64,000 bases of DNA from the NCBI RefSeq assembly GCF_000970285.1, contig NZ_CP009516.1, positions 310,001-374,000 of the forward strand. The letters are read 5' to 3'. Below are positions 1 to 64,000 of this stretch, piece by piece; position 1 is the stretch's first letter; each line of letters opens with the position of its first letter. This DNA comes from Methanosarcina horonobensis HB-1 = JCM 15518. Its GTDB lineage: Archaea; Halobacteriota; Methanosarcinia; Methanosarcinales; Methanosarcinaceae. Below the pieces are notes generated by a model. That model was not told the origin of the DNA. It ran no database searches and saw only the letters and a program-made list of their open reading frames with translations. A program made the position numbers and the translations under genes.

Positions 1-96
1 AAAGAGACGAATTTCAGAGTTTTCCTGGAGCTTTTTTGCAACCGTGCTTTTGCCTGAACCATCAATACCTTCAAGTGTTATCAGTTTGCCTTTCAT
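1..96 (-). CDS. tmk: Thymidylate kinase, N-terminal fragment
   Basis: Only the first 32 codons lie in the window; the gene runs off the left edge. The start is the ATG at 96-94. The protein begins MKGKLITLEGIDGSGKST, a P-loop in the EGIDGSGKST form typical of dTMP kinase (phosphorylation of dTMP to dTDP in the cytoplasm). It is divergent from the DUF166 gene at 252, with about 155 bp between them. The family call rests on the P-loop and its position at the very N-terminus; the LID region is outside the window, so another dNMP kinase-like protein is not excluded. Confidence 0.85.
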   Translation of the reverse strand, partial: MKGKLITLEGIDGSGKSTVAKKLQENSEIRLF

Positions 97-251
97 AAGG
101 ACTGCCTCTTCAATTTTTCTTTTAACAGGTTTTATTGAAATGCACTATCAGTATTTATAGCCTATACAGGTCGCGGGTAGCTGACAGGTTAGGGCAGTAG
201 TTCCGGATAAAATGAGCATCTATTTATGTAAACATTAAAAATAGCTTAGTA

Positions 252-914
252 ATGACTGTAATAGGAGTTATCACACGGGGCAAGTACGGGCACCGCCTTA
301 TTGAATCTATAAAGGAGCACAGTGATTTTTCGGTTGTAACTACCGACCTTCCCGAGTTTGTGCCTGCATTCATCGAGGATCCAGATGAATTTCTGGAAAA
401 CCTGGATTTCGACAGGCATGTCTTTTCTGCCGATATCGTAGTTAGCTATGCTCTGCATCCTGACCTGACATCTTCAATTGCAAAGCTTGCTGCAGAAGCT
501 GGTGTACGCTCTTTAATCGTGCCAGGAGGGCCTTCCAGGGCATCGGTTCCTGAACTTAAAAATATTTCTGAAGCTTCCGGAATGGATATTGAAGTGGACG
601 AGATTTGCTGCACCCTCGAACCCAATTCCTGCAACCGGCCTTTTACTGAGATTTTTGGGTCTCCCATCCTAAAAGTTAAGACAAAGGACGGGAAAATAGC
701 CGAGGTTGAGGTTATAAAAGGTGCTCCCTGCGGAAGCACATGGTATATGGCAAAGGAAATCATTGGAGTGCCGGTAAAGGATGCCCCTCCTAAAGCCGGA
801 TTGCTGGTTCAGCATTATCCCTGTCGGGCTTCAAGAGGTGATATGGGAGGAATTCACGAGTCTGGAGAATTGCACAAGCAGGCGTTAATAAAAGCACTTG
901 AGAACGAGGAGTGA
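252..914 (+). CDS. DUF166 family protein
   Basis: 220 codons from ATG 252 to a stop at 914, with no strong ribosome-binding site. The protein starts with a Rossmann-like strand (MTVIGVITRGKYG) and carries several conserved-looking cysteines (ICCTLEPNSC near residue 120, GAPCGSTWYMAKE near 157, HYPCRASRGDMGG near 195), the pattern of the archaeal DUF166 family. Some databases describe this family as thymidylate-synthase related; I regard that function as unproven. Its divergent neighbour is a thymidylate kinase, which is suggestive but weak. It is followed at 972 by a DUF2111 gene on the same strand, 57 bp downstream, probably in one transcript. Cytoplasmic, with no membrane segments. Confidence 0.8.
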   Translation: MTVIGVITRGKYGHRLIESIKEHSDFSVVTTDLPEFVPAFIEDPDEFLENLDFDRHVFSADIVVSYALHPDLTSSIAKLAAEAGVRSLIVPGGPSRASVPELKNISEASGMDIEVDEICCTLEPNSCNRPFTEIFGSPILKVKTKDGKIAEVEVIKGAPCGSTWYMAKEIIGVPVKDAPPKAGLLVQHYPCRASRGDMGGIHESGELHKQALIKALENEE

Positions 915-971
915 TTATATATTCTTTGGAAAAATATAATCTAAATATGGCAGAAAAATGGGGCTAAGTTT

Positions 972-1418
972 TTGATTTCTGAGGTTCCTGTTTTTGCCTG
1001 TACCGATTGCCAAATACTTTCTGGGGGTGAAAACATTATTTCCCTATCTATATCCGAAGATTCAGGGCCTGAAGACCTTGAGCCAATAGCAGTTGCAATA
1101 CATTCTCTAACCGGCCTCCCTACTACTATCAGAAGCGTTAAAAGAAGAGGGCTCCGTCTGGAAAAGGGAAAAGTCCTTGACAGGGATTATACAGGACCTG
1201 TACTTGAAGAGGTATTAAAGACTAATAAAGTCGCCCACGAAGTTCCCACAGAAGGCGTGTACCGTGGAAAACATGTTGTAGTTGCTCCCATCCGTTCAAA
1301 GGAAGGGAAAGTTGTTGCAGCTCTCGGAATCGTGGATCTTCTGGCTACGATTGATCTTCCGTCTGTCTTTCAGGAATATACCTCCGTACTGGAAGAAGTT
1401 GAAGATGCAAAAAAATGA
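972..1418 (+). CDS. DUF2111-like methanogen protein
   Basis: 148 residues from a TTG start at 972, chosen because a GGGG-containing ribosome-binding site lies about 7 bases upstream while the nearby ATG at 959 is closed by a stop within a few codons. The N-terminal half has a CTDCQ motif (residues about 10-14). The C-terminal half (GVYRGKHVVVAPIRSKEGKVV then AALGIVDLL) looks like a small PAS/GAF-like alpha-beta fold. I recognise it only as an archaeal, mainly methanogen, conserved family (DUF2111 is my best assignment) with no known function. It follows the DUF166 gene and converges on mtd, with a hairpin terminator between. Confidence 0.7.
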   Translation: MISEVPVFACTDCQILSGGENIISLSISEDSGPEDLEPIAVAIHSLTGLPTTIRSVKRRGLRLEKGKVLDRDYTGPVLEEVLKTNKVAHEVPTEGVYRGKHVVVAPIRSKEGKVVAALGIVDLLATIDLPSVFQEYTSVLEEVEDAKK

Positions 1419-1516
1419 GATAGAAGAAGGTTTAAAAAGTAGCAGCTTATAAAAAGCATCCTTAAAGACTATATAGAAAAGATAAAGGATAATTTGTAGT
1501 TTTGTTGGAGGATTTT

Positions 1517-1556
1517 GTCCCTCACCTACTTTTCAAGGTTTGAGAGGGACATTTTT
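1517..1556 (+). terminator. Hairpin terminator after the DUF2111 gene
   Basis: GTCCCTC at 1517-1523 pairs with GAGGGAC at 1544-1550 and is followed directly by ATTTTT. It lies between two convergent genes (DUF2111 at left, mtd at right) and reads as a terminator for plus-strand transcription. Confidence 0.55.
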
Positions 1557-1622
1557 CCAGTTCCTCCAGTTGCTAATGAGATCCAGGATTATGTTTTAGA
1601 GCTGAAAAACTTTTTCCAGCGT

Positions 1623-2453
1623 TTACTCTGGCTTTTCGTATAACCTGACTTTTTTCAACAGGGCTCCGCTCTTTGCGTGGGGCTGCCTGAAGACGGTGTC
1701 ATTGGATTTTTCGATTTCTCTCGCCTGAGTTGCAAGCTGGGCTGCAGCTCCCATGATCTCATGTCCAGCTGCGGCTGTGAGGCATACCTGGTCGATTTCC
1801 TTTAACATGAAGCAAGCAGGGAAGTTAACCTGTGCGACTTTCTCAGCCATGTGAAGGGCAGCAAGAGCTTTTGCTTTTGCATAGGGATTTGCAAAGCCTG
1901 CATGTTCTACACATTTCTCGGGTTTTGCGAAGATGTGCGGAAGTTCCAGATCCTTTCCTGACTTTCCGGATGCTACCTGTTCGGTTACTTTATCGAGCTC
2001 TTCCTGGATGAGTCTTACAACACCACAGATGGAAAGCACTTTCATGGCGTCAGAGTTGAAGGATGCCATCTCTACGGGATCGAGGAATTCTCTCTTTGCT
2101 CCGATAAGGGGGTCTACCGGGAGGATAATGTATCCGAAGCCTTCTTGCTCAAAAGCCTCACGGGCTTCCTTCTTTGTAGGACCGTCTGAAACTACGATGC
2201 AGGGTACATCCTTCCAGATTTCACGGGCTGCTGTGGGACCTGGAGCTGCTGCATTCGGACTGATAATTACCACGAAGTCAGCGTTCCACTGCTTGAAGCT
2301 TTCAGTGTCTGCAGCATCGGCGGGGCCCATTTTGGCGCCTGTACCGAATACTCTTACAGTGATTCCTTCTCGCGCTGCAATTTCATCCTGGATCAGATTG
2401 ATAACCTGGCTCATTCCCAGGTTGCCCATTTTTATAAAGCCTATGTTGACCAT
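1623..2453 (-). CDS. mtd: F420-dependent methylenetetrahydromethanopterin dehydrogenase
   Basis: Catalyses the reversible reduction of methenyl-H4(S)MPT by F420H2, a C1 step of methanogenesis that runs oxidatively when methanol is disproportionated. The reading frame is open upstream to 2579, but the start is placed at ATG 2453 because MVNIGFIKMGNLGMSQV is the family N-terminus and gives 276 residues, the normal Mtd size. The sequence continues with the Mtd-specific segments GTGAKMGPADA and ISPNAAAPGPTAAREIW and ends GALLKKVRLYEKPE. It is a soluble enzyme without membrane segments. The gene is monocistronic: it is divergent from serB with about 400 bp between the starts, and this gap holds AT-rich TATA-like stretches upstream of mtd. 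Confidence 0.95.
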   Translation of the reverse strand: MVNIGFIKMGNLGMSQVINLIQDEIAAREGITVRVFGTGAKMGPADAADTESFKQWNADFVVIISPNAAAPGPTAAREIWKDVPCIVVSDGPTKKEAREAFEQEGFGYIILPVDPLIGAKREFLDPVEMASFNSDAMKVLSICGVVRLIQEELDKVTEQVASGKSGKDLELPHIFAKPEKCVEHAGFANPYAKAKALAALHMAEKVAQVNFPACFMLKEIDQVCLTAAAGHEIMGAAAQLATQAREIEKSNDTVFRQPHAKSGALLKKVRLYEKPE

Positions 2454-2856
2454 TTTTCTCAAAATCCTGTGTTGACCTTTTTCTTCAATAGTGGAATTCC
2501 TAAAGGGTTTATAATCCTTTTGGCAATCTTCCTTCCTTATCACCCTTATTTTATATATATCTGTCTTATTTATAATCATTATTCGATATATTTTGTTGCT
2601 CCTCCGAAAAGCTTAAAAGGGATGTGATTTATTTCACTCAAAAACGTTGACATCAATGCTGTTGTTTTGTGGTTTTGTTTTCGCGAAACCCGCATTATAA
2701 TTTGAAAAACTTATCCGTTGGTGGGCTTTTAATGTCAGGGCAGATATATTATCTCAGGCTGCGGGGGTACCCCTGAAACGGTACTTCTGGCAGTATGCCC
2801 TCTTTCGGGAATTGTCCCGCTATATCTATAGATATTCAGGTCCAGGTTTTGATTGA

Positions 2857-3564
2857 GTGAACTGTCCTATAAATGATTCTACTGAAAACAAACTTATAGT
2901 TTTTGACATGGATAGCACCCTTATAGACGCTGAGACCATCGATGAGCTCGCCAGGGCTGCAGGTGTTGTAAGCAAAGTAGAGGAGATTACGAAGAGAGCG
3001 ATGTATGGAGACCTCGATTTCGAGCAAGCGCTCGCAGAAAGGGTCAGACTTCTTAAGGGGCTCCCCCTGGAAACTGCCCTTGATGCTGTAAATCAGATTA
3101 ATCTTATGCCGGGAGCAGCCGATCTTGTCCTGTATGTTAAAAGTCGGGGTTACAAGACTGCGATGATTTCCGGTGGATTTACCATAGCCGCCGAGAGGGT
3201 AGGTGAAACGCTTGGTATCGATTTTGTCGTTTCTAACGAACTGCTTGTGGAAGACGGCTACCTCACGGGAGAAGTTGTCGGTCCTGTCACACAAAGCGAC
3301 TCCAAAGCAAAAGTGTTCGAGGAACTGGCACGTTTCTACAATGTCAGGCCCGAGCAGTGTGTGGTTGTCGGGGACGGCGCAAACGATGCCTGTATTTTTG
3401 AGATAGCAGGTTTTGCCATAGCTTTCAACCCAAAGCCCATCCTTAGGGAGTATGCGGACGTGGTCATAACAGTAAAAGATCTGAGAGCCGTAATCCCTGT
3501 TCTTGAATCTCTTTCTTATCAATTTTGTAATCAGGCACAGCATGTCGACATCGAACACTACTAA
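2857..3564 (+). CDS. serB: Phosphoserine phosphatase (HAD family)
   Basis: Last step of serine synthesis, hydrolysing O-phosphoserine. All HAD motifs are visible: DMDSTLID with nucleophile Asp17 and Asp19, ISGGF (motif II), a lysine in QSDSKAKVF (motif III), and GDGANDACIFEIAG (motif IV). The cap contains the AxxVxxIT-type stretch typical of SerB. The start is GTG at 2857; there is no in-frame ATG before motif I. At about 235 residues it is a normal SerB. It lies 40 bp before a coiled-coil protein gene on the same strand, an arrangement I recall from other methanogens, so the two are probably cotranscribed. Confidence 0.9.
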   Translation: MNCPINDSTENKLIVFDMDSTLIDAETIDELARAAGVVSKVEEITKRAMYGDLDFEQALAERVRLLKGLPLETALDAVNQINLMPGAADLVLYVKSRGYKTAMISGGFTIAAERVGETLGIDFVVSNELLVEDGYLTGEVVGPVTQSDSKAKVFEELARFYNVRPEQCVVVGDGANDACIFEIAGFAIAFNPKPILREYADVVITVKDLRAVIPVLESLSYQFCNQAQHVDIEHY

Positions 3565-3604
3565 AATGCCAGCTCTTTTGCTGGACCGGGAGGCACAATA
3601 AGAG

Positions 3605-4462
3605 ATGCTAAAGGAATTGCAGAAAAAAAGATCAGATTTGAAAGACATTTCTGAAGAATCCAAAGAAAAAAGGAATACTTTAAACGCTGAAGCCAGCGCT
3701 CTCGCCGCAAAGCGCAACGACCTCAACAAGAAGACAAAAGACCTTATCAACGAAGCCCAGGAATTAAAAGTTCTCAGGGACGAGATCAACGAGAAGGTCA
3801 GCGAATACAAGAACAAACGCGACGAGACCAATGCCAGGGCAAACGATCTGTTTGCAAAGGCAGACTCCATCAGAAAGCAGAACAACCTTGGCGGGCCCTC
3901 AATCAAAGCCTTAAGGAAAGACATCGATCGCCTTGAATTCGCCCAGCAGACCGAAGTCCTGAGCACCACCAAGGAAAGAGAACTCGTTGGTAAGATCCAG
4001 CAGCTTCAGAAGCAGTACCAGGTTAAAAAAGTCCAGCTTGAGAGCAACCTCGAATTGAAAAATATCCTGGACGAAGCCCAGAAAATCAGGGACGAAGCTT
4101 CCGTATTCCATGACGAGCTTGCAGAGTACGCCAGGCAGGCACAGGAATACCACGAGAAGATGATTGCAGCCTTTAAGGAAGCTGACAGAACCAGAGCAGA
4201 GTCGGACATCGCACACAGGGAATTTGTAAAAGCCCAGGAAGCAGCTGACGAACAGCACAAGATTTTCATCAATGCTCAGAAGGAAATCAGGGACCTTGAC
4301 AAAGAAATCTTCAAGCTTAAGAAGAAAGACAAGGACGGAAAGTCCCGTGTCGTCAAGTCCGAACTCCAGAAAGATGCCAAATCCATCTTCGAGAAGTTCA
4401 AGGGCGGAGCAAAGCTCACCACTGAAGACCTGATGACTCTTCAGAGGTCCGGTTTAGTCTAA
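3605..4462 (+). CDS. Conserved archaeal coiled-coil protein (COG1340-like)
   Basis: 285 residues, almost entirely charged heptad-type helix (K, E, D, R, A and Q rich) from about residue 2 to 240, broken by a short GGPS turn near residue 98. The C-terminal 45 residues form a less coiled tail that includes KFKGGAKLTTEDLMTLQRSGL. No enzymatic motif, signal peptide or membrane segment is visible. The pattern matches the archaeal COG1340 coiled-coil family, whose role is not established to my knowledge. It follows serB by 40 bp. The codon use is GC-richer than its neighbours (many GAC, AAG and CAG), as in well-expressed genes. Confidence 0.85.
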   Translation: MLKELQKKRSDLKDISEESKEKRNTLNAEASALAAKRNDLNKKTKDLINEAQELKVLRDEINEKVSEYKNKRDETNARANDLFAKADSIRKQNNLGGPSIKALRKDIDRLEFAQQTEVLSTTKERELVGKIQQLQKQYQVKKVQLESNLELKNILDEAQKIRDEASVFHDELAEYARQAQEYHEKMIAAFKEADRTRAESDIAHREFVKAQEAADEQHKIFINAQKEIRDLDKEIFKLKKKDKDGKSRVVKSELQKDAKSIFEKFKGGAKLTTEDLMTLQRSGLV

Positions 4463-4806
4463 TCAATCTCATAGAATAGATTCTCTGGAATCCTTAATTC
4501 CAATTGCAGGTGAAGGCAACTTCGCTTTTATCTGCATTCTTTTTTCTGTTATCAGAACGGTACTTTCTGTTGCCTTGAATTACTGAATCCGTTATTTTAC
4601 TGGAATTGCTATTGTATTCTGTTAATGTACTTTTGAGCAGCTAATGCTATCGATTTATCTGATGTGCAGGCAAGCTAAATCCAGTAGGCAAGCTCAAACT
4701 CACTGGCATGCAGAAAAAAACAAGTAGTGTATTTTATGGCTTGACTTGCTTCAAAAATCTAAATTTGGTAAAATTTGAAGTTCAATTTACTTCAAAATGC
4801 CGAAGC
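4463..4806. other. Intergenic stretch, no gene seen
   Basis: 344 bp between two converging genes (coiled-coil protein and radical SAM protein). It is AT-rich with short T runs. A weak imperfect inverted repeat occurs around 4507-4545. I see no conserved coding or RNA signal. Confidence 0.5.
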
Positions 4807-5946
4807 TCACTCCAGAAGCTTCAGGTACTTCTCCCTGAACTCCGGGTTTCTCATAAGGCAGCATTTTGCGTTATATGCGGGGTCATTCCTGATTTTTTTC
4901 CACACATCCTTTACCCTGTCCCTATGAACATTTCCATAGGGAATAGGAATGCAGGCGCAGGGGAGAATATTTCCTTCAGGTGTAATATGTAGCCATTTCC
5001 TGCCTGCCATACAGCCTGTTGTCCTCATAACCTGCGGAATCGGAAAGATTCTCGGACCTTCTTTTTCACGTGCCTGAGAAACAAAACTATCAAATTTTCT
5101 CATATCTTTTGGAGTCATGATCTCGGAAGCATGATCCATCCATCTGCCAGTGGGCACTATCTCATAGAAAGAGAGTTCATGGGCTCCAAGGTCTGCAGCA
5201 AGGGTGTAAAGCTCATCAAGTTCATTGACATTATCCCTTGAAAGCACCACATATATATTTACAAGCAGCCCGGCCGCAAGTCCATTCTTGACTGCCTCAA
5301 CCGCACTTTTGAATACCCCTATCCTGCCCCTTACATAATCGTGCTTTTCTTCATATGCGCTGTCAAAACTGACCGTAAGGGAATATAGCCCCGCAGCTTT
5401 CAGACTCTGCGCTCGTTCTTCGGTCAGCCCTACTCCCGAGGTGAACATGCCGGTGATGGCTTTTTCGGGATCTACATATCTTATCAGATCTTCCAGGCCG
5501 GGATATGTCAGGGGCTCTCCCCCATCAAAGATAACGAAGGTCGTGCCCATTTCGAGCACCTGATCAACTATGTCTCTAACCGTTTCGGGTGCAAGCTTTG
5601 CCCTGTTCTTTGTATCCGGAAGGGCACAGTGGATGCAGTTGTTAGGGCAGTCTTCTGTAATTGATATCGTTACCTGGTCAGGTATGTTTTTCCCGAGCAT
5701 TGACGAAAGCTGGCTTTTCACAAGGCGGTCAAAGCCAGTACTCGGAATCGGGGGCATCCAGGTAGAATAGATCAGACGGTCAGCCTCTAAGTTTGCAGGC
5801 TTTTCGCCGTCAAAGATTGAGATGTTTGCCTTAAGGACTTTTTTCATCAGTGGAGATGCTGCCCCACCGGTTTTCATTGTCAAGCATCCGTCTTCAATTT
5901 CGGCATAAACCCTGAAAAGAGGATTTTTATAAAATTCGTACTGCAT
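4807..5946 (-). CDS. Radical SAM protein with SPASM-like C-terminus
   Basis: 379 residues. The SAM-binding iron-sulfur motif is CPNNCIHC with Cys100, Cys104 and Cys107, followed by the glycine-rich FDGGEPLTYPGL near residues 139-150. The C-terminal part carries extra cysteines (TTGCMAGRKW, LPCACIP, AKCCLM), which suggests one or two auxiliary clusters as in SPASM or Twitch domains. The first 85 residues precede the core and have no recognised domain. The gene lies 153 bp downstream of a geranylgeranyl-reductase homologue and a UbiA prenyltransferase on the same strand, so the three may form one transcript and one lipid or quinone-like pathway (inference). The substrate is unknown. It resembles the MoaA/NirJ/PqqE-like group rather than biotin synthase or HemN. 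Confidence 0.85.
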   Translation of the reverse strand: MQYEFYKNPLFRVYAEIEDGCLTMKTGGAASPLMKKVLKANISIFDGEKPANLEADRLIYSTWMPPIPSTGFDRLVKSQLSSMLGKNIPDQVTISITEDCPNNCIHCALPDTKNRAKLAPETVRDIVDQVLEMGTTFVIFDGGEPLTYPGLEDLIRYVDPEKAITGMFTSGVGLTEERAQSLKAAGLYSLTVSFDSAYEEKHDYVRGRIGVFKSAVEAVKNGLAAGLLVNIYVVLSRDNVNELDELYTLAADLGAHELSFYEIVPTGRWMDHASEIMTPKDMRKFDSFVSQAREKEGPRIFPIPQVMRTTGCMAGRKWLHITPEGNILPCACIPIPYGNVHRDRVKDVWKKIRNDPAYNAKCCLMRNPEFREKYLKLLE

Positions 5947-6099
5947 ATTTTCCCTGCATCTGGCTTTCTGGTATTTTTTCCCTTTCTGTATTGTTCCGTT
6001 CTATTTTTTCCGTTTTTGCCTTTTTTTCAGTTCCTAAAATCCTGTCTTTACTCAGCCTGCCTTAACTTTCAGTTTGTTTCCAGTAGTTTATATTCCAAT

Positions 6100-7257
6100 T
6101 TATTTGTTTCTCAGGAATGCCCTATACTTTAGCATAGCTGAAGGTTTCTTCTTCAACATGAATGTGAAAACCTGCATTGCCTGTTCAAAAGCGCTGCCGT
6201 GAATGAAGGAGAGGTCTTCGTTTTCAAACACTTCTGCCATCTCATCGATTTCTCTGTCCGTCATCTTCCTGAGGGTCTCAAGTCCTATACGGCCCACGTA
6301 GTGCTCTACTTTAAACTCTTTTTCCCAGATTTTTCTGTACTCGGAGAGAGCATTTTTTGAAACGTCTCCTCTTTTCACAGAATCTGCAGCCACATCTCCG
6401 CATATCTGGCCTGCCCTCATCGCATACCCTATTCCTGACTGGCCTGCAGCTCCTCCGACTACCATTATCCCGTCAGTTATGTATTCCCCGGGTATGGTTA
6501 CTATGGGGTCTCCCCCGGAAAGTTTTCTTACAACCTCTATTTCTTCTAGCCCTTTAAGTTTTTTGAAACGCTCTACCCAGGCATTCAGGTAAGGGGTCGC
6601 ATCCTTTCCGCACCTTCGTACATAAGCTCCGATAGCTGCATTATCTCCTCCCCTGGGAGCATATGTGGTCTTCCAGCCTGGGGCATGATTTCCTACATAA
6701 TACTCAAACATCTCAGGTTTACCCAGTCCGGGTGCTCTAATATCAAGTTCAGTTCCCCAGGCTATATCTTCAGGGTGTTTCATCGTTTTCATACCCAGAC
6801 GAGAAGCTATTTTCGAATTGATGCCGTCGGAAATAATCACAAGCTTGGATCTTAATGTCCCCTCAGAAGTAATGACAGCAAATTCCCTTCCTTCCTTCCA
6901 GATATCCCTTGCTTCGATCCCTGTTCTGAGTTCAACGCCGGTTTTCATAACTTTTTCCGCATAAAACCGGTCAAAATTTGATTTGTCGATGGAATAACCT
7001 GGGGTTTCAACTATTACTTCTCTACCTTCAGGGGAGATAATCTTCATCCCTTTGAGGTAATGTACGACATAAGACGGGTCTGCCTTTTCTCCGCACCTGT
7101 CAAGCATCCCCTTAAAGAAAGAGTTTGCAGGGTGTGGTGGATTTCCAATCTCTTCTTTCTTTTCGAGCAAAAGGATATCTGCACCTTTTTCACAGGCATT
7201 TCTGGCAGCCATGAGTCCTGCAGGGGATGCCCCGATTACAATAATGTCCGCGTCCAT
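6100..7257 (-). CDS. Geranylgeranyl reductase family flavoprotein
   Basis: 385 residues. The N-terminal dinucleotide fold reads DIIVIGASPAGLMAARNA (residues 4-21), followed by the LLEKKEEIGNP segment of the FAD-binding monooxygenase/reductase superfamily, VVGGAAGQSGIGYAMRAG near residues 265-282, and a C-terminal helical part. Members reduce double bonds of archaeal lipids or of isoprenoid quinone side chains. The first glycine motif is GxSxxG rather than GxGxxG, which is usual in archaeal members. The start ATG 7257 lies 17 bp after the stop of the UbiA gene, so the two are surely cotranscribed. That pairing points to reduction of a prenyl chain attached by UbiA, for example in methanophenazine; digeranylgeranyl-glycerophospholipid reduction is the alternative. 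Confidence 0.85.
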   Translation of the reverse strand: MDADIIVIGASPAGLMAARNACEKGADILLLEKKEEIGNPPHPANSFFKGMLDRCGEKADPSYVVHYLKGMKIISPEGREVIVETPGYSIDKSNFDRFYAEKVMKTGVELRTGIEARDIWKEGREFAVITSEGTLRSKLVIISDGINSKIASRLGMKTMKHPEDIAWGTELDIRAPGLGKPEMFEYYVGNHAPGWKTTYAPRGGDNAAIGAYVRRCGKDATPYLNAWVERFKKLKGLEEIEVVRKLSGGDPIVTIPGEYITDGIMVVGGAAGQSGIGYAMRAGQICGDVAADSVKRGDVSKNALSEYRKIWEKEFKVEHYVGRIGLETLRKMTDREIDEMAEVFENEDLSFIHGSAFEQAMQVFTFMLKKKPSAMLKYRAFLRNK

Positions 7258-7274
7258 TTTTATCTATCCTTTTT

Positions 7275-8225
7275 TCACCAGAGAATGGAGGTATAAGATC
7301 CCAGATATATGCAGAGCACAACATCAAGGATCATTGACCCGAACATTATTGCTCTGTAATTTGAACCGTTAAGGAAAAGTGCACCGCCTCTCTCAGGAGT
7401 GGGATGCCTGATAAAGTCAAAGCACTGGGTAAGCATCCAGAGCCCTGAAGCAAGAGCTCCTGCAAAAAATACGGGACCGAGCCGGGCTGACCAGCCTATG
7501 ATAACCGACGCAATAACCCCTACAATCCACCAGAAGGTCACAAACCTGGCAGTAAAGGGGATCCCGAAGGTTACGGGCATTGTAGGAGCTCCTTTTAGCC
7601 TGTCTCCCTCTACATCCCTGGCAACGCCTCCCAGAGTAAAAGCCCAGTCAGTTACGCACATCATGAGTCCGAAGCAGATTGCAGGAAGAGGTAGAATTAC
7701 CCCGTCACTGCCTTTCAAAATCCCGGCCGGATCGAATGCAAGCCATATCCCGACAGGCACGAGCCCGTAGGAAATGCCTACGGGAAGAAAACTCAGGAAT
7801 GTGCTGCGCTTTGCAAAGATTGAGTAAACAGTGATAGTTGCAGCTGCGATAAAGAGGACTACAAGGGACTCAGGGTTCAGGTACGTAGCTGCGGCACCTG
7901 CGATAAGCAAAAGCAAGAAGGCATACATCATCGCCGAGTTCTTTGAAACTCTCGAAGAGGGCAGTGGACGGTTCGGAATATTGATAGTGTCGATATCGAC
8001 ATCGCAGCAGTCATTGAAAACGTATGAACTGGTTATAGCCGCAAAGCCTCCTATCACGGCAATCAGGAAGGGGACAAGTAAGGGCAGCCCTCCGGTTGCC
8101 AGATATGAAGCAAGGATCGCGCTTGCGGCAGGGAGGGTCAGGTCCATGTAGTAGAGTTCGGGTCTCAGCAGCCGGAGGTAGGGGCTGAGCTCCCCGATTC
8201 TTGCTGTAAGGGACAATAGTTTCAC
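7275..8225 (-). CDS. UbiA-family prenyltransferase
   Basis: 316 residues with about eight or nine hydrophobic helices. Both Asp-rich motifs are present: NDCCDVDIDTINIPNRPLP (near residues 71-89) and DVEGDRLKGAPTMPV (near 203-217), which bind Mg-prenyl diphosphate. UbiA enzymes attach polyprenyl chains to aromatic rings or to glycerol ethers. The listed start is GTG 8225; a TTG three codons downstream (8216) is the alternative and has AGGTGA five bases before it. The gene directly precedes a geranylgeranyl-reductase homologue (17 bp gap), then a radical SAM gene. The 282 bp between tgtA and this gene is AT-rich and has no gene. The acceptor is not predictable from sequence; methanophenazine, digeranylgeranylglyceryl phosphate and a heme are possibilities. 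Confidence 0.88.
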   Translation of the reverse strand: MKLLSLTARIGELSPYLRLLRPELYYMDLTLPAASAILASYLATGGLPLLVPFLIAVIGGFAAITSSYVFNDCCDVDIDTINIPNRPLPSSRVSKNSAMMYAFLLLLIAGAAATYLNPESLVVLFIAAATITVYSIFAKRSTFLSFLPVGISYGLVPVGIWLAFDPAGILKGSDGVILPLPAICFGLMMCVTDWAFTLGGVARDVEGDRLKGAPTMPVTFGIPFTARFVTFWWIVGVIASVIIGWSARLGPVFFAGALASGLWMLTQCFDFIRHPTPERGGALFLNGSNYRAIMFGSMILDVVLCIYLGSYTSILW

Positions 8226-8507
8226 CTGTGAATTTTCGGTTTATACGGATTTTTCTGTGTCCGGAATCTCATGTTTCGGGATTTTTCTGTTTAAGTGCTT
8301 GTTTGCAAATAGTCCTATAAAACTTTCGCATTTCAAAAAAGTTTCCTTTTTTACTGAAAGATTCTGCCAGTACGGGAGAGTTGAGAATTTGACATATATG
8401 GAAGGCTGTTGGAGAAGGGCTGTTAGATAAGAGTTGTTAGATATACTACACCTCATATCATTAAAGAGCCCGAAAGAAACCCATTTTAACAAGCTTTCAT
8501 AGCTTGC

Positions 8508-9980
8508 TTATTCTTTTTTCCAGGCTTCTCTGTATACGAGCTTTGCTTTTTTCCCGATTTCTTCAATTAAAGGGTGTTCAAACTCTTTTTCGCAGATAAA
8601 GGTAAACTCTGCCCCAGGGTTCAGATCCATCAATTTAATTGTGTTTGAGAGGGCTGTGCTGAGAGCTTCGTAGTCCGGAAACTTCGGGATCTCGGCATTG
8701 AAGGGATAAACCTCTTCCATTTCCGCAGGAAAAGCCCCGAACGGAGCTTTGAATGCCAGGATCCGGTCATAGTCTTTTTCTCCTTTTACAGGGGCTGCGC
8801 GGATAATTGCCGAACCTTCAAGGCTGAACCTCTCCAGCCTTTTTCCGAAGCGCAGAACTTCAGGTCTGGAGGAGGATTCCGGCCCGCAGTAAAAGTATGT
8901 GCCTTTGGTTGCAGGGTCAAACTGTTCCAGCCATGCAGAATGAGTGTAGAGCCTTTTCAGCCCGTCAAGGAGTTTCGGGTGAGCACGGCAGCGCTGTTCG
9001 ACAAGCTCGAGCAGTTTTCCATCCTTGATAGACTGCTTGATCAGCCTGATTTCTGCAAAGGTCGCATAAAGGTTATGCCGCCCCAGAAGTTCTTCTTTAT
9101 TTCTGGCTTTTTTCAGTTCATCGGCAGTATATTTGGAACAGACAGGGCAGGAACAGGGCAGATAATTCAATTTTTCTATGTGATATGTCCCGTTTGCAGT
9201 AATATAACGTCCGTCTTTTGCATATAGGGCATAAGCTGCCGAGTCAAACAGGTCGCAGCCAAGAGCAACTGCAAGAGCAAACATCATGGGATGCCCTGCC
9301 CCGAAAAGGTGGACGGGTGAGGTTGGAGAAAGTCCTTTTTTGGATGCTGCAATTACATCAACAAGCTCTGCATAGCGGTAAGATTCCATCAGAGGGACAA
9401 CAGCCCCCAATGGATAGACTTCAAAGTTCAGATTCCTCAGGTGAGATGCAGCTTTTTCCCTTAGTTCGGGATAGGTAGAACCCTGAACCGGGCCTGCGAG
9501 GAGCTGTTTGCTCTGGATGAATTTGCGGGCAGCTTCGAGACGTTCGGCTGTAATCGCAAGCTCTTCTTCTGCCTTCTTAAAGTGGACGTCCGGAGGAGTA
9601 GGAATATCAAGAGGGACTATAATGTCGCTTCCTATTTTTTCCTGGAACTCGAGGATCTCCTCGTTTGTAACTTCAACTGACCCGTACACTGAAAGCTGGA
9701 AAGAACCCGAGTCTGTCATAATCGGGCCGTCAAAGCCAAGAAGCCCATGCAGCCCTCTTTCAAGGGCGACGCTTCGGAGCTCTTCTTTACGGTAAATAAT
9801 GTAGGAATTGGTGATCAGAATCTCTGCCCCGAAACTTCTCATCTCTTTCGGGGAAATAAGCTGGATGTTCGGATTAATTACAGGCATGACCGTAGGAGTC
9901 TCGACTATCCCGTGAGGAGTCCTGAGTTTCCCTATCCTGCCGCCTGCGTCCTTATCTAGAATTTCAAATATCGCTGACAT
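8508..9980 (-). CDS. tgtA: Archaeosine tRNA-guanine transglycosylase, catalytic part
   Basis: 490 residues. It exchanges guanine-15 of archaeal tRNA for preQ0, the first step to archaeosine. Catalytic features: MTDSGSFQLS near residue 85-95, PLDIPTPPD with a second active-site aspartate, GPVQGSTYPELR, PLGAVVPLMES, and a zinc site CSCPVCSKYT near residue 277 with a later histidine. The protein has a C1-like extension after the catalytic domain but ends at about residue 490 (KKAKLVYREAWKKE), shorter than the roughly 580 residues of Pyrococcus TgtA, so the C-terminal PUA domain is missing here and may be encoded elsewhere. ATG 9980 gives the normal N-terminus. No cotranscribed partner is evident. 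Confidence 0.92.
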   Translation of the reverse strand: MSAIFEILDKDAGGRIGKLRTPHGIVETPTVMPVINPNIQLISPKEMRSFGAEILITNSYIIYRKEELRSVALERGLHGLLGFDGPIMTDSGSFQLSVYGSVEVTNEEILEFQEKIGSDIIVPLDIPTPPDVHFKKAEEELAITAERLEAARKFIQSKQLLAGPVQGSTYPELREKAASHLRNLNFEVYPLGAVVPLMESYRYAELVDVIAASKKGLSPTSPVHLFGAGHPMMFALAVALGCDLFDSAAYALYAKDGRYITANGTYHIEKLNYLPCSCPVCSKYTADELKKARNKEELLGRHNLYATFAEIRLIKQSIKDGKLLELVEQRCRAHPKLLDGLKRLYTHSAWLEQFDPATKGTYFYCGPESSSRPEVLRFGKRLERFSLEGSAIIRAAPVKGEKDYDRILAFKAPFGAFPAEMEEVYPFNAEIPKFPDYEALSTALSNTIKLMDLNPGAEFTFICEKEFEHPLIEEIGKKAKLVYREAWKKE

Positions 9981-10196
9981 GCCGCGGGTATAGATGCCTC
10001 TCAGATATATTTATCTTTGGGGCTGGCGGCTTTGTTGGAAAATAATTCTCTCATCTTACGTTTATTTTGAGAACTAGCTATAAACAAAGACCTTACTCCG
10101 ATTTTTTGTAGCCTATGGAGGAAAAGTCCAGGAAAAATATAGAGCTTGCATAAATTATAAACAGATGCAGGTATAAAATCATAAACAATTGATGAT

Positions 10197-10640
10197 ATGC
10201 AGCCTATTACACCACACCTCGATTTTGAACAGCTTGAACAGAAGCTAAGGGAATTTTTCTCCAAAGTTGAGAATATTTCATTGGCTTATCTTTTCGGTTC
10301 AACCGTCCGGGGAGAATCTAATTGCCTGAGTGACATAGATATTGCTGTGCTTTTTGATGATACTCTTTTACAAAAGGAAGCTTTTGACCTTCAGCTGGAA
10401 TTAATAAGTGAACTTACAGGTCTTCTTAAAACGAACAATGTAGACCTTGTGGTACTCAATGATTCTCCTCTCCTTTTGACATATAACATCATACGTAACG
10501 GGATCATTTTAAAGTCCGATGAACCTTTAAGGGTAAAGTTTGAGACAAAAATCATGTCCAGGTACCTGGACGAGCGGTACCATATTGAAAGGCATGCAAA
10601 AGAGAGCCTGAGAAGGATAGCAGAGAGCGGGTTTCGATGA
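10197..10640 (+). CDS. mntA: MntA-type nucleotidyltransferase antitoxin
   Basis: 147 residues with the minimal nucleotidyltransferase signature: GSTVRGESNCLSDID fits GS-x10-DxD exactly (about residues 38-52), and a third acidic residue follows in NVDLVVLND. In MntA/HepT pairs the antitoxin neutralises the HEPN toxin, in studied cases by AMPylating a tyrosine near the toxin active site. The stop codon overlaps the start of the next gene by four bases (ATGA at 10637), so translation is coupled. The start ATG 10197 has no strong ribosome-binding site. The C-terminal helix is basic (RHAKESLRRIAESGFR). Confidence 0.92.
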   Translation: MQPITPHLDFEQLEQKLREFFSKVENISLAYLFGSTVRGESNCLSDIDIAVLFDDTLLQKEAFDLQLELISELTGLLKTNNVDLVVLNDSPLLLTYNIIRNGIILKSDEPLRVKFETKIMSRYLDERYHIERHAKESLRRIAESGFR

Positions 10641-11059
10641 TAAAAGAGATCAACTTCAAGCTGGAACAACTTGGGGAGTATATCAGCACCCTCAGAGAAT
10701 ATCAATCGTGTGATATTGAGGAGATAAGGAACAATCGTACTTTGAGGGGAGCGATTGAAAGGTATATAGAGATCTCTCTTGCCTGCATGATTGATATCTG
10801 TGAGATGATCATTTCTAGCGAGAAATTGAGGCGTCCAGACACTTACAGAGAAGTTATTCTGGTACTTGGCCAGCACGATGTTCTCCCAAAAGAATTTACC
10901 AAGAAGCTGGCACCTGCAGCCGGTTTTCGAAATGTGCTTGTCCACATGTATGCAGATATTGACCTTGAAAAGCTTTATTCACATCTCCAAAATGACATTG
11001 ACGATCTGGAACTTTTTGCTGAATACATTGCAAAGTACTTGGTTTCTAAGTACGAATAA
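10637..11059 (+). CDS. hepT: HepT-type HEPN toxin
   Basis: 140 residues, all-helical, of the DUF86/HepT family. The catalytic HEPN ribonuclease motif R-x4-H-x-Y is intact as RNVLVHMY near residues 103-110, so the toxin is probably active. The tyrosine of that motif is the residue AMPylated by MntA in characterised systems. It overlaps mntA by four bases and is the second gene of the pair. The system may protect against phage or stabilise the locus. An intergenic repeat follows immediately downstream. No membrane segment. Confidence 0.92.
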   Translation: MIKEINFKLEQLGEYISTLREYQSCDIEEIRNNRTLRGAIERYIEISLACMIDICEMIISSEKLRRPDTYREVILVLGQHDVLPKEFTKKLAPAAGFRNVLVHMYADIDLEKLYSHLQNDIDDLELFAEYIAKYLVSKYE

Positions 11060-11116
11060 TTATGGTAGTGCCAGTCTAGTTGCGCCACCCTAATTGCACC
11101 TCGCTCGAATTGCGCC

Positions 11117-11218
11117 TCGGGATCACAGGAAATCGGAGATTTTCTGGGAGTTGCGATGTAATCGCAACAGTACGCTGTCCTTTTCGCTTCGCTCAAGAGG
11201 ACTACTTTATAAGTTATA
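11117..11218 (+). repeat. Structured intergenic repeat, copy 1
   Basis: About 102 bp nearly identical to 15733-15843. It carries two adjacent inverted repeats: CAGGAAATC-GGA-GATTTTCTG (11126-11146) and GTTGCGAT-GTA-ATCGCAAC (11150-11168), then TTTTCGCTTCGCTCAAGAGGAC. Compared with copy 2, one stem pair changes from A-T to G-T wobble, which keeps pairing. It lies between hepT and a converging gene. No coding potential. It could be a miniature mobile element, a transcribed structured RNA or a terminator. Confidence 0.75.
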
Positions 11219-11386
11219 GAGTGGGCAGAGCTATAAGAGGACTAATTAAAAATGTTAGTGGAGCTTTTCCTTTCCGTCCTTGTTTTTCATGATCATAGGA
11301 TATCAAGCGAACTAAGTTTAATATTTACGTCTAAACTATAGTCCCCCTCTCCTCATTTTTTTCTTCCCTTTATCTACTTTTTGGAA

Positions 11387-11974
11387 TCAGTCTTCTTTTG
11401 CCCGTGGCATAGCAATGATTTCCCTGACCTGAAGGGAGAAAAAGTCATTGCTGTGGGCCGGCCTCAATACGAGAGCCACATCTGCGCCCCATCTCGTGCC
11501 TCCTATGGCTATGATCTCGGTATCGTTTGAGACAGGGATATGGCCTGAATCTGCTGCCATAATGGCAACCTCTATAGCTACCTTGAAGCCTTTTCCGAAA
11601 AGGGAACGCAGGGCGTCTGCAATTATCTCGGTTCTTGAATAGCCTCCGAACTTCTTTGTGATCGAACGCTCTATTCCGGAGAACATGTGTGACTGGGTGG
11701 TAATTACTGCTCCGAGCTCTTCGAGTTTCTTTTTGTACTCTTCTTCTACTTCCCATTCACCTTTTTCTTTCTGCCCGTACTGGTGGCTTACTCCAATTAC
11801 TTTGATGCCACTGCCCTTTACTGCCTCTGCCATTTTAAGAGCAGTTTTCCCGCTGGTACTTGCAACTACGATATGTGAGATTTCAAGTTCTGATGCTCTT
11901 TCTGCTGCAACCTCAATAACAGCTTCCGTATTTTCTTCCCCTACGCTATCGAGATAAAGAATTGGTTTTTCCAT
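11387..11974 (-). CDS. Pyruvate kinase C-terminal-domain-like protein
   Basis: 195 residues from ATG 11974. The frame is open to an ATG at 11992, but AGGAGG lies eight bases before the 11974 ATG, so the shorter form is preferred. The sequence (SHIVVASTSGKTALKMAEAV, GIKVIGVSHQYG) matches the alpha/beta domain that in pyruvate kinase forms the C-terminal regulatory part, here as a free-standing protein. Later segments (AIEVAIMAADSGHIP, EIIAIGGTRWGADVALVLRPAHS) are conserved in archaeal stand-alone members. The function is unknown; binding of a phosphorylated ligand is plausible. No catalytic pyruvate kinase barrel is present nearby. Confidence 0.8.
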   Translation of the reverse strand: MEKPILYLDSVGEENTEAVIEVAAERASELEISHIVVASTSGKTALKMAEAVKGSGIKVIGVSHQYGQKEKGEWEVEEEYKKKLEELGAVITTQSHMFSGIERSITKKFGGYSRTEIIADALRSLFGKGFKVAIEVAIMAADSGHIPVSNDTEIIAIGGTRWGADVALVLRPAHSNDFFSLQVREIIAMPRAKED

Positions 11975-12527
11975 GATTATTTCCTCCTGCATTTGATTTT
12001 TAATTATCTTTTACAAGCTTCTTCCACTGATTATTATAATCTTTTTAAGTTTAATTCTGTTAAGTCCGGTTCTGTCGTTTACATCTAACTCTACTGCTTA
12101 GATCTATTTTTTTCCGTTTTTTACATCTATATCTTTTATGTATAGTGCTTTTTATCTGCTGTTTTTACGGATCTTTCTTCTTATTTTCCATCTTTTCTGT
12201 AAAACTCTTTTCCCTCTCCTTTTTATCTCCCAGAAGCGCAGCTTATATTCGGCATATATTTGGCAAACGTTTAGTGGAGAAGATGTGGTAATTAAATAAG
12301 TAATTTTGATCTGAATTATTTTTTCTCTGTCATGAGAAGAGATATATATTAAAAGGATTCTCTTTTAATAAAAAAGAGGGTTATGGCATTCGAAATCCCG
12401 GGATCATCAATATTTTTTTTATTGGTGCCTGTGCAGAAGGTAACACAGACCCGGGCTGGCGAGAAACTTGTTTATTTAGGATTAGATAAGATATACTCAT
12501 AGGGGTTGTATTTCATGAGGTGGTTTT
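11975..12527. other. Intergenic stretch with one tiny frame
   Basis: About 550 bp between divergent genes. Mostly AT-rich. A GATATATATT element near 12341-12350 could be the TATA box for rightward transcription. Apart from the 39-codon frame at 12383 I see nothing coding. Confidence 0.5.
12383..12502 (+). CDS. Possible 39-residue small protein
   Basis: ATG GCA TTC to TAG. The peptide starts MAFEIPGSSIFFLLVPVQKV and ends YLGLDKIYS. AAGAGGG lies only two bases before the ATG, which is closer than usual. It ends 25 bp before the TTG start of the PAC2 gene, so it could be a leader peptide or chance. I do not recognise it. Confidence 0.22.
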   Translation: MAFEIPGSSIFFLLVPVQKVTQTRAGEKLVYLGLDKIYS

Positions 12528-13277
12528 TTGTCAACTACGACAGACTATGACGACAATGACGTGAAGATTATTACGAAACCTGTTCAATCAAAAAACCCTG
12601 TTTTGATTGAAGGTTTTCCCGGAATCGGGCTTGTGGGGAACATTGCAAGTCAGCACATGATCGAAGAAATGAACATGGAGTACATAGGCTCCATTGAGTC
12701 CAGGTATTTCCCCTCAATCGCAGTGCTTTATGAGGGGCTTATAAACATGCCTGTAAGGATCTACGAAAATGTGGAGCACAATATCATTATAGTTATTTCC
12801 GATATTCCTATCAGCCATTCGGTATCCTATGATGTAAGCAATGCTCTCGTGGACTGGGCTGAATCCATCAACGTCAGAGAGATTGCTTCCATTGCAGGGA
12901 TTGCAATTATGGACGGAGGACATAAGGTTTTCGGAGCAGCTACCACGCCGGAAATGCTGGATAAAATCAGGGATAAGGTCGAGATTTTCCAGATGGGAAC
13001 TATTTCCGGGATTTCAGGCAGCGTAATGGCTGAATGCTTGCTGCGCGGAATTCCTGCAATCAGCCTTCTCGGGGCTACGAAAACCCAGAACCCGGACCCA
13101 AGAGCCGCATCTTCTGTGATTGGAGTCCTTAATGAGCTGTATGGACTTTCAGTCAGCACTGATAGGCTCATAGAACAGGCTGAGCGCATAGAGATCGAAC
13201 TCCAGAGGCTTGCTGAAGACGTTCAGGCTACCGAGCAGAAAGGAGAAGTCAAAAAGGAGTTCCCAATGTACGGGTGA
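12528..13277 (+). CDS. PAC2 family protein (proteasome assembly chaperone homologue)
   Basis: 249 residues from a TTG start at 12528, supported by GAGGTG a few bases upstream. The N-terminal part has the PAC2 signature NPVLIEGFPGIGLVGNIASQHMI and IESRYFPSIAVLYEG, followed by repeated alpha/beta units (EIASIAGIAIMDGG, GTISGISGSVMAECLLRGIPAISLLG) and a charged helical C-terminus. Eukaryotic PAC2 chaperones 20S proteasome alpha-ring assembly; archaeal homologues are abundant and less well defined. A DUF473 gene follows four bases downstream, so they are cotranscribed. Cytoplasmic. Confidence 0.88.
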   Translation: MSTTTDYDDNDVKIITKPVQSKNPVLIEGFPGIGLVGNIASQHMIEEMNMEYIGSIESRYFPSIAVLYEGLINMPVRIYENVEHNIIIVISDIPISHSVSYDVSNALVDWAESINVREIASIAGIAIMDGGHKVFGAATTPEMLDKIRDKVEIFQMGTISGISGSVMAECLLRGIPAISLLGATKTQNPDPRAASSVIGVLNELYGLSVSTDRLIEQAERIEIELQRLAEDVQATEQKGEVKKEFPMYG

Positions 13278-13281
13278 TCTC

Positions 13282-13671
13282 ATGGAGTACATCGCATTAA
13301 CAGGAATTGCCGACTCCGTGATTGAGATCCTGAAAAAGCACGATCTCAGGACTCTTGAGATCAGAAATCCGCAGAACTTCTTCGGAATACTGGGGCTCAA
13401 TGCAGGAGACAGTGTTCTCCTGACCTCTACAAGCCTTCAGGACCTAACTGATGGGACTCAGGGGCTCATAGCAAGGGTTGTTCAAAAGCAGATCTCAGTT
13501 CACTCTTTTGTCAGCTCAAATGAACTCTATATTGAAGAGCGAGAGACCCTTTCAGCCCGTATTCAACTTGAGTGCAGGTGTATGGCAAGGGTAAGGAATG
13601 TTATCTCAAATGAAATCGGAAAACCCGTGAGAGTAGACGCAAGAGAAATCTCCTGCTATGAAGCCAGGTAA
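13282..13671 (+). CDS. DUF473 family protein
   Basis: 129 residues from ATG 13282, chosen over an upstream in-frame codon because it follows the PAC2 stop by four bases and has GGGTGAT ahead of it. The sequence MEYIALTGIADSVIEILKKH with LGLNAGDSVLLTST matches the methanogen-specific DUF473 family. The function is unknown; the second half looks like a small beta-barrel. Linked to the PAC2 gene; possibly a proteasome-related factor, by context only. Confidence 0.75.
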   Translation: MEYIALTGIADSVIEILKKHDLRTLEIRNPQNFFGILGLNAGDSVLLTSTSLQDLTDGTQGLIARVVQKQISVHSFVSSNELYIEERETLSARIQLECRCMARVRNVISNEIGKPVRVDAREISCYEAR

Positions 13672-13855
13672 AGTTTTTCTTAAATTCAGCATATTCTGCC
13701 AGACTTCAATTCAAAAACGTACTTTTCTGAAGCCTTTGACCCTCTTATAATATCCGATTTTAATAAAATATATTAATAATGGTTAATTTTTCGAAAAACG
13801 TATTTTTTAATTTTTTCAATAATTGATTCTTAAAAAAGATTTTTAAAAGGTGAAA

Positions 13856-13877
13856 CCGGAAAGTTGAGCTTTTCCGG
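13856..13877 (-). terminator. Hairpin terminator of the thermosome gene
   Basis: CCGGAAA (13856-13862) pairs with TTTCCGG (13871-13877). On the minus strand it lies 28 bp past the stop of the thermosome gene and is followed by T-rich sequence. Confidence 0.5.
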
Positions 13878-13904
13878 AAACCGCCAGTTTAGTTTTAAAT
13901 ATAT

Positions 13905-15533
13905 TTACATGTCTTCCGGCATTTCGCCGCCCATACCCGGGCCTGGGCCTGCTCTTCCGCCGCCGGATGAGGCGATTACGTCGTCGATCCTGAGGATCAT
14001 GATTGCGGCTTCTGTAGCTGCGTTGATTGCCTGGGTCTTGATCCTGAGGGGTTCGACAACATCATTTTCGAACATATCCTCAATCTTGCCTGTATAAACA
14101 TTGAGTCCGGCTCTCTTGTTACCTTTCTCGTGCTGGGAGCGCATTTCCACAAGCATGTCGATCGGATCAAGTCCTGCATTTTCTGCAAGGGTGTGCGGGA
14201 TAATTTCCAGGGACTCGGCAAACTTCATTACTGCAAGCTGTTCCCTGCCTTTAAGGGTTGCTGCATATTCCTTGAGCCGGAGGGATAGTTCTACTTCAGG
14301 AGAGCCGCCACCGACAACGATCTTCTGGTCTTCGAGGGCAACGCCAACAACCCTGAGAGCATCTTCAAGGGCTCTCTCAAGGCCGTCAACCACATGCTCG
14401 GTTCCGCCGCGGAGCAGGATAGATGTGGTCTTGCTTTCCTTGCATCCTGTGACAAAGGTCATTCTGGAGCCTGTGACATCCTTTTCTTCTACAAGGCCTG
14501 CATAGCCGAGGTCGGATTCTTCGATCTCGTCAAGGTTGGTAATGACCCTTCCGCCTGTAGCTCTGGAGAGCTTGTCCATGTCGCTCTTCTTTACTCTGCG
14601 GATTGCGAAAATGCCTGCCTTTGTCAGGTAGTATTGGGCAAGGTCATCAATGCCCTTCTGGCAGAAGACTACGTTTGCACCGGTCTTGATTACCTTGTCA
14701 ACGATTTCCCTGAGCATTGCTTCTTCCTGGTCAAGGAAAAGCTGCATCTGGTCAGGGGTGGTGATCTTAATTTCAGCTTTGGTTTCGGTCTTTTTGAGTT
14801 CGATAGGTACGCTTAAAAGAAGAACCTTTGCATCCTTTACAACTTCCGGCATGCCGGTGTGGACACGTTCCTTATCGACAATTACACCTTCGATAATTTC
14901 AGAGTCCTTGATGCTTCCGCCAGGTCTCTTTTCGGTTTTAACATCTTCTATGTCGACAGTGATCTTTCCGTCTTCACTTTTCTCAACAACGGACTTAATT
15001 GCATGGACTGCGAGCCTGGAGAGGTGAGCCTTGTGTGATTCCGCACCCTTTCCGGTGATGGCTGTGCCTGCGATCTTCTCGAGAGTCTCGGTATCTTCAG
15101 GAGATGCGCTGATGGTGACTGTGTCAAGAATCTTTACAGCCTGGGCTGCTGCGAGCCTGTAACCGCTTGCGATTACAGTGGGGTGTACGCCGCTTTCAAG
15201 CAGGTCTTCCGCCTTTGTCAGGAATTCTCCTGCGAGGACGGCTGCGGTAGTTGTTCCGTCACCGACTTCGGCGTCCTGAGTCTTGGCGACTTCTACGATC
15301 ATCTTTGCACCGGGGTGCTCAATGTCCATTTCTTTGAGGATGGTTGCTCCGTCATTGGTGATGACGACATCTCCCATCGAGTCTACAAGCATCTTGTCCA
15401 TACCCTTAGGCCCAAGAGTGGTCCTCACCGCTTCAGCTACTGCCTTTGCGGCCATAATGTTGTTGTGCTGAGCGTCGGAACCGTGGGTTCTCTTGCTGCC
15501 TTCCCTTAATATAAAGATCGGTTGTGCTGCCAA
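13905..15533 (-). CDS. thsA: Thermosome subunit (group II chaperonin)
   Basis: 542 residues. ATP-driven protein folding in a double-ring complex in the cytoplasm. The chaperonin motifs are intact: [30 protein letters not shown], and [13 protein letters not shown] near residue 95 with the catalytic aspartate. The C-terminus is the Gly/Met-rich tail ([19 protein letters not shown]) that projects into the cavity. This is the standard thermosome type, unlike the degenerate copy at 48711-50319. Methanosarcina carries several paralogues, so the Greek-letter identity is uncertain and the symbol is generic. It is monocistronic and followed by a hairpin terminator. Confidence 0.95.
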
Positions 15534-15732
15534 ACTTCAATCTCCTTTTAATGATGTGAAATATATGAATTTTTGTTAATTGTATTCCTGAGCACTTACC
15601 TTTGTGCGTAATTTTCCTATTCTTAATGCAAGCACTTCTATATAAGAATTCCTCTGAAGGTCAGATCCCTAATCCTGAAAAAAGAGTCTGCTGGTCCTTT
15701 TAATACATGAGTTTCGCTTCCCGAGTTTCGCT

Positions 15733-15843
15733 TCGGGATCACAGAAAATCGGAGATTTTCTGGGAGTTGCGATGTAATCGCAACAGCACGAGGTCCTTTT
15801 CGCTCGCTCCGCTTCGCTCAAGAGGACTACTTTAGAAGTTATA
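15733..15843 (+). repeat. Structured intergenic repeat, copy 2
   Basis: About 111 bp nearly identical to 11117-11218. Stem one is perfect: CAGAAAATC-GGA-GATTTTCTG (15742-15762). Stem two is perfect: GTTGCGAT-GTA-ATCGCAAC (15766-15784). It has a small insertion in the CGCTCGCTCCGCTTCGCTC segment. It lies upstream of the thermosome gene and 3' of the FAD/Fe-S gene, in a 563-bp gap with no other gene apparent. Confidence 0.75.
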
Positions 15844-16019
15844 CAATGAGTTAAGCTCAGGAGGACTATTAGGAGAGCTCATAAATTCTAATACTGAAGC
15901 TCGATATTGAGGACAGCCTCTCAAATAAAACGAGGAAAACTGAGACACCATCAATAAAATTAGTTAGAGAACACAGAGGGGTGAAAAAAATGAAATTAAT
16001 TTTGTCTGAAAAAAGGGTT

Positions 16020-16053
16020 AATCGAAGGAACTTCAGGTTTTTTTCCTTCGATT
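16020..16053 (-). terminator. Hairpin terminator of the FAD/Fe-S gene
   Basis: AATCGAAGGAA (16020-16030) and TTCCTTCGATT (16043-16053) form a perfect 11-bp stem. On the minus strand it lies 44 bp after the stop at 16097 and is followed by AACCCTTTTTT, as in an intrinsic terminator. Confidence 0.65.
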
Positions 16054-16096
16054 TCTTGATTCTGTTTTTAGTTTCTCTATTTTTCTTAGATGGCTT

Positions 16097-19000
16097 TCAG
16101 TGAGTTTTTATATACTCGATCATGCGCGGAGTAAGCAACGGAATCAACTCAGGCAGCATATTGGGCATGAGATTTTCCATGGCTTTTGGCATGAGATCAG
16201 GGAGCTGTTCTTTCATGTAGTCCGGCATGGGGACTCTTCTTTCCACGGCTTTGAGCATATCAGGCATGACTTTTGGCATGACAGAAGGCATGAGTCTTGG
16301 CATCATAACCGGCATCATGGGTTTCATCATGGCATCCATGCCTGGTACGTACTTGACCATCTTCATCATTGCTTGAAGAGGTGCTGGCATGGCAGCCATC
16401 ATCTGGGGCATGAGTTCAACCATGAGATCGGTCATCTTTTCGGGCTGCATGAGGTCGATCATCTTTTCGAAAGGCACCCAGGATTGCAGCGTATAGTTTG
16501 TCGAGTCCGGGATGTCGTAGCCGAGACTTCTCGCTACCAGGGCACCGAGGTCCTGAGCCTGTATGTCAAGGTTATTTTCCTGCGCTGCCACCCTGAACTG
16601 GAAGATGCAGCATGGGCAAAGAGCTACAATAACATCAGCATTCACATCAGCAGCTTCCTGAAGTCTCATGTTCCCCAGCCTGTAAGCAACCGGAGGCTCG
16701 GCAATCAGGCTGACAACGGAGCCGCAGCAGTGCGCTCTTTCTCTATTATATTCCAGTTCTCTGAATTTTATGCCGGGTATGGCTTTAAGGAGCTCTCTCG
16801 GAGGCTCGTATACTTTACCTCCTGCTCTTCCCAGGTGGCAGGAGTCGTGCCAGGCGACCACTTTGTCAAGGGGCTGCTTAAACTTCGGTTTAAGGACGTC
16901 AAGTCGTTCCACAAGGACTTCGGAATAGTGCTTTGTCTCAAGCCCGTATTCGATCCCGAGCTTTTCTGCCCACTGGGGATAGACTGTGTGCCACATGAGC
17001 CAGCATGCAGGGCAGGAAGTAATGACCGTTTTTACGCCTTTCTTTTTCATGTTTGAGACGTTCATTCTCATTATCTTCTCAAAAACGTCCCACTTCCCGG
17101 CAACAAGCATGGGGATTCCACAGCAGGCTTCTTTGTCAAAGAGCCCCGTGAATTCGATACCTGCATCGTCGAGCATGCGGACTGCCCCTACAGCAACGTC
17201 ATTTTCCACAAAGGATGCTGTGCAGCCTGCAAAGTAAGCGTACTCGGCTTCATCCTTCATTTTTGCCCGGATATCTTCTGGTATCCATTTATCCCGGTCT
17301 TTCCTGTAATTTGCCCATATATTCCGCTCTTTCAGGAGGCTTGCAGCCATGATCTCAAAGGGCGGGAAAGTCATCTTTTTCTCTTCCCCAATCAGTTTAT
17401 CCCGCATGGTCATCCAGGCATGTTCGATTGGCATATCCAGTTCGCACCTGGAATCGCACATCTGGCAGGTGGTACAGCCAAGGAAAGTGTTTGTCTGCCT
17501 CTGGTCAAGTTTTTCCCTGCCTGCCAGGTACTCTTTAATAAAGAACCATTTCCCTCTTGGAGACTGGGATTCCCAGCCCCTGCCGTAGTACTGGTCGCAC
17601 TCGCTCACACAGTACCCGCACTGGGAACAGGAATAAGCAAGTTCGGCAACCTCTGCGGGTATTTCCTTTTCATTTTTGAAGCTGACTTCTCCTATCCCGG
17701 ACATGTTCCCTACAAGCCTGCCCATGGGTTCGAAAGAAGATCCAAGAGACACGGCTGTGTTCAGAAGCCCTTTCCCTTCCAGGGTTTCAGGGTTCATAAT
17801 CCCGTTGGGGTCGTTTTCTTTTCTCAAAGCTTCGATTTCTGCAAGCCTGTCTCCGAAGACACTCTTCTTCTTCGAGGCGAAGAACAGGCCTGAAGAGTAA
17901 GCTCTACCTACATTTTCTTCTGCAATTTTAAGGATACTCAGGGACAGTGCAAAGGCCGTATTGAAAAGTACGGAACGCTCGGAATGGCGCATGAAACAGA
18001 GAAGTACAACGTTTCCGTCGCTGATAACCATCCCTTCGGTGAGCACCGGAAGTTTGATCTTCTTTTTAATCTCTTCAAATACACTGTCCATGTTTTCAAG
18101 CGGCACGAGTATTTCTGCAGGAATGAAGGAGGGACCAAGTCTTTTTACCTTCATGGATTTGAACCATTCTTCGGTCTCGTGCTTTGCAATCTCCTCAGGG
18201 AGAACCGTACCGCCAGCACTTTCGATTGCTTCTCTCAAGCCGGACACGTCTCTCGAAGCAGGATACATGAAGGTGCAGACATAAGCAACAGGCAGCACAG
18301 GTCTGTCTTTATCCACAACTTCTCCGTAGTGGAGTTTCTGAGGTGATTTGTTTTTCATGTCCGCCCATTCGGGATTCAGGAAGGAGATTGACCAGAGAGG
18401 AATGTTCTTTGCCCTGATTGTTTCAACTGCTTTTTTCATAGCTGAAGCATCAGGGAAACTTGCAGAAACAGCATCTCTATTTTCGAGTTTTTGGACGTTC
18501 AGGGTGATTTCGGTTATTATTCCCGTTGTTCCCATTGTCCCTATCAGCTTCTTGAGTTCGGGACCTGAAAATTCCTTTATTTTTCCGTTTGGGAGAACGA
18601 CCCGGACTTTTTCCATGCTCTCGTAGCCCCAGCCGAACTCATAACTCCCGTATCCGGCTCCGCTCTGGGCAAGCCAGCCTCCTACGGTTGAGGAAGGGGC
18701 GCTCGATGGAAGTGCCCTTACAGAAAGGCCCTCTTCTTTCAGCTTTCTTTCCAGTTTTTCCCAGATAATCCCGCTCTGCACAACTGCTTTCTGTCCTTCC
18801 GGGTCGATGCTGATTACTTTATTAAGCAGGGTCACGTCGGCAACAATTCCTCCTTTTGTAGGGATTACTCCGCCATACCCTGAGGAGGCTCCTGCACGTG
18901 GAACTACAGGAATTTTGTGCCTGTTTGCAAATTCCAGAAGCTTTATTACATCTTCTTCTGTACGAACCTTTACAACGGCTGCCGGATCTGCTTTTCCTAT

Positions 19001-19147
19001 CACTTTTTTAACAAGTGGAGGGAGGGCTCCTATATCGTGATTATAATAGTGGCGTTCGCGTTTGTCAAGATTGACATATTCCCCGAAGAGTTTGGAGAGT
19101 TCTGTTTTCTGGACTTCTGAAAGCTCGGATACGCTTTTTGCTGTCAT
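16097..19147 (-). CDS. FAD-linked oxidase / Fe-S / CCG-domain oxidoreductase with Met-rich tail
   Basis: 1016 residues fusing the parts of a GlcD/GlcF or D-lactate dehydrogenase-type enzyme. Residues about 50-190: PP-loop FAD-binding domain (VVPRAGASSGYGG near 87). About 220-480: FAD-oxidase C-terminal domain. About 505-570: two four-cysteine sets, CSQCGYCVSEC and CTTCQMCDSRC, for two [4Fe-4S] clusters. About 640-880: two CCG domains (ACCGIPM near 672, HDSCHLGR near 769, HCCGSV near 809), which bind non-cubane clusters in heterodisulfide reductase-like proteins. About 893-1016: an unusual tail with MMPxxMP-like runs, very rich in Met and Pro. It likely oxidises a 2-hydroxyacid such as lactate and passes electrons on. 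It is the last gene after an HTH regulator and a membrane ferredoxin; the tail may dock to the membrane partner (inference). The substrate is not settled. Confidence 0.88.
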   Translation of the reverse strand: MTAKSVSELSEVQKTELSKLFGEYVNLDKRERHYYNHDIGALPPLVKKVIGKADPAAVVKVRTEEDVIKLLEFANRHKIPVVPRAGASSGYGGVIPTKGGIVADVTLLNKVISIDPEGQKAVVQSGIIWEKLERKLKEEGLSVRALPSSAPSSTVGGWLAQSGAGYGSYEFGWGYESMEKVRVVLPNGKIKEFSGPELKKLIGTMGTTGIITEITLNVQKLENRDAVSASFPDASAMKKAVETIRAKNIPLWSISFLNPEWADMKNKSPQKLHYGEVVDKDRPVLPVAYVCTFMYPASRDVSGLREAIESAGGTVLPEEIAKHETEEWFKSMKVKRLGPSFIPAEILVPLENMDSVFEEIKKKIKLPVLTEGMVISDGNVVLLCFMRHSERSVLFNTAFALSLSILKIAEENVGRAYSSGLFFASKKKSVFGDRLAEIEALRKENDPNGIMNPETLEGKGLLNTAVSLGSSFEPMGRLVGNMSGIGEVSFKNEKEIPAEVAELAYSCSQCGYCVSECDQYYGRGWESQSPRGKWFFIKEYLAGREKLDQRQTNTFLGCTTCQMCDSRCELDMPIEHAWMTMRDKLIGEEKKMTFPPFEIMAASLLKERNIWANYRKDRDKWIPEDIRAKMKDEAEYAYFAGCTASFVENDVAVGAVRMLDDAGIEFTGLFDKEACCGIPMLVAGKWDVFEKIMRMNVSNMKKKGVKTVITSCPACWLMWHTVYPQWAEKLGIEYGLETKHYSEVLVERLDVLKPKFKQPLDKVVAWHDSCHLGRAGGKVYEPPRELLKAIPGIKFRELEYNRERAHCCGSVVSLIAEPPVAYRLGNMRLQEAADVNADVIVALCPCCIFQFRVAAQENNLDIQAQDLGALVARSLGYDIPDSTNYTLQSWVPFEKMIDLMQPEKMTDLMVELMPQMMAAMPAPLQAMMKMVKYVPGMDAMMKPMMPVMMPRLMPSVMPKVMPDMLKAVERRVPMPDYMKEQLPDLMPKAMENLMPNMLPELIPLLTPRMIEYIKTH

Positions 19148-19250
19148 ATTTTTTCTAGCTCCCCTTTATTTTTATAACTATAATACAATTAAAAAAATAA
19201 AAAATAATTAAAGTTAATAATTATTGAAGTTAAAATAATTAAAGTAATAA

Positions 19251-19868
19251 TTAGAAGTGAAGTGCATCTTTAGGACAGGCACTAACACAGCGCCCGCACT
19301 TGATACAGTCGGGCTTTGTCTCGTTCTGGCACACCTTAAGCTGCATCGGACAGACTTTTTCGCATTTCTTACAGCTGATGCATTTGTCTTTTTCAAGTTT
19401 CAGCTGGTACCTTTTTCCTCCGAGCAGGCGCTGGGCTGTGCCCATAGGACAGAAAGAACACCAGGTTCTCGGGCTCAGGAAACTTCCGAGAAGGACTGCA
19501 ATTGAGGTGGTCACAAGGCACATCATTACAAAGATCATGCCTATCTTTTCGAATGTGTTAAGGCTTCCGAAAGTACTTGCTACCCTGTAGCCCATAAAGC
19601 CCATCAGCAGGAAAAAGATTGGCAGACGGACCCAGAGACTCCTGAGTGCTTCGGGTATTTTTCTTTTCTTTGAGATTTTGCTGACCCAGAAGTCAACAAG
19701 GCTTCCTCTCGGGCAGAGATTTCCGCAGAACCATCTTCCTCTGAAAGGACTGATCAGGAAGATTGCGGCAAACACAAGCAGCATAAAGTACCCGAGTGCA
19801 GGATACCAGAGACCCCCGATAGAGACGATCAGTACAAGAATTCCCAGGTAGGGAGTGATTTTGAGCAT
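19251..19868 (-). CDS. Membrane-bound 4Fe-4S ferredoxin (NapH/CcoG-like)
   Basis: 205 residues from ATG 19868, chosen because GGAGG lies nine bases ahead and the start follows the regulator stop by five bases; an upstream in-frame start at 19892 would overlap the regulator. About four hydrophobic helices fill residues 1-150, with cysteine motifs between them (FCGNLCPRGSL, WCSFCPMGTAQ) typical of NapH-like proteins. The C-terminus has two ferredoxin motifs, CISCKKCEKVCP and CIKCGRCVSACP, for two [4Fe-4S] clusters. It probably carries electrons between the large FAD/Fe-S protein encoded 100 bp downstream and the membrane carrier pool. The direction of flow is unknown. Confidence 0.85.
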   Translation of the reverse strand: MLKITPYLGILVLIVSIGGLWYPALGYFMLLVFAAIFLISPFRGRWFCGNLCPRGSLVDFWVSKISKKRKIPEALRSLWVRLPIFFLLMGFMGYRVASTFGSLNTFEKIGMIFVMMCLVTTSIAVLLGSFLSPRTWCSFCPMGTAQRLLGGKRYQLKLEKDKCISCKKCEKVCPMQLKVCQNETKPDCIKCGRCVSACPKDALHF

Positions 19869-19873
19869 TTTAA

Positions 19874-20230
19874 TTAACCTCCGTTTTCCCATTTTTCAAG
19901 TTCCTGCCCGAGTCTGTCAGCCCAGGACTGGACGATTTTTTGAATGACATTTCTAATCTGGTTTTTTGAATGGATTTTGTAAATGAAGACATAGCCCCCT
20001 CCGTCAAGGTTCTGCTGCGATCTCTGAAGAATTTCTTTTTCATGCAGCTTTTTTACGGAGCGCTGGACTGTAGAAATATCTAGGCTCAGAGATTTTGAGA
20101 GGGCATCCGTATCAATCCATTTTTCAGGTTCATTTAAAAAATGCCTCATGACATTCAGATCAGCTTTTGTAAGATTGAGGGCGCACTTGATTACGTCCTC
20201 TATTTTGAATTCCTTGCAGGCGAAGTCCAT
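19874..20230 (-). CDS. Winged-helix transcriptional regulator (MarR/TrmB-like)
   Basis: 118 residues. Residues about 20-95 form a winged helix (LTKADLNVMRHFLNEPEKW, then ALSKSLSLDISTVQRSVKKL as the recognition region, then a GGGYVFIYKI wing). A C-terminal amphipathic helix (IRNVIQKIVQSWADRLGQEL) probably dimerises it. It is the first gene of an operon with the membrane ferredoxin and the FAD/Fe-S oxidoreductase. The promoter just upstream carries ACTGTA-type inverted repeats, so autoregulation of the operon is likely (inference). No ligand-binding or cysteine-based redox switch domain is visible apart from Cys5 and Cys16. Confidence 0.82.
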   Translation of the reverse strand: MDFACKEFKIEDVIKCALNLTKADLNVMRHFLNEPEKWIDTDALSKSLSLDISTVQRSVKKLHEKEILQRSQQNLDGGGYVFIYKIHSKNQIRNVIQKIVQSWADRLGQELEKWENGG

Positions 20231-20251
20231 TATCCAATCCCTCTTATATTC

Positions 20252-20332
20252 TACAGTACTGTAATATTACGTCAGGAGTATATATATACTGGGAACTACT
20301 GTAGAATAAAGCCAGAAATCAGAAGTACTGTA
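20252..20332 (-). promoter_or_regulatory. Promoter with ACTGTA operator boxes
   Basis: The perfect palindrome TACAGTACTGTA lies at 20252-20263, CTACTGTAG at 20296-20304 and AGTACTGTA at 20324-20332. Between them is TATATATATACT (20279-20290), a good TATA box for leftward transcription that would place the start site near the first palindrome. The boxes lie just ahead of the HTH gene, so they are its likely binding sites. Confidence 0.55.
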
Positions 20333-20576
20333 TTTTTTAATTTTGTTGTCCAGGTTGATATTTATAAAGAATAAAGAACAGATAGACAAAAATGAAGGAG
20401 AAAGTGCAAGTATGCGTGCTCTGAGAAATGTTTGATCCTTATCTCTGCACCAGGGTCTGTTTTAACAACGAGTCCTGGACCGTTTAGTTCCTAGCAACTG
20501 TCAGGTTTGGACGGATTAAAATTCTATACCTAAGTTTAATAGCAATATTCTTATTATATTGCACTAATTATATATC

Positions 20577-20756
20577 ATGGGGGAAAATAAAAATTCATCT
20601 GCAATTGGTGTTGGTGTTCTGGTATTCATTGTATTTCTTGTGATAATGCTCGCAGCATTTAATACAGCGAATAATTTAACAACAGGTACAATTTTAGGCA
20701 CAATTTTTACTGGACTTTTCATGGGGTTTTTAGTGACCGCTGCAATACTACAATAA
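20577..20756 (+). CDS. Small two-helix membrane protein (59 residues)
   Basis: ATG 20577 to TAA 20756. After a short polar start (MGENKNSSA) the protein has two hydrophobic helices, IGVGVLVFIVFLVIMLAAF (about residues 10-28) and a second from about residue 39 to the end (ILGTIFTGLFMGFL then VTAAILQ), joined by NTANNLTTGT. No ribosome-binding site is seen. TTATTATATT at 20550-20559 is about 20 bases before the ATG, so the mRNA may be leaderless. It converges on the histidine kinase gene with 43 bp between the stops. I do not recognise a family. Clear helix patterning makes it likely to be real. Confidence 0.6.
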   Translation: MGENKNSSAIGVGVLVFIVFLVIMLAAFNTANNLTTGTILGTIFTGLFMGFLVTAAILQ

Positions 20757-20799
20757 TAAAAAGAGATTTTTGAATGACCTGAAGTAAAAATCAAAGAGT

Positions 20800-23262
20800 T
20801 TATGCCTCTTTATTTCCAAACAAGATGGCAAACTCTGTTCCTCTATCTCTTTTAAGTTCAACATAACCATCTATCTGTTCAACAAGAATATTTATAAGCT
20901 GAAGTCCGAGAGAATCGGCATTTTGAAAATCTATCTCTTCTGGAATGCCTTTTCCATTGTCAACTACTCTAAGTATGTACTGGAAGCCATTTTCTTCCCT
21001 GCAATCCTCGTCCGAACTGGACATTTCAGATCTGGCTGCAAAGGTCTCAGTTCTTTGCAGGTTTATACATATTTCACCTTTACTTCCGGCAGGAAAAGCA
21101 TGTTTCAGGGAATTTGAGATCAGCTCATTTACAATGATTCCAAGAGGAATTGCCGTATCCATATCCAGATATGCCTGTTCGAGATCCATTCTCAGGCTGA
21201 CATTATTTCCAAGATTGTAAGAACTGAAAAGGTCTGAGGCGAATTTACGAAGGTAAGCTGCAAAATCAAGGGCGTCATTTTTGTCTCCCCTGTAAAGTTC
21301 TTCATGAATCAAAGCCATTGAAGCTACACGGTTCTGGCTCTCCCTGAAGGCTTCAAGCATCTTTTCATCGCTGAATTTATCAGCTTCAAGGCTGAGAAGA
21401 GAACATATAACCTGCAGATTATTTTTTATCCTGTGGTGAATTTCTTTAATCCTGATTTTATCCATTTTTTCCAGGGACTCTTCAGCTATTTTTCTATCAG
21501 TTATGTCATACATCATACCCTGGTAAAGCTCTTTATTGCCTGATTCGGAAATGTTCTGGGCAATTCCATGGATCCAGCGGACTTCTCCGTCTTTTTTCCT
21601 TATCCTGTACTCATGCCTGACAGTCATACTGGGGGTATTTTTCATTTTTTGAGCTTTTTCCTGCAGTCCTGCACGGTCTTCGGGCACTACAATTTCACTC
21701 CAGCGGACTTTTCCGGAAAGAAAATCTTCTTTAGTGTATCCTGTTAGTTCCTCAACAGCCCCGTGCAGGAATACAGGAACAAAGTTCCCATCTAGCTGAG
21801 TGCCAATACCCATGAAGTTCTGCAGATATAACTGGACGCGCTCTTCACTCTCTTTTATTTTTTCAATTGCAAGCTTCTGTTCGGTAATATCCTGGATTGC
21901 TCCTCTCATTCCAATAGGAGTCTTTTTCTCGTCAAAAATAACTTCACCTTGAGTATGTACCATGCGCTCTGTTCCATTAGCTGAGATAATCCTGCAATCA
22001 TTGCTATAGGGTTCCCCTTTTAAAGCTTTTTTAACGTTATTCTCTACATAGTCTTGATCTTCTGGATGTACATATCTTAAAAATGAATCAAAAGTTACTT
22101 CAAATTCCTGGGGCTCAAGTCCAAAAATGCGATATGTCTCGTCAGACCAGTATACTTTATCAGTTATAAAGTCCCGATACCAGCTCCCCAGATGAGCCAT
22201 TTTTTGGGCTTCAGCAAGAACTCTTTCGCTTTCTTTTAACGAGTTGTAAGCCTTTTCAAGCTCTGCTGTACGCTCTTTAACTAGCTTTTCTAAATTGTCA
22301 AGTATGTTTTTCAACTTAGTCTCTGCTACTTTTCGCTCAGTGATATCCGCAAGAGTGACTACACAGCCTATAATCCTGCCATCGGAATTTTTTAGGGGCC
22401 CTGAGTTCAAAAATAAATGGAGTTTCTCGTGGGAATTCTGACATCTTTTAAGTTCGAGAGTTGTTTCCATTCCAAGAATGGTGTCTCCTTTAAGAGCGGA
22501 GGAGACAGGAAGAATACTTTTGCCGGCATCTTCTCCTTCCGAAAATCGAAGGTCTATTATGTCTTCAAAACTCTGGAACATCGGGTTATACTCACAGAGT
22601 ATGGGTACTGCGTTACTGAACCGAATAATCCTCCCGGACGTATCACAGACAACTATAGCCTCGACAGCCTGTTCTATAATCGATCTAGCCAGGCGCTCAG
22701 CAGCAACGATTTCTTCACTCTTCTTTTGCTCGGTCAGGTCCGTTGCTACAAGGCACCAGGCGTTTGGAGAACCTTCGGTTTTTAACGAGCTAACTGATAG
22801 ATATACTGGCACGGATTTCTTATCCTCACCTTGAAGCTTGACCTCTCCCATGCCCTTTTCCAGCTTCAGGAGTGCCTTAAAGGTTGTGGCGTCTTCAGGT
22901 GCAATGAATTTATGGATAGATGTACCTATTATATCCCGGAACGACATCCTCATGAGTTCTGCAAAGTGGCGGTTACAGTAAAGGATGGTTCCGTCGCAGG
23001 CAAGGGTGGCAGTGCCTTCATTCATCGTCTCTACCAGGACACGATAAGCACGGTCGGCACTATCCAGAGTGAAGATTAACTCCTCTCCCGGTCTGGATAT
23101 CACCAGGGCATCCAGATCCCCTTCACTGATAGCACGCTTGAGTTCTTCAGCCTCTTCCAGACGTATTCTCAGATCCTGTATTTCTGCCTCCAGGGCATGA
23201 TTCTTATCTAACAGTGCCTGATAAGACATGGGATTCCGGTCTTTTGCCAATTTAAAATTCAT
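20800..23262 (-). CDS. Multi-PAS sensor histidine kinase (HisKA_2/HWE-like)
   Basis: About 820 residues from ATG 23262; a TTG seven codons upstream (23283) is an alternative. There is no membrane segment, so it is a cytoplasmic sensor. After an N-terminal coiled region there are at least four PAS modules, near residues 75-195, 200-330, 360-470 and 480-600, several followed by PAC motifs (DITERKVAE, DITEQKLAI, DITDRKIAEE). The phospho-acceptor box is EIHHRIKNNLQVICSLLSLE near residue 610, then an ATPase domain with NELISNSLKHAFP and VVDNGKGIPEEID. No response regulator is adjacent. It is the last gene of the KaiC-KaiB cluster, 42 bp after a kaiB stop, and may be the output or input kinase of that system, as SasA is in cyanobacteria (inference). 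Confidence 0.88.
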   Translation of the reverse strand: MNFKLAKDRNPMSYQALLDKNHALEAEIQDLRIRLEEAEELKRAISEGDLDALVISRPGEELIFTLDSADRAYRVLVETMNEGTATLACDGTILYCNRHFAELMRMSFRDIIGTSIHKFIAPEDATTFKALLKLEKGMGEVKLQGEDKKSVPVYLSVSSLKTEGSPNAWCLVATDLTEQKKSEEIVAAERLARSIIEQAVEAIVVCDTSGRIIRFSNAVPILCEYNPMFQSFEDIIDLRFSEGEDAGKSILPVSSALKGDTILGMETTLELKRCQNSHEKLHLFLNSGPLKNSDGRIIGCVVTLADITERKVAETKLKNILDNLEKLVKERTAELEKAYNSLKESERVLAEAQKMAHLGSWYRDFITDKVYWSDETYRIFGLEPQEFEVTFDSFLRYVHPEDQDYVENNVKKALKGEPYSNDCRIISANGTERMVHTQGEVIFDEKKTPIGMRGAIQDITEQKLAIEKIKESEERVQLYLQNFMGIGTQLDGNFVPVFLHGAVEELTGYTKEDFLSGKVRWSEIVVPEDRAGLQEKAQKMKNTPSMTVRHEYRIRKKDGEVRWIHGIAQNISESGNKELYQGMMYDITDRKIAEESLEKMDKIRIKEIHHRIKNNLQVICSLLSLEADKFSDEKMLEAFRESQNRVASMALIHEELYRGDKNDALDFAAYLRKFASDLFSSYNLGNNVSLRMDLEQAYLDMDTAIPLGIIVNELISNSLKHAFPAGSKGEICINLQRTETFAARSEMSSSDEDCREENGFQYILRVVDNGKGIPEEIDFQNADSLGLQLINILVEQIDGYVELKRDRGTEFAILFGNKEA

Positions 23263-23304
23263 ATTCACAACGCCCTTACCCAAGTGTCGTCTATTTTTTG
23301 TCAG

Positions 23305-23673
23305 TTATTCTTTATCCTTTCTGGATTTCAGGTCCATTCCAACCAGAACCCTATCGGTATCCGACATGCTACCTATGAGTTTCCTCAGGGGTGGAGGAAG
23401 CTCTTTTATGAGGGTTGGAGCTGCCACTATCTGACCATCTTTGGCGAAGACCGGGTTCTGATAGATATCAATGACCTCCAGCTGGTACTTGCCGGGCACA
23501 TACTCTTCAAATATGCGTTTGATATTGTCTATCGCCTGTATGGATTTGGGGCCCATCCCTGCGACATAGAGGCGCAGAACGTATTTGCTGTCATCCTTTT
23601 TGGCCAGAGCTTCCTCAAAAGCGGCTGTTGAGTCCCTGACTTCTGATGTGCTGGTCTTTTCGTTATTGTTCAT
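23305..23673 (-). CDS. kaiB: KaiB-like protein, third copy
   Basis: 122 residues from ATG 23673, with GGAG eight bases ahead; a GTG at 23682 overlapping the previous stop is possible. The KaiB core is residues about 30-115 (YVLRLYVAGMGPKSIQAIDNI, then YQLEVIDIYQNP, IVAAPTLIKELPPPLRKLIG). It has a thioredoxin-like fold; in clock systems KaiB switches fold and binds the KaiC ring. An acidic, Thr/Ser-rich N-terminus of about 30 residues precedes the core. It is the last of three tandem kaiB genes, ahead of the histidine kinase. Confidence 0.88.
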   Translation of the reverse strand: MNNNEKTSTSEVRDSTAAFEEALAKKDDSKYVLRLYVAGMGPKSIQAIDNIKRIFEEYVPGKYQLEVIDIYQNPVFAKDGQIVAAPTLIKELPPPLRKLIGSMSDTDRVLVGMDLKSRKDKE

Positions 23674-23678
23674 CTGTA

Positions 23679-24020
23679 TCACTCCGCAGGACGCAAATCC
23701 AGGCCTACCAGGACTCGTTCCGTATTCGACAGGTCTCCTATGATTTTCTTTATAGGTGGAGGAAGCCTTCTAACCAGCGTCGGGACAGCCAGGATCTGGT
23801 CTCCTTTAGCCAGTTGCGGGTTTTCCAGAAGATCTATAACCTCAATCCTGTACCTGCCTCCCAGGTGTTCCTCGCAGATTTTCTTTAAGTTTGCAAAGGC
23901 TGTCAAACTCTTTTTAGTCTGGCCAGCTACATATAATCTCAGGATATAAGCTTCCTGATCAGGTATGGTATCGGACTCAGTAGGCTCAGGTCCGTTGTCA
24001 TCTTGCGCTTCATCTTCCAT
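23679..24020 (-). CDS. kaiB: KaiB-like protein, second copy
   Basis: 113 residues. An acidic N-terminus (residues 1-23) is followed by the KaiB core: [59 protein letters not shown], and a C-terminal [10 protein letters not shown]. It is closer in sequence to the third copy (same PTL-x3-LPPP motif) than to the first. It starts 83 bp after the first copy and its stop is five bases before the third, so all are cotranscribed with kaiC. A distinct role for each copy is not predictable. Confidence 0.9.
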
Positions 24021-24103
24021 CGAATTTCCACCGTTGAACTTTAGAAGGCTTATTCTTTTCCGGGGAGTTTCATCTCTTTAGCTTTTGGAACCCATGATTA
24101 TGT

Positions 24104-24613
24104 TTAACAGGAGTTATGGGACAACGAAAACAACCATCTTTCCAGATTTTGAGACCGCTGCCTGAATAAACCGCTGCCTATGTAAGGCTGGAGATCGTCT
24201 TTCGACCTCTCGCTGCCTGCTGTGTGAGCTTTCGATTCCTCTGTGGGGGTCTTTTCTACATAGCCTTTCTCACTATCAACATCTGTCGGACTGGAGGTTC
24301 TCAAATTCAGGGCCTTAAGTACCTTTTCCGGGTTAGAGAGACTACCTATAACCTTTTTCTCTGGATGGTTCTTTATTATAAGGGTGGGAACGGCTAAGAT
24401 CTGATCCGCTCTGGCAAGACTCGGGTCCTTTATTAGATCTATGACTTCTATATGGCATTTTCCTGAGAGATATTTCTCGCAGATATCCTTCAGGTTCTCG
24501 AAAGCTAACTGGCTCTTTTTATTATTGCCTGCCACATAGAGTTTCAGTTCATAAATATGCGCATGATAATGGGCATGACTGGACGAGTAACCAGACTGTT
24601 CTGTATCTTCCAT
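24104..24613 (-). CDS. kaiB: KaiB-like protein with C-terminal extension, first copy
   Basis: 169 residues. The N-terminus is Ser/His-rich (SSSHAHYHAHIYELKLYVAG). The KaiB core spans residues about 20-105 ([40 protein letters not shown]). A further 64 residues (SSPTDVDSEKGYVEKTPTEE onwards, ending LSHNSC) have low complexity and no known domain. The PPP motif of the other two copies is replaced by NHPEK. It starts 18 bp after kaiC, so it is in the same operon. The tail could reach a partner or be disordered. Confidence 0.87.
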   Translation of the reverse strand: MEDTEQSGYSSSHAHYHAHIYELKLYVAGNNKKSQLAFENLKDICEKYLSGKCHIEVIDLIKDPSLARADQILAVPTLIIKNHPEKKVIGSLSNPEKVLKALNLRTSSPTDVDSEKGYVEKTPTEESKAHTAGSERSKDDLQPYIGSGLFRQRSQNLERWLFSLSHNSC

Positions 24614-24631
24614 GAAGTCTCCACTGCCTGT

Positions 24632-26344
24632 TTAGGGCTCATCGGCTTTTTTTATGCGGGCCATCCTGCTTCTATCGCTTGCAAGCGCCTTACTTCTGAG
24701 CTCATCCTCGGAAACGAGTTTATTCAGCTCCTCTTCCTGCATCTCTAATTCGGAGTTTAAAATAGCGATCCGGGCGTCAAGGGATTTTAGCTTGTTCTCC
24801 ATCTCTCTCTTCAGCCGCGCATCATTCTGTCTTTGAGCCATTTCTTCGGCCATCTCCTCAGCTTCATGGATAGCTCTGGAAGAACCCATAAGCAGACCTC
24901 CCGAAGGGCCCAGGTACACATCCTGAATCTCTATGCCGTGATCAGTCAGCAGATACTCCCTTATCTGGTTTGAATGCTCCATACCTCTTGACTTAATAAT
25001 AGAGATTCCGCGGTTGCGCTCATTGTTACTCTCGAAGAAGCGGAGGTTGATCCATGTGTCCATGAGAGAAGATATACTCTCGGCATTAACGCCAGCAGTG
25101 CTCTCGTTCTCTACAAGACTTGTACATATAGCAGTGATATTCTTGAGCTTTAAGTAGTCAATAAGCCGGGTGAGCATGATCCTGACATCGCTCTCAGTAC
25201 CTGCATTGACCAGGTTGGAAATAGGGTCTATGACTACGGCACTCGGTTTGAAGGTATCCAGAACTCTGCGCATTGCTATCAGATGCATTTCCAGTCCGTA
25301 CGCCATGGGTCTTGAGGCATGTATCTGCATGAGTCCGGAATCAATATAGGTCTGCAGGTCTATTCCTATGGAATTCATATTCCTGACGATCTGGTCCGGA
25401 GATTCCTCGAATGCAAAGAACAGGCAGCGTTCTCCTCTTTCACAGGCAGCTTTGCAGAACTGGGCTGCAAAACTTGTCTTGCCTGTGCCCGCTGTTCCTG
25501 AGACAAGTATGGTGGTGCCGCGATAGTAACCCTCCACTCCAAGCATTGTATCCAGACGCGGTATGCCTGTTGATGTCCTCTCTGTAGACGCCTCGTGTTC
25601 CAGGCTCAGTGAGGTGATAGGCAGGACAGATATACCGTCTTCCTCTATCATGAAGGGATACTCGTTTGTACCGTGCTTTGAGCCTCTGTACTTGATGATC
25701 CGCAGGCGCCGTGTTGCTATTTGTTCCTCCATCCTGTTATCCAGAAGGATAACACAGTCTGCAACATATTCTTCCAGTCCGTATCTGGTAAGTGATTCTT
25801 CTCCTCGCTCTCCGGTGACTATGGCTGTTACACCCCTATCCTTCAGCCAGCGGAATAGCCTTCGAAGCTCGGATCGCAGTATAGCCTCGTTCTGGAATCC
25901 TGAGAACAGAACTTCCAATGTATCCAGTGCTACACGTTTGGCACCTATGGAATCTATAGCCAGACCGAGCCTTATGAACAGCCCTTCAAGATCGTACTCA
26001 CCTGTTTCTTCTATCTCGCTTTTATCAATATGAACGTGGTCAATCGTTAGCCTGTTCTCTGCTTCCAGACTATCCAGATCGAATCCCAGAGACGCAAAAT
26101 TTTCGGTAAGGTCCTCAGCGGTCTCCTCAAAAGCCATGAATACGCCGGGCTCACCGTACTTTTCGGCACCATTAACCAAGAACTCCATAGCCATAAGAGT
26201 CTTTCCCGAGCCTGCACTTCCGTATACAAGGGTTGTGCGGCCCCTGGGCAGCCCGCCATAAGTTATATCATCTAATCCGTTTATGCCTGTTGGGGTTTTC
26301 TCCAGACTTTTTTCTTTTAAAGTTCTGCTCTTCTCTTCAGTCAT
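24632..26344 (-). CDS. kaiC: KaiC-family double-RecA ATPase
   Basis: 570 residues with two RecA/KaiC domains. Walker A of CI is YGSAGSGKTL (residues 41-50) with catalytic FEET. CII has SGTAGTGKTS near 284 with FEES. The CII loop that carries the cyanobacterial phospho-sites (Ser-Thr in HISTITDT) reads ESISSLMDT here, so Ser425 and Ser426 occupy the two positions. The C-terminal 70 residues are a coiled coil (EEMAEEMAQRQNDARLKREM onwards) absent from clock KaiC. Three kaiB genes and a histidine kinase follow on the same strand. Archaeal KaiC proteins often act as signalling hubs; there is no KaiA, so a true oscillator is not implied. Confidence 0.92.
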   Translation of the reverse strand: MTEEKSRTLKEKSLEKTPTGINGLDDITYGGLPRGRTTLVYGSAGSGKTLMAMEFLVNGAEKYGEPGVFMAFEETAEDLTENFASLGFDLDSLEAENRLTIDHVHIDKSEIEETGEYDLEGLFIRLGLAIDSIGAKRVALDTLEVLFSGFQNEAILRSELRRLFRWLKDRGVTAIVTGERGEESLTRYGLEEYVADCVILLDNRMEEQIATRRLRIIKYRGSKHGTNEYPFMIEEDGISVLPITSLSLEHEASTERTSTGIPRLDTMLGVEGYYRGTTILVSGTAGTGKTSFAAQFCKAACERGERCLFFAFEESPDQIVRNMNSIGIDLQTYIDSGLMQIHASRPMAYGLEMHLIAMRRVLDTFKPSAVVIDPISNLVNAGTESDVRIMLTRLIDYLKLKNITAICTSLVENESTAGVNAESISSLMDTWINLRFFESNNERNRGISIIKSRGMEHSNQIREYLLTDHGIEIQDVYLGPSGGLLMGSSRAIHEAEEMAEEMAQRQNDARLKREMENKLKSLDARIAILNSELEMQEEELNKLVSEDELRSKALASDRSRMARIKKADEP

Positions 26345-27095
26345 TAAATTCCCCTTTTAATAATCTGATATATAATAAGGATTATTATAAACTCTTATTT
26401 TTCATTAAGTCTCTACATATCGATATTCTTGAGGAGGCATGATTAATCCTATCAATAAAGGAAAACTGCTCTCTATTTCCGGAATCACGTCTTCATTCCT
26501 GGAGTGTTTTTTCCGTCTGTTCTAACTGTTCCAATCATCTTTTTCATTTATAAAAATAAATTGAAAAGTCCTATTTATATTATACTTATTTTATGCGACA
26601 ATTATCAGTTATAAAATGGAAACTTTTCTGAAACACTTTCAGCGCTGAGTGAAATAATTTTAATGACAATTTTTAAGAAAAAGGACGGTTCTGTCTAAGT
26701 ATTTTTATGGTCTATTTTTTTATAAAATTAATTGTACAGCAATGTTTTTATACTCCCTCTCCAATCTGCAAATTAAGGTTTAATGAGCTTGCTTGCTTTA
26801 AGACTTCTTTTCCACAAAAAGGCTCGGTCTTAAAATTATGCTTCAGGCTCATTAAAATCCACATATACTCCACAAGAACCGGCAGGTTTCTCCTTTTCTC
26901 CTGCCGGGTCCACACACCCTTTTTCAATAAACTATACCTGGCCCGCAATATTCAATTACGTCTATCTGTCTTCTTTCCAATACCTCTTTTCCTGGCTCTC
27001 GGCTCTTCCCTTTCACAGGCAGATCTTTCCCCGGCCTGTTTCGGAGTTTTCGGAAATTTATCGGGGAAACTGCAGTGTTTCCCCGTCTGCCTGAC
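26345..27095. other. Intergenic stretch of about 750 bp
   Basis: Lies between the kaiC start (leftward) and the sufB stop (leftward). It contains AT-rich promoter-like sequence near 26550-26600 (TATTTATATTATACTTATTTTATG). No frame in either direction has convincing composition or a ribosome-binding site. The gap must hold the kaiC promoter and the end of the suf transcript. Confidence 0.5.
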
Positions 27096-28319
27096 TTACG
27101 TTCCGAAAGCTGTTTGTGTTATTGTGTTTTCTATTTCTTCCTTCAGCTCTTCCGGAATTCCCCTTATCCCTACGTCAAGGAATCCCCTTATGATCATTCC
27201 AACGGCTTCTTCCTCGGTAAGTCCTCTCGCCATCAGGTACTCTACCTGATCCTTGGCGATTTTTCCAACGGCTGCCTCGTGGGTGAGCTCGATATCATCC
27301 ACATTTGCCTCAAGGATAGGGATTGCAAGCTGGCTGCCTTTGTCAGTAAGAACGAGCCCTTTACATTCAAGGTGCCCTTTTGCGCCCTTTGCATTGCCTA
27401 TCATCTCTCCGCGTGCAACCAGTCTCCCACCTATGGTAATTGTTCTCGAAATCAGTTCGGCTCTCGTACCCGGGGCATTGAAAACAGCTCTGCTCCCAAG
27501 GTCAAGTTCGGAGCCGGGATGCGCAATTGCTATGGTATTGAGCCTTGTTACCGCACCTTTTCCTTCGAGCCTGACAGTCGGATAGGTCTGTACGGAGCGC
27601 ACGGGTTTCAGGCAGATGTAATTGCTAATATAAGTCCCGCCTTCTTCCACATGCACAACTGTCCTCGGGCGGACTCCTATCTGTTCAGCCCAGTTATGGA
27701 TCATCGTAAAGTTCAGGGTAGCGCCTTTTTTTACGTACATCTCGGAAATCCCGAGGTGAAGTCCTTCTTCGACTCCTTTTTTGGAGGTGCAGCCTGTGAT
27801 AATGTCAAGACTTGCTCCTTCCTCTACAACTATGATATTATGCACTGTCTGGGATACCTTTTTGCTTCCCAGCATAAGGCAGGTCTGAACAGGCATGGCG
27901 GATTTCTTTCCCGCAGGTACCCTGATAAAGTAACCGTCCGCGTCCTCCAGATAGGTTTTTGCGGTGTACTTGTCCGCGTCCACCTGCACGAGTTTCCAGG
28001 AGTAATCTTTGAGCCACTCATATTTTTCCATGGCTTTGTGGGTGGACATAAGTTCCACATTTTTATCTTTAAGGGTAGAGTGCGAGACCGCATTATCCAG
28101 TACCAGCAGGCTGCCTGATCTACCTTCTTCGCTCGGGATCACCCCTACCTGGAGAAGAGTTTTTTTGCTTTCCTCATCGAGAGCCTGGAGATCTTCAATA
28201 GGCTTGCTGACCTTAGAACCTTCCTCATATTTATCCAGTTCAAAATCCTCGCCGAAAGCCGCTTTTTTCTCAACTGCACTCTCAGCTCTTTTTTTAAGGC
28301 TCATTTCATCAGTCTGCAT
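27096..28319 (-). CDS. sufB: SufB/SufD-family Fe-S assembly scaffold
   Basis: 407 residues from ATG 28319, preferred because GGAGTG lies eight bases ahead; this overlaps the end of sufC by 19 bases. A second ATG at 28304 would give an ATGA overlap but has no ribosome-binding site. The SufB/D beta-helix core is recognisable (VPAGKKSAMPVQTC, HNIIVVEEGASLDIITGC, HLGISEMYVKKGATLNFTMI) with a C-terminal helical segment (THEAAVGKIAKDQVEYLMARG). Together with SufC it forms the minimal archaeal SufBC (SMS-type) iron-sulfur assembly complex. No sufD, sufS or sufE is nearby, as usual for methanogens, where sulfide is the probable sulfur source. Confidence 0.9.
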   Translation of the reverse strand: MQTDEMSLKKRAESAVEKKAAFGEDFELDKYEEGSKVSKPIEDLQALDEESKKTLLQVGVIPSEEGRSGSLLVLDNAVSHSTLKDKNVELMSTHKAMEKYEWLKDYSWKLVQVDADKYTAKTYLEDADGYFIRVPAGKKSAMPVQTCLMLGSKKVSQTVHNIIVVEEGASLDIITGCTSKKGVEEGLHLGISEMYVKKGATLNFTMIHNWAEQIGVRPRTVVHVEEGGTYISNYICLKPVRSVQTYPTVRLEGKGAVTRLNTIAIAHPGSELDLGSRAVFNAPGTRAELISRTITIGGRLVARGEMIGNAKGAKGHLECKGLVLTDKGSQLAIPILEANVDDIELTHEAAVGKIAKDQVEYLMARGLTEEEAVGMIIRGFLDVGIRGIPEELKEEIENTITQTAFGT

Positions 28320-29044
28320 GTAATACACTCCTGGTACCCTTTGCTTTTTATTTCTTCCAGCATTTTCATGGGATTTCCCGAACACATAACCGTGCCGTTG
28401 CAGAGAATATATCCTCTGTCCGCCTGCACATAATCAAGGACCTGACCTGTGTGGGTTATAATAAGGGCTGACTTCCCTTTTATGCACCTTTCTCCAGGGC
28501 AGTCCATGCCTTCGGCAAGCAGTCCTTTTATCGTCATTCCGACCTGCTCTATGCTTACAAGGTCCACTCCGGACTCAGGCTCGTCCAGAAGATAAAGGCT
28601 CGGATTCTGGGCTGCAAGCTGGAGAAGTTCGGAGCGTTTGATCTCTCCGCCTGAAAAACCCACATTTACATCCCTGTCCAGAAAGCGCTTCATATCGAGA
28701 TTTTCTGCCAGGGTTTCAGGGTCTCTTTTTCCTTTCGATGCTACTTTTACAAGGTCCCTGAGTTTGATTCCGGACATATCCGGCGGGCGCTGCATCATAA
28801 TCCCCAGCCCGCGTCGGGCTCTTTCATCTACCGGAAGATGGGTAATATCTTCCCCATTGAACAGTATCCTGCCTTTCACAACCCTGTACTCACTAAAACC
28901 CATAATTGTTCTCATAAGGGCTGACTTTCCGGCTCCGTTTGGCCCGAAAAGTACATTTGTATACCCTTTTTCAACCTCGAGGTTCACGTCATGGAGCAGG
29001 GTTTTTCCGTTGACCTCTACAGTCAGGTCTTCTATTTTTAGCAT
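28301..29044 (-). CDS. sufC: SufC ATPase
   Basis: 247 residues from ATG 29044; the frame is open to 29068, but MLKIEDLTVEV is the standard SufC N-terminus and GGGAG lies nine bases ahead. ABC-ATPase motifs: Walker A FGPNGAGKSALMR, signature NVGFSGGEIKRSELL, Walker B LYLLDEPESGVD, and the H-loop in ALIITHTG. An insertion with two cysteines (DCPGERCIKG) and a C-terminal ECITC are unusual and could bind a metal. It drives conformational change of SufB during cluster assembly and is the first gene of the two-gene operon. Confidence 0.93.
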   Translation of the reverse strand: MLKIEDLTVEVNGKTLLHDVNLEVEKGYTNVLFGPNGAGKSALMRTIMGFSEYRVVKGRILFNGEDITHLPVDERARRGLGIMMQRPPDMSGIKLRDLVKVASKGKRDPETLAENLDMKRFLDRDVNVGFSGGEIKRSELLQLAAQNPSLYLLDEPESGVDLVSIEQVGMTIKGLLAEGMDCPGERCIKGKSALIITHTGQVLDYVQADRGYILCNGTVMCSGNPMKMLEEIKSKGYQECITCRLMK

Positions 29045-29478
29045 CGCTGTTTTCTCCCTTTGTCTCATTTTTGATACGGTTTCCCCTTTCTTATTCCGTA
29101 TCCTGAGAAATAGCCTTTCAGAATGTGTTTATTTTATTACGTAGATATGGCAGAAACGAGGGTAAAAATCAGGCTGTCTTTACAGTCCTGTCTGATTTCA
29201 GGTTTTCTGCGCAAAATCTTTTACTCTTTTTGGAGGACATGGTATTTCTAACCATATGTTCCTCAGGGCTTCTGCACCATCTTTTTAAATTAAAATACTA
29301 AGTTCGGATTATTCAGTGAATCGTAATCGCCCCATGCCCGGCATTTCGGAGCGACAGATATCGAGTTAATTAAAAATAATCTTCAGCCTCTTTAGAAACA
29401 TAGGAGGCGTAAACATAGGAATATCAAATGTCGGCTGTCTGGTGGTTGCCTTTTTTAAAAGAGATAATATTTCCCAAA
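29045..29478. other. Intergenic stretch upstream of sufC
   Basis: About 430 bp between the sufC start and the stop of the MBL-fold gene. AT-rich near 29100-29150, where the suf promoter is expected. A 21-codon frame at 29428 on the plus strand follows an AGGAGG by about 20 bases but is not convincing. Confidence 0.45.
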
Positions 29479-30147
29479 TTAATATTTGGTTAATTCAAGG
29501 TGCAGACCAGCTCGGGTTTCCATAAATTTTGAGGGAAAAAGCTCTTTTATCCTTTCTTTATGGGCTGTGCAGTGTCCGGCAGCTATCAGTTTCATTTCTT
29601 TAAACCTTTCAAACCTGTCACTATCATGCAGCCCTCCAAGAATTCCTTTAATCTCTCCATAATAAAGGGCAGCATCCATAATCTCATCAATTCCCGGATG
29701 AGCGCAGCCTGTAATCACATATGACCCGTTTTCCGTATTCAGAACAAGGGATTGTTCTTTTATTTTATCTCCCAGTTCTCCGGTGCTCCAGATCCCATCG
29801 GATATCTCAATAGCCTCTTTCACCTCTACAAGTGTGGCTCTCTTCTTAATTTCCCTTTTGAGATTCTCTGAAAAAGAGGCAGGGACATACACGGTAATTC
29901 CGGGATTTGCACAAAGGATCTCGGGCAGACCTCCTATATGATCCCAGTGCTGATGGGAAAGAACCAGTTTGCTTATACAGGCAGGATCAATGCCAGTTTT
30001 CTCCATATTCTTGAGAAGTAAAGTTCCATCCCATCCAGTATCGAAAAGAAGGGTGTCTCTACCTGTCTCAATTAAGGCCGAAAATCCCCAGCTTCCTGTA
30101 AAACCAGGACAGGCTTCATTATCATACAGCACTGTCAGCCTGAGCAT
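29479..30147 (-). CDS. MBL-fold metallohydrolase (COG1237-like)
   Basis: 222 residues. Metal-binding motif HQHWDH near residues 66-71, then GCAHPGIDE near 148, GGLHDSD near 172 and AAGHCTAHK near 191, the ligand set of the COG1237 group. Members are annotated as dihydropterin ribofuranosylaminobenzene phosphate synthase-like and have been linked to tetrahydromethanopterin synthesis; that name is tentative here. HQHWDH has Gln in place of the second residue of classic HxHxDH, which keeps all ligands. Single gene, 55 bp downstream of the nrpR-type gene and on the same strand. Confidence 0.82.
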   Translation of the reverse strand: MLRLTVLYDNEACPGFTGSWGFSALIETGRDTLLFDTGWDGTLLLKNMEKTGIDPACISKLVLSHQHWDHIGGLPEILCANPGITVYVPASFSENLKREIKKRATLVEVKEAIEISDGIWSTGELGDKIKEQSLVLNTENGSYVITGCAHPGIDEIMDAALYYGEIKGILGGLHDSDRFERFKEMKLIAAGHCTAHKERIKELFPSKFMETRAGLHLELTKY

Positions 30148-30202
30148 TTTCCTGCCTCACATTTTTGGTGTTTTTCGGCTTGTATTTCTAAAAGCATAAA
30201 AT

Positions 30203-31174
30203 TTATATTTCTGTCATTGTTCGGTAGTCCAGCATGGTGGAAATCGGGTTAGTTTCAATCTCAATTCCTGTTTCCTCAAGGGCACAGATCCCGTTAATTC
30301 CTCCTACTACCGCAGCCCCGAACTTTCCTGTTTCAACCGGAGCTCCAAGTAAAAACTCGTCAATTTCTCCTATAGTGATACAGCCCGCAAGACCCACCTT
30401 TTCTGCCTTTTTCAAAATTTCTGTTGCCATATCGTAAGCAGAAGCATTTATCTGTCTCATATTGGCAAGGATTTTTCCTTCTCCTTTTTCAAGTACTCCA
30501 AGTACTGAGGTAGGAGTCCTATTCATGAAAATTTTTATCGGGTCAATAGAGGTTCCACTGTAGGAAATAAGATCAAGGAAGCGTGCAGGTTTTTTATTCT
30601 CTATCTGGAGGATTCCTCCGTAGGCGGGTTCTACTGGAATTCCTGCTTTCAGAAGGAGCCCGTCAAAAGTGACGCTGCATACGGTGGCTATCCCTATCTT
30701 CCCCGGAGGTAAAGGTATTTCAAATGAATCTTCTTCGAAGACTCTCACTCTCGGGCTTATCATATAGCCTGAGTGGGCCGTATACGAAATTAAATCGATG
30801 ACAGTTTCGAAGTCATCCTTGTCAAAGTAAGAAATATTTACCACAACATCCCCTTTGTTAGTTTCGGGATTATAGGTGGTTCTGAATGCCATTTCTTCGA
30901 TCCTGGATATCACAAAACCGAAACGGTCCCCTATGAGGGCATCATTCATTTCACTTTCCCCAAGATCGGTAAGCGTACGCCCGGCATATCCGTGCTTGCG
31001 TGTAAACCCTCTCTCATCCAGGATCCTGAGGTGGTAACGGACAGCCCGCTCCCCTATATCATAGCCCCGGTTGTTCAGTTCGTCAGCTATGGCCCGGGCA
31101 CCTATGGGCTTGTCACTCTCGTGAATTACCCTCATGATTTCAATGAGTTTTCTTTCTATTTGCGGATCCATCAT
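30203..31174 (-). CDS. nrpR: NrpR-type nitrogen repressor (winged helix plus one NRD)
   Basis: 323 residues. Residues about 5-75 form a winged helix (KPIGARAIADELNNRGYDIG, RAVRYHLRILDERGF). Residues about 85-315 form one nitrogen regulatory domain (DUF128), with the characteristic GKIGIATVCSVTFDGLLLKAGIPVEP (split here as GKIGIATVCSVTFDG and LLLKAGIPVEP) and GFGAAVVGGING-like EIGTGKFGAAVVGGINGICAL region. NrpR senses 2-oxoglutarate and represses nif and glnA genes. One NRD instead of two fits the Methanosarcina situation, where NrpRI (DNA binding) and NrpRII (NRD only) are separate proteins. I see no NrpR operator (GGAA-N6-TTCC) in the upstream gap. A paralogue is possible. Confidence 0.85.
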   Translation of the reverse strand: MMDPQIERKLIEIMRVIHESDKPIGARAIADELNNRGYDIGERAVRYHLRILDERGFTRKHGYAGRTLTDLGESEMNDALIGDRFGFVISRIEEMAFRTTYNPETNKGDVVVNISYFDKDDFETVIDLISYTAHSGYMISPRVRVFEEDSFEIPLPPGKIGIATVCSVTFDGLLLKAGIPVEPAYGGILQIENKKPARFLDLISYSGTSIDPIKIFMNRTPTSVLGVLEKGEGKILANMRQINASAYDMATEILKKAEKVGLAGCITIGEIDEFLLGAPVETGKFGAAVVGGINGICALEETGIEIETNPISTMLDYRTMTEI

Positions 31175-31777
31175 GTTTATAACACCGTTATACCCTGTAT
31201 CAATTCCGTAAACTTTACGGATAATAATGATAAAACCACAAAACCACGTATTGAACCTTTTAAGAACGAATCTGATGAATAAATTCCAGTGGCTTCAGTG
31301 GGATTTCAGTAAACAGTTTTCCGGATAGCTTCAGTGAGTACTTTTTTCATGAGCTCCCGATTAATTAATATAATAATTCTTGAATCTTATTGTCTATTGT
31401 TCAATTACTCAAACCGGATTCATTTTTGCTTTTAAATATCTTAATTATAGTAAATCTTTTCGTACTTAATATATGTTTGTCTTATCTAACTTCGTAATAA
31501 ATGCTGCTGAAAATCCCGGAAAAGAGAATTTTCTGACAACAAAAAGTTCTTTAACAATTGTTTATTAATTTTTCTTTTTAATTTTTCTTTTATTTCGCTC
31601 TCAGTCACTTAACATGTCAGTTGATTAGAGGGGCAGTCTTAAAAATAAATAAAAATAAATTCATAAAAAACAAATTTTCGGTGAAGAAGGATTATTGATA
31701 ATTAGTTCTAATAGTAAGTGCTCAATAATAGACCTCAGTAGCGCATAATCAAACCGACAGCTAATAATTACAAAAAT
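31175..31777. other. Intergenic stretch of about 600 bp, AT-rich
   Basis: Separates the nrpR start from the stop of the zinc-ribbon gene, both leftward. It has long A/T runs (for example around 31560-31600 and 31650-31680) and TATA-like sequence. No frame or structured RNA is apparent. It presumably holds the nrpR promoter and leader. Confidence 0.5.
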
Positions 31778-32311
31778 TTATGTAAGTTTTACAGTACCTG
31801 GTTCCGGAGAGTAAAGCTCTCCTGTTTCCAGAAGCTTTTTCAGGATTGTCTCAAACTTTTCCTCACTTATCCCTTTTTCCAGAGCTTTTTCGCGAAATTC
31901 TTCGATCTTCATTTTCCCATCTGAAGCTTCAAGGATCTCACTCATGATTGTTTTCTGGTCTTTTTTAGCTGATACGCCTTCAGAAGTGGTTTTGGCTTCC
32001 GGAAATTGAGCTATTCTTTGTACGGCCTTGTCTTCAGAGCCTGATCTTTCGGTTTTTTTCGGAAGGGTATTCAGGGAAAAAGTTTCTTTTCCTTTTCCGG
32101 AAAGTTCAGCCTGCAGGCGGGTTCTGAAATTCACAGCTTCGGGCACTTCTTCAAAAGAACCGAATATTCTGAGCTTTCGCGCCTGCAGGAGGGCTCCGCA
32201 GTGCTGACATCTAAGAGTTTTTTTTCCGGTTTCGGTTATCTGGGCATGCTGTCTGCATTTAGGGCATACAATCACGACATAACGATTTCCGGTTTTTTCC
32301 CCAAACTCCAT
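31778..32311 (-). CDS. Zinc-ribbon plus winged-helix protein
   Basis: 177 residues. The N-terminal zinc ribbon has two CxxC pairs: CPKCRQHAQ and CQHCGALLQ (about residues 16-19 and 34-37). A polar linker (residues 60-115) is followed by a C-terminal winged helix (IMSEILEASDGKMKIEEFRE, SEEKFETILKKLLETGELYS). That last part resembles the C-terminal winged helix of MCM helicases and other archaeal DNA-binding proteins. The function is unknown; nucleic acid binding is likely. It starts six bases after the cis-prenyltransferase homologue stop, so the two are in one transcript. Confidence 0.8.
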   Translation of the reverse strand: MEFGEKTGNRYVVIVCPKCRQHAQITETGKKTLRCQHCGALLQARKLRIFGSFEEVPEAVNFRTRLQAELSGKGKETFSLNTLPKKTERSGSEDKAVQRIAQFPEAKTTSEGVSAKKDQKTIMSEILEASDGKMKIEEFREKALEKGISEEKFETILKKLLETGELYSPEPGTVKLT

Positions 32312-32317
32312 CTTTTT

Positions 32318-32992
32318 TCACTTTCCGTACCTTCTCTGTCTCTTCTGGAAGTCTCTTATAACTCTCATGAGGTCTATTTTCCTCACATTATTCCAGTTAA
32401 CGTCCGTAAAATAGAGTTCCGAATACACCGACTGCCATACAAGGAAATCCGAAAGTTTCTGCCCGCCCGAACGGATCATTATATCAGGTTCATGTTTGAT
32501 AAGGAGATGTGATTCAAGCATTTTTTCGTCAACGTCTTCAGGTCTGACATATCCGGCCTTAACCTCCTTGAGGATAGAAGTTACAGCCCTGGTGATTTCT
32601 CCTCTCCCTCCAAAACCAAGGGATACGTATACCAAAAAATCCTTTCCCTGCCGGCTGCTCTTTACTTCTCCTTCAAGCCCGCATATTTCATAACCTGTCC
32701 CGGAAGGAAGATCTATGAAACTTTTTTCCAATCTGTTTCCAAGCGTTGAGGCAATCTCGGTTTTCACAGGCTGATCAGCTTTAAGAATGTCCACATAGAT
32801 GCTCACAAGTTCTACCTTAAACCTTTTGAATATAAGGAGTGCGGCAAGGAGCTTTTCAATTCCTTTATGTTCTAGGAGATCGGTTTCCTTGAGTATGAGA
32901 GCCACATGTTCCGGAGTCCTTGTAGCTGATCTTGTTATTTGCCAGGCCAGGTATCTCTCATAAAGAGGTTGACCAAAGGAAAGCAGGTCCAT
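32318..32992 (-). CDS. Cis-prenyltransferase homologue lacking the catalytic motif (NgBR-like)
   Basis: 224 residues. The C-terminal half is clearly undecaprenyl diphosphate synthase-like: PDIMIRSGGQKLSDFLVWQS, VYSELYFTDVNW, and RDFQKRQRRYGK at the end. The N-terminal half should carry the MDGNGRWA motif with its catalytic aspartate, but reads EHVALILKETDLLEHKG instead. This is the pattern of the eukaryotic NgBR/Nus1 subunit, which works only with a catalytic partner. I recall a report of a heteromeric cis-prenyltransferase in Methanosarcina mazei that makes the glycosyl-carrier lipid; this gene is probably one subunit. The catalytic partner is not in the window. Confidence 0.82.
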   Translation of the reverse strand: MDLLSFGQPLYERYLAWQITRSATRTPEHVALILKETDLLEHKGIEKLLAALLIFKRFKVELVSIYVDILKADQPVKTEIASTLGNRLEKSFIDLPSGTGYEICGLEGEVKSSRQGKDFLVYVSLGFGGRGEITRAVTSILKEVKAGYVRPEDVDEKMLESHLLIKHEPDIMIRSGGQKLSDFLVWQSVYSELYFTDVNWNNVRKIDLMRVIRDFQKRQRRYGK

Positions 32993-33102
32993 TAAGTATT
33001 CCTTCTTAATAAAGCCTTAAATGGCCCGGAATTTTCTTTTTCATTTCTTATTTCACGCTTCGTTTTTCCCATATGAATTTTTTTCTGCTCTTTCCACGCA
33101 GG

Positions 33103-34287
33103 TTACTTTGCAGTAGATACGATCTTAATCACATCGCCGTTTTTCAGTTCGTGCTTTTCCCCGAGCCTGAGCCTTGTTCTTGCATCTACCGCATATAGGA
33201 AACGATCTCCTATCTCAGTATGGATCTGGTATGCAAGGTCGTGGCAGGTAGATCCCCTTTTCATAAGGTAAGCATCCGGCAGTACATTACCCAGTTTGTC
33301 AGACCATTTTCCTTCATCTTCTACAGGATATACCACAATCAGGTCCAGAAGTTCAAAGACAGTCCTGTTTATACATTCCTGAATACCAGTGGTGCCAAAC
33401 TGATCAATTACTTTATGGATTGCCTCAAGCCCTTTTTTCTGGGCTTTTGTAAGGTCTTCCGTAAGTAGTTCGAAATCCCTATCACCTGGCGTGTACCTTA
33501 TTAACCCGCTCTTTGCCGCTGACCTTAAAGCCAGTTCGGCTGCTGCACTGGTAGGTACCATTATTCTGTCAAGTTCTCTGAGTTTATCCAGATTTTCTCT
33601 TGGGGCAACATCAGCTTTATTTGCAGCAATAAGCAGAGGTTTACTGATTTCCCTCATGGTATCGCAGAGCCGGATCATGTCTTCTTCAGTCCATTTAACA
33701 TGATCCGTCCTTGCAAGCCCTGTGTCCATTAAGGCAGCGTTTACATGGGATTCCTTTATTCCTGCTCCTGCAAGCTGTTCCGAAATTACCGCTTCAAGCT
33801 TGAGCCCCTCTGCCTGGATTTTTCTGGAAAGCTTGACCCAGTTCCTCTCAAGAATTCCATAAAGCCACATTGTAATTTCCCTGTTCAGGAAAGCCACATC
33901 TTCAAGCGGGTCGTGGTCCCCTATATCTACGGGATTGCCTTCACAGTCTGTCCCGCCTGAAGCATCCACCACGTGAATTATAGCCTGAGCCTGCCTGAGT
34001 TCATCCAGGAATGTGTTCCCAAGTCCTCTTCCTTTACATGCGTCAGGCACAAGCCCTGCAACGTCTATAATGTCAATAGGAACAAGCCTGACTCCATCCA
34101 CGCACTTCCCGCACGTTTTTCCTTTCTCTTTGCACGGGCACTCAGCCCGAACATATGTGACGCCATGGTTGGCATTTATAGTTGTGAAAGGATAATTTGC
34201 AATCTCAACATCTGCAAGGGTAGCCGCTTTAAAGAAGGTGGATTTGCCCGCATTGGGCTTTCCTGCAAGTCCTATAGTCATTGACAT
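33103..34287 (-). CDS. YchF/OLA1-related P-loop GTPase with TGS domain
   Basis: 394 residues. G1 is [12 protein letters not shown] (residues 6-17), G3 is [17 protein letters not shown]4 is NKAD near 223. The C-terminal part has the TGS domain ([31 protein letters not shown]). The insertion after G1 holds a cysteine cluster, [13 protein letters not shown] (residues about 50-62), that could bind zinc. Obg-superfamily GTPases or ATPases of this type associate with ribosomes. The start is ATG 34287; a second ATG two codons later is possible. It is 110 bp upstream of the cis-prenyltransferase homologue and probably separately expressed. Confidence 0.9.
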
Positions 34288-34459
34288 AAATTATAAAAAA
34301 GAGCTTGTTGCATTTAATCTTTATTGATATTGAAGTCGTGGAAACGGGTTTTTTTCCTCAATTTTTCAGAGACGTCGGAAAGATTCGCTATATCTTCTGC
34401 TAACTTTTGAATAATAAAGTTTATATTCTAGAATGTGCTTATCAGTGGTGCTCGCTTGC

Positions 34460-34531
34460 GTCCCGATAGGGTAGTGGATATCCTTGAGGCCTGCGGAGCC
34501 TTAGACCTGAGTTCAAGTCTCAGTCGGGACG
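34460..34531 (+). tRNA. tRNA-Arg (GCG)
   Basis: Cloverleaf read by eye: acceptor GTCCCGA/TCGGGAC with discriminator G34531; anticodon stem GAGGC/GCCTT with loop CTGCGGA, giving anticodon GCG (Arg, CGC codons); T arm CTGAG-TTCAAGT-CTCAG. The D stem is short. CCA is not encoded. A TATA box (TTTATATT, about 34420-34427) lies upstream and a T-rich run starts within about 10 bases downstream. Confidence 0.85.
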
Positions 34532-34655
34532 TAAATTCTTATTTTTGTTTTTTCCCTTTTTTTCTTTCTTTTTTTCTCTTCAATCTCTTAAATCTATCAA
34601 AAAGATAATGAATATAAATTATCTTATAAATAAAGACTAAAAGATGGTGAGATCC

Positions 34656-35063
34656 ATGAAAGGGAAAATTTTAGTTTTACTTCTGGTGTTTGTGTTTCTG
34701 TTCGCCTCCGGTTGTGCTGAGGAAGATGCAGAACCGACTGAAGAATCCGGTGCTTTAGAAGCTTCAGCAGAACAGCAGGATAATGTACCGCAGGAAAATT
34801 CAGGATCTGGAAAAGATCATATTGTCCGCCTTGAGTATTATGATGTAGCAAGACCCTCAGAACTGGATATTTCGGCAGGAGATACAGTTTCCTGGTGGAG
34901 CGGCAAAAGGCAGGGGACTTATATTCTTGTCAGCGAAGAAGGCCTTTTTCCGAATCAGGAACTGAATTACAGTGTTCCTTACAGCTACACCTTTACCGAT
35001 CCGGGCACTTATCTTTTCACTGTAAAAGACAATTCAATGAATGTTACGATCAGGGTGAGTTAA
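34656..35063 (+). CDS. Secreted lipoprotein with cupredoxin-like domain lacking copper ligands
   Basis: 135 residues from ATG 34656, chosen over ATG 34644 because GGTGAG lies five bases ahead. Signal: MKGKILVLLLVFVFLFASGC, with Cys20 as the probable lipidated residue. Residues about 21-55 are an acidic Glu/Ser/Gln linker. Residues about 58-135 look like a plastocyanin-type beta sandwich (ELDISAGDTVSWWSG, YTFTDPGTYLFTVKDNSM), but the His and Cys ligand positions are replaced, so no type 1 copper site is expected. It sits on the outer face of the membrane. The gene is monocistronic, downstream of tRNA-Arg and convergent with msrE. Function unknown. Confidence 0.75.
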   Translation: MKGKILVLLLVFVFLFASGCAEEDAEPTEESGALEASAEQQDNVPQENSGSGKDHIVRLEYYDVARPSELDISAGDTVSWWSGKRQGTYILVSEEGLFPNQELNYSVPYSYTFTDPGTYLFTVKDNSMNVTIRVS

Positions 35064-35243
35064 AAAACCCTGTTCCCCCTTATTTTTAAAAAAACATTTT
35101 TTCTCTGCAAAAAGCATACGGATAGTGTAATAACGCTCTTTTGGAAAAGCAGTACCTTATCACTTGCAGGAACATTATCCTTTAAGAGCTGTTCTTTTTA
35201 AAGTTATTTTTATTCAAACTTTTTATAGAAGGAAAATTTTCTT

Positions 35244-36032
35244 TCAGACCCTTGTAATCGGCCTTGCCACACCTTTATAATGGTCAAAAAGTTCTTTTCC
35301 CCATTTAAGTGCACTTTCGTCAAAACTTACAAGATTATGGTTATAGTAGATTCCGCTATTACAGAATAGAGAGAGAGCCATAAACTTCTCTGTAACTATA
35401 CTTGATGCGATTTTCATATTGTTATTATTGCAAACATACAGTTTGGTGTACTTCAGATTTAGAAAGTGTTCTAGCTCTTTTTTGTAGTCATTGAGCATTC
35501 TGTCATAGACATATTCGGTGAATACAAGGGTAATATCCGTACCTTTTGCAGCAAGCTCTATACAGAGAGAAGGATATATCGGAAGGAAGAATGAAGATGA
35601 GATCATTACTTTATCGGATTCGGAAAGATGTTTAACAACCTCTTTTGGATACTCGAACACGTGGTTTCGGTCAGGATTTACTTCCATGTAATTTCCAAGT
35701 TTTCCTATGTCGTCCAGAAACTCGGGAGGAATTGATGTCATATCCTGGTTTATCCAGTAATCATGGTTTTTATCGAAGACATTAAAGGTTTCGAGGATTG
35801 CTTTCATTTTGGGAACAAGAATCTCTCCGATACTGGAAAGCTTGTAAAGCCTGTTATTTTCAACAATTAAATCCTGTTTCATCAGGATTTTTATTTGGGT
35901 CATTATAGGGCTTGAGCGTACATCAAGTGTACTTTTAATCTCCTCAATAGTCTTGGGTCCGTCCAGAAGAAGCAGAAGGAGGTTTTTCCTTTTTTCCGAA
36001 AGAAAGAGAACATCCAGTAATGATGATTCCAT
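35244..36032 (-). CDS. msrE: Msr-type methyltransferase regulator
   Basis: 262 residues. N-terminal winged helix (residues about 5-75, LFLSEKRKNLLLLLLDGPKT, RSSPIMTQIKILMKQDLIVE). The rest is the FilR1-middle/DUF1724-type domain found in methanogen regulators (IPPEFLDDIGKLGNYMEVNP, then ELFDHYKGVARPI at the end). It is a paralogue of the genes at 36386 and 54238. In M. acetivorans the pair MsrD/MsrE activates the mtaCB2 operon; here mtaCB lies 7 kb away on the same strand, and the symbol follows that synteny from memory. GAGGGA precedes ATG 36032. It is 353 bp downstream of msrD, so it may have its own promoter. Confidence 0.85.
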   Translation of the reverse strand: MESSLLDVLFLSEKRKNLLLLLLDGPKTIEEIKSTLDVRSSPIMTQIKILMKQDLIVENNRLYKLSSIGEILVPKMKAILETFNVFDKNHDYWINQDMTSIPPEFLDDIGKLGNYMEVNPDRNHVFEYPKEVVKHLSESDKVMISSSFFLPIYPSLCIELAAKGTDITLVFTEYVYDRMLNDYKKELEHFLNLKYTKLYVCNNNNMKIASSIVTEKFMALSLFCNSGIYYNHNLVSFDESALKWGKELFDHYKGVARPITRV

Positions 36033-36385
36033 CTAATTCCCTCTCTTGTTTTTCATCCTGTTATATCCAACATTGTATATATCTCTATACCGGAAGTTTT
36101 AAGCACTTCTCTTACTTTTCTCCATAATCATTGCCGCTATGGAAAAAGTACTCACAGGTTAAGAACTATGGAGACATCTTGAAAATTGCCATTTTTGCGT
36201 AACAAATTACTACTATAAGATATATAATTATTTTTCATTATTTTTGTTTCTGATGTCCCCATTCCCGGGTTTATCCGGCAAAACTCTGATTGGTCATATC
36301 TTTATATGCATAAAGAATGAGACAGGATTTATATCTAGAAATAGCTGGGGTTTTCATCTTTATTTTTCCTCTCGCATTTTTTAAA

Positions 36386-37171
36386 TTATATCTTATTCAC
36401 CTGTTTGGAAAGCTTCTTGAAATAATCAAACAGTTCCTGTCCCCACTTCAGGGCAGCAGGCTTAAAGCTCATAATGAACTGCTGATCAAACTTTCCATTT
36501 TTATCAAAGAGTCCAAGAAGCATTATTTTATCAGTTACTGTAATCTCAGAGATTTTTATTCCTTCTTTTGAGATATAAAGGCTCACATTATCCATGCTCA
36601 TTAGCTCTTTTATCATATTTGAGTGCTCGTTTGAGAGATGATCCCATACAGATTGTGTAAAATTAAGTGAAAGCTCGGCATCCTTTCTGCCGAGTTCAAC
36701 ATATAGGGGCAAATAGGCAGGATTGAAATATGAAGCAAAGGTTGCAGTCATTTTTGCATTTGCCATACTATCGATTATCTTCTGGGAAGGCTCATAAATA
36801 TGGTTCAGGTCTGGCTCTATCAGAGTACAGTCTCCAAGCTCCGAGATTCTCTCAAGAAGGTGACGGGGAATCGAATTCAGATCATGACCTGTCCAGTAAC
36901 AGTTGTTCTTTTCCACTACCTCAAGAGCATTGATGAGCGGTTTTACCTTCTTGATTATAAATTCTCCCAGTACAGTGAGCTTATACATCCTGTCTTCCTG
37001 GACAATAAGATCGCTGTCTATCAATTTCTTTATCTGGGGAAGAATTGATGTGGCAGTAACATCCAGTTCATCCCTGATCTCATCAATGTTTTTTGAGCCG
37101 CTATCCAGCAGTATAAGAAGGTTTTTTCTTTTATCGGAGCGGAAAACAAGATCAATAAGTGAAGATTCCAT
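36386..37171 (-). CDS. msrD: Msr-type methyltransferase regulator
   Basis: 261 residues with the same layout as msrE: winged helix (VFRSDKRKNLLILLDSGSKN, ATSILPQIKKLIDSDLIVQ) and FilR1-middle domain (SIPRHLLERISELGDCTLIE, LKWGQELFDYFKKLSKQV at the end). The start ATG 37171 has GGGAG a few bases ahead. By synteny with M. acetivorans it is MsrD, a regulator of methanol methyltransferase genes; which gene is D and which is E is inferred from recalled order. No ligand-binding residues are identifiable. It is 147 bp downstream of a hydantoinase homologue. Confidence 0.85.
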   Translation of the reverse strand: MESSLIDLVFRSDKRKNLLILLDSGSKNIDEIRDELDVTATSILPQIKKLIDSDLIVQEDRMYKLTVLGEFIIKKVKPLINALEVVEKNNCYWTGHDLNSIPRHLLERISELGDCTLIEPDLNHIYEPSQKIIDSMANAKMTATFASYFNPAYLPLYVELGRKDAELSLNFTQSVWDHLSNEHSNMIKELMSMDNVSLYISKEGIKISEITVTDKIMLLGLFDKNGKFDQQFIMSFKPAALKWGQELFDYFKKLSKQVNKI

Positions 37172-37318
37172 ATCTCCCTACTTCCTGCAGTATAATTTCC
37201 TGCGATATGCTGCCGATCCTTCTTCCCGGCAGGCTGGTTCCTTGGCTGTTCTCTTTCAAATTCAGAATTTCTCCGGCGTTTTTTCAAATTACATATTGTG
37301 GGGGGTGAATGTAATAAT

Positions 37319-39247
37319 TCAGTCCATTGAAAAACCGGGGGTACAAACCCCTACAAACGTCATTTTTGTCTCCATCGGGGTCTGCTTCCATCCCGGAGGA
37401 ACAAGATACTCTATGCTGGTATCTATCTTTATTGAATTTTCCGGAAGCCCGAAGTCTTTCATCGAATCCAGAATGAGCTCTTCGCCAGCTTTTTGAGAAT
37501 ATTCCACTGCAGTCCTGTACTGCTCGAATTTTTTTCTTCCAGCCGGAGTAAATACAAGGAAATTCTGATCCGGGTTTTCCATTGAATACGGTCTGATCGT
37601 TATTTCAATTCTTTTAATCCCTTTTCCTACAAGAGCTCCTACAGCGTTTCCTACTCTTGCCTGCTCAGGGACAATGATCTCCGCATCAATGAGAGACTTC
37701 AGTTCTCCATAGTAAGCTTTTACCGGTCCTCCCAGCAGAACTATAGGAATGTTTACTTTATACTGGACAGGTACTTCTTCTTCCAGCATCATCTTTATTC
37801 CGTCTTTTCCCCTGCCTTCCATTATAAAGGACATAAGGCTGTAAGCCATGTTTCTGGCAACCTGCTGCTTTACTTTTTTACAGAAAGCATGGACTCCCAA
37901 CTGAGTAAAGCGGGAAAGTTTTTTAGCTCCTGTCAGGGAAGCTTCTACGTCCCATTCCGTATATTCCCCAAGGACATGCAGAGCATCTGTGGGCGTAAAG
38001 CCTATTGCGTGAATTACCCTCTGGTTGAGCAGAGAATCAAGGACTGCAGGAGAGGGAAAACGCTTCATTTTATTTAATATTTCATGGATAGAGAGGGGTT
38101 CGTCTCCTATTACTTCAAGCAGTTTCTTTTCACTCTCTGAGGGGTTGATGGGGTTTACTCCGGTCCTGACAAAAAACTTGGTAGGCTGAATATGCTCATT
38201 GAGCATAGTTCTCAAAGGTATGGGATTTTTCTCAAGTTTTTCTTTGAAGTTAGGATAGTTTACCGCAGCAAAACAGAGAGGCATAACTCTTCTCGGTCCT
38301 ATCCTTATGCATTTCTTGAACCATACGTGGCTGTCTCCTCCGTTTGCGGAGCTTTCCATTTTTATGGCTTTTACGCGGGTCTGCCAGCCTCCGACAACTG
38401 CTCCTTTCTCGCAGAGTTCCGGAACTCCGTTTTTAATTATGGAGACATCCGTGCCCGTCCCTCCAACATCGATTACGGCACATGTATCCAGGCCTGAAAG
38501 ATGTGAAGCTCCCATAATACTCGCGGCAGGACCCGAAAAAATAGTTTCAATAGGACGCAGTTTTGCTCCTTTTATATCAATGACCGAGCCGTCGCATTTT
38601 AACATCAGAACCTTTGCATCAAGATTTCTTTCCCTGACTTCGGTCATAATAGAATGGATAAACTGATAGGTTATGGGAATTAACTGGGCATTTAAAACTG
38701 CCGTAGCCGCTCTTTCGTAAGCTCCGAGTTCCTGGGAAAGTTCATGCCCGCAAACTACGGGATGCCCTGTAAGTTTAAGGATTACATTCTTTATCTTAAT
38801 CTCATGTTCAGGGTTTCTGGTACTGAAATAAGAAGAAACAGCAAATGCTGACACTTTCTTTTTAAGACTTACTGCAAACTGTTCTACGGCTACGAGGTCA
38901 AGAGGCTGGAGCTCGTCTCCGTTGCTATCATGTCCTCCTTTAACCGTGATAGTATAATCGGCTGGCAGCTCCTTTGGAGTGGTATAGTCTCCTACAAGGA
39001 TCAGGCCAACAGGATATCCTGTCCTTTCCAGAATGGTATTTGTGGAGAGAGTTGTAGAAACCGACACAAGTTTTACTTGTTTAAGATATTCCGGGTTCAA
39101 TTTGTTAATTGCGTTTCGAATTCCGGTCATCAGGTTTGGATAGGTGGTAATCGCTTTACTGGTATCAAGGATCCTGCTGTCCGAATCCCTCAGGATAACA
39201 GCATCCGTGTATGTTCCACCTGCATCAATACCCAGACTATATTGCAT
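37319..39247 (-). CDS. Hydantoinase/oxoprolinase-like ATPase (HyuA family), copy B
   Basis: 642 residues of the ASKHA superfamily. Phosphate-1 motif SLGIDAGGTYTDAVILRDSD (residues 4-23), adenosine-type motif AVIDVGGTGTDVSIIKNG near 262, and VSVSTTLSTNTILERTGYP near 62. The HyuB partner that normally completes ATP-dependent N-methylhydantoinase or oxoprolinase is absent. Its neighbour at 39402 is a close paralogue (about half identical by eye). Two such genes beside methanol methyltransferase regulators suggest a role in C1 metabolism or cofactor handling, but the reaction is unknown. It may not be a hydantoinase at all. Cytoplasmic. Confidence 0.85.
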   Translation of the reverse strand: MQYSLGIDAGGTYTDAVILRDSDSRILDTSKAITTYPNLMTGIRNAINKLNPEYLKQVKLVSVSTTLSTNTILERTGYPVGLILVGDYTTPKELPADYTITVKGGHDSNGDELQPLDLVAVEQFAVSLKKKVSAFAVSSYFSTRNPEHEIKIKNVILKLTGHPVVCGHELSQELGAYERAATAVLNAQLIPITYQFIHSIMTEVRERNLDAKVLMLKCDGSVIDIKGAKLRPIETIFSGPAASIMGASHLSGLDTCAVIDVGGTGTDVSIIKNGVPELCEKGAVVGGWQTRVKAIKMESSANGGDSHVWFKKCIRIGPRRVMPLCFAAVNYPNFKEKLEKNPIPLRTMLNEHIQPTKFFVRTGVNPINPSESEKKLLEVIGDEPLSIHEILNKMKRFPSPAVLDSLLNQRVIHAIGFTPTDALHVLGEYTEWDVEASLTGAKKLSRFTQLGVHAFCKKVKQQVARNMAYSLMSFIMEGRGKDGIKMMLEEEVPVQYKVNIPIVLLGGPVKAYYGELKSLIDAEIIVPEQARVGNAVGALVGKGIKRIEITIRPYSMENPDQNFLVFTPAGRKKFEQYRTAVEYSQKAGEELILDSMKDFGLPENSIKIDTSIEYLVPPGWKQTPMETKMTFVGVCTPGFSMD

Positions 39248-39401
39248 ATCAAAACAGCCCCATTTTTTATTCTTTTTAGGCGATCTGTGTCCTTTTTTTT
39301 AGCCGTATTAATCCCTTTTAGCCGGATTTATACAGTTATGCCTCAAGATATATATTTTTACTTATAATGTTCAACAATTTCCGTTTCTTACTATATTCCT
39401 T

Positions 39402-41417
39402 TTAGATTGTTACGCTATTCCTCGGAACTCCAATCCCTACATAAACAAGTTTTGTCTCCAGAGGAACGTCTGTCCAGCCGCTGGGTGCCAGGTGCTTCCT
39501 GCTCACGTCTATTCTTATATCCTCTTTTCCAAGCCCTGCGCTAATCATGTAATCCATAACAAGCTGCCTTCCTAGCTTTTCGGCATACTCAAGGGCTTCG
39601 CCATATACGTCAAATTTCTTTCTTTCCGACGGAGAAAAGACAATAAACTCGTTTTTCTTTTCCTGCTGGAGCGTATCTTCTATAACTTCATTCTCAGGAG
39701 CTGCGCAGTGATCCTCACCTATAATGGGGGCTTCTTCTCTTGACCTGGGAACCAGCCTTGTTTTTATTAGAATCTCTACCCTTTTAATTCCTTTTCCAAC
39801 AAGAGCCCCAACTGCATTGCCAACATCTGCGTGTTCGGGAACTATAAACTCAGCGCTAATCAATCTTCTCAGGTCTTCAACATATGCTCCTACAGGACCT
39901 CCGAGAAGCACGACAGGAATTTCTACTCTGAAGCGCGTAAAGTTTTTCCCCATGAGAACTCTATCAATCTCTTCTCTGGGTATTCCCTCTATCAGATATG
40001 CTATAAGGTCTTCGGCAATATTGCGTGCAACCCTGCGCTTTACCTCGGCACTGAAATCTTCCGGATCAAGCTTCAGTGATCTTCCAAGAATGTAAGCCCC
40101 AATTCTTGCAGCTTCCACATCCCATTCCGTATATTCTCCGAGAACGTGCAGGGCATCGGTAGGTGTAAAACCTATAGCCTGGATTAGCCTTTTCTGTATA
40201 AGCGAATCAAGCATTGAGGGCGAGGGACGCTTTTTCAGGGCTATTAGCAGGTCTCCGAAGGAGACAGGTTCTTTTCCTATATGCCTGTAGATTTCACGTT
40301 CTCCTGCTTTCAGTTCTATAGGTCTGAATCCTGTCCTTATAAAAAACTTCGTTACCTGAATGTTTTCACAGAGGTAACCTTTTGCTACCCTGTTATGCTT
40401 GAGTTTCTCCCTGAATCCGGGATATATGACAGAAGCTCTGCAGAGAGGAATGACTCTGCGGGGACCTACATTAATCCTGTCGCCCTTAAGCCATATATGG
40501 CTATCACCTCCGGTTGCTGAGGTTTCCATGCGGATAGCTTTTACACGGGTCTGCCAGCCTCCGACTACAGCACCCGAACTGCTGAGTTCCGGTAATCCGT
40601 TCTGCATCATGGCAACATCCGTGCTTGTCCCTCCAACATCAATCATAGCGCATGTATCAAGCCTGCTAAGGTGAGAAGCACCTACAAGACTTGCGGCAGG
40701 TCCCGAGAAAATAGTTTCAATGGGTTTTTCCAGAGCTTCTTCGATTCCGACTACCGACCCGTCGCATTTTAACATCAGCATATTTGCATTGATTCCGCGG
40801 CTTTCGAATTCTCTTATTATTGCCTGAATGAACTTATGAGTGATAGGAATTAGCTGGGCATTCAGAAAAGCAGTTATAGCCCTCTCGTAGGCTCCGAGAT
40901 CCTGGGACAGTTCGTGCCCGCAAACAACAGGGTGGTCTGTGAGCTCCTTTACAGCTTTTTTGACTGCAAGCTCATGCTCGGGGTTTCGGTTGCTGAAGTA
41001 AGAAGAAACCGCAAAAGCAGAAACTTTACTCTGAACTTTGAGTGCGAACTCTTCTACCGCATCAAGATCCAGAACTTTTAATTCTTCTCCATCGCTGTTA
41101 TGCCCTCCCGAGACTGCTATCCAGTAATCTGTTGGAAGTTTCTCAGGAATCACATAGTCTCCGACCATGATCAGCCCTACAGGAAATCCCGTGCTTTCCA
41201 GAATCGTATTTGTGGATAGTGTAGTGGATACGGATACGAGCTTTATATCTCCAAGATATCCGGGATCCAGCCTGTCTATTGCATTTTTCATTCCAGGCAG
41301 AGGGTCGGGGTAGGTCGTCAGAGCTTTGCTTGACTCAACTACTGCTCCATCAGAATCCCTTACGATAACGGCATCGGTATACGTGCCTCCTGCATCTATT
41401 CCAAGACTGAAGTGCAT
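39402..41417 (-). CDS. Hydantoinase/oxoprolinase-like ATPase (HyuA family), copy A
   Basis: 671 residues. Motifs match copy B: SLGIDAGGTYTDAVIVRDSD at the N-terminus, VSVSTTLSTNTILESTGFP, CGHELSQDLGAYERA, and CAMIDVGGTSTDVAMMQNG. It differs by an insertion of about 30 residues near 555-590 (RLVPRSREEAPIIGEDHC then a Glu-rich stretch) before the conserved FIVFSPSERKKFDVYGEALE. It starts at ATG 41417 with GAGG ahead and ends 154 bp before copy B. The pair is a tandem duplication. Substrate unknown; no HyuB homologue is present in the window. Confidence 0.85.
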   Translation of the reverse strand: MHFSLGIDAGGTYTDAVIVRDSDGAVVESSKALTTYPDPLPGMKNAIDRLDPGYLGDIKLVSVSTTLSTNTILESTGFPVGLIMVGDYVIPEKLPTDYWIAVSGGHNSDGEELKVLDLDAVEEFALKVQSKVSAFAVSSYFSNRNPEHELAVKKAVKELTDHPVVCGHELSQDLGAYERAITAFLNAQLIPITHKFIQAIIREFESRGINANMLMLKCDGSVVGIEEALEKPIETIFSGPAASLVGASHLSRLDTCAMIDVGGTSTDVAMMQNGLPELSSSGAVVGGWQTRVKAIRMETSATGGDSHIWLKGDRINVGPRRVIPLCRASVIYPGFREKLKHNRVAKGYLCENIQVTKFFIRTGFRPIELKAGEREIYRHIGKEPVSFGDLLIALKKRPSPSMLDSLIQKRLIQAIGFTPTDALHVLGEYTEWDVEAARIGAYILGRSLKLDPEDFSAEVKRRVARNIAEDLIAYLIEGIPREEIDRVLMGKNFTRFRVEIPVVLLGGPVGAYVEDLRRLISAEFIVPEHADVGNAVGALVGKGIKRVEILIKTRLVPRSREEAPIIGEDHCAAPENEVIEDTLQQEKKNEFIVFSPSERKKFDVYGEALEYAEKLGRQLVMDYMISAGLGKEDIRIDVSRKHLAPSGWTDVPLETKLVYVGIGVPRNSVTI

Positions 41418-41781
41418 TTCCTCATTAACCTCTTTGTGAATTGGATAGTGACTTCTTCAGACTTTCCGGAAAATTTTTAGTTTCTGATTATTTACTTTAC
41501 GGCCGGTCAGTTTTGAGTCTATTAAACTCTATATGTTTTAAATTCCGGTGCTGGCTAAAGCCTATTATTATAATAAAGTCCGAATAGTTGTTAAATATGT
41601 AGTAGCTAAATGGATATCTAATAACATCTGAGTGATATGAAAGACGGATTTCGGAACTTTGATGTCCTGAAAGATATCTTCCATCCAGAGGGTTTTATTA
41701 TATTATTTTTTTACTATTTTATTTTTTTGTGTTTATAATTTTTCTGGTTGACTTATCAAATCGACTTTTCATCTTGCTTGT
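41418..41781. other. Intergenic stretch, no gene seen
   Basis: About 360 bp between the start of the hydantoinase gene and the stop of the CDF gene, both leftward. AT-rich, with TATTATATTATTTTTTTACTA near 41697-41717 split by T runs. It probably holds the hydantoinase promoter. Confidence 0.45.
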
Positions 41782-42747
41782 TTATATCGTTATCTTCTTT
41801 CCTTCCTCGGGGAATCCGATTTTTTTCTGGAAAGAACAATTTCTTTCAGGATCAGGTTCTGCTTTTATAAGGGTGTATATATCCTTCCCATAGGCTGCTT
41901 TCAGTCTATCTTCCACGAGGTCCGCAATTTCTGCGACTTCCTGTATATTCAAAGAGTCATTTACAGTAATACAGGCATTGATTGCTATCCCGTTTCCTAT
42001 TCTCCGTGTTTTAAGCTCGCCGGACCCCATCACTCCTTCGGTTCGGTTTATTATTTCCCTGATCTTCCGGTTATCTTCTTCATTAAGAGAAGCTTCTATA
42101 AGTTCGTTAGCAGTGCCGTAGAGGAGTCTGCCCGAGTTTCCGAGAAGGTAAAGACTAATAAGAACCGCAATAAAAGAATCAGTTATAGCCCAGTTTTTTC
42201 CGGGAAGAAAGGTACACCCTATGCCCAGAGTAACAAAACAGGAGAGAAATAAACTTCTGATCTGAGCTTTTTTGGCATAAAAGTCAATTTCTGATGAAAC
42301 GCCTTCAACTTTTTTCCTGGCTTTCCTGCTGAAAAAAGGAACAATTTCTCTTGATATCAGGGTTAGAGCAGCTGCGGATAGTGCAAAGATTTCAGGGACT
42401 TCTGTCTCTCTTCCCTGTATAAACATGAGTAGTTTTTCTGAAGCCAGACTTATTGATTGTATACCTGCAAAAAGGACTACACATGCTCCCGCTCCCATAA
42501 AGAGGGTTGCAACTTTTCCATGTCCGTAATTGTGACTCCAGTCTTCGGGTTTGCTGGCTATAAAAATATCAAGAAGCTTTCCGAGTTCATCGATCAACTC
42601 TGAAAAGGAACGGATCGAATCCGCAAGAAGTGCCGTGCTGTGTCCCAGCAGGCCGGCAAACAGTTTAAAAAGAGTTAATGCAAGACTAAAAAAAAGCCCA
42701 GCGTATGATATTTTCCGAGTAGTATTCAAATTTTTGTCCGCTTTCAT
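41782..42747 (-). CDS. Cation diffusion facilitator family protein with degenerate metal sites
   Basis: 321 residues, six predicted helices and a C-terminal cytosolic domain. The CDF scaffold is clear: GHSTALLADSIRSFSELIDE, HNYGHGKVATLF, and TRRIGNGIAINACITVN. However, the transport-site ligands are mostly gone. Helix 2 keeps one Asp but has Ser where a second acidic or His residue is expected (ADSIRS). Helix 5 reads AQIRSLFLSC where HxxxD is expected. The cytosolic histidines (HDLRTR, HVEP in zinc CDFs) appear as GELKTR and KAEP. It may transport another ion or have a regulatory role. GGTGA precedes ATG 42747. The operon setting is unclear. Confidence 0.8.
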   Translation of the reverse strand: MKADKNLNTTRKISYAGLFFSLALTLFKLFAGLLGHSTALLADSIRSFSELIDELGKLLDIFIASKPEDWSHNYGHGKVATLFMGAGACVVLFAGIQSISLASEKLLMFIQGRETEVPEIFALSAAALTLISREIVPFFSRKARKKVEGVSSEIDFYAKKAQIRSLFLSCFVTLGIGCTFLPGKNWAITDSFIAVLISLYLLGNSGRLLYGTANELIEASLNEEDNRKIREIINRTEGVMGSGELKTRRIGNGIAINACITVNDSLNIQEVAEIADLVEDRLKAAYGKDIYTLIKAEPDPERNCSFQKKIGFPEEGKKITI

Positions 42748-43117
42748 CAGAAATTCACCGTTAATGAATTTTTTTCTAATCCTCCCTGGTAAAGCGGACC
42801 CCCTTAAAAGGGTCGAAAAGAGATCATAGTAACAATAATTATCTAAAATGTTAAGCAGCCTCGAACGCCTACATTTGCCCTAACGCGGTACATGCGCAGC
42901 ATTTTCAGCCACTAAGATCAATAGATGGAGAGGGTAAGTATATTGAAAACACAGATTCTAAATCTGTGTTTTCAAGGGTTGGGTTTTTTCGGGCTTTCTA
43001 TCCTGTTTTTGCCCTGTCGTTTTTGTGGGTTTTGTAGGTCGTCGAGGTTGGTGTAGGTTTCCTCAGTTTCCGTTTTTCTAATTTTTCTGAGGGTGTAATG
43101 CTGTCATTACTTTATCT
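42748..43117. other. Intergenic stretch with a perfect hairpin
   Basis: About 370 bp between the CDF start and the AceTr stop, both leftward. The only strong feature is the 15-bp perfect inverted repeat at 42943-42975. The sequence 43000-43080 is low-complexity T/G rich. No gene is seen. Confidence 0.5.
42943..42975. terminator. Perfect 15-bp hairpin downstream of the mtaCB-AceTr operon
   Basis: TTGAAAACACAGATT (42943-42957), loop CTA, AATCTGTGTTTTCAA (42961-42975). It lies about 140 bp past the AceTr stop. On the plus strand it is followed 12 bases later by TTTTTT; on the minus strand no T run follows, so it may be a 3'-end processing or stability element for the leftward transcript rather than a simple terminator. 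Confidence 0.5.
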
Positions 43118-43702
43118 TCAGAGTGGAGCAACTGTCTTGCCATGGACTTCATTCATTACCATCGCAAGAGCGGTATACATGGAGGCAAGGCCCATAATAA
43201 GTCCTACATATCCGGCCACTACAAGCAGTCCGGCACTTCCGGTTGCGTTTACAACGGCCAGCAACATAAATAATATAAATAATGTTACAAATATAAACTG
43301 AAGGGCTCTAACTCCGATTTTCATTGTAATGATCAACATAACAAAGGTGTACACGCCCCAGATGAAGAGATATGCGGCCATGGCGATTCCGGAAGAGGCC
43401 TCAATCCAGCCCATTGCAGGCATCACAATCAGTCCGGCCAGTGAGAACCAGAAAAGGCCGAATGCTGAAAATGCGGTTCCTGCAAAAATGTCTCCTTTCT
43501 TCCAGGACATAATTCCTGCAAATACCTGAGCAAATCCTCCCAGGAATATTGCCATGGAGACAATCATTGACCCCACAGGGTATACGCCGATGTAACTCAG
43601 ACTTAACAGAACTGCAGCGAGGCCCAGTCCGGTAAAGCCAAGAGGGGCGGCGTTTGCTGTTTTATCAACTATTATTGTAGAAGTTCCTGCGTTTTCGCTC
43701 AT
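43118..43702 (-). CDS. AceTr (GPR1/FUN34/YaaH) family transporter
   Basis: 194 residues, about six hydrophobic helices. The family N-terminal motif (NPAPLGL in bacteria) reads NAAPLGFTGLG near residues 17-27. The family moves acetate, succinate or related monocarboxylates, probably with protons. It lies 54 bp after mtaB on the same strand, so it is very likely in the methanol methyltransferase transcript. Why an acetate-type channel belongs there is not obvious; methanol or formate passage, or acetate export during methylotrophic growth, are options (inference). Confidence 0.85.
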   Translation of the reverse strand: MSENAGTSTIIVDKTANAAPLGFTGLGLAAVLLSLSYIGVYPVGSMIVSMAIFLGGFAQVFAGIMSWKKGDIFAGTAFSAFGLFWFSLAGLIVMPAMGWIEASSGIAMAAYLFIWGVYTFVMLIITMKIGVRALQFIFVTLFILFMLLAVVNATGSAGLLVVAGYVGLIMGLASMYTALAMVMNEVHGKTVAPL

Positions 43703-43756
43703 GATTATTCCCCTGAAGCCATTTTTTCGAAAAAATTAAAAAAGGAAGTTTAAGGC

Positions 43757-45142
43757 TTAGAGCCCGTAGTTTTCGGTCTTGAAAACTGCAACTTCCTGCT
43801 TGAATTTGGTCAGGTTGTCACTCATGAACTTGTCAGCATCGTCGGTAAGGGCTTCAAGGTCGGCTTTAACCTTTGCAAGAGCATTGGTTTCGAACCTTGT
43901 GAGTCTCAGCTTGCCGGAGTTGATACCTTCTTCGACAATTTTGCAGCACTCGATTGCAGCTGCCTTTGCACGGAGGTAGTTGTTGCTTCCGTTCTTTGCA
44001 ATTGCCTGTCCGACCTTGTAGGCGTTGTCGTAGGCGAGGACATATCCCTGTGGGTCTCTGTATTTGTCAGAGAGTGTGAGGATGTCCCTGAGGTCCTTTG
44101 CCTTTCCGAGTTTCAGAGAGGTGTTCATCATTGCACAGTCGTATGCAAGAGTCTCGGACCAGCACTGAACGGTGGTACCACCGAATTCACCGTGGTATTC
44201 AACGGACTCGTTGGACCAGAGGTCACAGCACTGCATTGTCAGGTTACCCATCAGGTCAGAGTGGGCACAGGTTGAGGTCTTACCTTCCTGAGCAATTGGC
44301 ACACCAGCTATGGATTTTATGATGGTGTTTTCGTATCCACAGTCCTTTCCAGGGCCGGTTGCACCGGATTCATATGCACAGAGGGATCTTCCTGCAGAGA
44401 TTGCCCTTGCAACGATTGCGGTTGTGTGGGCAAGGTTCTTGTCAAGGAGACCGCCTGCGATGAACATTGCAGTGTTTGCCTGGGCACAGTCTGTGTCACC
44501 GGCTGCAACTACGCCGTTCTTCTTTGCAATGTCTGCAATGTCGGACCAGACCATTTCCATGTCCATGCTGCCGAGCACACCGATACCGAAGAGGATACCT
44601 GCAGTGTCGTTCCTGAGGATGGAGTAGTCGAATACTTCCTTACCACCCATTGATTCAACGGAAAGCAGGTCTGCACCGTTCTGGGCACACTGTTCGAATG
44701 CTTCCATAAAGGTGCTGTACTTGTCTCCTCTGAGCTGGAGGTAGTCACGGTCTTCACGGATGTCACCGATTGTGTGGCGGAGGGCGCACTTTATGCCGTA
44801 TTCATCGTGGTATTCTTCCATGATGGTCTTCTGGGCGTGTGCAACAGCGCCTCCCCAGTCGGGGTTGTTGGACATCTGTTCGACGTGTTCGGTTTCGAGT
44901 ACGATGGAGGGTGCACCGATCTGGACCATTCTTGCCATTGCGTCGGTGGTGATCCTCTCGTATTCCTTTACGAGTTTTTCTTTGGACTTGCCTGCCTGAG
45001 GTCTGGGGGCGTAGTTCAGTTCAGGAGTGGTGTATCCTGCACCGATCTCGAGGCCAAGTCCTGCCTTTACTGGGAATTTTGAGTTCCCGAAAAGCATGTC
45101 GTCTGCCTTAGCGTAAGCCATTGAAGTGTATTTCTTTACCAT
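43757..45142 (-). CDS. mtaB: Methanol:corrinoid methyltransferase MtaB
   Basis: 461 residues. A zinc enzyme that activates methanol and methylates the Co(I) corrinoid bound to MtaC. Cys219 (GDTDCAQANT) and Cys268 (GKDCGYEN) sit one position before the M. barkeri zinc ligands Cys220 and Cys269, so the active site is intact. TIM-barrel protein, soluble. It starts 14 bp after the mtaC stop and forms the mtaCB operon, with the AceTr transporter gene following. Codon use is biased toward C-ending codons, as in highly expressed genes. Regulated, by analogy with M. acetivorans mtaCB2, through MsrD and MsrE. Confidence 0.97.
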   Translation of the reverse strand: MVKKYTSMAYAKADDMLFGNSKFPVKAGLGLEIGAGYTTPELNYAPRPQAGKSKEKLVKEYERITTDAMARMVQIGAPSIVLETEHVEQMSNNPDWGGAVAHAQKTIMEEYHDEYGIKCALRHTIGDIREDRDYLQLRGDKYSTFMEAFEQCAQNGADLLSVESMGGKEVFDYSILRNDTAGILFGIGVLGSMDMEMVWSDIADIAKKNGVVAAGDTDCAQANTAMFIAGGLLDKNLAHTTAIVARAISAGRSLCAYESGATGPGKDCGYENTIIKSIAGVPIAQEGKTSTCAHSDLMGNLTMQCCDLWSNESVEYHGEFGGTTVQCWSETLAYDCAMMNTSLKLGKAKDLRDILTLSDKYRDPQGYVLAYDNAYKVGQAIAKNGSNNYLRAKAAAIECCKIVEEGINSGKLRLTRFETNALAKVKADLEALTDDADKFMSDNLTKFKQEVAVFKTENYGL

Positions 45143-45156
45143 TTTGCTCCCTCCGA

Positions 45157-45933
45157 TTAGTGCTTGTGGAATTCCTCTCTTAATTTCTCAATGTCGTCTC
45201 CGCTGGCAACGATTGCGTCAGCAATCTTTACAGCGTCTGAAGCTTCTTCACCATAAACTCCGAGGTCATACTGTGCAACGAAGTCCTGGTTCACAGCACC
45301 GCCACCACATGCGAAGGGCAGTTTTATTCCCTTTTCAAGGAGTTTGTCGTTGATTTCCTTGAATGCATACATGGTGGTTGTCATGAGAGCAGTACCTGTA
45401 AGCAGTATGGGTTTCTCTTTTACAACAGCTGCAATGACTTCATCAACAGGGACATCTCTGCCCAGGTCAGTTACGTCATAGCCGGCTGCTCTCAGGAGGG
45501 CAGCAACAATGTTCTTTCCGATGTCATGCACGTCACCTTCTGCAACATGGCAGACGACCTTGCCCTTGGGTTCAGGTACTTCGGTGGTCTGGGTCTTGCA
45601 GTAATCAATACCATTCAGCATGGCATCAGCAGACATCATTACATTGGGGAGGAAAATGATACCTTCGTCGTAGAGCTGGGATACAACTCCCATACCTACC
45701 ATCAGGGCATCGTTGATAAGATCGATTGGTTTCTTGCCTGCGTCGATTGCGGCTTTAAGGGCGTCAACAACATCGTCTTCTTCTCCCTCGTAGATTGCTT
45801 TTGCAATCGGGTAGATGAGTTCATCCTTCGGGTAAAGCTCTTCTGCTGCTTCGTCAGGGGTCATTTCCTTTTCGAGGGCGACGTTGTAGCGTACTAATAT
45901 GCCATCGATGTCTTCCAGTTTAAAATCCAACAT
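45157..45933 (-). CDS. mtaC: Methanol corrinoid protein MtaC
   Basis: 258 residues. N-terminal helical cap domain (residues about 30-110) and C-terminal B12-binding Rossmann domain with EGDVHDIGKNIVAALLRAAG; His136 is the lower axial cobalt ligand, the same number as in M. barkeri. GGTALMTTTMYAFKEIN-type loop (TGTALMTTTMYAF) and CGGGAVNQDF complete the corrinoid pocket. It carries the methyl group between MtaB and MtaA. GGAGG lies seven bases before ATG 45933. First gene of the mtaCB operon, preceded by a long leader region. Confidence 0.97.
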   Translation of the reverse strand: MLDFKLEDIDGILVRYNVALEKEMTPDEAAEELYPKDELIYPIAKAIYEGEEDDVVDALKAAIDAGKKPIDLINDALMVGMGVVSQLYDEGIIFLPNVMMSADAMLNGIDYCKTQTTEVPEPKGKVVCHVAEGDVHDIGKNIVAALLRAAGYDVTDLGRDVPVDEVIAAVVKEKPILLTGTALMTTTMYAFKEINDKLLEKGIKLPFACGGGAVNQDFVAQYDLGVYGEEASDAVKIADAIVASGDDIEKLREEFHKH

Positions 45934-47032
45934 ATTTTAACCTCCATTTAATAACGAAGAGATCTCGGATTGCTCAGATCTTCGATCCTGCAAGTTGAAT
46001 TTTCCTGAACTTTCAGGTATTTCTTCCGAAATACTGTCTGAAACAATGCAAACGAATTCGAAAACCTCCAGATCGAATTCTTTCCATTGTGGGGGTATGG
46101 ATAACCTCTTGGTGGTATACTGGTTGCACATCAATTAGTGCTGAATTACGGTCAATTTCCCGTTTTTCAGGCTCATCAGGAATATTACTGTTTCCTGGGG
46201 TTCAGGATCATGCAATTCCTGCTTTCATGTGCCTTTTGACCTTTTCTTCCCAGTTAACTAATGAAAGGTGTACTCCCTTTACTATTCGGGAATTCACTTG
46301 CAGATGACAGTTGGATTTACTGGAATATACCTTCATCTGTGCTAATTTTTGCGAAGCTATAATTTTATAATTAGGACGTCAATTTTCTCGGCAAATGATT
46401 TTATAAAAAAGAGTAGTTTTTTTGATTTCATTAATCTAATCAATGGCATCAAAATTTATCAAGCAATTATCCTCTTTTCAGGGATATCTCTCAGTGCAAA
46501 TATTGAAGAAATACTGACATTTATTTGAGCTAGGGAGGTTGTCAAGTGGATTTGTTTTATCTGGAATTCTTCATAAGGCAAAATATGATACATCAGGGCT
46601 TTTTCTTAAGAGCATGCAAGTGAAGTTAACATGTTCAATTACTTTCCTGTATTTTTTTCGGATTTTTATTCTCTTCTTAATATATAAGAGGATCTTTTGA
46701 AGTCCCTTGCTTTAAATTGTCCCTGAATCCGGTTAAATCTTATTTTTTTGCCTTCTTTCTGCCGTTTTTAAAAATGTGGCCGAACTTTTTCCCTGGTAAG
46801 TTATTGTTCCTCTGTTTTTAATTTCTTATTATGCTAACTTATTGAATATTTTCTATATATTTGTTTCCATCCCGGGTCCAGGTTACTCAGGAGGCTGAAA
46901 GAGTACTTTACCTCTCTATATGAAAGGTCTCTCTTCGGGCAAGGATCGAGGACAATTTTATCTTATATAAGGTTTTTGTATGTCAGGTCACAGCTTTCCT
47001 GAACCGGAAACATGCTTCCTTCAGAAGTTCCT
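45934..47032. other. Long leader/intergenic region upstream of mtaC
   Basis: 1.1 kb between the mtaC start and the stop of a G3E GTPase, both leftward. TATA-like elements for leftward transcription are AGGTATATTCC (46322-46332 reversed) and TATAAAATTATAG (46358-46370 reversed). Methanol methyltransferase operons are known to have long 5' untranslated leaders, so much of the first 400 bp may be transcribed. No tRNA-like or riboswitch fold is recognised. Confidence 0.55.
45937..46131 (-). other. Possible leader reading frame ahead of mtaC
   Basis: 64 codons from ATG 46131 (MCNQYTTKRLSIPPQWKEF at the start, ISSLLNGG at the end). The stop TAA lies three bases before mtaC, and the last two Gly codons (GGA GGT) form the mtaC ribosome-binding site. 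No ribosome-binding site precedes it. It could couple leader translation to mtaC or be chance. Confidence 0.25.
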
Positions 47033-48124
47033 CTACTTAAAGGGATTTATTGTGACCTGACCGTATCCGTGGCTGTTTTTTTCCGCTTTTTTATATGAAA
47101 GCTGCCTGTCCTCCAGCTGTCCGCTTACCGTTGTGTCCACAGCCTTAACAAGTTCTTCCCTGGGTACGGACGTTACCGCAGAGAGCACCTTTATCCTTGA
47201 TCGGGAATTCCTTCCTTTTTTAAGGACTTCAATCTCATATCTTTCATACGCCGAAGTCACACTTCCTTTTACAAGATTTCCTTTGTGTGCAAAGGAGAGT
47301 TTGATATGCCCTGTAAAGTCAGGGTTCAGCCCTGTTACCCTGCTTCTTATACTATCCAGAATCTGCCCGGATACAGAGATCGCCGTTTCAAGAGGTATTT
47401 CCTTTGAGGTTATCTCGAATTCGGTTGAGTAAGTTGAAACTCCGGACATTTCAATTGAGTTTCTCGTTTCAATTGAGTTCCTTATCTTTACTGAGTTTCT
47501 CACTTCAAGAGCAATTTTACTCTGGCTATTTCCGTTGACCAGCCCGAACAGTTTGTCCAGATCCTCACCTCCTTGCCTGGCTGAAAAATGAACTATCCTC
47601 GCTTTCGAGTTCAATTTGCGCAGAAACAGGCATATCTCAAAAAGTTTTTCTGGCTCTATAAGGTCTACTTTGTTAATGCCCAGAATCTCGGCATCCTCTA
47701 TCTGGTTTCTAACGAAATTCTGCAAATCTCCCGTATCCTGGCTCAGGCGGCAGGGATCCACAAGACTTACAATCGGGGCAAATGTGATCTCCGGGATATT
47801 CATGCTCTGTATATTGTTTTTAATCTGTCTTGGGAAGGCTATCCCTGTAGGCTCTATTATAATAGTATCCGGGCTGTAAGAGGACATAAGACTTCTCAGG
47901 GTATACTCCATACTGATTCTCAGGGTACAGCAAACGCACCCGCTTGTAATTTCCCTGGTTTCTATTCCGCCTGCTGAAATAGCATCCCCATCTATCCCTA
48001 TTTCTCCTATCTCGTTGACAATGATTGCTGTCCTCTGTCCCTGTGTTCCAAGGTGTTCCACCAGCTTTCTTATTGTTGTTGTTTTCCCGCTTCCAAGAAA
48101 TCCACCTATTATTATACACTTCAT
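47033..48124 (-). CDS. G3E GTPase, CobW family (no His tail)
   Basis: 363 residues. Walker A IIGGFLGSGKTTTIRKLVEH (residues 4-23), the CobW metal motif GCVCCTLRIS near residues 62-71, IIEPTGIAFP, and the base motif NKVD near 155. A short tandem run RNSVKIRNSIETRNSIE (about residues 211-227) interrupts the linker to the C-terminal domain. CobW-type GTPases deliver metals or handle cofactors; members act with cobalamin, nitrile hydratase and zinc proteins. It lies upstream of mtaC on the same strand, 1.1 kb away. It is the most divergent of the three in this window and lacks the His-rich tail of the other two. Confidence 0.88.
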   Translation of the reverse strand: MKCIIIGGFLGSGKTTTIRKLVEHLGTQGQRTAIIVNEIGEIGIDGDAISAGGIETREITSGCVCCTLRISMEYTLRSLMSSYSPDTIIIEPTGIAFPRQIKNNIQSMNIPEITFAPIVSLVDPCRLSQDTGDLQNFVRNQIEDAEILGINKVDLIEPEKLFEICLFLRKLNSKARIVHFSARQGGEDLDKLFGLVNGNSQSKIALEVRNSVKIRNSIETRNSIEMSGVSTYSTEFEITSKEIPLETAISVSGQILDSIRSRVTGLNPDFTGHIKLSFAHKGNLVKGSVTSAYERYEIEVLKKGRNSRSRIKVLSAVTSVPREELVKAVDTTVSGQLEDRQLSYKKAEKNSHGYGQVTINPFK

Positions 48125-48710
48125 AGCTCTGTTGCCCTCCGCAAGATTTTTTTCTTGATTGAAATCCAGCCAAACCTGTCCCTCAGACTGACATTTGCAG
48201 CAGTTCTGTTCTGTCTGCTGGTTTCCTCAGGTCGGGACACTGCCCCTGTTCCTGCCCGGAAGATTTCAGCAGAACCGGAGCATTCCCTTTTTTTCGCTTC
48301 AGGTTTTACGGCTTCTCTTTAACCCTTGAAATGGCAAAAAAGAGTATGAGAAGTGTTCTTTTCACCTGAGGTTTCGTGTTCAGATACTCTTTTGAGAGGT
48401 GACTTAAGGTTTAGAGTATCTTGCAGTCTCTTTTTCCGGTTCTGGCTGACAAACTCACGGCAAATGGCAAAACCGGAGTCTGCGCTTTTCCGGAGTTTTC
48501 CTGGATGTAGATTTCCTCTCTGAAAGGCTATTAAATGGCAAATCTATGCCTTTCCGGAAAAGTGTTGCAAGTTTAACTCACTTCTGGGGAATATGACAAC
48601 AATGCCCGGAGAGGGAAGGGCACTGTTATCAGCGTGACTTTCCGTCTTTTTGTGTCTTTTTCTCTCTTTTTCGGCTCCCTTTTTCCTTATTCACGATTCT
48701 ATTCTTCTAT
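48125..48710. other. Intergenic stretch with three TTTGCCATTT boxes
   Basis: About 590 bp upstream of the G3E GTPase (leftward) and downstream of the broken chaperonin. It holds three copies of a 10-bp box described separately. No gene is seen. Confidence 0.5.
48329..48542 (-). repeat. Three copies of TTTGCCATTT
   Basis: On the plus strand AAATGGCAAA occurs at 48329-48338, 48462-48471 and 48533-48542, all upstream of the leftward G3E GTPase gene. I found no other exact copy in the window by eye. Possible operator set. Confidence 0.4.
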
Positions 48711-50319
48711 TTACTTCTTTGGAACAATTTCATCTATCCTTAACACATTCCTTGCCGTCTCAGTTCCTGCGATAATTGCCAGCGTTTTTACTGTTGCCGA
48801 ATCGTAAACTTTCTTTCCTTTGTCCGTTACCTTTCCTGAAAGGTCTATCCTTGCCTCTACCCCTTTTGCATATGAGTTTCTCATCTGCGCCATTGCATCA
48901 ATCGAGTTCATCCCCATATTTCTTGCAAGAATAGTTGGGATTTTTTCGAGAGCCTCTGCATACGCCTGAACTGCCATCTGTCTTTTTCCTGTCTGTGTCG
49001 ATGCAAAGAGCCTTACCATATGCGCAAGTTCAAACTCAATTGCCCCTCCCCCGTTTACTATTCCTCTGTTTTTCAGGAGGAAAGCCGCATTATTGAGTGC
49101 ATCGTCAACAGCCTCTTCGACCTTATCAAGCCCATATTTCACAGGTTCCCAGATCAGGATAGTAGCTATTGCCTTTTCTTTCACGGTAACGAAAACAAAA
49201 TTTTCTCCGTTTTTCTTTTCTACTCTTATGCTGTCTGCTTTTCCGAGATCGCAGGGGTGAATCTCATCTTTCGGGCTCATCAGTGTAGTGTCTGTTGCTT
49301 CCGCAAGCTTTTCGAGGTCTTTCGTTTTCAGCTTCTTGAAAGCCAGAATATTATTGTCCCTCAGCAGAGTTTCAATATAGGGGATCAATATCTCCCTCGG
49401 AAAAGAGCACATTTGCTCCCGAATCAATTATTTTTCTGGCAATTTTCGCACACATCTGCTTTTTCTTTTCTTCAAAAAGGAGTGCAGTCTTCACGGAGTC
49501 CATTTTGAGGTTATGCTGTGGGTTTAAGTATCCGCTTTTAATCTTGAGGTCATAGTTCGTAATCAAAACCTTTAGGGTTTTCAAATTCGGCTGGCATGTC
49601 AACCCTTGCAGGATTTTCATCCATAATCAGGCCTTCCACTGCAACGATTTCAGGTCCGCCTTTCTTTTTGAGGACTTGATGTTCCTGTTCAGGTCGAGCC
49701 TTCCGGCCTGTTTTTCGTTGAGGTGGTTGATAACTTTCAGGACAATATCAGTTACGGCTTCTGCCTGATTCCTTTCAATCCCCTTTCCTGTTGCAGAGCA
49801 CATTATAGTAGTGCGTACATCCTCTTCAGATGCCTGCTTTATGCTGTACTGCAACATCTCGTAGGCTTTTTGCATGGCAAGTTCGTATCCTTCGATAACG
49901 ATTGTCGGATGCACTCCTGCCCTTATCAGTTTGACAGCGTTTTTTATGAGATTGCTTGCAAAAATCACGGCAGTTTTTGTTCCATCCCCGCATGCTTTGT
50001 CCATTGATTCGGCAAGCTTTTTAAGGGAAGTCACGAGCGGGTGAAGCACATCCATTTCTTTTAAGATGACTTTGCCGTCGCTCGTAACGAAAATATCCCC
50101 CACCGGGTTTACTATTATCTTGTTCATCCCTTTCGGTCCCAGGGATGAGCCAAGCAGCTCGTCAATCTCTATGGATGCCCTTTCAAGCTGGTCGATCAGC
50201 CCTTCTTCTTTTACCGGCTCATCAATGAGAATCTTGTCTCTTATTGTCCGTGCCAGTTTTGCCATTCCGTCCTGGCTTTCAAGGTTCGTGCTGCCCGGTA
50301 CTTTTAATTCGCTTGCCAT
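48711..50319 (-). pseudogene. Divergent group II chaperonin (Hsp60-5-like) broken by three frameshifts
   Basis: Three consecutive frames (50319-49627, 49620-49372, 49427-48711) align end to end with a thermosome subunit. The joins need one missing base near 49670-49675 (after NIK, before LKKKGG), one extra base near 49569-49570 (in NPK/VLITNY), and one extra base in GGGG at 49380-49383 (GDIDP/YIETLL). The net change is +1, and 1609 bp minus 1 gives 536 codons, a full-length chaperonin. The ATP-site motifs are altered even before the breaks: SDGKVILKEM for [10 protein letters not shown] and GDGTKTAVIF for [10 protein letters not shown]. acetivorans has a divergent Hsp60-5 at the equivalent place. 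The breaks may be real decay or sequencing errors in short homopolymers. Confidence 0.85.
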
Positions 50320-50598
50320 GTTTTTTCCTCATTTGCTGCGGTTTTGTGATTTTCTGCTGAGGTTCCTGCTGTTTTGACCTGCCGGAAGTCTTATTTCTGG
50401 CTAACATTCTGCTTTCTCCAAAATTTCCATCCGCAGCTCTAACATCTTTCATGTTTTTTTATCCGGTTTTTTCGAAGGCTAAAATTAAGAAATTCTGGAG
50501 ATTTTGCTGGTTTTTTGAGGGCCATATTGTTCTTCTGGAGGTTGCCTTTCTGGAGTTTTCTATTTTTTATTTCAACTGGAAATTTTTGAAAACTTTTG

Positions 50599-50925
50599 TT
50601 ATCGGATTATTTTCTCAACTGAGTGCTGAATATCTGATGATTCGGAGAGCTTTCCTGTACATTCCAGGTAAATATCAGGATTTGACATTGTAAGGTCCGC
50701 TTCTGCGAGCAGATCGGAATATCTTGAATCCTTACTTGTGTCTGTATATTCTATCGATCTCTGTGTGGAGTTTGATCCGTATTTCAAAGGACCTGCTTCA
50801 ATAACCGAATAACGAAATAGGAAGTTCTGAGAGGAATGGTTCAGTCCCTGTTTGTAGGCTGCAGGGTGTACAGGACTCGAATAAGACCTTCTCCCCTCAG
50901 GTTCCGGTACCTTCTGATGTCTCAT
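50599..50925 (-). CDS. Hypothetical small protein, 108 residues
   Basis: ATG 50925 is preceded by GAGGTG (50938-50933) at seven bases. Codon choice resembles neighbouring genes. The protein is polar (Ser, Glu, Asp, Tyr rich; for example SKDSRYSDLLAEADLTMSNP and ECTGKLSESSDIQHSVEKII) with no membrane segment, signal or recognised motif. It lies 280 bp upstream of the broken chaperonin on the same strand. It could be a lineage-specific gene or a remnant. Confidence 0.42.
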   Translation of the reverse strand: MRHQKVPEPEGRRSYSSPVHPAAYKQGLNHSSQNFLFRYSVIEAGPLKYGSNSTQRSIEYTDTSKDSRYSDLLAEADLTMSNPDIYLECTGKLSESSDIQHSVEKIIR

Positions 50926-51132
50926 CCATTTTCACCTCTTTTTCCAGAGTTTTGAGAAGGTTCCCATCTATTTTCTGCGGAAGTTGTTTGCGTTTTTCGG
51001 CCCAAATGTGTTTATATCTATTTGTATCTGCTTTTCGCTCTTGTTTTTTTGTGTTTTTTTCTTCCCAATGCCTTCTGCCGTTTTTAGTTCGCTTGCATTT
51101 AACAAGGCAAAGAATGCAGGAAATAGCGAGAA

Positions 51133-51179
51133 CTCTCTTTTAATGATAAATTAAGAGAGGATGAGCCAGAAGCCCATCC
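51133..51179 (-). terminator. Double hairpin after mtsF
   Basis: On the minus strand GGATGGGC-TTCTG-GCTCATCC (51179-51159) forms an 8-bp stem with one wobble. It is followed by CTCTCTT...AAGAGAG (51158-51133). The first hairpin begins about 50 bp past the mtsF stop. Confidence 0.55.
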
Positions 51180-51231
51180 TGTACCTGACAAGCCATTCTT
51201 GTTTTTTTCACTATGGCTTCAGCGGGTGAGT

Positions 51232-53127
51232 TTATCCGATAATTTTCTTGTAGATCTCGGGACCCTTTTCTGCTACTGTGTAGGTCTGGGCAGTAATCGC
51301 ATCGCAGGGTGCTCCTGGCGGCACTTCACAGCCTGTTGCGATTGCATACTTGGACTGCATGCCGTTCTCCTTGAGGGTATTCAGGACACTTTCCTGCAGG
51401 GCAATGGTGTCTGCCTTCATCTTCTGAATGCCTTCAGGGCTGTTGTCAAGGAATACAACCGGGCTGACTTCACCGGCAAACATCGTCTTCTTGCCGTAAG
51501 TATTGATCAGGTACTTGTGGTCTCTGGAACCCTTGTTAACTTCATCCGGATAGAAGGTGTAGCTGTAGTACTTTGTATCCCATTTATGGATAAGGTCCCA
51601 GTGCGGGGCATCGGAGCAGTTGTGAATGACTGTCGGCTTGTTGTACTTCTTGTACAGCGGGGCGATCCTGTTCTGCATGATCTGGCCTTCGGATTTCATG
51701 TACTCGTCAGCGCTAAGGATGACGTTGTTGGTCCAGAGGGTTACCATACAGAGATTGTCAGGCTGGGCTTCTTCGAACATACCCTTCATTATTTCTTCTA
51801 CATAGGTTGCGGTCTTGTCAAGAGCCTTGAGAACAACATCGGGGTTTGTCCTGAGGTCTGAGAGTACACGGGTTGCTCCCATGATCTGGGTAAGGGCAAC
51901 CATTGGACCTTCTATAAGGGCGGTCATGGGTGCGCCAAGGGCATGTGCCTTTTCGGTTGCAAGCTTGTTGCCCTGGATCAGGTTATAGGCACGGGTGCCT
52001 TCCTTTATTTCTGGAACCTCAAGCTTCTCGTAGTCTTCAAGGTGGCCGGTTGCTGCAGGTGTGTCTTCTTCAGGGTACCTGACGGTTGCACCGAAGTCCG
52101 CTGCGTCAACACAAAGGTCGGTCAGGCCGACGAAGGTGTCCATATTGAAGTATTTGATACCTGCTTCGACACAGTCTGCGTACTTCTCTGCCCTGGTTGA
52201 ATAGTCCTTATAGGAACAGGGGACGAACTTCCTTGATACGCCGCAGGCAAGAGTCGCAATTGGAAGCCTGTCAACCTTCTTGTCTTCAAATGATGCGGAG
52301 AACCTTTCTGCCTTGGTCATGGTTTCCTTGAATTTCGGAACTACGGAGTCAAACTCTGCCTTCACTTTCTCAGCGGTCACCAGGCCGACATCGATCTTTT
52401 CCCTGCTGCCTTTCTGTGCGAGGGATTCTTTGTACTTCATCTTGCTTGCTGCAATTGCCGAGTCGCTCCAGATATCGGCAGGAAGTTCGCTTACAAGGGA
52501 AGTAAGAGTCTCGACTGCAGTGCTTGCATCAAGGGCTGTTCCGTCTGCGCCTATGCTGTCAGCAAAGGTCTGAGAAACGGGTGCACCGCCGACCATGACA
52601 ATGAGGGAGTCTCTGATTCCGTCTTCCTGGAGCTGCTCAATAACAGTTTCCATGCCGCTCATTGTTGTGGTCATAAGTGTGCTCATCGAGATTGCAGTCG
52701 CCTTCTTCTCTTTTGCAGCTTCTGCGAACTTATCAAGAGGTACATCACAGCCGAGGTCGATCATATTGAAGCCGGCAGCAGTCATCATGGTTTTGACAAG
52801 GTTTTTCCCAATGTCGTGCACGTCTCCTTCAACGGTACCGATGATAACATTCCTGGGGGCAGAGGTTTCGTCTACTTTAATGTAAGGAGTAAGGATGTCC
52901 ATCCCGGCATACATCGCATCTGCTGCGAGCAGAAGGCTGGGGACGAAGGCTTCTCCTTTCTCGTACATATCACTGATAATCTTCATACCCTTTGCAAGGC
53001 CTTCAACGATTGCTTCATATGCATCGAGGCTCTCATCAAGGGCTTTCTGTGCGAATTCTTCTGCAAGTTCGTCGTCACCTTCAACGACAGCATCAGCTAA
53101 AGCGTTCAAAATATCTTCTTTTGCCAT
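51232..53127 (-). CDS. mtsF: Fused corrinoid/methyltransferase, methyl-sulfide type
   Basis: 631 residues, two parts. Residues 1-215: corrinoid protein like MtaC, with GTVEGDVHDIGKNLVKTMM and axial His104, and SMSTLMTTTMSGMETVI. Residues about 270-631: MtbA/MtaA-like uroporphyrinogen-decarboxylase fold with zinc ligands His502, Cys504 (VIHNCSD) and Cys600 (ATGCEVPP). A single protein thus both receives a methyl group and passes it to coenzyme M. M. acetivorans MtsD, MtsF and MtsH are such fusions and act in dimethyl sulfide and methanethiol metabolism; by synteny this is MtsF. GGAGA precedes ATG 53127. Divergent from msrC, which regulates it in M. acetivorans as I recall. Confidence 0.93.
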   Translation of the reverse strand: MAKEDILNALADAVVEGDDELAEEFAQKALDESLDAYEAIVEGLAKGMKIISDMYEKGEAFVPSLLLAADAMYAGMDILTPYIKVDETSAPRNVIIGTVEGDVHDIGKNLVKTMMTAAGFNMIDLGCDVPLDKFAEAAKEKKATAISMSTLMTTTMSGMETVIEQLQEDGIRDSLIVMVGGAPVSQTFADSIGADGTALDASTAVETLTSLVSELPADIWSDSAIAASKMKYKESLAQKGSREKIDVGLVTAEKVKAEFDSVVPKFKETMTKAERFSASFEDKKVDRLPIATLACGVSRKFVPCSYKDYSTRAEKYADCVEAGIKYFNMDTFVGLTDLCVDAADFGATVRYPEEDTPAATGHLEDYEKLEVPEIKEGTRAYNLIQGNKLATEKAHALGAPMTALIEGPMVALTQIMGATRVLSDLRTNPDVVLKALDKTATYVEEIMKGMFEEAQPDNLCMVTLWTNNVILSADEYMKSEGQIMQNRIAPLYKKYNKPTVIHNCSDAPHWDLIHKWDTKYYSYTFYPDEVNKGSRDHKYLINTYGKKTMFAGEVSPVVFLDNSPEGIQKMKADTIALQESVLNTLKENGMQSKYAIATGCEVPPGAPCDAITAQTYTVAEKGPEIYKKIIG

Positions 53128-54237
53128 AAAAAATCTCCTTTTTTTGTTAAAGGATCCAGACAGTCAGTCTTCCGCCTGTTCTCCGGATCACTATCTACTT
53201 TTATTTAGATCTTTAACGGGTTCCACAGCCCGTCAATTCTCTAAATTCACTATTAATACTCCTGGTCCACAACATGACCATTTCTTCTGAAAAGCAGTAC
53301 TCCCTCTGAAAATCAGCAGTTCTCAGCCGCGGTACAAACTGTAATTTCTCCTGAATTCAGTATGGTTATTCTTTCTTTTCAGGCCTAGATGGTCACTACT
53401 GACAGATTGATCCTATGATATATAGCTTAACCGACAATGTTTTTTGATCCAACGGCAATTTTTTTCCCCTTAGTAAAATATAGTTTTCCTCATATTTTGT
53501 ATGAGTCGGATTTTTATCTGGATTCTTATTTCTGGGTACCGGGAAATTTGTTATTTCTTAACCTTTTATGCTCTTATCCATTTTTCAATCTTGAGGTTTT
53601 TACTTGTGTGAATGGAAAATCTCCTTATCTGGAAAAGCAGGGATCATTGAATATTGAAGAGGTATGTAAAAATCAGGGGTATTGAAAATTTGAGGGTAAT
53701 GATCGAGAAATACAGATTTAAAAGCTCGAAGTTTCGAGCAGCCTGTTGACCCCTTTTTTGAGCCTAGGAATTTATATTCTTTGGTGTAAAAAATATTTTT
53801 ATTCCTCATTAGTCTCAAAACAGTAAAATATCTCTGACATTTGTTTTATAACTTTTGATTCTTTACTTATTATGTTAATTTAAATATAATATCTGCAATT
53901 TACACTATACCTAAAAATTAATATTTAATATGACTCATGTAATATAATTTATATGATTTTTGGTCTGAATAAATTCTCCACTTTTCGATAGTCTCGTTAA
54001 AGATATATCGATCAGTGTTCTTTAATGCAGAGGTGCTGCAACAAGAGCTAAAATTTCAAAATGCTTTATTACAGGTAAATTTGATGCATCCTGGTAAAAT
54101 TACTGGGTTATCCAGTATTTCTCTTTACTAAATGTGGAAGCTGTCTTTCCCGGAGGATAAGGCGGGTTTATGGGTATAACTCCGGAAAATGGTAGTCCGG
54201 CTTAACGTAATAGACGCATGGTTGGAAGCTGATAAAA
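53128..54237. other. Long divergent region between mtsF and msrC
   Basis: 1.1 kb, very AT-rich from 53780 to 53990 (for example TTTAAATATAATATC). It must carry two divergent promoters and probably a long mtsF leader. No gene or repeat is recognised. Confidence 0.5.
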
Positions 54238-55011
54238 ATGAGTTCCCTTGTAGACTTGATTTTCTTCTCTGAAAAAAGAAAGAATCTGCTTATTCAGTTA
54301 GCTAACGGGCCGATGTATATTGATGAGATCAAGGAAACCCTTAATGTGAAGGCATGTGCGGTAATGCCGCAGATAAAAAAACTGAAAGATATGGACATCA
54401 TAGTGCAGAAAGGGAATACCTATGAACTCTCGGACATCGGAGAAGTGATAGTTGAAAAAATGCTCCCCCTTACCTCTCTCCTTGATGTTTTTGACGGAAA
54501 CAAGGATTACTGGTCAAAACACGACAGGTCTCCAATCCCAAGACACCTGATAAAGAAGATTGATATGCTGGGGAAATGCACTCTTGAAGAGCCTGACCTT
54601 GACCATCTCTTTGAATTTCCAAAACATTTAAGGGATAAGCTGGATAAGTCAAAAAAGGTTACATCCTTTTACTCTTATTTCTGCCCCGATTGCCCTTCAA
54701 TCCAGGCAAGCTGTGCAAAGAATGGAGCTGAAGTACGTCTTATCCTTGATGAAAAAGTCTATAACAGGATGAAAAACGATTTTGAAGAGGAATATAATAC
54801 CTGTGTCAAAAACAGGGTTTCTCTTTATATTTACTCCGGTAAAGTGAGGCCTTCTTCCTTCATGGTTTCGGATAATTTCATGCTGTTGAAACTTTTCGGA
54901 AAAGAGGGGGAGTTCGACCACAGAAAGATCATGAGTTTTACCCCGAGTGCTCTGGAATGGGGTAATGAGCTTGCGCAGTATTATATAGACCGCTCGGAGA
55001 AAATAAATTAA
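54238..55011 (+). CDS. msrC: Msr-type methyltransferase regulator
   Basis: 257 residues. Winged helix at residues about 3-75 (LIFFSEKRKNLLIQLANGPM, KACAVMPQIKKLKDMDIIVQ) and FilR1-middle domain (SPIPRHLIKKIDMLGKCTLE, ALEWGNELAQYYIDRSEKI at the end). Paralogous to msrD and msrE, sharing the SEKRKNLL and RHLxxKI blocks. It stands alone on the plus strand, divergent from mtsF and convergent with a G3E GTPase gene, which fits a dedicated mtsF regulator, as reported for M. acetivorans MsrC. GGAAG lies about 10 bases before the ATG. Confidence 0.87.
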   Translation: MSSLVDLIFFSEKRKNLLIQLANGPMYIDEIKETLNVKACAVMPQIKKLKDMDIIVQKGNTYELSDIGEVIVEKMLPLTSLLDVFDGNKDYWSKHDRSPIPRHLIKKIDMLGKCTLEEPDLDHLFEFPKHLRDKLDKSKKVTSFYSYFCPDCPSIQASCAKNGAEVRLILDEKVYNRMKNDFEEEYNTCVKNRVSLYIYSGKVRPSSFMVSDNFMLLKLFGKEGEFDHRKIMSFTPSALEWGNELAQYYIDRSEKIN

Positions 55012-55171
55012 AACTTATTGCCCGCTGTAAGTCTTAAGGGCTGTTTCCCAGGAATTCTCTCTGGGAATCATTTTACGGCACCCGGTCCTAACTCCAGGGA
55101 AAAGTTTTAGAGCAGGGCGGGACGAGAAAAAACTTCAATCTTACTCTCCCTTTCCTTTACTCTTTCTATTT

Positions 55172-56320
55172 TTACTCTTTTCTGCCTATATTCACGATTC
55201 TCTGCACATTTCCGTGATTTTTATGTTCGTGATTATGTTCGTGATTATGTTCATGTACGGCTTTGTGCACCTTGATTCTCCTTTTTTCAAAGGTGTCCTT
55301 CACAGAGCTGTTTACAGCATCTTTCAGGGATTCTTTGTCAACATTCGAGACTGCAGAGAGAATCTTGAATGTCGGAACAGCTCCTTCTTTTGACCTGATG
55401 ATATCTTCCTGAGGCTCTTCATAATAGATTGTAATACTCTGTTTTACGGTTTCAAGTCCGTTGTCAAGGAAGAGTTTTATGTGTCCTACAAACTCGGGAT
55501 TTAATTTCAGAACCTTTATCTTTATTGCATTCATCAATTCGGTTGTGAGCTCTCTGGCTGCTTCCGTGCTCAGGTTTTCTCCGCCTTTAATTGCAAATTC
55601 TGCAGAGTAACTGCCAACTCCTGAGGCTTTAATGGAATCTTCAGTCTCCTGAGGCTCGGAAAGTCTGGACGCTTCTCCTGTAGCAACGGTTGCCTGGACT
55701 TTTTCCGAAACTTCTTTGATATCGGGGAGAACTTCATGCATGAAATTTTCAAATCTTTCGCCTGTATCCTTTCCTGAAAGCAAAACCACTTTTGCTTTAG
55801 GATTCAACTGCTGAACCGAAGCTTCGAGGATAGGTATTCTGATAGGTTCGATCAGATCGACCTTATTTATTCCCAGAATCTCGGCATCAATAATCTGCCT
55901 CATGGCAAATTCTTTTACCTCTTTCATCAGGTGTTTGAAACGGCTGCCGTCAATAAGGGTTACAAGGGGAGCAATTTTCACTTCTTCGCCGAGGTTCATA
56001 AGCTCTACTTCGTTTTTGATAATCTGCGGGAAAGCAATTCCTGTGGGCTCGATCATTATGATATCGGGCTTGTATTCTTTTACAAGGAGATTCATTGTTG
56101 TCCTCAGCCCTACTTTCAGGGAGCAGCAGATACATCCGCTTGTAATTTCCTTGGTATCGAACCCGAACCTTTTTATTACATCCCCGTCAATCCCTATCTC
56201 TCCGATCTCGTTTACGATAATCGCAACTTTTTTCCCTTTCTCTGCAAGGAATTTACCCATATTGATAATGGTGGTTGTCTTTCCGCTTCCCAGGAAACCT
56301 CCAACAACAATGACTTCCAC
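55172..56320 (-). CDS. G3E GTPase, CobW family, with short His tail
   Basis: 382 residues. Walker A VVGGFLGSGKTTTIINMGKF (residues 5-24), CobW motif SGCICCSLKVG, MIEPTGIAFPQIIK, NKVD near 158. The C-terminus carries HEHNHEHNHEHKNH (residues about 358-371), made by a 12-bp tandem repeat, likely a metal-binding tail. It is about two-thirds identical by eye to the protein at 56833. Metal insertion into a methyltransferase (zinc) or corrinoid (cobalt) enzyme is the plausible role given the location next to mtsF and mtaA. It converges with msrC and has a 512-bp upstream gap. Confidence 0.9.
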   Translation of the reverse strand: MEVIVVGGFLGSGKTTTIINMGKFLAEKGKKVAIIVNEIGEIGIDGDVIKRFGFDTKEITSGCICCSLKVGLRTTMNLLVKEYKPDIIMIEPTGIAFPQIIKNEVELMNLGEEVKIAPLVTLIDGSRFKHLMKEVKEFAMRQIIDAEILGINKVDLIEPIRIPILEASVQQLNPKAKVVLLSGKDTGERFENFMHEVLPDIKEVSEKVQATVATGEASRLSEPQETEDSIKASGVGSYSAEFAIKGGENLSTEAARELTTELMNAIKIKVLKLNPEFVGHIKLFLDNGLETVKQSITIYYEEPQEDIIRSKEGAVPTFKILSAVSNVDKESLKDAVNSSVKDTFEKRRIKVHKAVHEHNHEHNHEHKNHGNVQRIVNIGRKE

Positions 56321-56832
56321 TTTTTTTCCTCCGTTTTCTGCAGCTTTCTGTTTATTGTCCCTTTATTTTTTCTATTTTTCATAAAAAGTAGTAAAGTCCT
56401 GTCTTTAATACAGGGTGTATAAGTGTCAACTTTTCTATTTCAAAGTATATTTCTCTATCTCTATATCGCTCTCTATAAAAGTACTTGCAGATAAAAAAAG
56501 GTGATCTTCATGTTAAGACGGCATAGATCAAATTGAATCCTGCAAGCGATCAAAAATATTGTTAAAAAGAACCTTCAGTTGCAAGCATATAGGTGCAGGT
56601 ATTCGGTGTGACTGTATTAGTGTATAAAAGCATAAAAAATACATAAAAGCACAAAACATCCAAGCATATTATAAATTCACTCATTAGTCTTAGATATATG
56701 GTGGTTCCACATCAAGGGTCTGGAGGAAGCCTGAATATGGAAACCACCTGTGTTTTTGGAAGTTAAAATATTAAAATACATCAGGTTTCACATACTTGAT
56801 GAGCAAAGAAGTATCCTTCAAGCCAATCTTTT
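56321..56832. other. Intergenic stretch between the two G3E GTPase genes
   Basis: About 510 bp. Near 56427-56465 it holds a promoter-like stretch shared with the other G3E GTPase. The sequence 56580-56700 has repeated short ATAAAAGCA-type words (AAAAGCATAAAAAATACATAAAAGCACA). No gene is seen. Confidence 0.45.
56427..56465 (-). promoter_or_regulatory. Promoter-like element of the 382-residue G3E GTPase
   Basis: Leftward sequence GAAATATACTTTGAAATAG resembles the stretch AAAATATACTATGAAGATAG ahead of the 455-residue paralogue (58268-58309). Both lie 100-145 bp upstream of their ATG and include a TATA-like AAATATACT. Confidence 0.4.
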
Positions 56833-58200
56833 TTATTTTACTTTATGCAGCTTCTGATGCTCATATTTTTCGTGCGCATGCTGCTCACAATGGTCAAATA
56901 CGTGGTAGCCATGGTCATGATCCTCATCGTGTTCATGTTCTGCATGGCTGTGTCCCTTTCTGTGGTCATGTTTATGGTGGTGATGGTCATGCTCGTGGTG
57001 GTCATCTTCATCATGATCATGATGATGACCATGCTCGTGATCATGATCATGACTGTGTTTGACCTGATGAATCTCTATTCCCATTCTTTCTAATGTTTCC
57101 TGCACTGAACTGTTAACTGCATTTTTAAGTACTTCTTTTTCAACTTTTGAAACTGCTGAAAGAACTTTAAATGTCGGGGTAGCTCCGTCGTTTGATTTGA
57201 AAATGTCTTCTTGTGGCTCTTCGTAATATATTGTAATGCTCTGTTTCACTGTTTCTGATCCGTTATCGAGGAAGAGTTTGATATGCCCTAAGAATTCTGG
57301 ATTAAGTTTAAGAGCCTTTTCTTTTATCTTATTCATTATTTCAGTTGTAATGGCTCTTGCAGTTTCCTTACTTAGAGCACAGCCGTCTTTTAAGGAATAT
57401 TCTACGGAATAACTGCCAACGGTATGCTTGAAAGAATCGCCATGATTATATGGGATTTCTGAGGAATTATCTTCAGAACTGTCAGTTCCAGAGGCACCGA
57501 TTGAGTTTTCAAACTCCTGCCGTGCAGATTCAGGCTCTTTCTCGACCTCCTTTGTTTTCTTAGGAATGTCCTTTACTCCCGGAAGAACTAACTGCATGAA
57601 GCTTTCAAACCTTTCTCCGGTGTCTTTCCCTGAAAGTAAGACAATTTTGGCTGCTGGATTAAGTTGCTGGACCGAAACTTCAAGAATAGGGATCTGAAGT
57701 GAGTCTATAAGGTCCACCTTGTTTATTCCCAGGATCTCAGCATCTATGATCTGCCTCATGGCAAAATCTTTTACCTCTTTCATCAGGTGTTTGAAGCGGC
57801 TTCCATCTATCAGAGTTACCAGAGGGGCAACTTTAACTTCCTCCCCAAGGTTCATTAGCTTGAATTCGTTTTTAATGGAATTCGGAAACGCAATCCCTGT
57901 GGGTTCGATCATCAGGATATCAGGCTTATACTCCCTCATGAGAGTATCGACTGTTGCCCTCAACCCCATTTTCAGGGTACAGCATATGCATCCGCTTGTG
58001 ATTTCTTTGGTATCGAACCCGAATTTCTTTATTATATCTCCATCAATCCCTATTTCTCCTATCTCATTAACAATGATAGCGACTTTTTTTCCTTTTTCTG
58101 CCAGGTATTTTCCCATATTGATAACTGTCGTGGTCTTCCCGCTTCCCAGGAAACCACCAATAACAATCACGTCCATTTTTTTGTCCTCGTTTTCTTCCAT
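56833..58200 (-). CDS. G3E GTPase, CobW family, with long His/Asp-rich tail
   Basis: 455 residues. Walker A VIGGFLGSGKTTTVINMGKY (residues 12-31), CobW motif SGCICCTLKMG, MIEPTGIAFPNSIK, NKVD near 165, and the C-terminal CobW domain (GHIKLFLDNGSETVKQSITI). The last 75 residues are dominated by His, Asp and Glu (HSHDHDHEHGHHHDHDEDDH and more), a strong zinc, nickel or cobalt storage tail much longer than that of the 382-residue paralogue. An additional insertion (residues about 225-270, KEVEKEPESARQEFENS) is absent from that paralogue. It lies between the paralogue and the RamA-like gene, on the same strand. Confidence 0.9.
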   Translation of the reverse strand: MEENEDKKMDVIVIGGFLGSGKTTTVINMGKYLAEKGKKVAIIVNEIGEIGIDGDIIKKFGFDTKEITSGCICCTLKMGLRATVDTLMREYKPDILMIEPTGIAFPNSIKNEFKLMNLGEEVKVAPLVTLIDGSRFKHLMKEVKDFAMRQIIDAEILGINKVDLIDSLQIPILEVSVQQLNPAAKIVLLSGKDTGERFESFMQLVLPGVKDIPKKTKEVEKEPESARQEFENSIGASGTDSSEDNSSEIPYNHGDSFKHTVGSYSVEYSLKDGCALSKETARAITTEIMNKIKEKALKLNPEFLGHIKLFLDNGSETVKQSITIYYEEPQEDIFKSNDGATPTFKVLSAVSKVEKEVLKNAVNSSVQETLERMGIEIHQVKHSHDHDHEHGHHHDHDEDDHHEHDHHHHKHDHRKGHSHAEHEHDEDHDHGYHVFDHCEQHAHEKYEHQKLHKVK

Positions 58201-58267
58201 TTTTCTTTTTTATGTCTTTGTTCACGCAGGCCTAAATCTCCAGAGCTTTTTAGCCGGAAAATTTAAA

Positions 58268-58309
58268 CTTTAACCTTTCTATCTTCATAGTATATTTTTG
58301 TATCTATAA
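58268..58309 (-). promoter_or_regulatory. Promoter-like element of the 455-residue G3E GTPase
   Basis: Leftward AAAATATACTATGAAGATAG, similar to the element at 56427-56465 ahead of the paralogous gene, about 70-110 bp before ATG 58200. Confidence 0.4.
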
Positions 58310-58310
58310 T

Positions 58311-58592
58311 TTGGTATATATAAAATATTTTTTAATGCCTTATATATCTCTTTTTTAATTTTATACTTTAATTTTTGGTATATATCTAAAATTTTGCTCG
58401 TTAATTCAGATCTTTTATATTCTTTTGCCCTTCAATCTTACTCCGCTACTCCGCTGATTAAACTCTTTTTTCCTTTATGCATATTGATTTTTGTCTTTTG
58501 TATCTTTTTTCTTTCATTTAATGATCTCAATTTCCTGTTTCTTGATTTCATTTGTTCTCCTATTTTTGGTATCAATAAAACTTTTTTTGGTA
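58311..58592 (-). repeat. Four ATACCAAA boxes
   Basis: On the plus strand TTTGGTAT occurs at 58311-58318, 58376-58383, 58565-58572 and 58586-58593. Three of the four continue as TATA. They lie upstream of the His-rich G3E GTPase and could bind a regulator, or be chance in AT-rich sequence. Confidence 0.35.
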
Positions 58593-58929
58593 TATGTCCA
58601 ACTCCTGCCCGCATAGGATGCATAGTGTATGCTAAAATCAGTACCTCGAATCGAATTCTGCTAACTGCAAGAAAACTTCAGTGAAAGAAAAATCACCGTC
58701 TAAAAAATACCCATGTCTTGGCACTGTCTCTAAAAAGAAAGCAAAAGAAGCAAAATAAAAAAATAATCACAGTGTAGATATGAATTATGCAATTTCCTCA
58801 TGAAGGCAGGGGTATTTTCCACAGGCTTCTGAGTTATATCTGGAGTGTGGTATAAAAGCAGAGAGTCCGCAAACTTCAGTCTACGGGCTGTCTGCCTCCT
58901 AAAATATAAAAATTTCTCTACTTCTTCAG

Positions 58930-60549
58930 TCAGACTCCTGCAACGGTCAGGTTTTCCCATTTAAACCTGTCATCAGGGCAGGCATGCAGACAGCGCTGGC
59001 AATTTGCTCCGTCACAGAGGTCGGTCCTTATTTTTACAAGCCCTTTGTCATCCATCCTGAGAGCTCCGGTAGGACATACTTTTACACACTTCTTGCAACC
59101 CTGGCAGTTCTCGATAATCATGGTAAGGTAGGTCCCGACTTTTTCAAGTACTTCAAGCCCTTCTTCTCCCAGTACCGGAATGTCCCTTTCGACCTGGCGG
59201 TCTATTTTCAGGATAGTTGAAGGCTCGCTTATCATGGGCAGTTTTTTCTTTTTCAGGAACTTCTGGAGCATCTTGAATGCCATGCCCTCGTTCCAGTAGG
59301 CAAGTTCAAGCAGATATGCTTCCTTAAAGGCTTCCGAGGTTGCAAACATCACATGCGTACCCACAATCTCTTTTGCAATTGCCTGCAGTTCCCAGAGCCT
59401 GTCTTCGGAAAGCAGGATTTCCCGGGCAACTGTAAGGGAAGTGTTCCCTATCTGTGAGACATAACTTGCATTGTAAGGGATCATTCCTACCTGATGGGCT
59501 TTTGCGGCGTCCATGTAGGTGCCGGCAGCTCCTGACATGTGGGCTATTTTGAGGTCTTCCATCTCGATGCCTGCAGCTGCACAGAGGGTAATGTGGCCTG
59601 CTCGGAGTGCGCCTATTGCTCTTCCGGCTGCGATAAGGTCTTTCTCCGTGAACTTGATGCCGTCCTGCAGGTAGATGATGCCTTCAGGAGTATGAATCTT
59701 TGGCAGGACTATCAGTTTGTTCCTCATTCCGGCTTCGATAAGGGCAATAACCCCTGTACCCGTAATGCCCTTTGCAGTGACCTCTCCTTTTTCCACGACC
59801 TCTCCTGTTTTCGGGTTTACAAGGTCTCCGATGGCTGTTTTCATGTCTTTATCAAGAACATAACAGCGGAGGTTATTCCCTTCAAACTCGACATCACAGA
59901 TAGTATGAGGGGAAGCAATGGATCCGTACTCGATCTCCTGACCTTCGAGAGCAGGCCCGGCAGCAGCCGACCCTGTGTAAATAACGCCATTTGATTTAAG
60001 GGCCATTTCGGCGTTTGTCCCATAGTCAGTGGCAATTGCAACTTCGTCGCTCTCGATCATGCCTGCTTTTACAATAAGGGCAAGTGCATCGGCTCCTACC
60101 TCATGTTTTATCGCCGGCGGTACATATAGTTTACAGTTTTTAAACTCTTCAAACCCCGTGATTTCGGACAGAGGTACAATCCGAGCATCTCTATTCTGCT
60201 CTTCAATATGATACTTCTGTTTCTTACGCTCGCCCGCGTATGCCAGGTCTTCAATTGGAATTCCCTGAAAGATAGAAAGCTGGATAGGGTTTCCACAGAT
60301 TGAGAACTTTTCCATTTCTTCGGGTTTTACTCCGAGCTCATTAAGGATATTTTTTACCGCTGTTGCCGAGAGCCCATGAGCTTTATCAAGCCCGTAATGG
60401 ATTGCAAAGTCAAGGTGGTCCATTACGTTTGCTCCTGGCAGAGGGTTCCGGAGAGTTATCACGGTTTTCTTAATCTCGCCGCTCTCAAGGTCAATTTTCT
60501 GGGCCCTGAATCCACTGGTTCCCAGGTCAATTGCAACTCCTGTTCTCAT
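58930..60549 (-). CDS. RamA-like corrinoid reductive activase
   Basis: 539 residues. N-terminal ASKHA ATPase-type segment (MRTGVAIDLGTSGFRAQKID), a central domain with ATDYGTNAEMALKSNGVIYT and GVIALIEAGM, and a C-terminal ferredoxin-like domain with two cysteine sets: CQGCKKCVKVCP and CDGANCQRCLHACP (a C-x4-C-x2-C-x3-C form). RamA uses ATP to reduce inactive Co(II) corrinoid to Co(I) on methylamine corrinoid proteins; this paralogue lies 300 bp from mtaA and is the natural candidate for MtaC or MtsF. TGGAGGAGG precedes ATG 60549. A symbol is not assigned because the target is not proven. Confidence 0.92.
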   Translation of the reverse strand: MRTGVAIDLGTSGFRAQKIDLESGEIKKTVITLRNPLPGANVMDHLDFAIHYGLDKAHGLSATAVKNILNELGVKPEEMEKFSICGNPIQLSIFQGIPIEDLAYAGERKKQKYHIEEQNRDARIVPLSEITGFEEFKNCKLYVPPAIKHEVGADALALIVKAGMIESDEVAIATDYGTNAEMALKSNGVIYTGSAAAGPALEGQEIEYGSIASPHTICDVEFEGNNLRCYVLDKDMKTAIGDLVNPKTGEVVEKGEVTAKGITGTGVIALIEAGMRNKLIVLPKIHTPEGIIYLQDGIKFTEKDLIAAGRAIGALRAGHITLCAAAGIEMEDLKIAHMSGAAGTYMDAAKAHQVGMIPYNASYVSQIGNTSLTVAREILLSEDRLWELQAIAKEIVGTHVMFATSEAFKEAYLLELAYWNEGMAFKMLQKFLKKKKLPMISEPSTILKIDRQVERDIPVLGEEGLEVLEKVGTYLTMIIENCQGCKKCVKVCPTGALRMDDKGLVKIRTDLCDGANCQRCLHACPDDRFKWENLTVAGV

Positions 60550-60847
60550 ATCTTAACCTCCTCCAAAAAAGTTTAAGACTTTCTCAGCTAATCCTTTCAA
60601 CAGTTATTATTTTTAATAAATTTAAATAAGTTTTATGATGAATAAGCCATCCCTGTGAGTTTTACCGGATTATCTGCCCGGATCGAGTCTACTGAACTGG
60701 CAGCCTGTAAGGGGCCTGGTTCTGGATATCCTCATCCCTGAAGTCCCATCCCGGCAAAGTAAAAAAAATTAATCGGGAATTATATCCAGAGCTGAAATTT
60801 CTTGCTCAGGATTTGCCCGCAAAAAAATAAAGAAATTTTGTGCCTTC
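60550..60847. other. Gap between mtaA and the RamA-like gene
   Basis: 298 bp. Includes the TTTTATGATG... AT-rich stretch near 60605-60645 that could be the promoter of the RamA-like gene. No gene is seen. Confidence 0.45.
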
Positions 60848-61867
60848 TCAGGCGTAGTACTCGTCTCTTGCTGCGACCATGGCTTTAATGTTCTCGAGAG
60901 GGGTCATGGGTGCAATTCCACAGCCTGGCGCGAGTACATCAACGCCGTCTGCAATAGCCTGCTTTGCTTCGGCTTTGATCTTGTCAATAGGTCCTGGGAG
61001 CAGGGTGAAGGGGCTGGAAACGTTTCCTACTAATCTTGCTCTGGTTCCGATGACTTCCTTTGCCTTCTTTGCGCTGCCGATCTTTTCTTCAACACTGAGA
61101 CCTTCGAAACCGCAGTCTGCCATGTAGTTGAGGATCGGGTTCACGTTTCCGCAGACGTGGAGGATGGTTACGGAGTTCACGCTGGAGGAGAACTTCTGGA
61201 GCCTGGACTGGAGATACTGCTTGAAGGAGTCAGGGCTCATGAGGTCAGGGGATGCTACAGGGTCTGCAATAGCGATAATGTCTGCACCGGCTTCTACCAT
61301 TGCATTTGCATACATAATTGCAGCTTCGGTTGCAAGGTCCAGAGTCTGTTCGAAGAGGTCAATTTTTTTGATGGACCATTTCATGAAGGATTTAACACTT
61401 ACAAGGTCGGATGCGACTGTGATAGGGCCTTCCATGCCGCCAACGATTGGCACGTCAGGACCTACTTTTTCCCTGATGATCTTGATTGCTTCAAGTACTG
61501 CCGGAATTCTGCCTTTCTGCAGGAGGTCTGCAGGGATTGCTGCGCCTTCGAGGTCCTTGGGGTAGGGGTGACCGGTAACAGAGGGCTGCCTGTTCTTGGT
61601 ACCCATGTTGATCTCACAGCCCATAGCTTCGACCAGAACGGTAAGGCAGTAGGGGACTCTTACAGCTTCAAGTCCGCTGAGCTCGTAGTTGGCAATTGCC
61701 AGCTTTGCCATAAGTTCAGGGTTGGAGTGGGATTCCGGCCAGGGGGCTCCTACTTCGTCCATGAGTTCCACAATTCCGGTCTGGGTCACGGAACAAACAG
61801 GTACTTTGTCAACGGGCTTGCCTTCAAGGGCGGCTAAAAGTCTTGTTTTAAGTGTGAATTCGCTCAT
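60848..61867 (-). CDS. mtaA: Methylcobamide:CoM methyltransferase MtaA
   Basis: 339 residues from ATG 61867; earlier in-frame ATGs exist (61876 and 61903), but 61867 gives the M. barkeri N-terminus MSEFTLKTRLLAALEGKPVD and puts the zinc ligands at His237, Cys239 (ILHVCG) and Cys316 (PGCGI), exactly the known numbering. Transfers the methyl group from MtaC to coenzyme M. Uroporphyrinogen-decarboxylase fold, cytoplasmic. It lies 298 bp upstream of the RamA-like gene on the same strand. By synteny it corresponds to mtaA1 of M. acetivorans. Confidence 0.96.
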   Translation of the reverse strand: MSEFTLKTRLLAALEGKPVDKVPVCSVTQTGIVELMDEVGAPWPESHSNPELMAKLAIANYELSGLEAVRVPYCLTVLVEAMGCEINMGTKNRQPSVTGHPYPKDLEGAAIPADLLQKGRIPAVLEAIKIIREKVGPDVPIVGGMEGPITVASDLVSVKSFMKWSIKKIDLFEQTLDLATEAAIMYANAMVEAGADIIAIADPVASPDLMSPDSFKQYLQSRLQKFSSSVNSVTILHVCGNVNPILNYMADCGFEGLSVEEKIGSAKKAKEVIGTRARLVGNVSSPFTLLPGPIDKIKAEAKQAIADGVDVLAPGCGIAPMTPLENIKAMVAARDEYYA

Positions 61868-62401
61868 ATCGGTCATACCTTTTTTACTTTTATCCTTGTA
61901 CATTTATTTTTATTACAATTTTATTGTCTACTTGACAATATTATATAGACCTTTTCAATCCAAAATGTTTCACACTCCAGACTAGAGTATCCAGAGTTCA
62001 AAACATGTCAAAAAATTGTGGTTTCTTTTGATAAATGGGAACGGATAGTTCTTTATCATTGTTTTTTTTCTCGCCTGAGCAGGAACGAGAACGATCAAAG
62101 TAAAAACAGTTCTCGAACCCTTCAATTGAGTCAGAATGCGGACATTTTTTTAGTTAGCAAATTATAAAAGCTAATTGCCGGGAATTTTTTTCTCTCTTTT
62201 CTTTGATCAATAATGCAATAATTTTTAATCTCATTATTTAATTTTTTTTCTTCATGAATAGTTTCAGCCGCATGTTTTTACCCTTCAACGAATTGTAACG
62301 TGATATTTGACTTTATCTCTTATGATCGTTTTTCGGGAGTTCGGGAGACTCGTAATGTTAAGTTTCTTATTCTTGTGCCACATTAAACTATAGGGGGTTT
62401 G
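61868..62401. other. Divergent intergenic region mtaA / P-type ATPase
   Basis: About 530 bp holding the promoters of mtaA (leftward) and the P-type ATPase gene (rightward). AT-rich near 62200-62260. No gene or structured element is recognised. Confidence 0.5.
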
Positions 62402-64000
62402 ATGGAAAAAGAATCGGCTGGAAACAAAAATAGGGCATGCTCTCCGCGGGGTGATGAGCATCTTATTTCTCTCTCAGAATTCCTGCAGAGATTAGACGTA
62501 AGCGAAAACGGGCTCAGTGAACAGGAAGCTGCCCGCAGACTTAAGGAGTGCGGCCCAAATGTCCTCGAAGAAGCCGGAAAGGAAAACATATTTAAGAGAT
62601 ATGTCCGGCAGTTCCGCAACTTTTTCTCCATCCTTCTAACTGTAGGAGCCATTCTATCTTTCCTTGGTGAATACCTTGATCCCGGGCAGGGGAATATTTA
62701 TATCGGAATTGCCCTCGTCGGGGTCGTCATCCTTAACGGAACTTTCACGTTTGTGCAGGAATACCAGGCTGCGAAGACAATGGAAAGCTTTCGGCAGCTT
62801 CTTCCGCCCCATGCCAGGGTTCTGAGGGAAGGAAAGGAAAGGGATATTCTGGCGTCGGAGCTTGTTGCAGGAGATATTATTCTTCTTGAGGAAGGAGATA
62901 AAGTTCCTGCCGACGGGCGTTTAATTGAAACCAACGTTCTGAAAGTGGATAACTCGGCTATTACAGGTGAATCCGAACCTCAGCTCAGGTCTCTTGAGTG
63001 CACTCATCCAAATATGCTCGAGTGCAGGAACATGGTTTTTTCAGGGACTCTTGTACAGAGCGGAAACGGAAATGCAGTTATTTTTGCAACAGGACAGAAC
63101 ACCCAGATCGGAAGCCTCGCAACGCTTACAGAGCAGACATCCGAAGTGGACACACCTATCCGAAGAGAACTAAATCATTTCATAAAAATCATATCCTCAA
63201 TTGCGATTACCCTGGGAGTAATCTTCTTTATACTGGCGTTTATTCTTCAGGATGTCTTTCTTGCAAGCCTTATCTTTGCAATTGGAATTATCGTTGCCAA
63301 TGTGCCTGAAGGGCTTTTACCTACAGTTACCCTTGCCCTGAGTCTTGCCTCAAGAAGAATGGCTTCGCGGAATGCCCTTATTAAACAGCTTGAGTCGGTA
63401 GAAACCCTGGGCTCTACGACGGTTATCTGTACGGACAAGACCGGTACCCTGACCCAGAACAAAATGGCAGTGAATTCCATCATGTTAGGTTTTGAATGCC
63501 TCCTTCTCGAGAACCCTCTGAGTACTAAAAAAAGGACTGAAGGGCAGGAAGCAGAGGAAAGCATAAGCAAAACTGCTGTGGGTACAAATAGTGATGTTGC
63601 GGAAGGAATTACAGATCCCGGAACAGAAGGATTTTGTGTTCTAGAAAAGCCTGTATGGGAACCTCAAAGATTACCATCTGTTTTCATAAGAGCCGCAGGG
63701 CTCTGCAATAATGCAAAACTTTATGAGTCTCCTCCAGGGTATACCGGTGATCCGACCGAAGGAGCTCTTCTTGTTTTTGCAAATAGTTTTGAAGATGTAA
63801 AAAAGCTTCAGAACGATTATCCAAGGTTGGAAGAGTTTCCTTTTGATTCGCTTACCAAAAGGATGGAAGTTATCTGCCGCACTCCTGAAGGAAAACTTGA
63901 AGTTTATCTCAAGGGTGCCCCGGAAGTAGTTGTGAAGATGTGTAGTTTTGCCATAGATTCAGGAGGAATAACTGAACTGGATGAAACTAAACAGCAACAA
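62402..64000 (+). CDS. P-type ATPase, Na,K-ATPase-like (P2C), N-terminal part
   Basis: The first 533 codons are visible; the gene runs off the right edge. ATG 62402 follows GGGGG by four bases. Domains: N-terminal cation-ATPase segment (residues about 20-75, FLQRLDVSENGLSEQEAARR, LKECGPNVL), actuator with AITGESEPQ near 187, helix 4 motif IVANVPEGLLPTVTLAL, phosphorylation motif CTDKTGTLTQN with Asp345, and nucleotide domain beginnings (YTGDPTEGALLVFA, FDSLTKRMEV). VPEGLL-x-TVT is the Na,K/H,K-ATPase form rather than the Ca-pump IPEGLP. Divergent from mtaA. Likely transport of Na or K across the cytoplasmic membrane. Confidence 0.92.
   Translation, partial: MEKESAGNKNRACSPRGDEHLISLSEFLQRLDVSENGLSEQEAARRLKECGPNVLEEAGKENIFKRYVRQFRNFFSILLTVGAILSFLGEYLDPGQGNIYIGIALVGVVILNGTFTFVQEYQAAKTMESFRQLLPPHARVLREGKERDILASELVAGDIILLEEGDKVPADGRLIETNVLKVDNSAITGESEPQLRSLECTHPNMLECRNMVFSGTLVQSGNGNAVIFATGQNTQIGSLATLTEQTSEVDTPIRRELNHFIKIISSIAITLGVIFFILAFILQDVFLASLIFAIGIIVANVPEGLLPTVTLALSLASRRMASRNALIKQLESVETLGSTTVICTDKTGTLTQNKMAVNSIMLGFECLLLENPLSTKKRTEGQEAEESISKTAVGTNSDVAEGITDPGTEGFCVLEKPVWEPQRLPSVFIRAAGLCNNAKLYESPPGYTGDPTEGALLVFANSFEDVKKLQNDYPRLEEFPFDSLTKRMEVICRTPEGKLEVYLKGAPEVVVKMCSFAIDSGGITELDETKQQQ

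Follow-up and report, generated by a model that had tools for sequence, protein, structure and literature searches.

In Methanosarcina horonobensis HB-1, a 1016-aa FAD/4Fe-4S/CCG fusion oxidoreductase ends in a tail of about 125 residues that contains 29 Met and 19-20 Pro and has a four-residue (xxMP) period. The tail is conserved, has a single origin, goes together with an altered CPCC motif in the last CCG domain and belongs to no known family. The enzymes that carry this unnamed domain, which often evolves more slowly than the catalytic part, form a subfamily that is widespread among methanogens and anaerobic bacteria. Tentatively, we read the domain as Met-lined and hydrophobic and as docking the enzyme at its electron exit, where it might meet the membrane, a lipoquinone or methanophenazine, or a hydrophobic partner. 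The gene lies in a 64,000-nucleotide stretch of DNA, the whole of which is called the window here (Table 1).

Table 1. Features of the tail-bearing gene and its upstream neighbors, in window coordinates
Feature	Residues	Position	Strand	Basis
Whole gene: FAD/4Fe-4S/CCG fusion oxidoreductase, 1016 aa, Met/Pro-rich tail		16097..19147	(-)	ORF and Pfam
Met/Pro-rich tail, with stop codon	890-1016	16097..16480	(-)	ORF, composition, alignments
FAD-binding domain	55-193	18569..18985	(-)	Pfam PF01565 (FAD_binding_4)
Two [4Fe-4S] motifs	506-572	17432..17632	(-)	Pfam PF13534 (Fer4_17); eight invariant Cys
First CCG motif cysteines	C642, C675, C676, C712, C715	17003..17224	(-)	Invariant, 57 proteins
Second CCG domain	764-852	16592..16858	(-)	Pfam PF02754
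CPCC, marks the tail-bearing clade	844-847	16607..16618	(-)	47/47 vs 0/10 tail-less
Short tail helices (predicted)	884-933	16349..16498	(-)	AlphaFold2 model
Long helix (predicted)	937-971	16235..16339	(-)	Full-length and tail-only models
Core of the four-residue (xxMP) repeat, MMPVMMPRLMPSVMPKVMP	944-962	16262..16318	(-)	Alignment and lag statistics
Long helix (predicted); shorter broken helices in the tail-only model	976-1015	16103..16222	(-)	Models
NapH-like membrane protein, Fer4_5 and 4Fe-4S motifs, upstream, possible partner		19251..19892	(-)	Profiles, locus comparison
Small helix-turn-helix (DnaD_N/MarR-like) gene, possible regulator		19874..20230	(-)	Profiles, locus comparison

A Met/Pro-rich tail follows the second CCG domain

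The protein contains the FAD_binding_4 fold (Pfam, E 7e-36), a weak Pfam match to FAD-oxidase_C and two complete CCG motifs, all ten cysteines of which are invariant in 57 proteins, and the tail is directly C-terminal to the second, HdrD-like CCG domain. A preliminary description of this DNA had noted a Met/Pro-rich tail after a complete catalytic body. The tail is real: of the 122 residues from 895 to 1016, 29 are Met and 19 are Pro, against a Met share of 3.1% for the body (at the body rate, the Met excess has a binomial P of ~8e-18), and the bias is kept in 43 diverse tails with 21-33 Met and 15-22 Pro apiece. The body does have FAD-binding, two [4Fe-4S] and two CCG motifs, but GHxGDGNLH and EHG are missing from it.

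The residues are spaced regularly, as in the segment AMMKPMMPVMMPRLMP (residues 939-954). Pro pairs occur eight times each at lags 4, 8 and 12 against about 2.5-2.8 expected (P<=0.001), and Met pairs at lag 4 occur 16 times against 6.5 expected, a count reached in 0 of 3000 shuffles. Tail length is fixed at 134-147 residues. Charges are balanced (14 K/R vs 13 D/E), mean hydropathy is just above zero, and a hydropathy scan found no transmembrane-like 19-residue stretch anywhere in the tail.

The tail marks one clade with an altered CCG motif

A search with the body only returned two groups, tail-bearing proteins of 1013-1118 aa (whole frames) and tail-less proteins of about 880-970 aa. The tail-less FAD/Fe-S/CCG paralogs, from the same bacteria, resemble the query in domain order, are about 35% identical to it and likewise have no GlcD metal motif, but they end without any tail; several genomes carry both kinds. 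In a FastTree phylogeny of 57 bodies, which included only ten tail-less sequences, all of one phylum, the 47 tail-bearing proteins formed one clade with support 1.0. Residues 844-847 read C-P-C-C in 47/47 tail-bearing proteins and C-A-G-C in 10/10 tail-less ones. Since the tail-bearing proteins are one clade, the simplest history would be a single gain of the tail, or a single loss in the sister group, beside the altered last CCG motif.

In one archaeon (L082, 4923-8047), the fusion comes as two slightly overlapping ORFs, one FAD/4Fe-4S and the other CCG-plus-tail; because the tail remains on the CCG ORF, it may serve that half. In bacterium G425 (L191, 3090-6217), two overlapping frames that join near residue 533 encode the protein, which may reflect a frameshift, an assembly error or a true split.

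A scan of the genome collection gave 42 loci, nearly all from Methanosarcinaceae plus one from a Eubacteriales MAG (50% identity), and in most of them the match extends to the final residue. Searching with the tail alone, as the preliminary description had proposed, recovered 44 of the 295 genomes in the archaeal phylum. These comprise nearly all of the genomes in the family of M. horonobensis, two from its order and five from more distant families, one of these a weak match (E 2e-4). With a tail profile, 36 of the 398 genomes in the bacterial phylum of the Eubacteriales MAG were positive as well. The refuting case named in the preliminary description, a known domain common in GlcD/GlcF fusions, is half true: the tail is widely shared, but in one fusion clade only and under no domain name. 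No tail without this body type was found among the loci fetched, no second copy was found in the M. horonobensis genome, and none was found on viral contigs or plasmids. Genome G296, the source of L016, has besides its full-length gene a 165-aa open frame holding an extra copy of the tail (L094, contig 116, 2286-2681), which possibly reflects a contig end or contamination.

Three Methanosarcina genomes gave no match and one has a broken remnant only, so the gene is dispensable in Methanosarcina. This remnant, short and with several in-frame stops but still showing the tail, lies between the NapH-like and thermosome genes in G125 (L085, 6211-6540). Judging from these genomes, the gene decays in some lineages.

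The tail is under strong purifying selection

Among distant homologs, the tail is mostly better conserved than the body. Identity was 51% in the body and 67-69% in the tail for L083/L084, 46% and 64% for L080, 49% and 60% for L036, and 45% and 58% for L081; the exceptions are L079 (47% body, 41% tail) and the split L082 (45% and 37%). For three Methanosarcina pairs, dN/dS was 0.015-0.031 in the tail and 0.040-0.050 in the body; for two Methanolobus pairs, tail and body were about equal (0.05), and one further pair was saturated. The tail is therefore under strong purifying selection, and its higher conservation together with dN/dS values of 0.015-0.05 argues for a specific function. A domain that often evolves more slowly than the catalytic part must be central to function.

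In 43 tail representatives chosen below 85% identity, W890, P921, P946, P962, M990 and P995 are invariant, many other tail Pro are kept in 41-42 of the 43, and the alignment is almost gap-free across two domains of life. The biased composition and short-period repeats are what a low-complexity or disordered extension without a defined role would show, but the dN/dS values, the near absence of gaps over such distances and the fixed length in effect already refute this reading.

Conservation also bears on what the Met residues might do. Met fills 70% of the cells in Met-dominated columns and L/I/V/F 24%, rarely anything else, and this exchange indicates that hydrophobicity is the property kept. 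Besides contact with the membrane face, the preliminary description had offered two roles for such tails, copper binding and oxidant scavenging, and both have lost ground. Binding of copper or another soft metal would fit the many MxxM and MxxxM spacings among the 29 Met, but with nearly a quarter of Met-column cells taken by aliphatic or aromatic residues, His and Cys almost absent from the 43 representatives and no copper gene among the neighbors examined, we consider it very improbable. We think it just as improbable that the tail is a sacrificial Met sink that takes up oxidants in the vicinity of the flavin and clusters. Such a sink could suit an oxidant-sensitive enzyme of obligate anaerobes, and much Met may lie at the surface, but a scavenger needs Met content only, whereas here individual Pro and Met positions are kept along with a predicted helical fold, a constraint beyond that expected of a scavenger. 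Membrane or hydrophobic docking stays the best of the three.

The tail is predicted to be an all-helical domain without known relatives

AlphaFold2 modeling of the full-length protein (37 sequences) gave a mean pLDDT of 78.6 and a pTM of 0.74, with pLDDT of about 79-92 for the tail beyond residue 890. Helices are predicted at 884-899, 902-911, 913-919, 924-933, 937-971 and 976-1015, and the tail would thus be a folded all-helical domain with two helices of 35-40 residues. In a tail-only model (pLDDT 70.8, pTM 0.53), the long helix 937-971 recurs and the last part is uncertain. The long helices have low hydrophobic moments (0.17 and 0.07). With Pro at every fourth position of a long helix, a stripe of its backbone carbonyls would remain unpaired.

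These features also suit the main rival to docking, in which the tail is a structural or oligomerization domain whose helices pack on the CCG domain or a second subunit and hold the electron-transfer centers together, with no contact to membrane or carrier. A packed core would account for the strongly conserved Pro and Met positions and for the fixed length, helices that are confident in the full-length model and less so alone suggest a domain leaning on the body, and the long helices are poorly amphipathic. We nevertheless hold this reading to be somewhat unlikely, as the closely related tail-less paralogs do without the tail and a soluble packing domain seldom needs 24% Met.

The tail-only model had no Foldseek match at E 10 in the PDB or among viral models (BFVD), which, given the confidence of that model, is only moderate evidence for a new fold. 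The earlier statement that no named domain resembles the tail agrees with the searches of Pfam, NCBIfam, PHROGs, PDB sequences and PDB folds, none of which gave a credible match. DUF577 (E 0.0017 in 2 of 15 members) and Alpha-MPP (0.017, partial segment) were rejected as no more than many searches yield. Among the papers searched, there was no account of such a Met/Pro tail.

The enzyme does not belong to the classical lactate or glycolate dehydrogenases

The body model matched the folds of D-lactate dehydrogenases and alkyl-DHAP synthase. Like the GlcD/GlcF and D-lactate dehydrogenase type (VAO/PCMH with a CCG partner), the query has FAD_binding_4, [4Fe-4S] and two CCG motifs, but it has an additional C-terminal helical domain and CPCC, and the catalytic metal motifs GHxGDGNxH and EHG are absent from it and its relatives. 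The GlcD paralog of the same genome (L047) carries GHIGDGNLH and SEHGVG. NCBIfam glcD gave the query 102 bits against a cut-off of 568. A GlcD-type D-2-hydroxyacid (lactate/glycolate) dehydrogenase was therefore rejected: the flavin fold is there and the metal motifs are not. The subfamily is easily misannotated as such a dehydrogenase, and the tail and CPCC together offer a simple diagnostic for re-annotation.

Identity with the M. acetivorans LDH MA4631 was likewise rejected, on gene context. That LDH, tied to O2 detoxification, is listed beside the archaeosine tRNA ribosyltransferase MA4632 (PMC11619418). The GlcD paralog, at 32 kb of G000, adjoins a 670-aa ORF that by eye fits archaeosine tRNA ribosyltransferase, and the window gene has no such neighbor.

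In sequence, the CCG half resembles the heterodisulfide reductase subunits HdrD and HdrB, which also have two complete CCG motifs, and the query's Fe-S half shares 34% identity with an HdrD-like paralog encoded in the same genome. The query differs in being a flavoprotein fusion and in its CPCC and Met/Pro tail.

The tail may dock the electron exit to a hydrophobic partner

The tail may explain how HdrD-like enzymes that look soluble gain access to electron carriers in the membrane. The all-helical domain would have been acquired once in one FAD/4Fe-4S/CCG fusion subfamily and retained since. It follows the second CCG domain, presumably the end at which electrons leave, and its Met-, Leu- and Pro-lined helices could form a flexible hydrophobic docking surface. 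This surface might bring the CCG end to the membrane surface and a lipophilic carrier (methanophenazine or menaquinone), or to a membrane electron-transfer partner. The docking, the membrane contact, the kind of acceptor and the way in which electrons flow are all inferred. Docking at the electron exit is suggested by the place of the tail behind the distal CCG domain, by its hydrophobic yet non-transmembrane character, by the NapH-like neighbor in two genera and by an excess of menaquinone makers among tail-bearing bacteria. Against docking speak the slight mean hydropathy, the balanced charges, the absence of any transmembrane-like stretch, the low helix moments, the restriction of the NapH-like neighbor to two genera and the nine tail-bearing bacterial genomes with neither menaquinone marker.

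The neighborhood evidence is as follows. A helix-turn-helix gene, the NapH-like gene and then the tail gene are found in this order in the Methanosarcina loci whose upstream sequence is long enough and in the five Methanococcoides loci; at the exceptions L007 and L041, the helix-turn-helix gene alone was found, and some contigs end too close. The NapH-like neighbor is conserved in these two genera only, and among the loci compared there is no conserved operon across phyla, the neighbors elsewhere being unrelated. For menaquinone, the markers PF02621 (futalosine pathway) and PF16582 (MenD) were present in 26/35 tail-bearing and 7/20 tail-less bacterial genomes (P 0.009, kinship ignored), or in 25/35 tail-bearing genomes after removal of one weak match (P 0.012, kinship ignored); 9 of the 35 tail-bearing genomes have neither marker.

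Two known systems serve as working analogs for such docking. SdhE is a CCG protein without transmembrane helices that is thought to be membrane-bound via amphipathic helices (PMC2680327). In 8-methylmenaquinol:fumarate reductase, SdhE has two CCG motifs and no predicted transmembrane helix, and it gave a weak profile match to query residues 744-864, but it is a separate subunit and lacks a Met/Pro tail of this kind. The second analogy is with Met-rich helical hands, which grip hydrophobic helices (PMC8010706). The hydrophobic-binding domains SRP54 M and Sgt2-C/STI1 are Met-rich, helical and flexible like the tail; the tail differs in having no sequence or fold match to them, in its attachment to a redox enzyme and in its period-4 xxMP repeat.

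Rather than lipid, the tail might dock one particular hydrophobic protein or helix, as SRP54 M and STI1 domains do. Helices that are Met-rich, punctuated by Pro and flexible alone, the analogy with the helical hands (PMC8010706) and the NapH-like gene in two genera all point this way. We judge it quite improbable, however, as no gene is linked to the tail across phyla and the SRP54 M and STI1 families are absent even among its Pfam matches at E 10.

Extending the docking reading, helices with proline at every fourth position and adjacent Met may represent a new fold type, a soft hydrophobic port between a cytosolic flavin/Fe-S enzyme and lipophilic carriers that goes with the altered CPCC noncubane site in archaea and bacteria. 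We regard this extension as unlikely, if conceivable.

Two further observations were made. In the Eubacteriales MAG, a DUF6951 gene directly follows the tail-bearing gene (L036, 8068-8427). In the window itself, away from the gene, overlapping ORFs of 147 and 140 aa (10197-11059) look by eye like a nucleotidyltransferase/HEPN (MNT-HEPN) pair.
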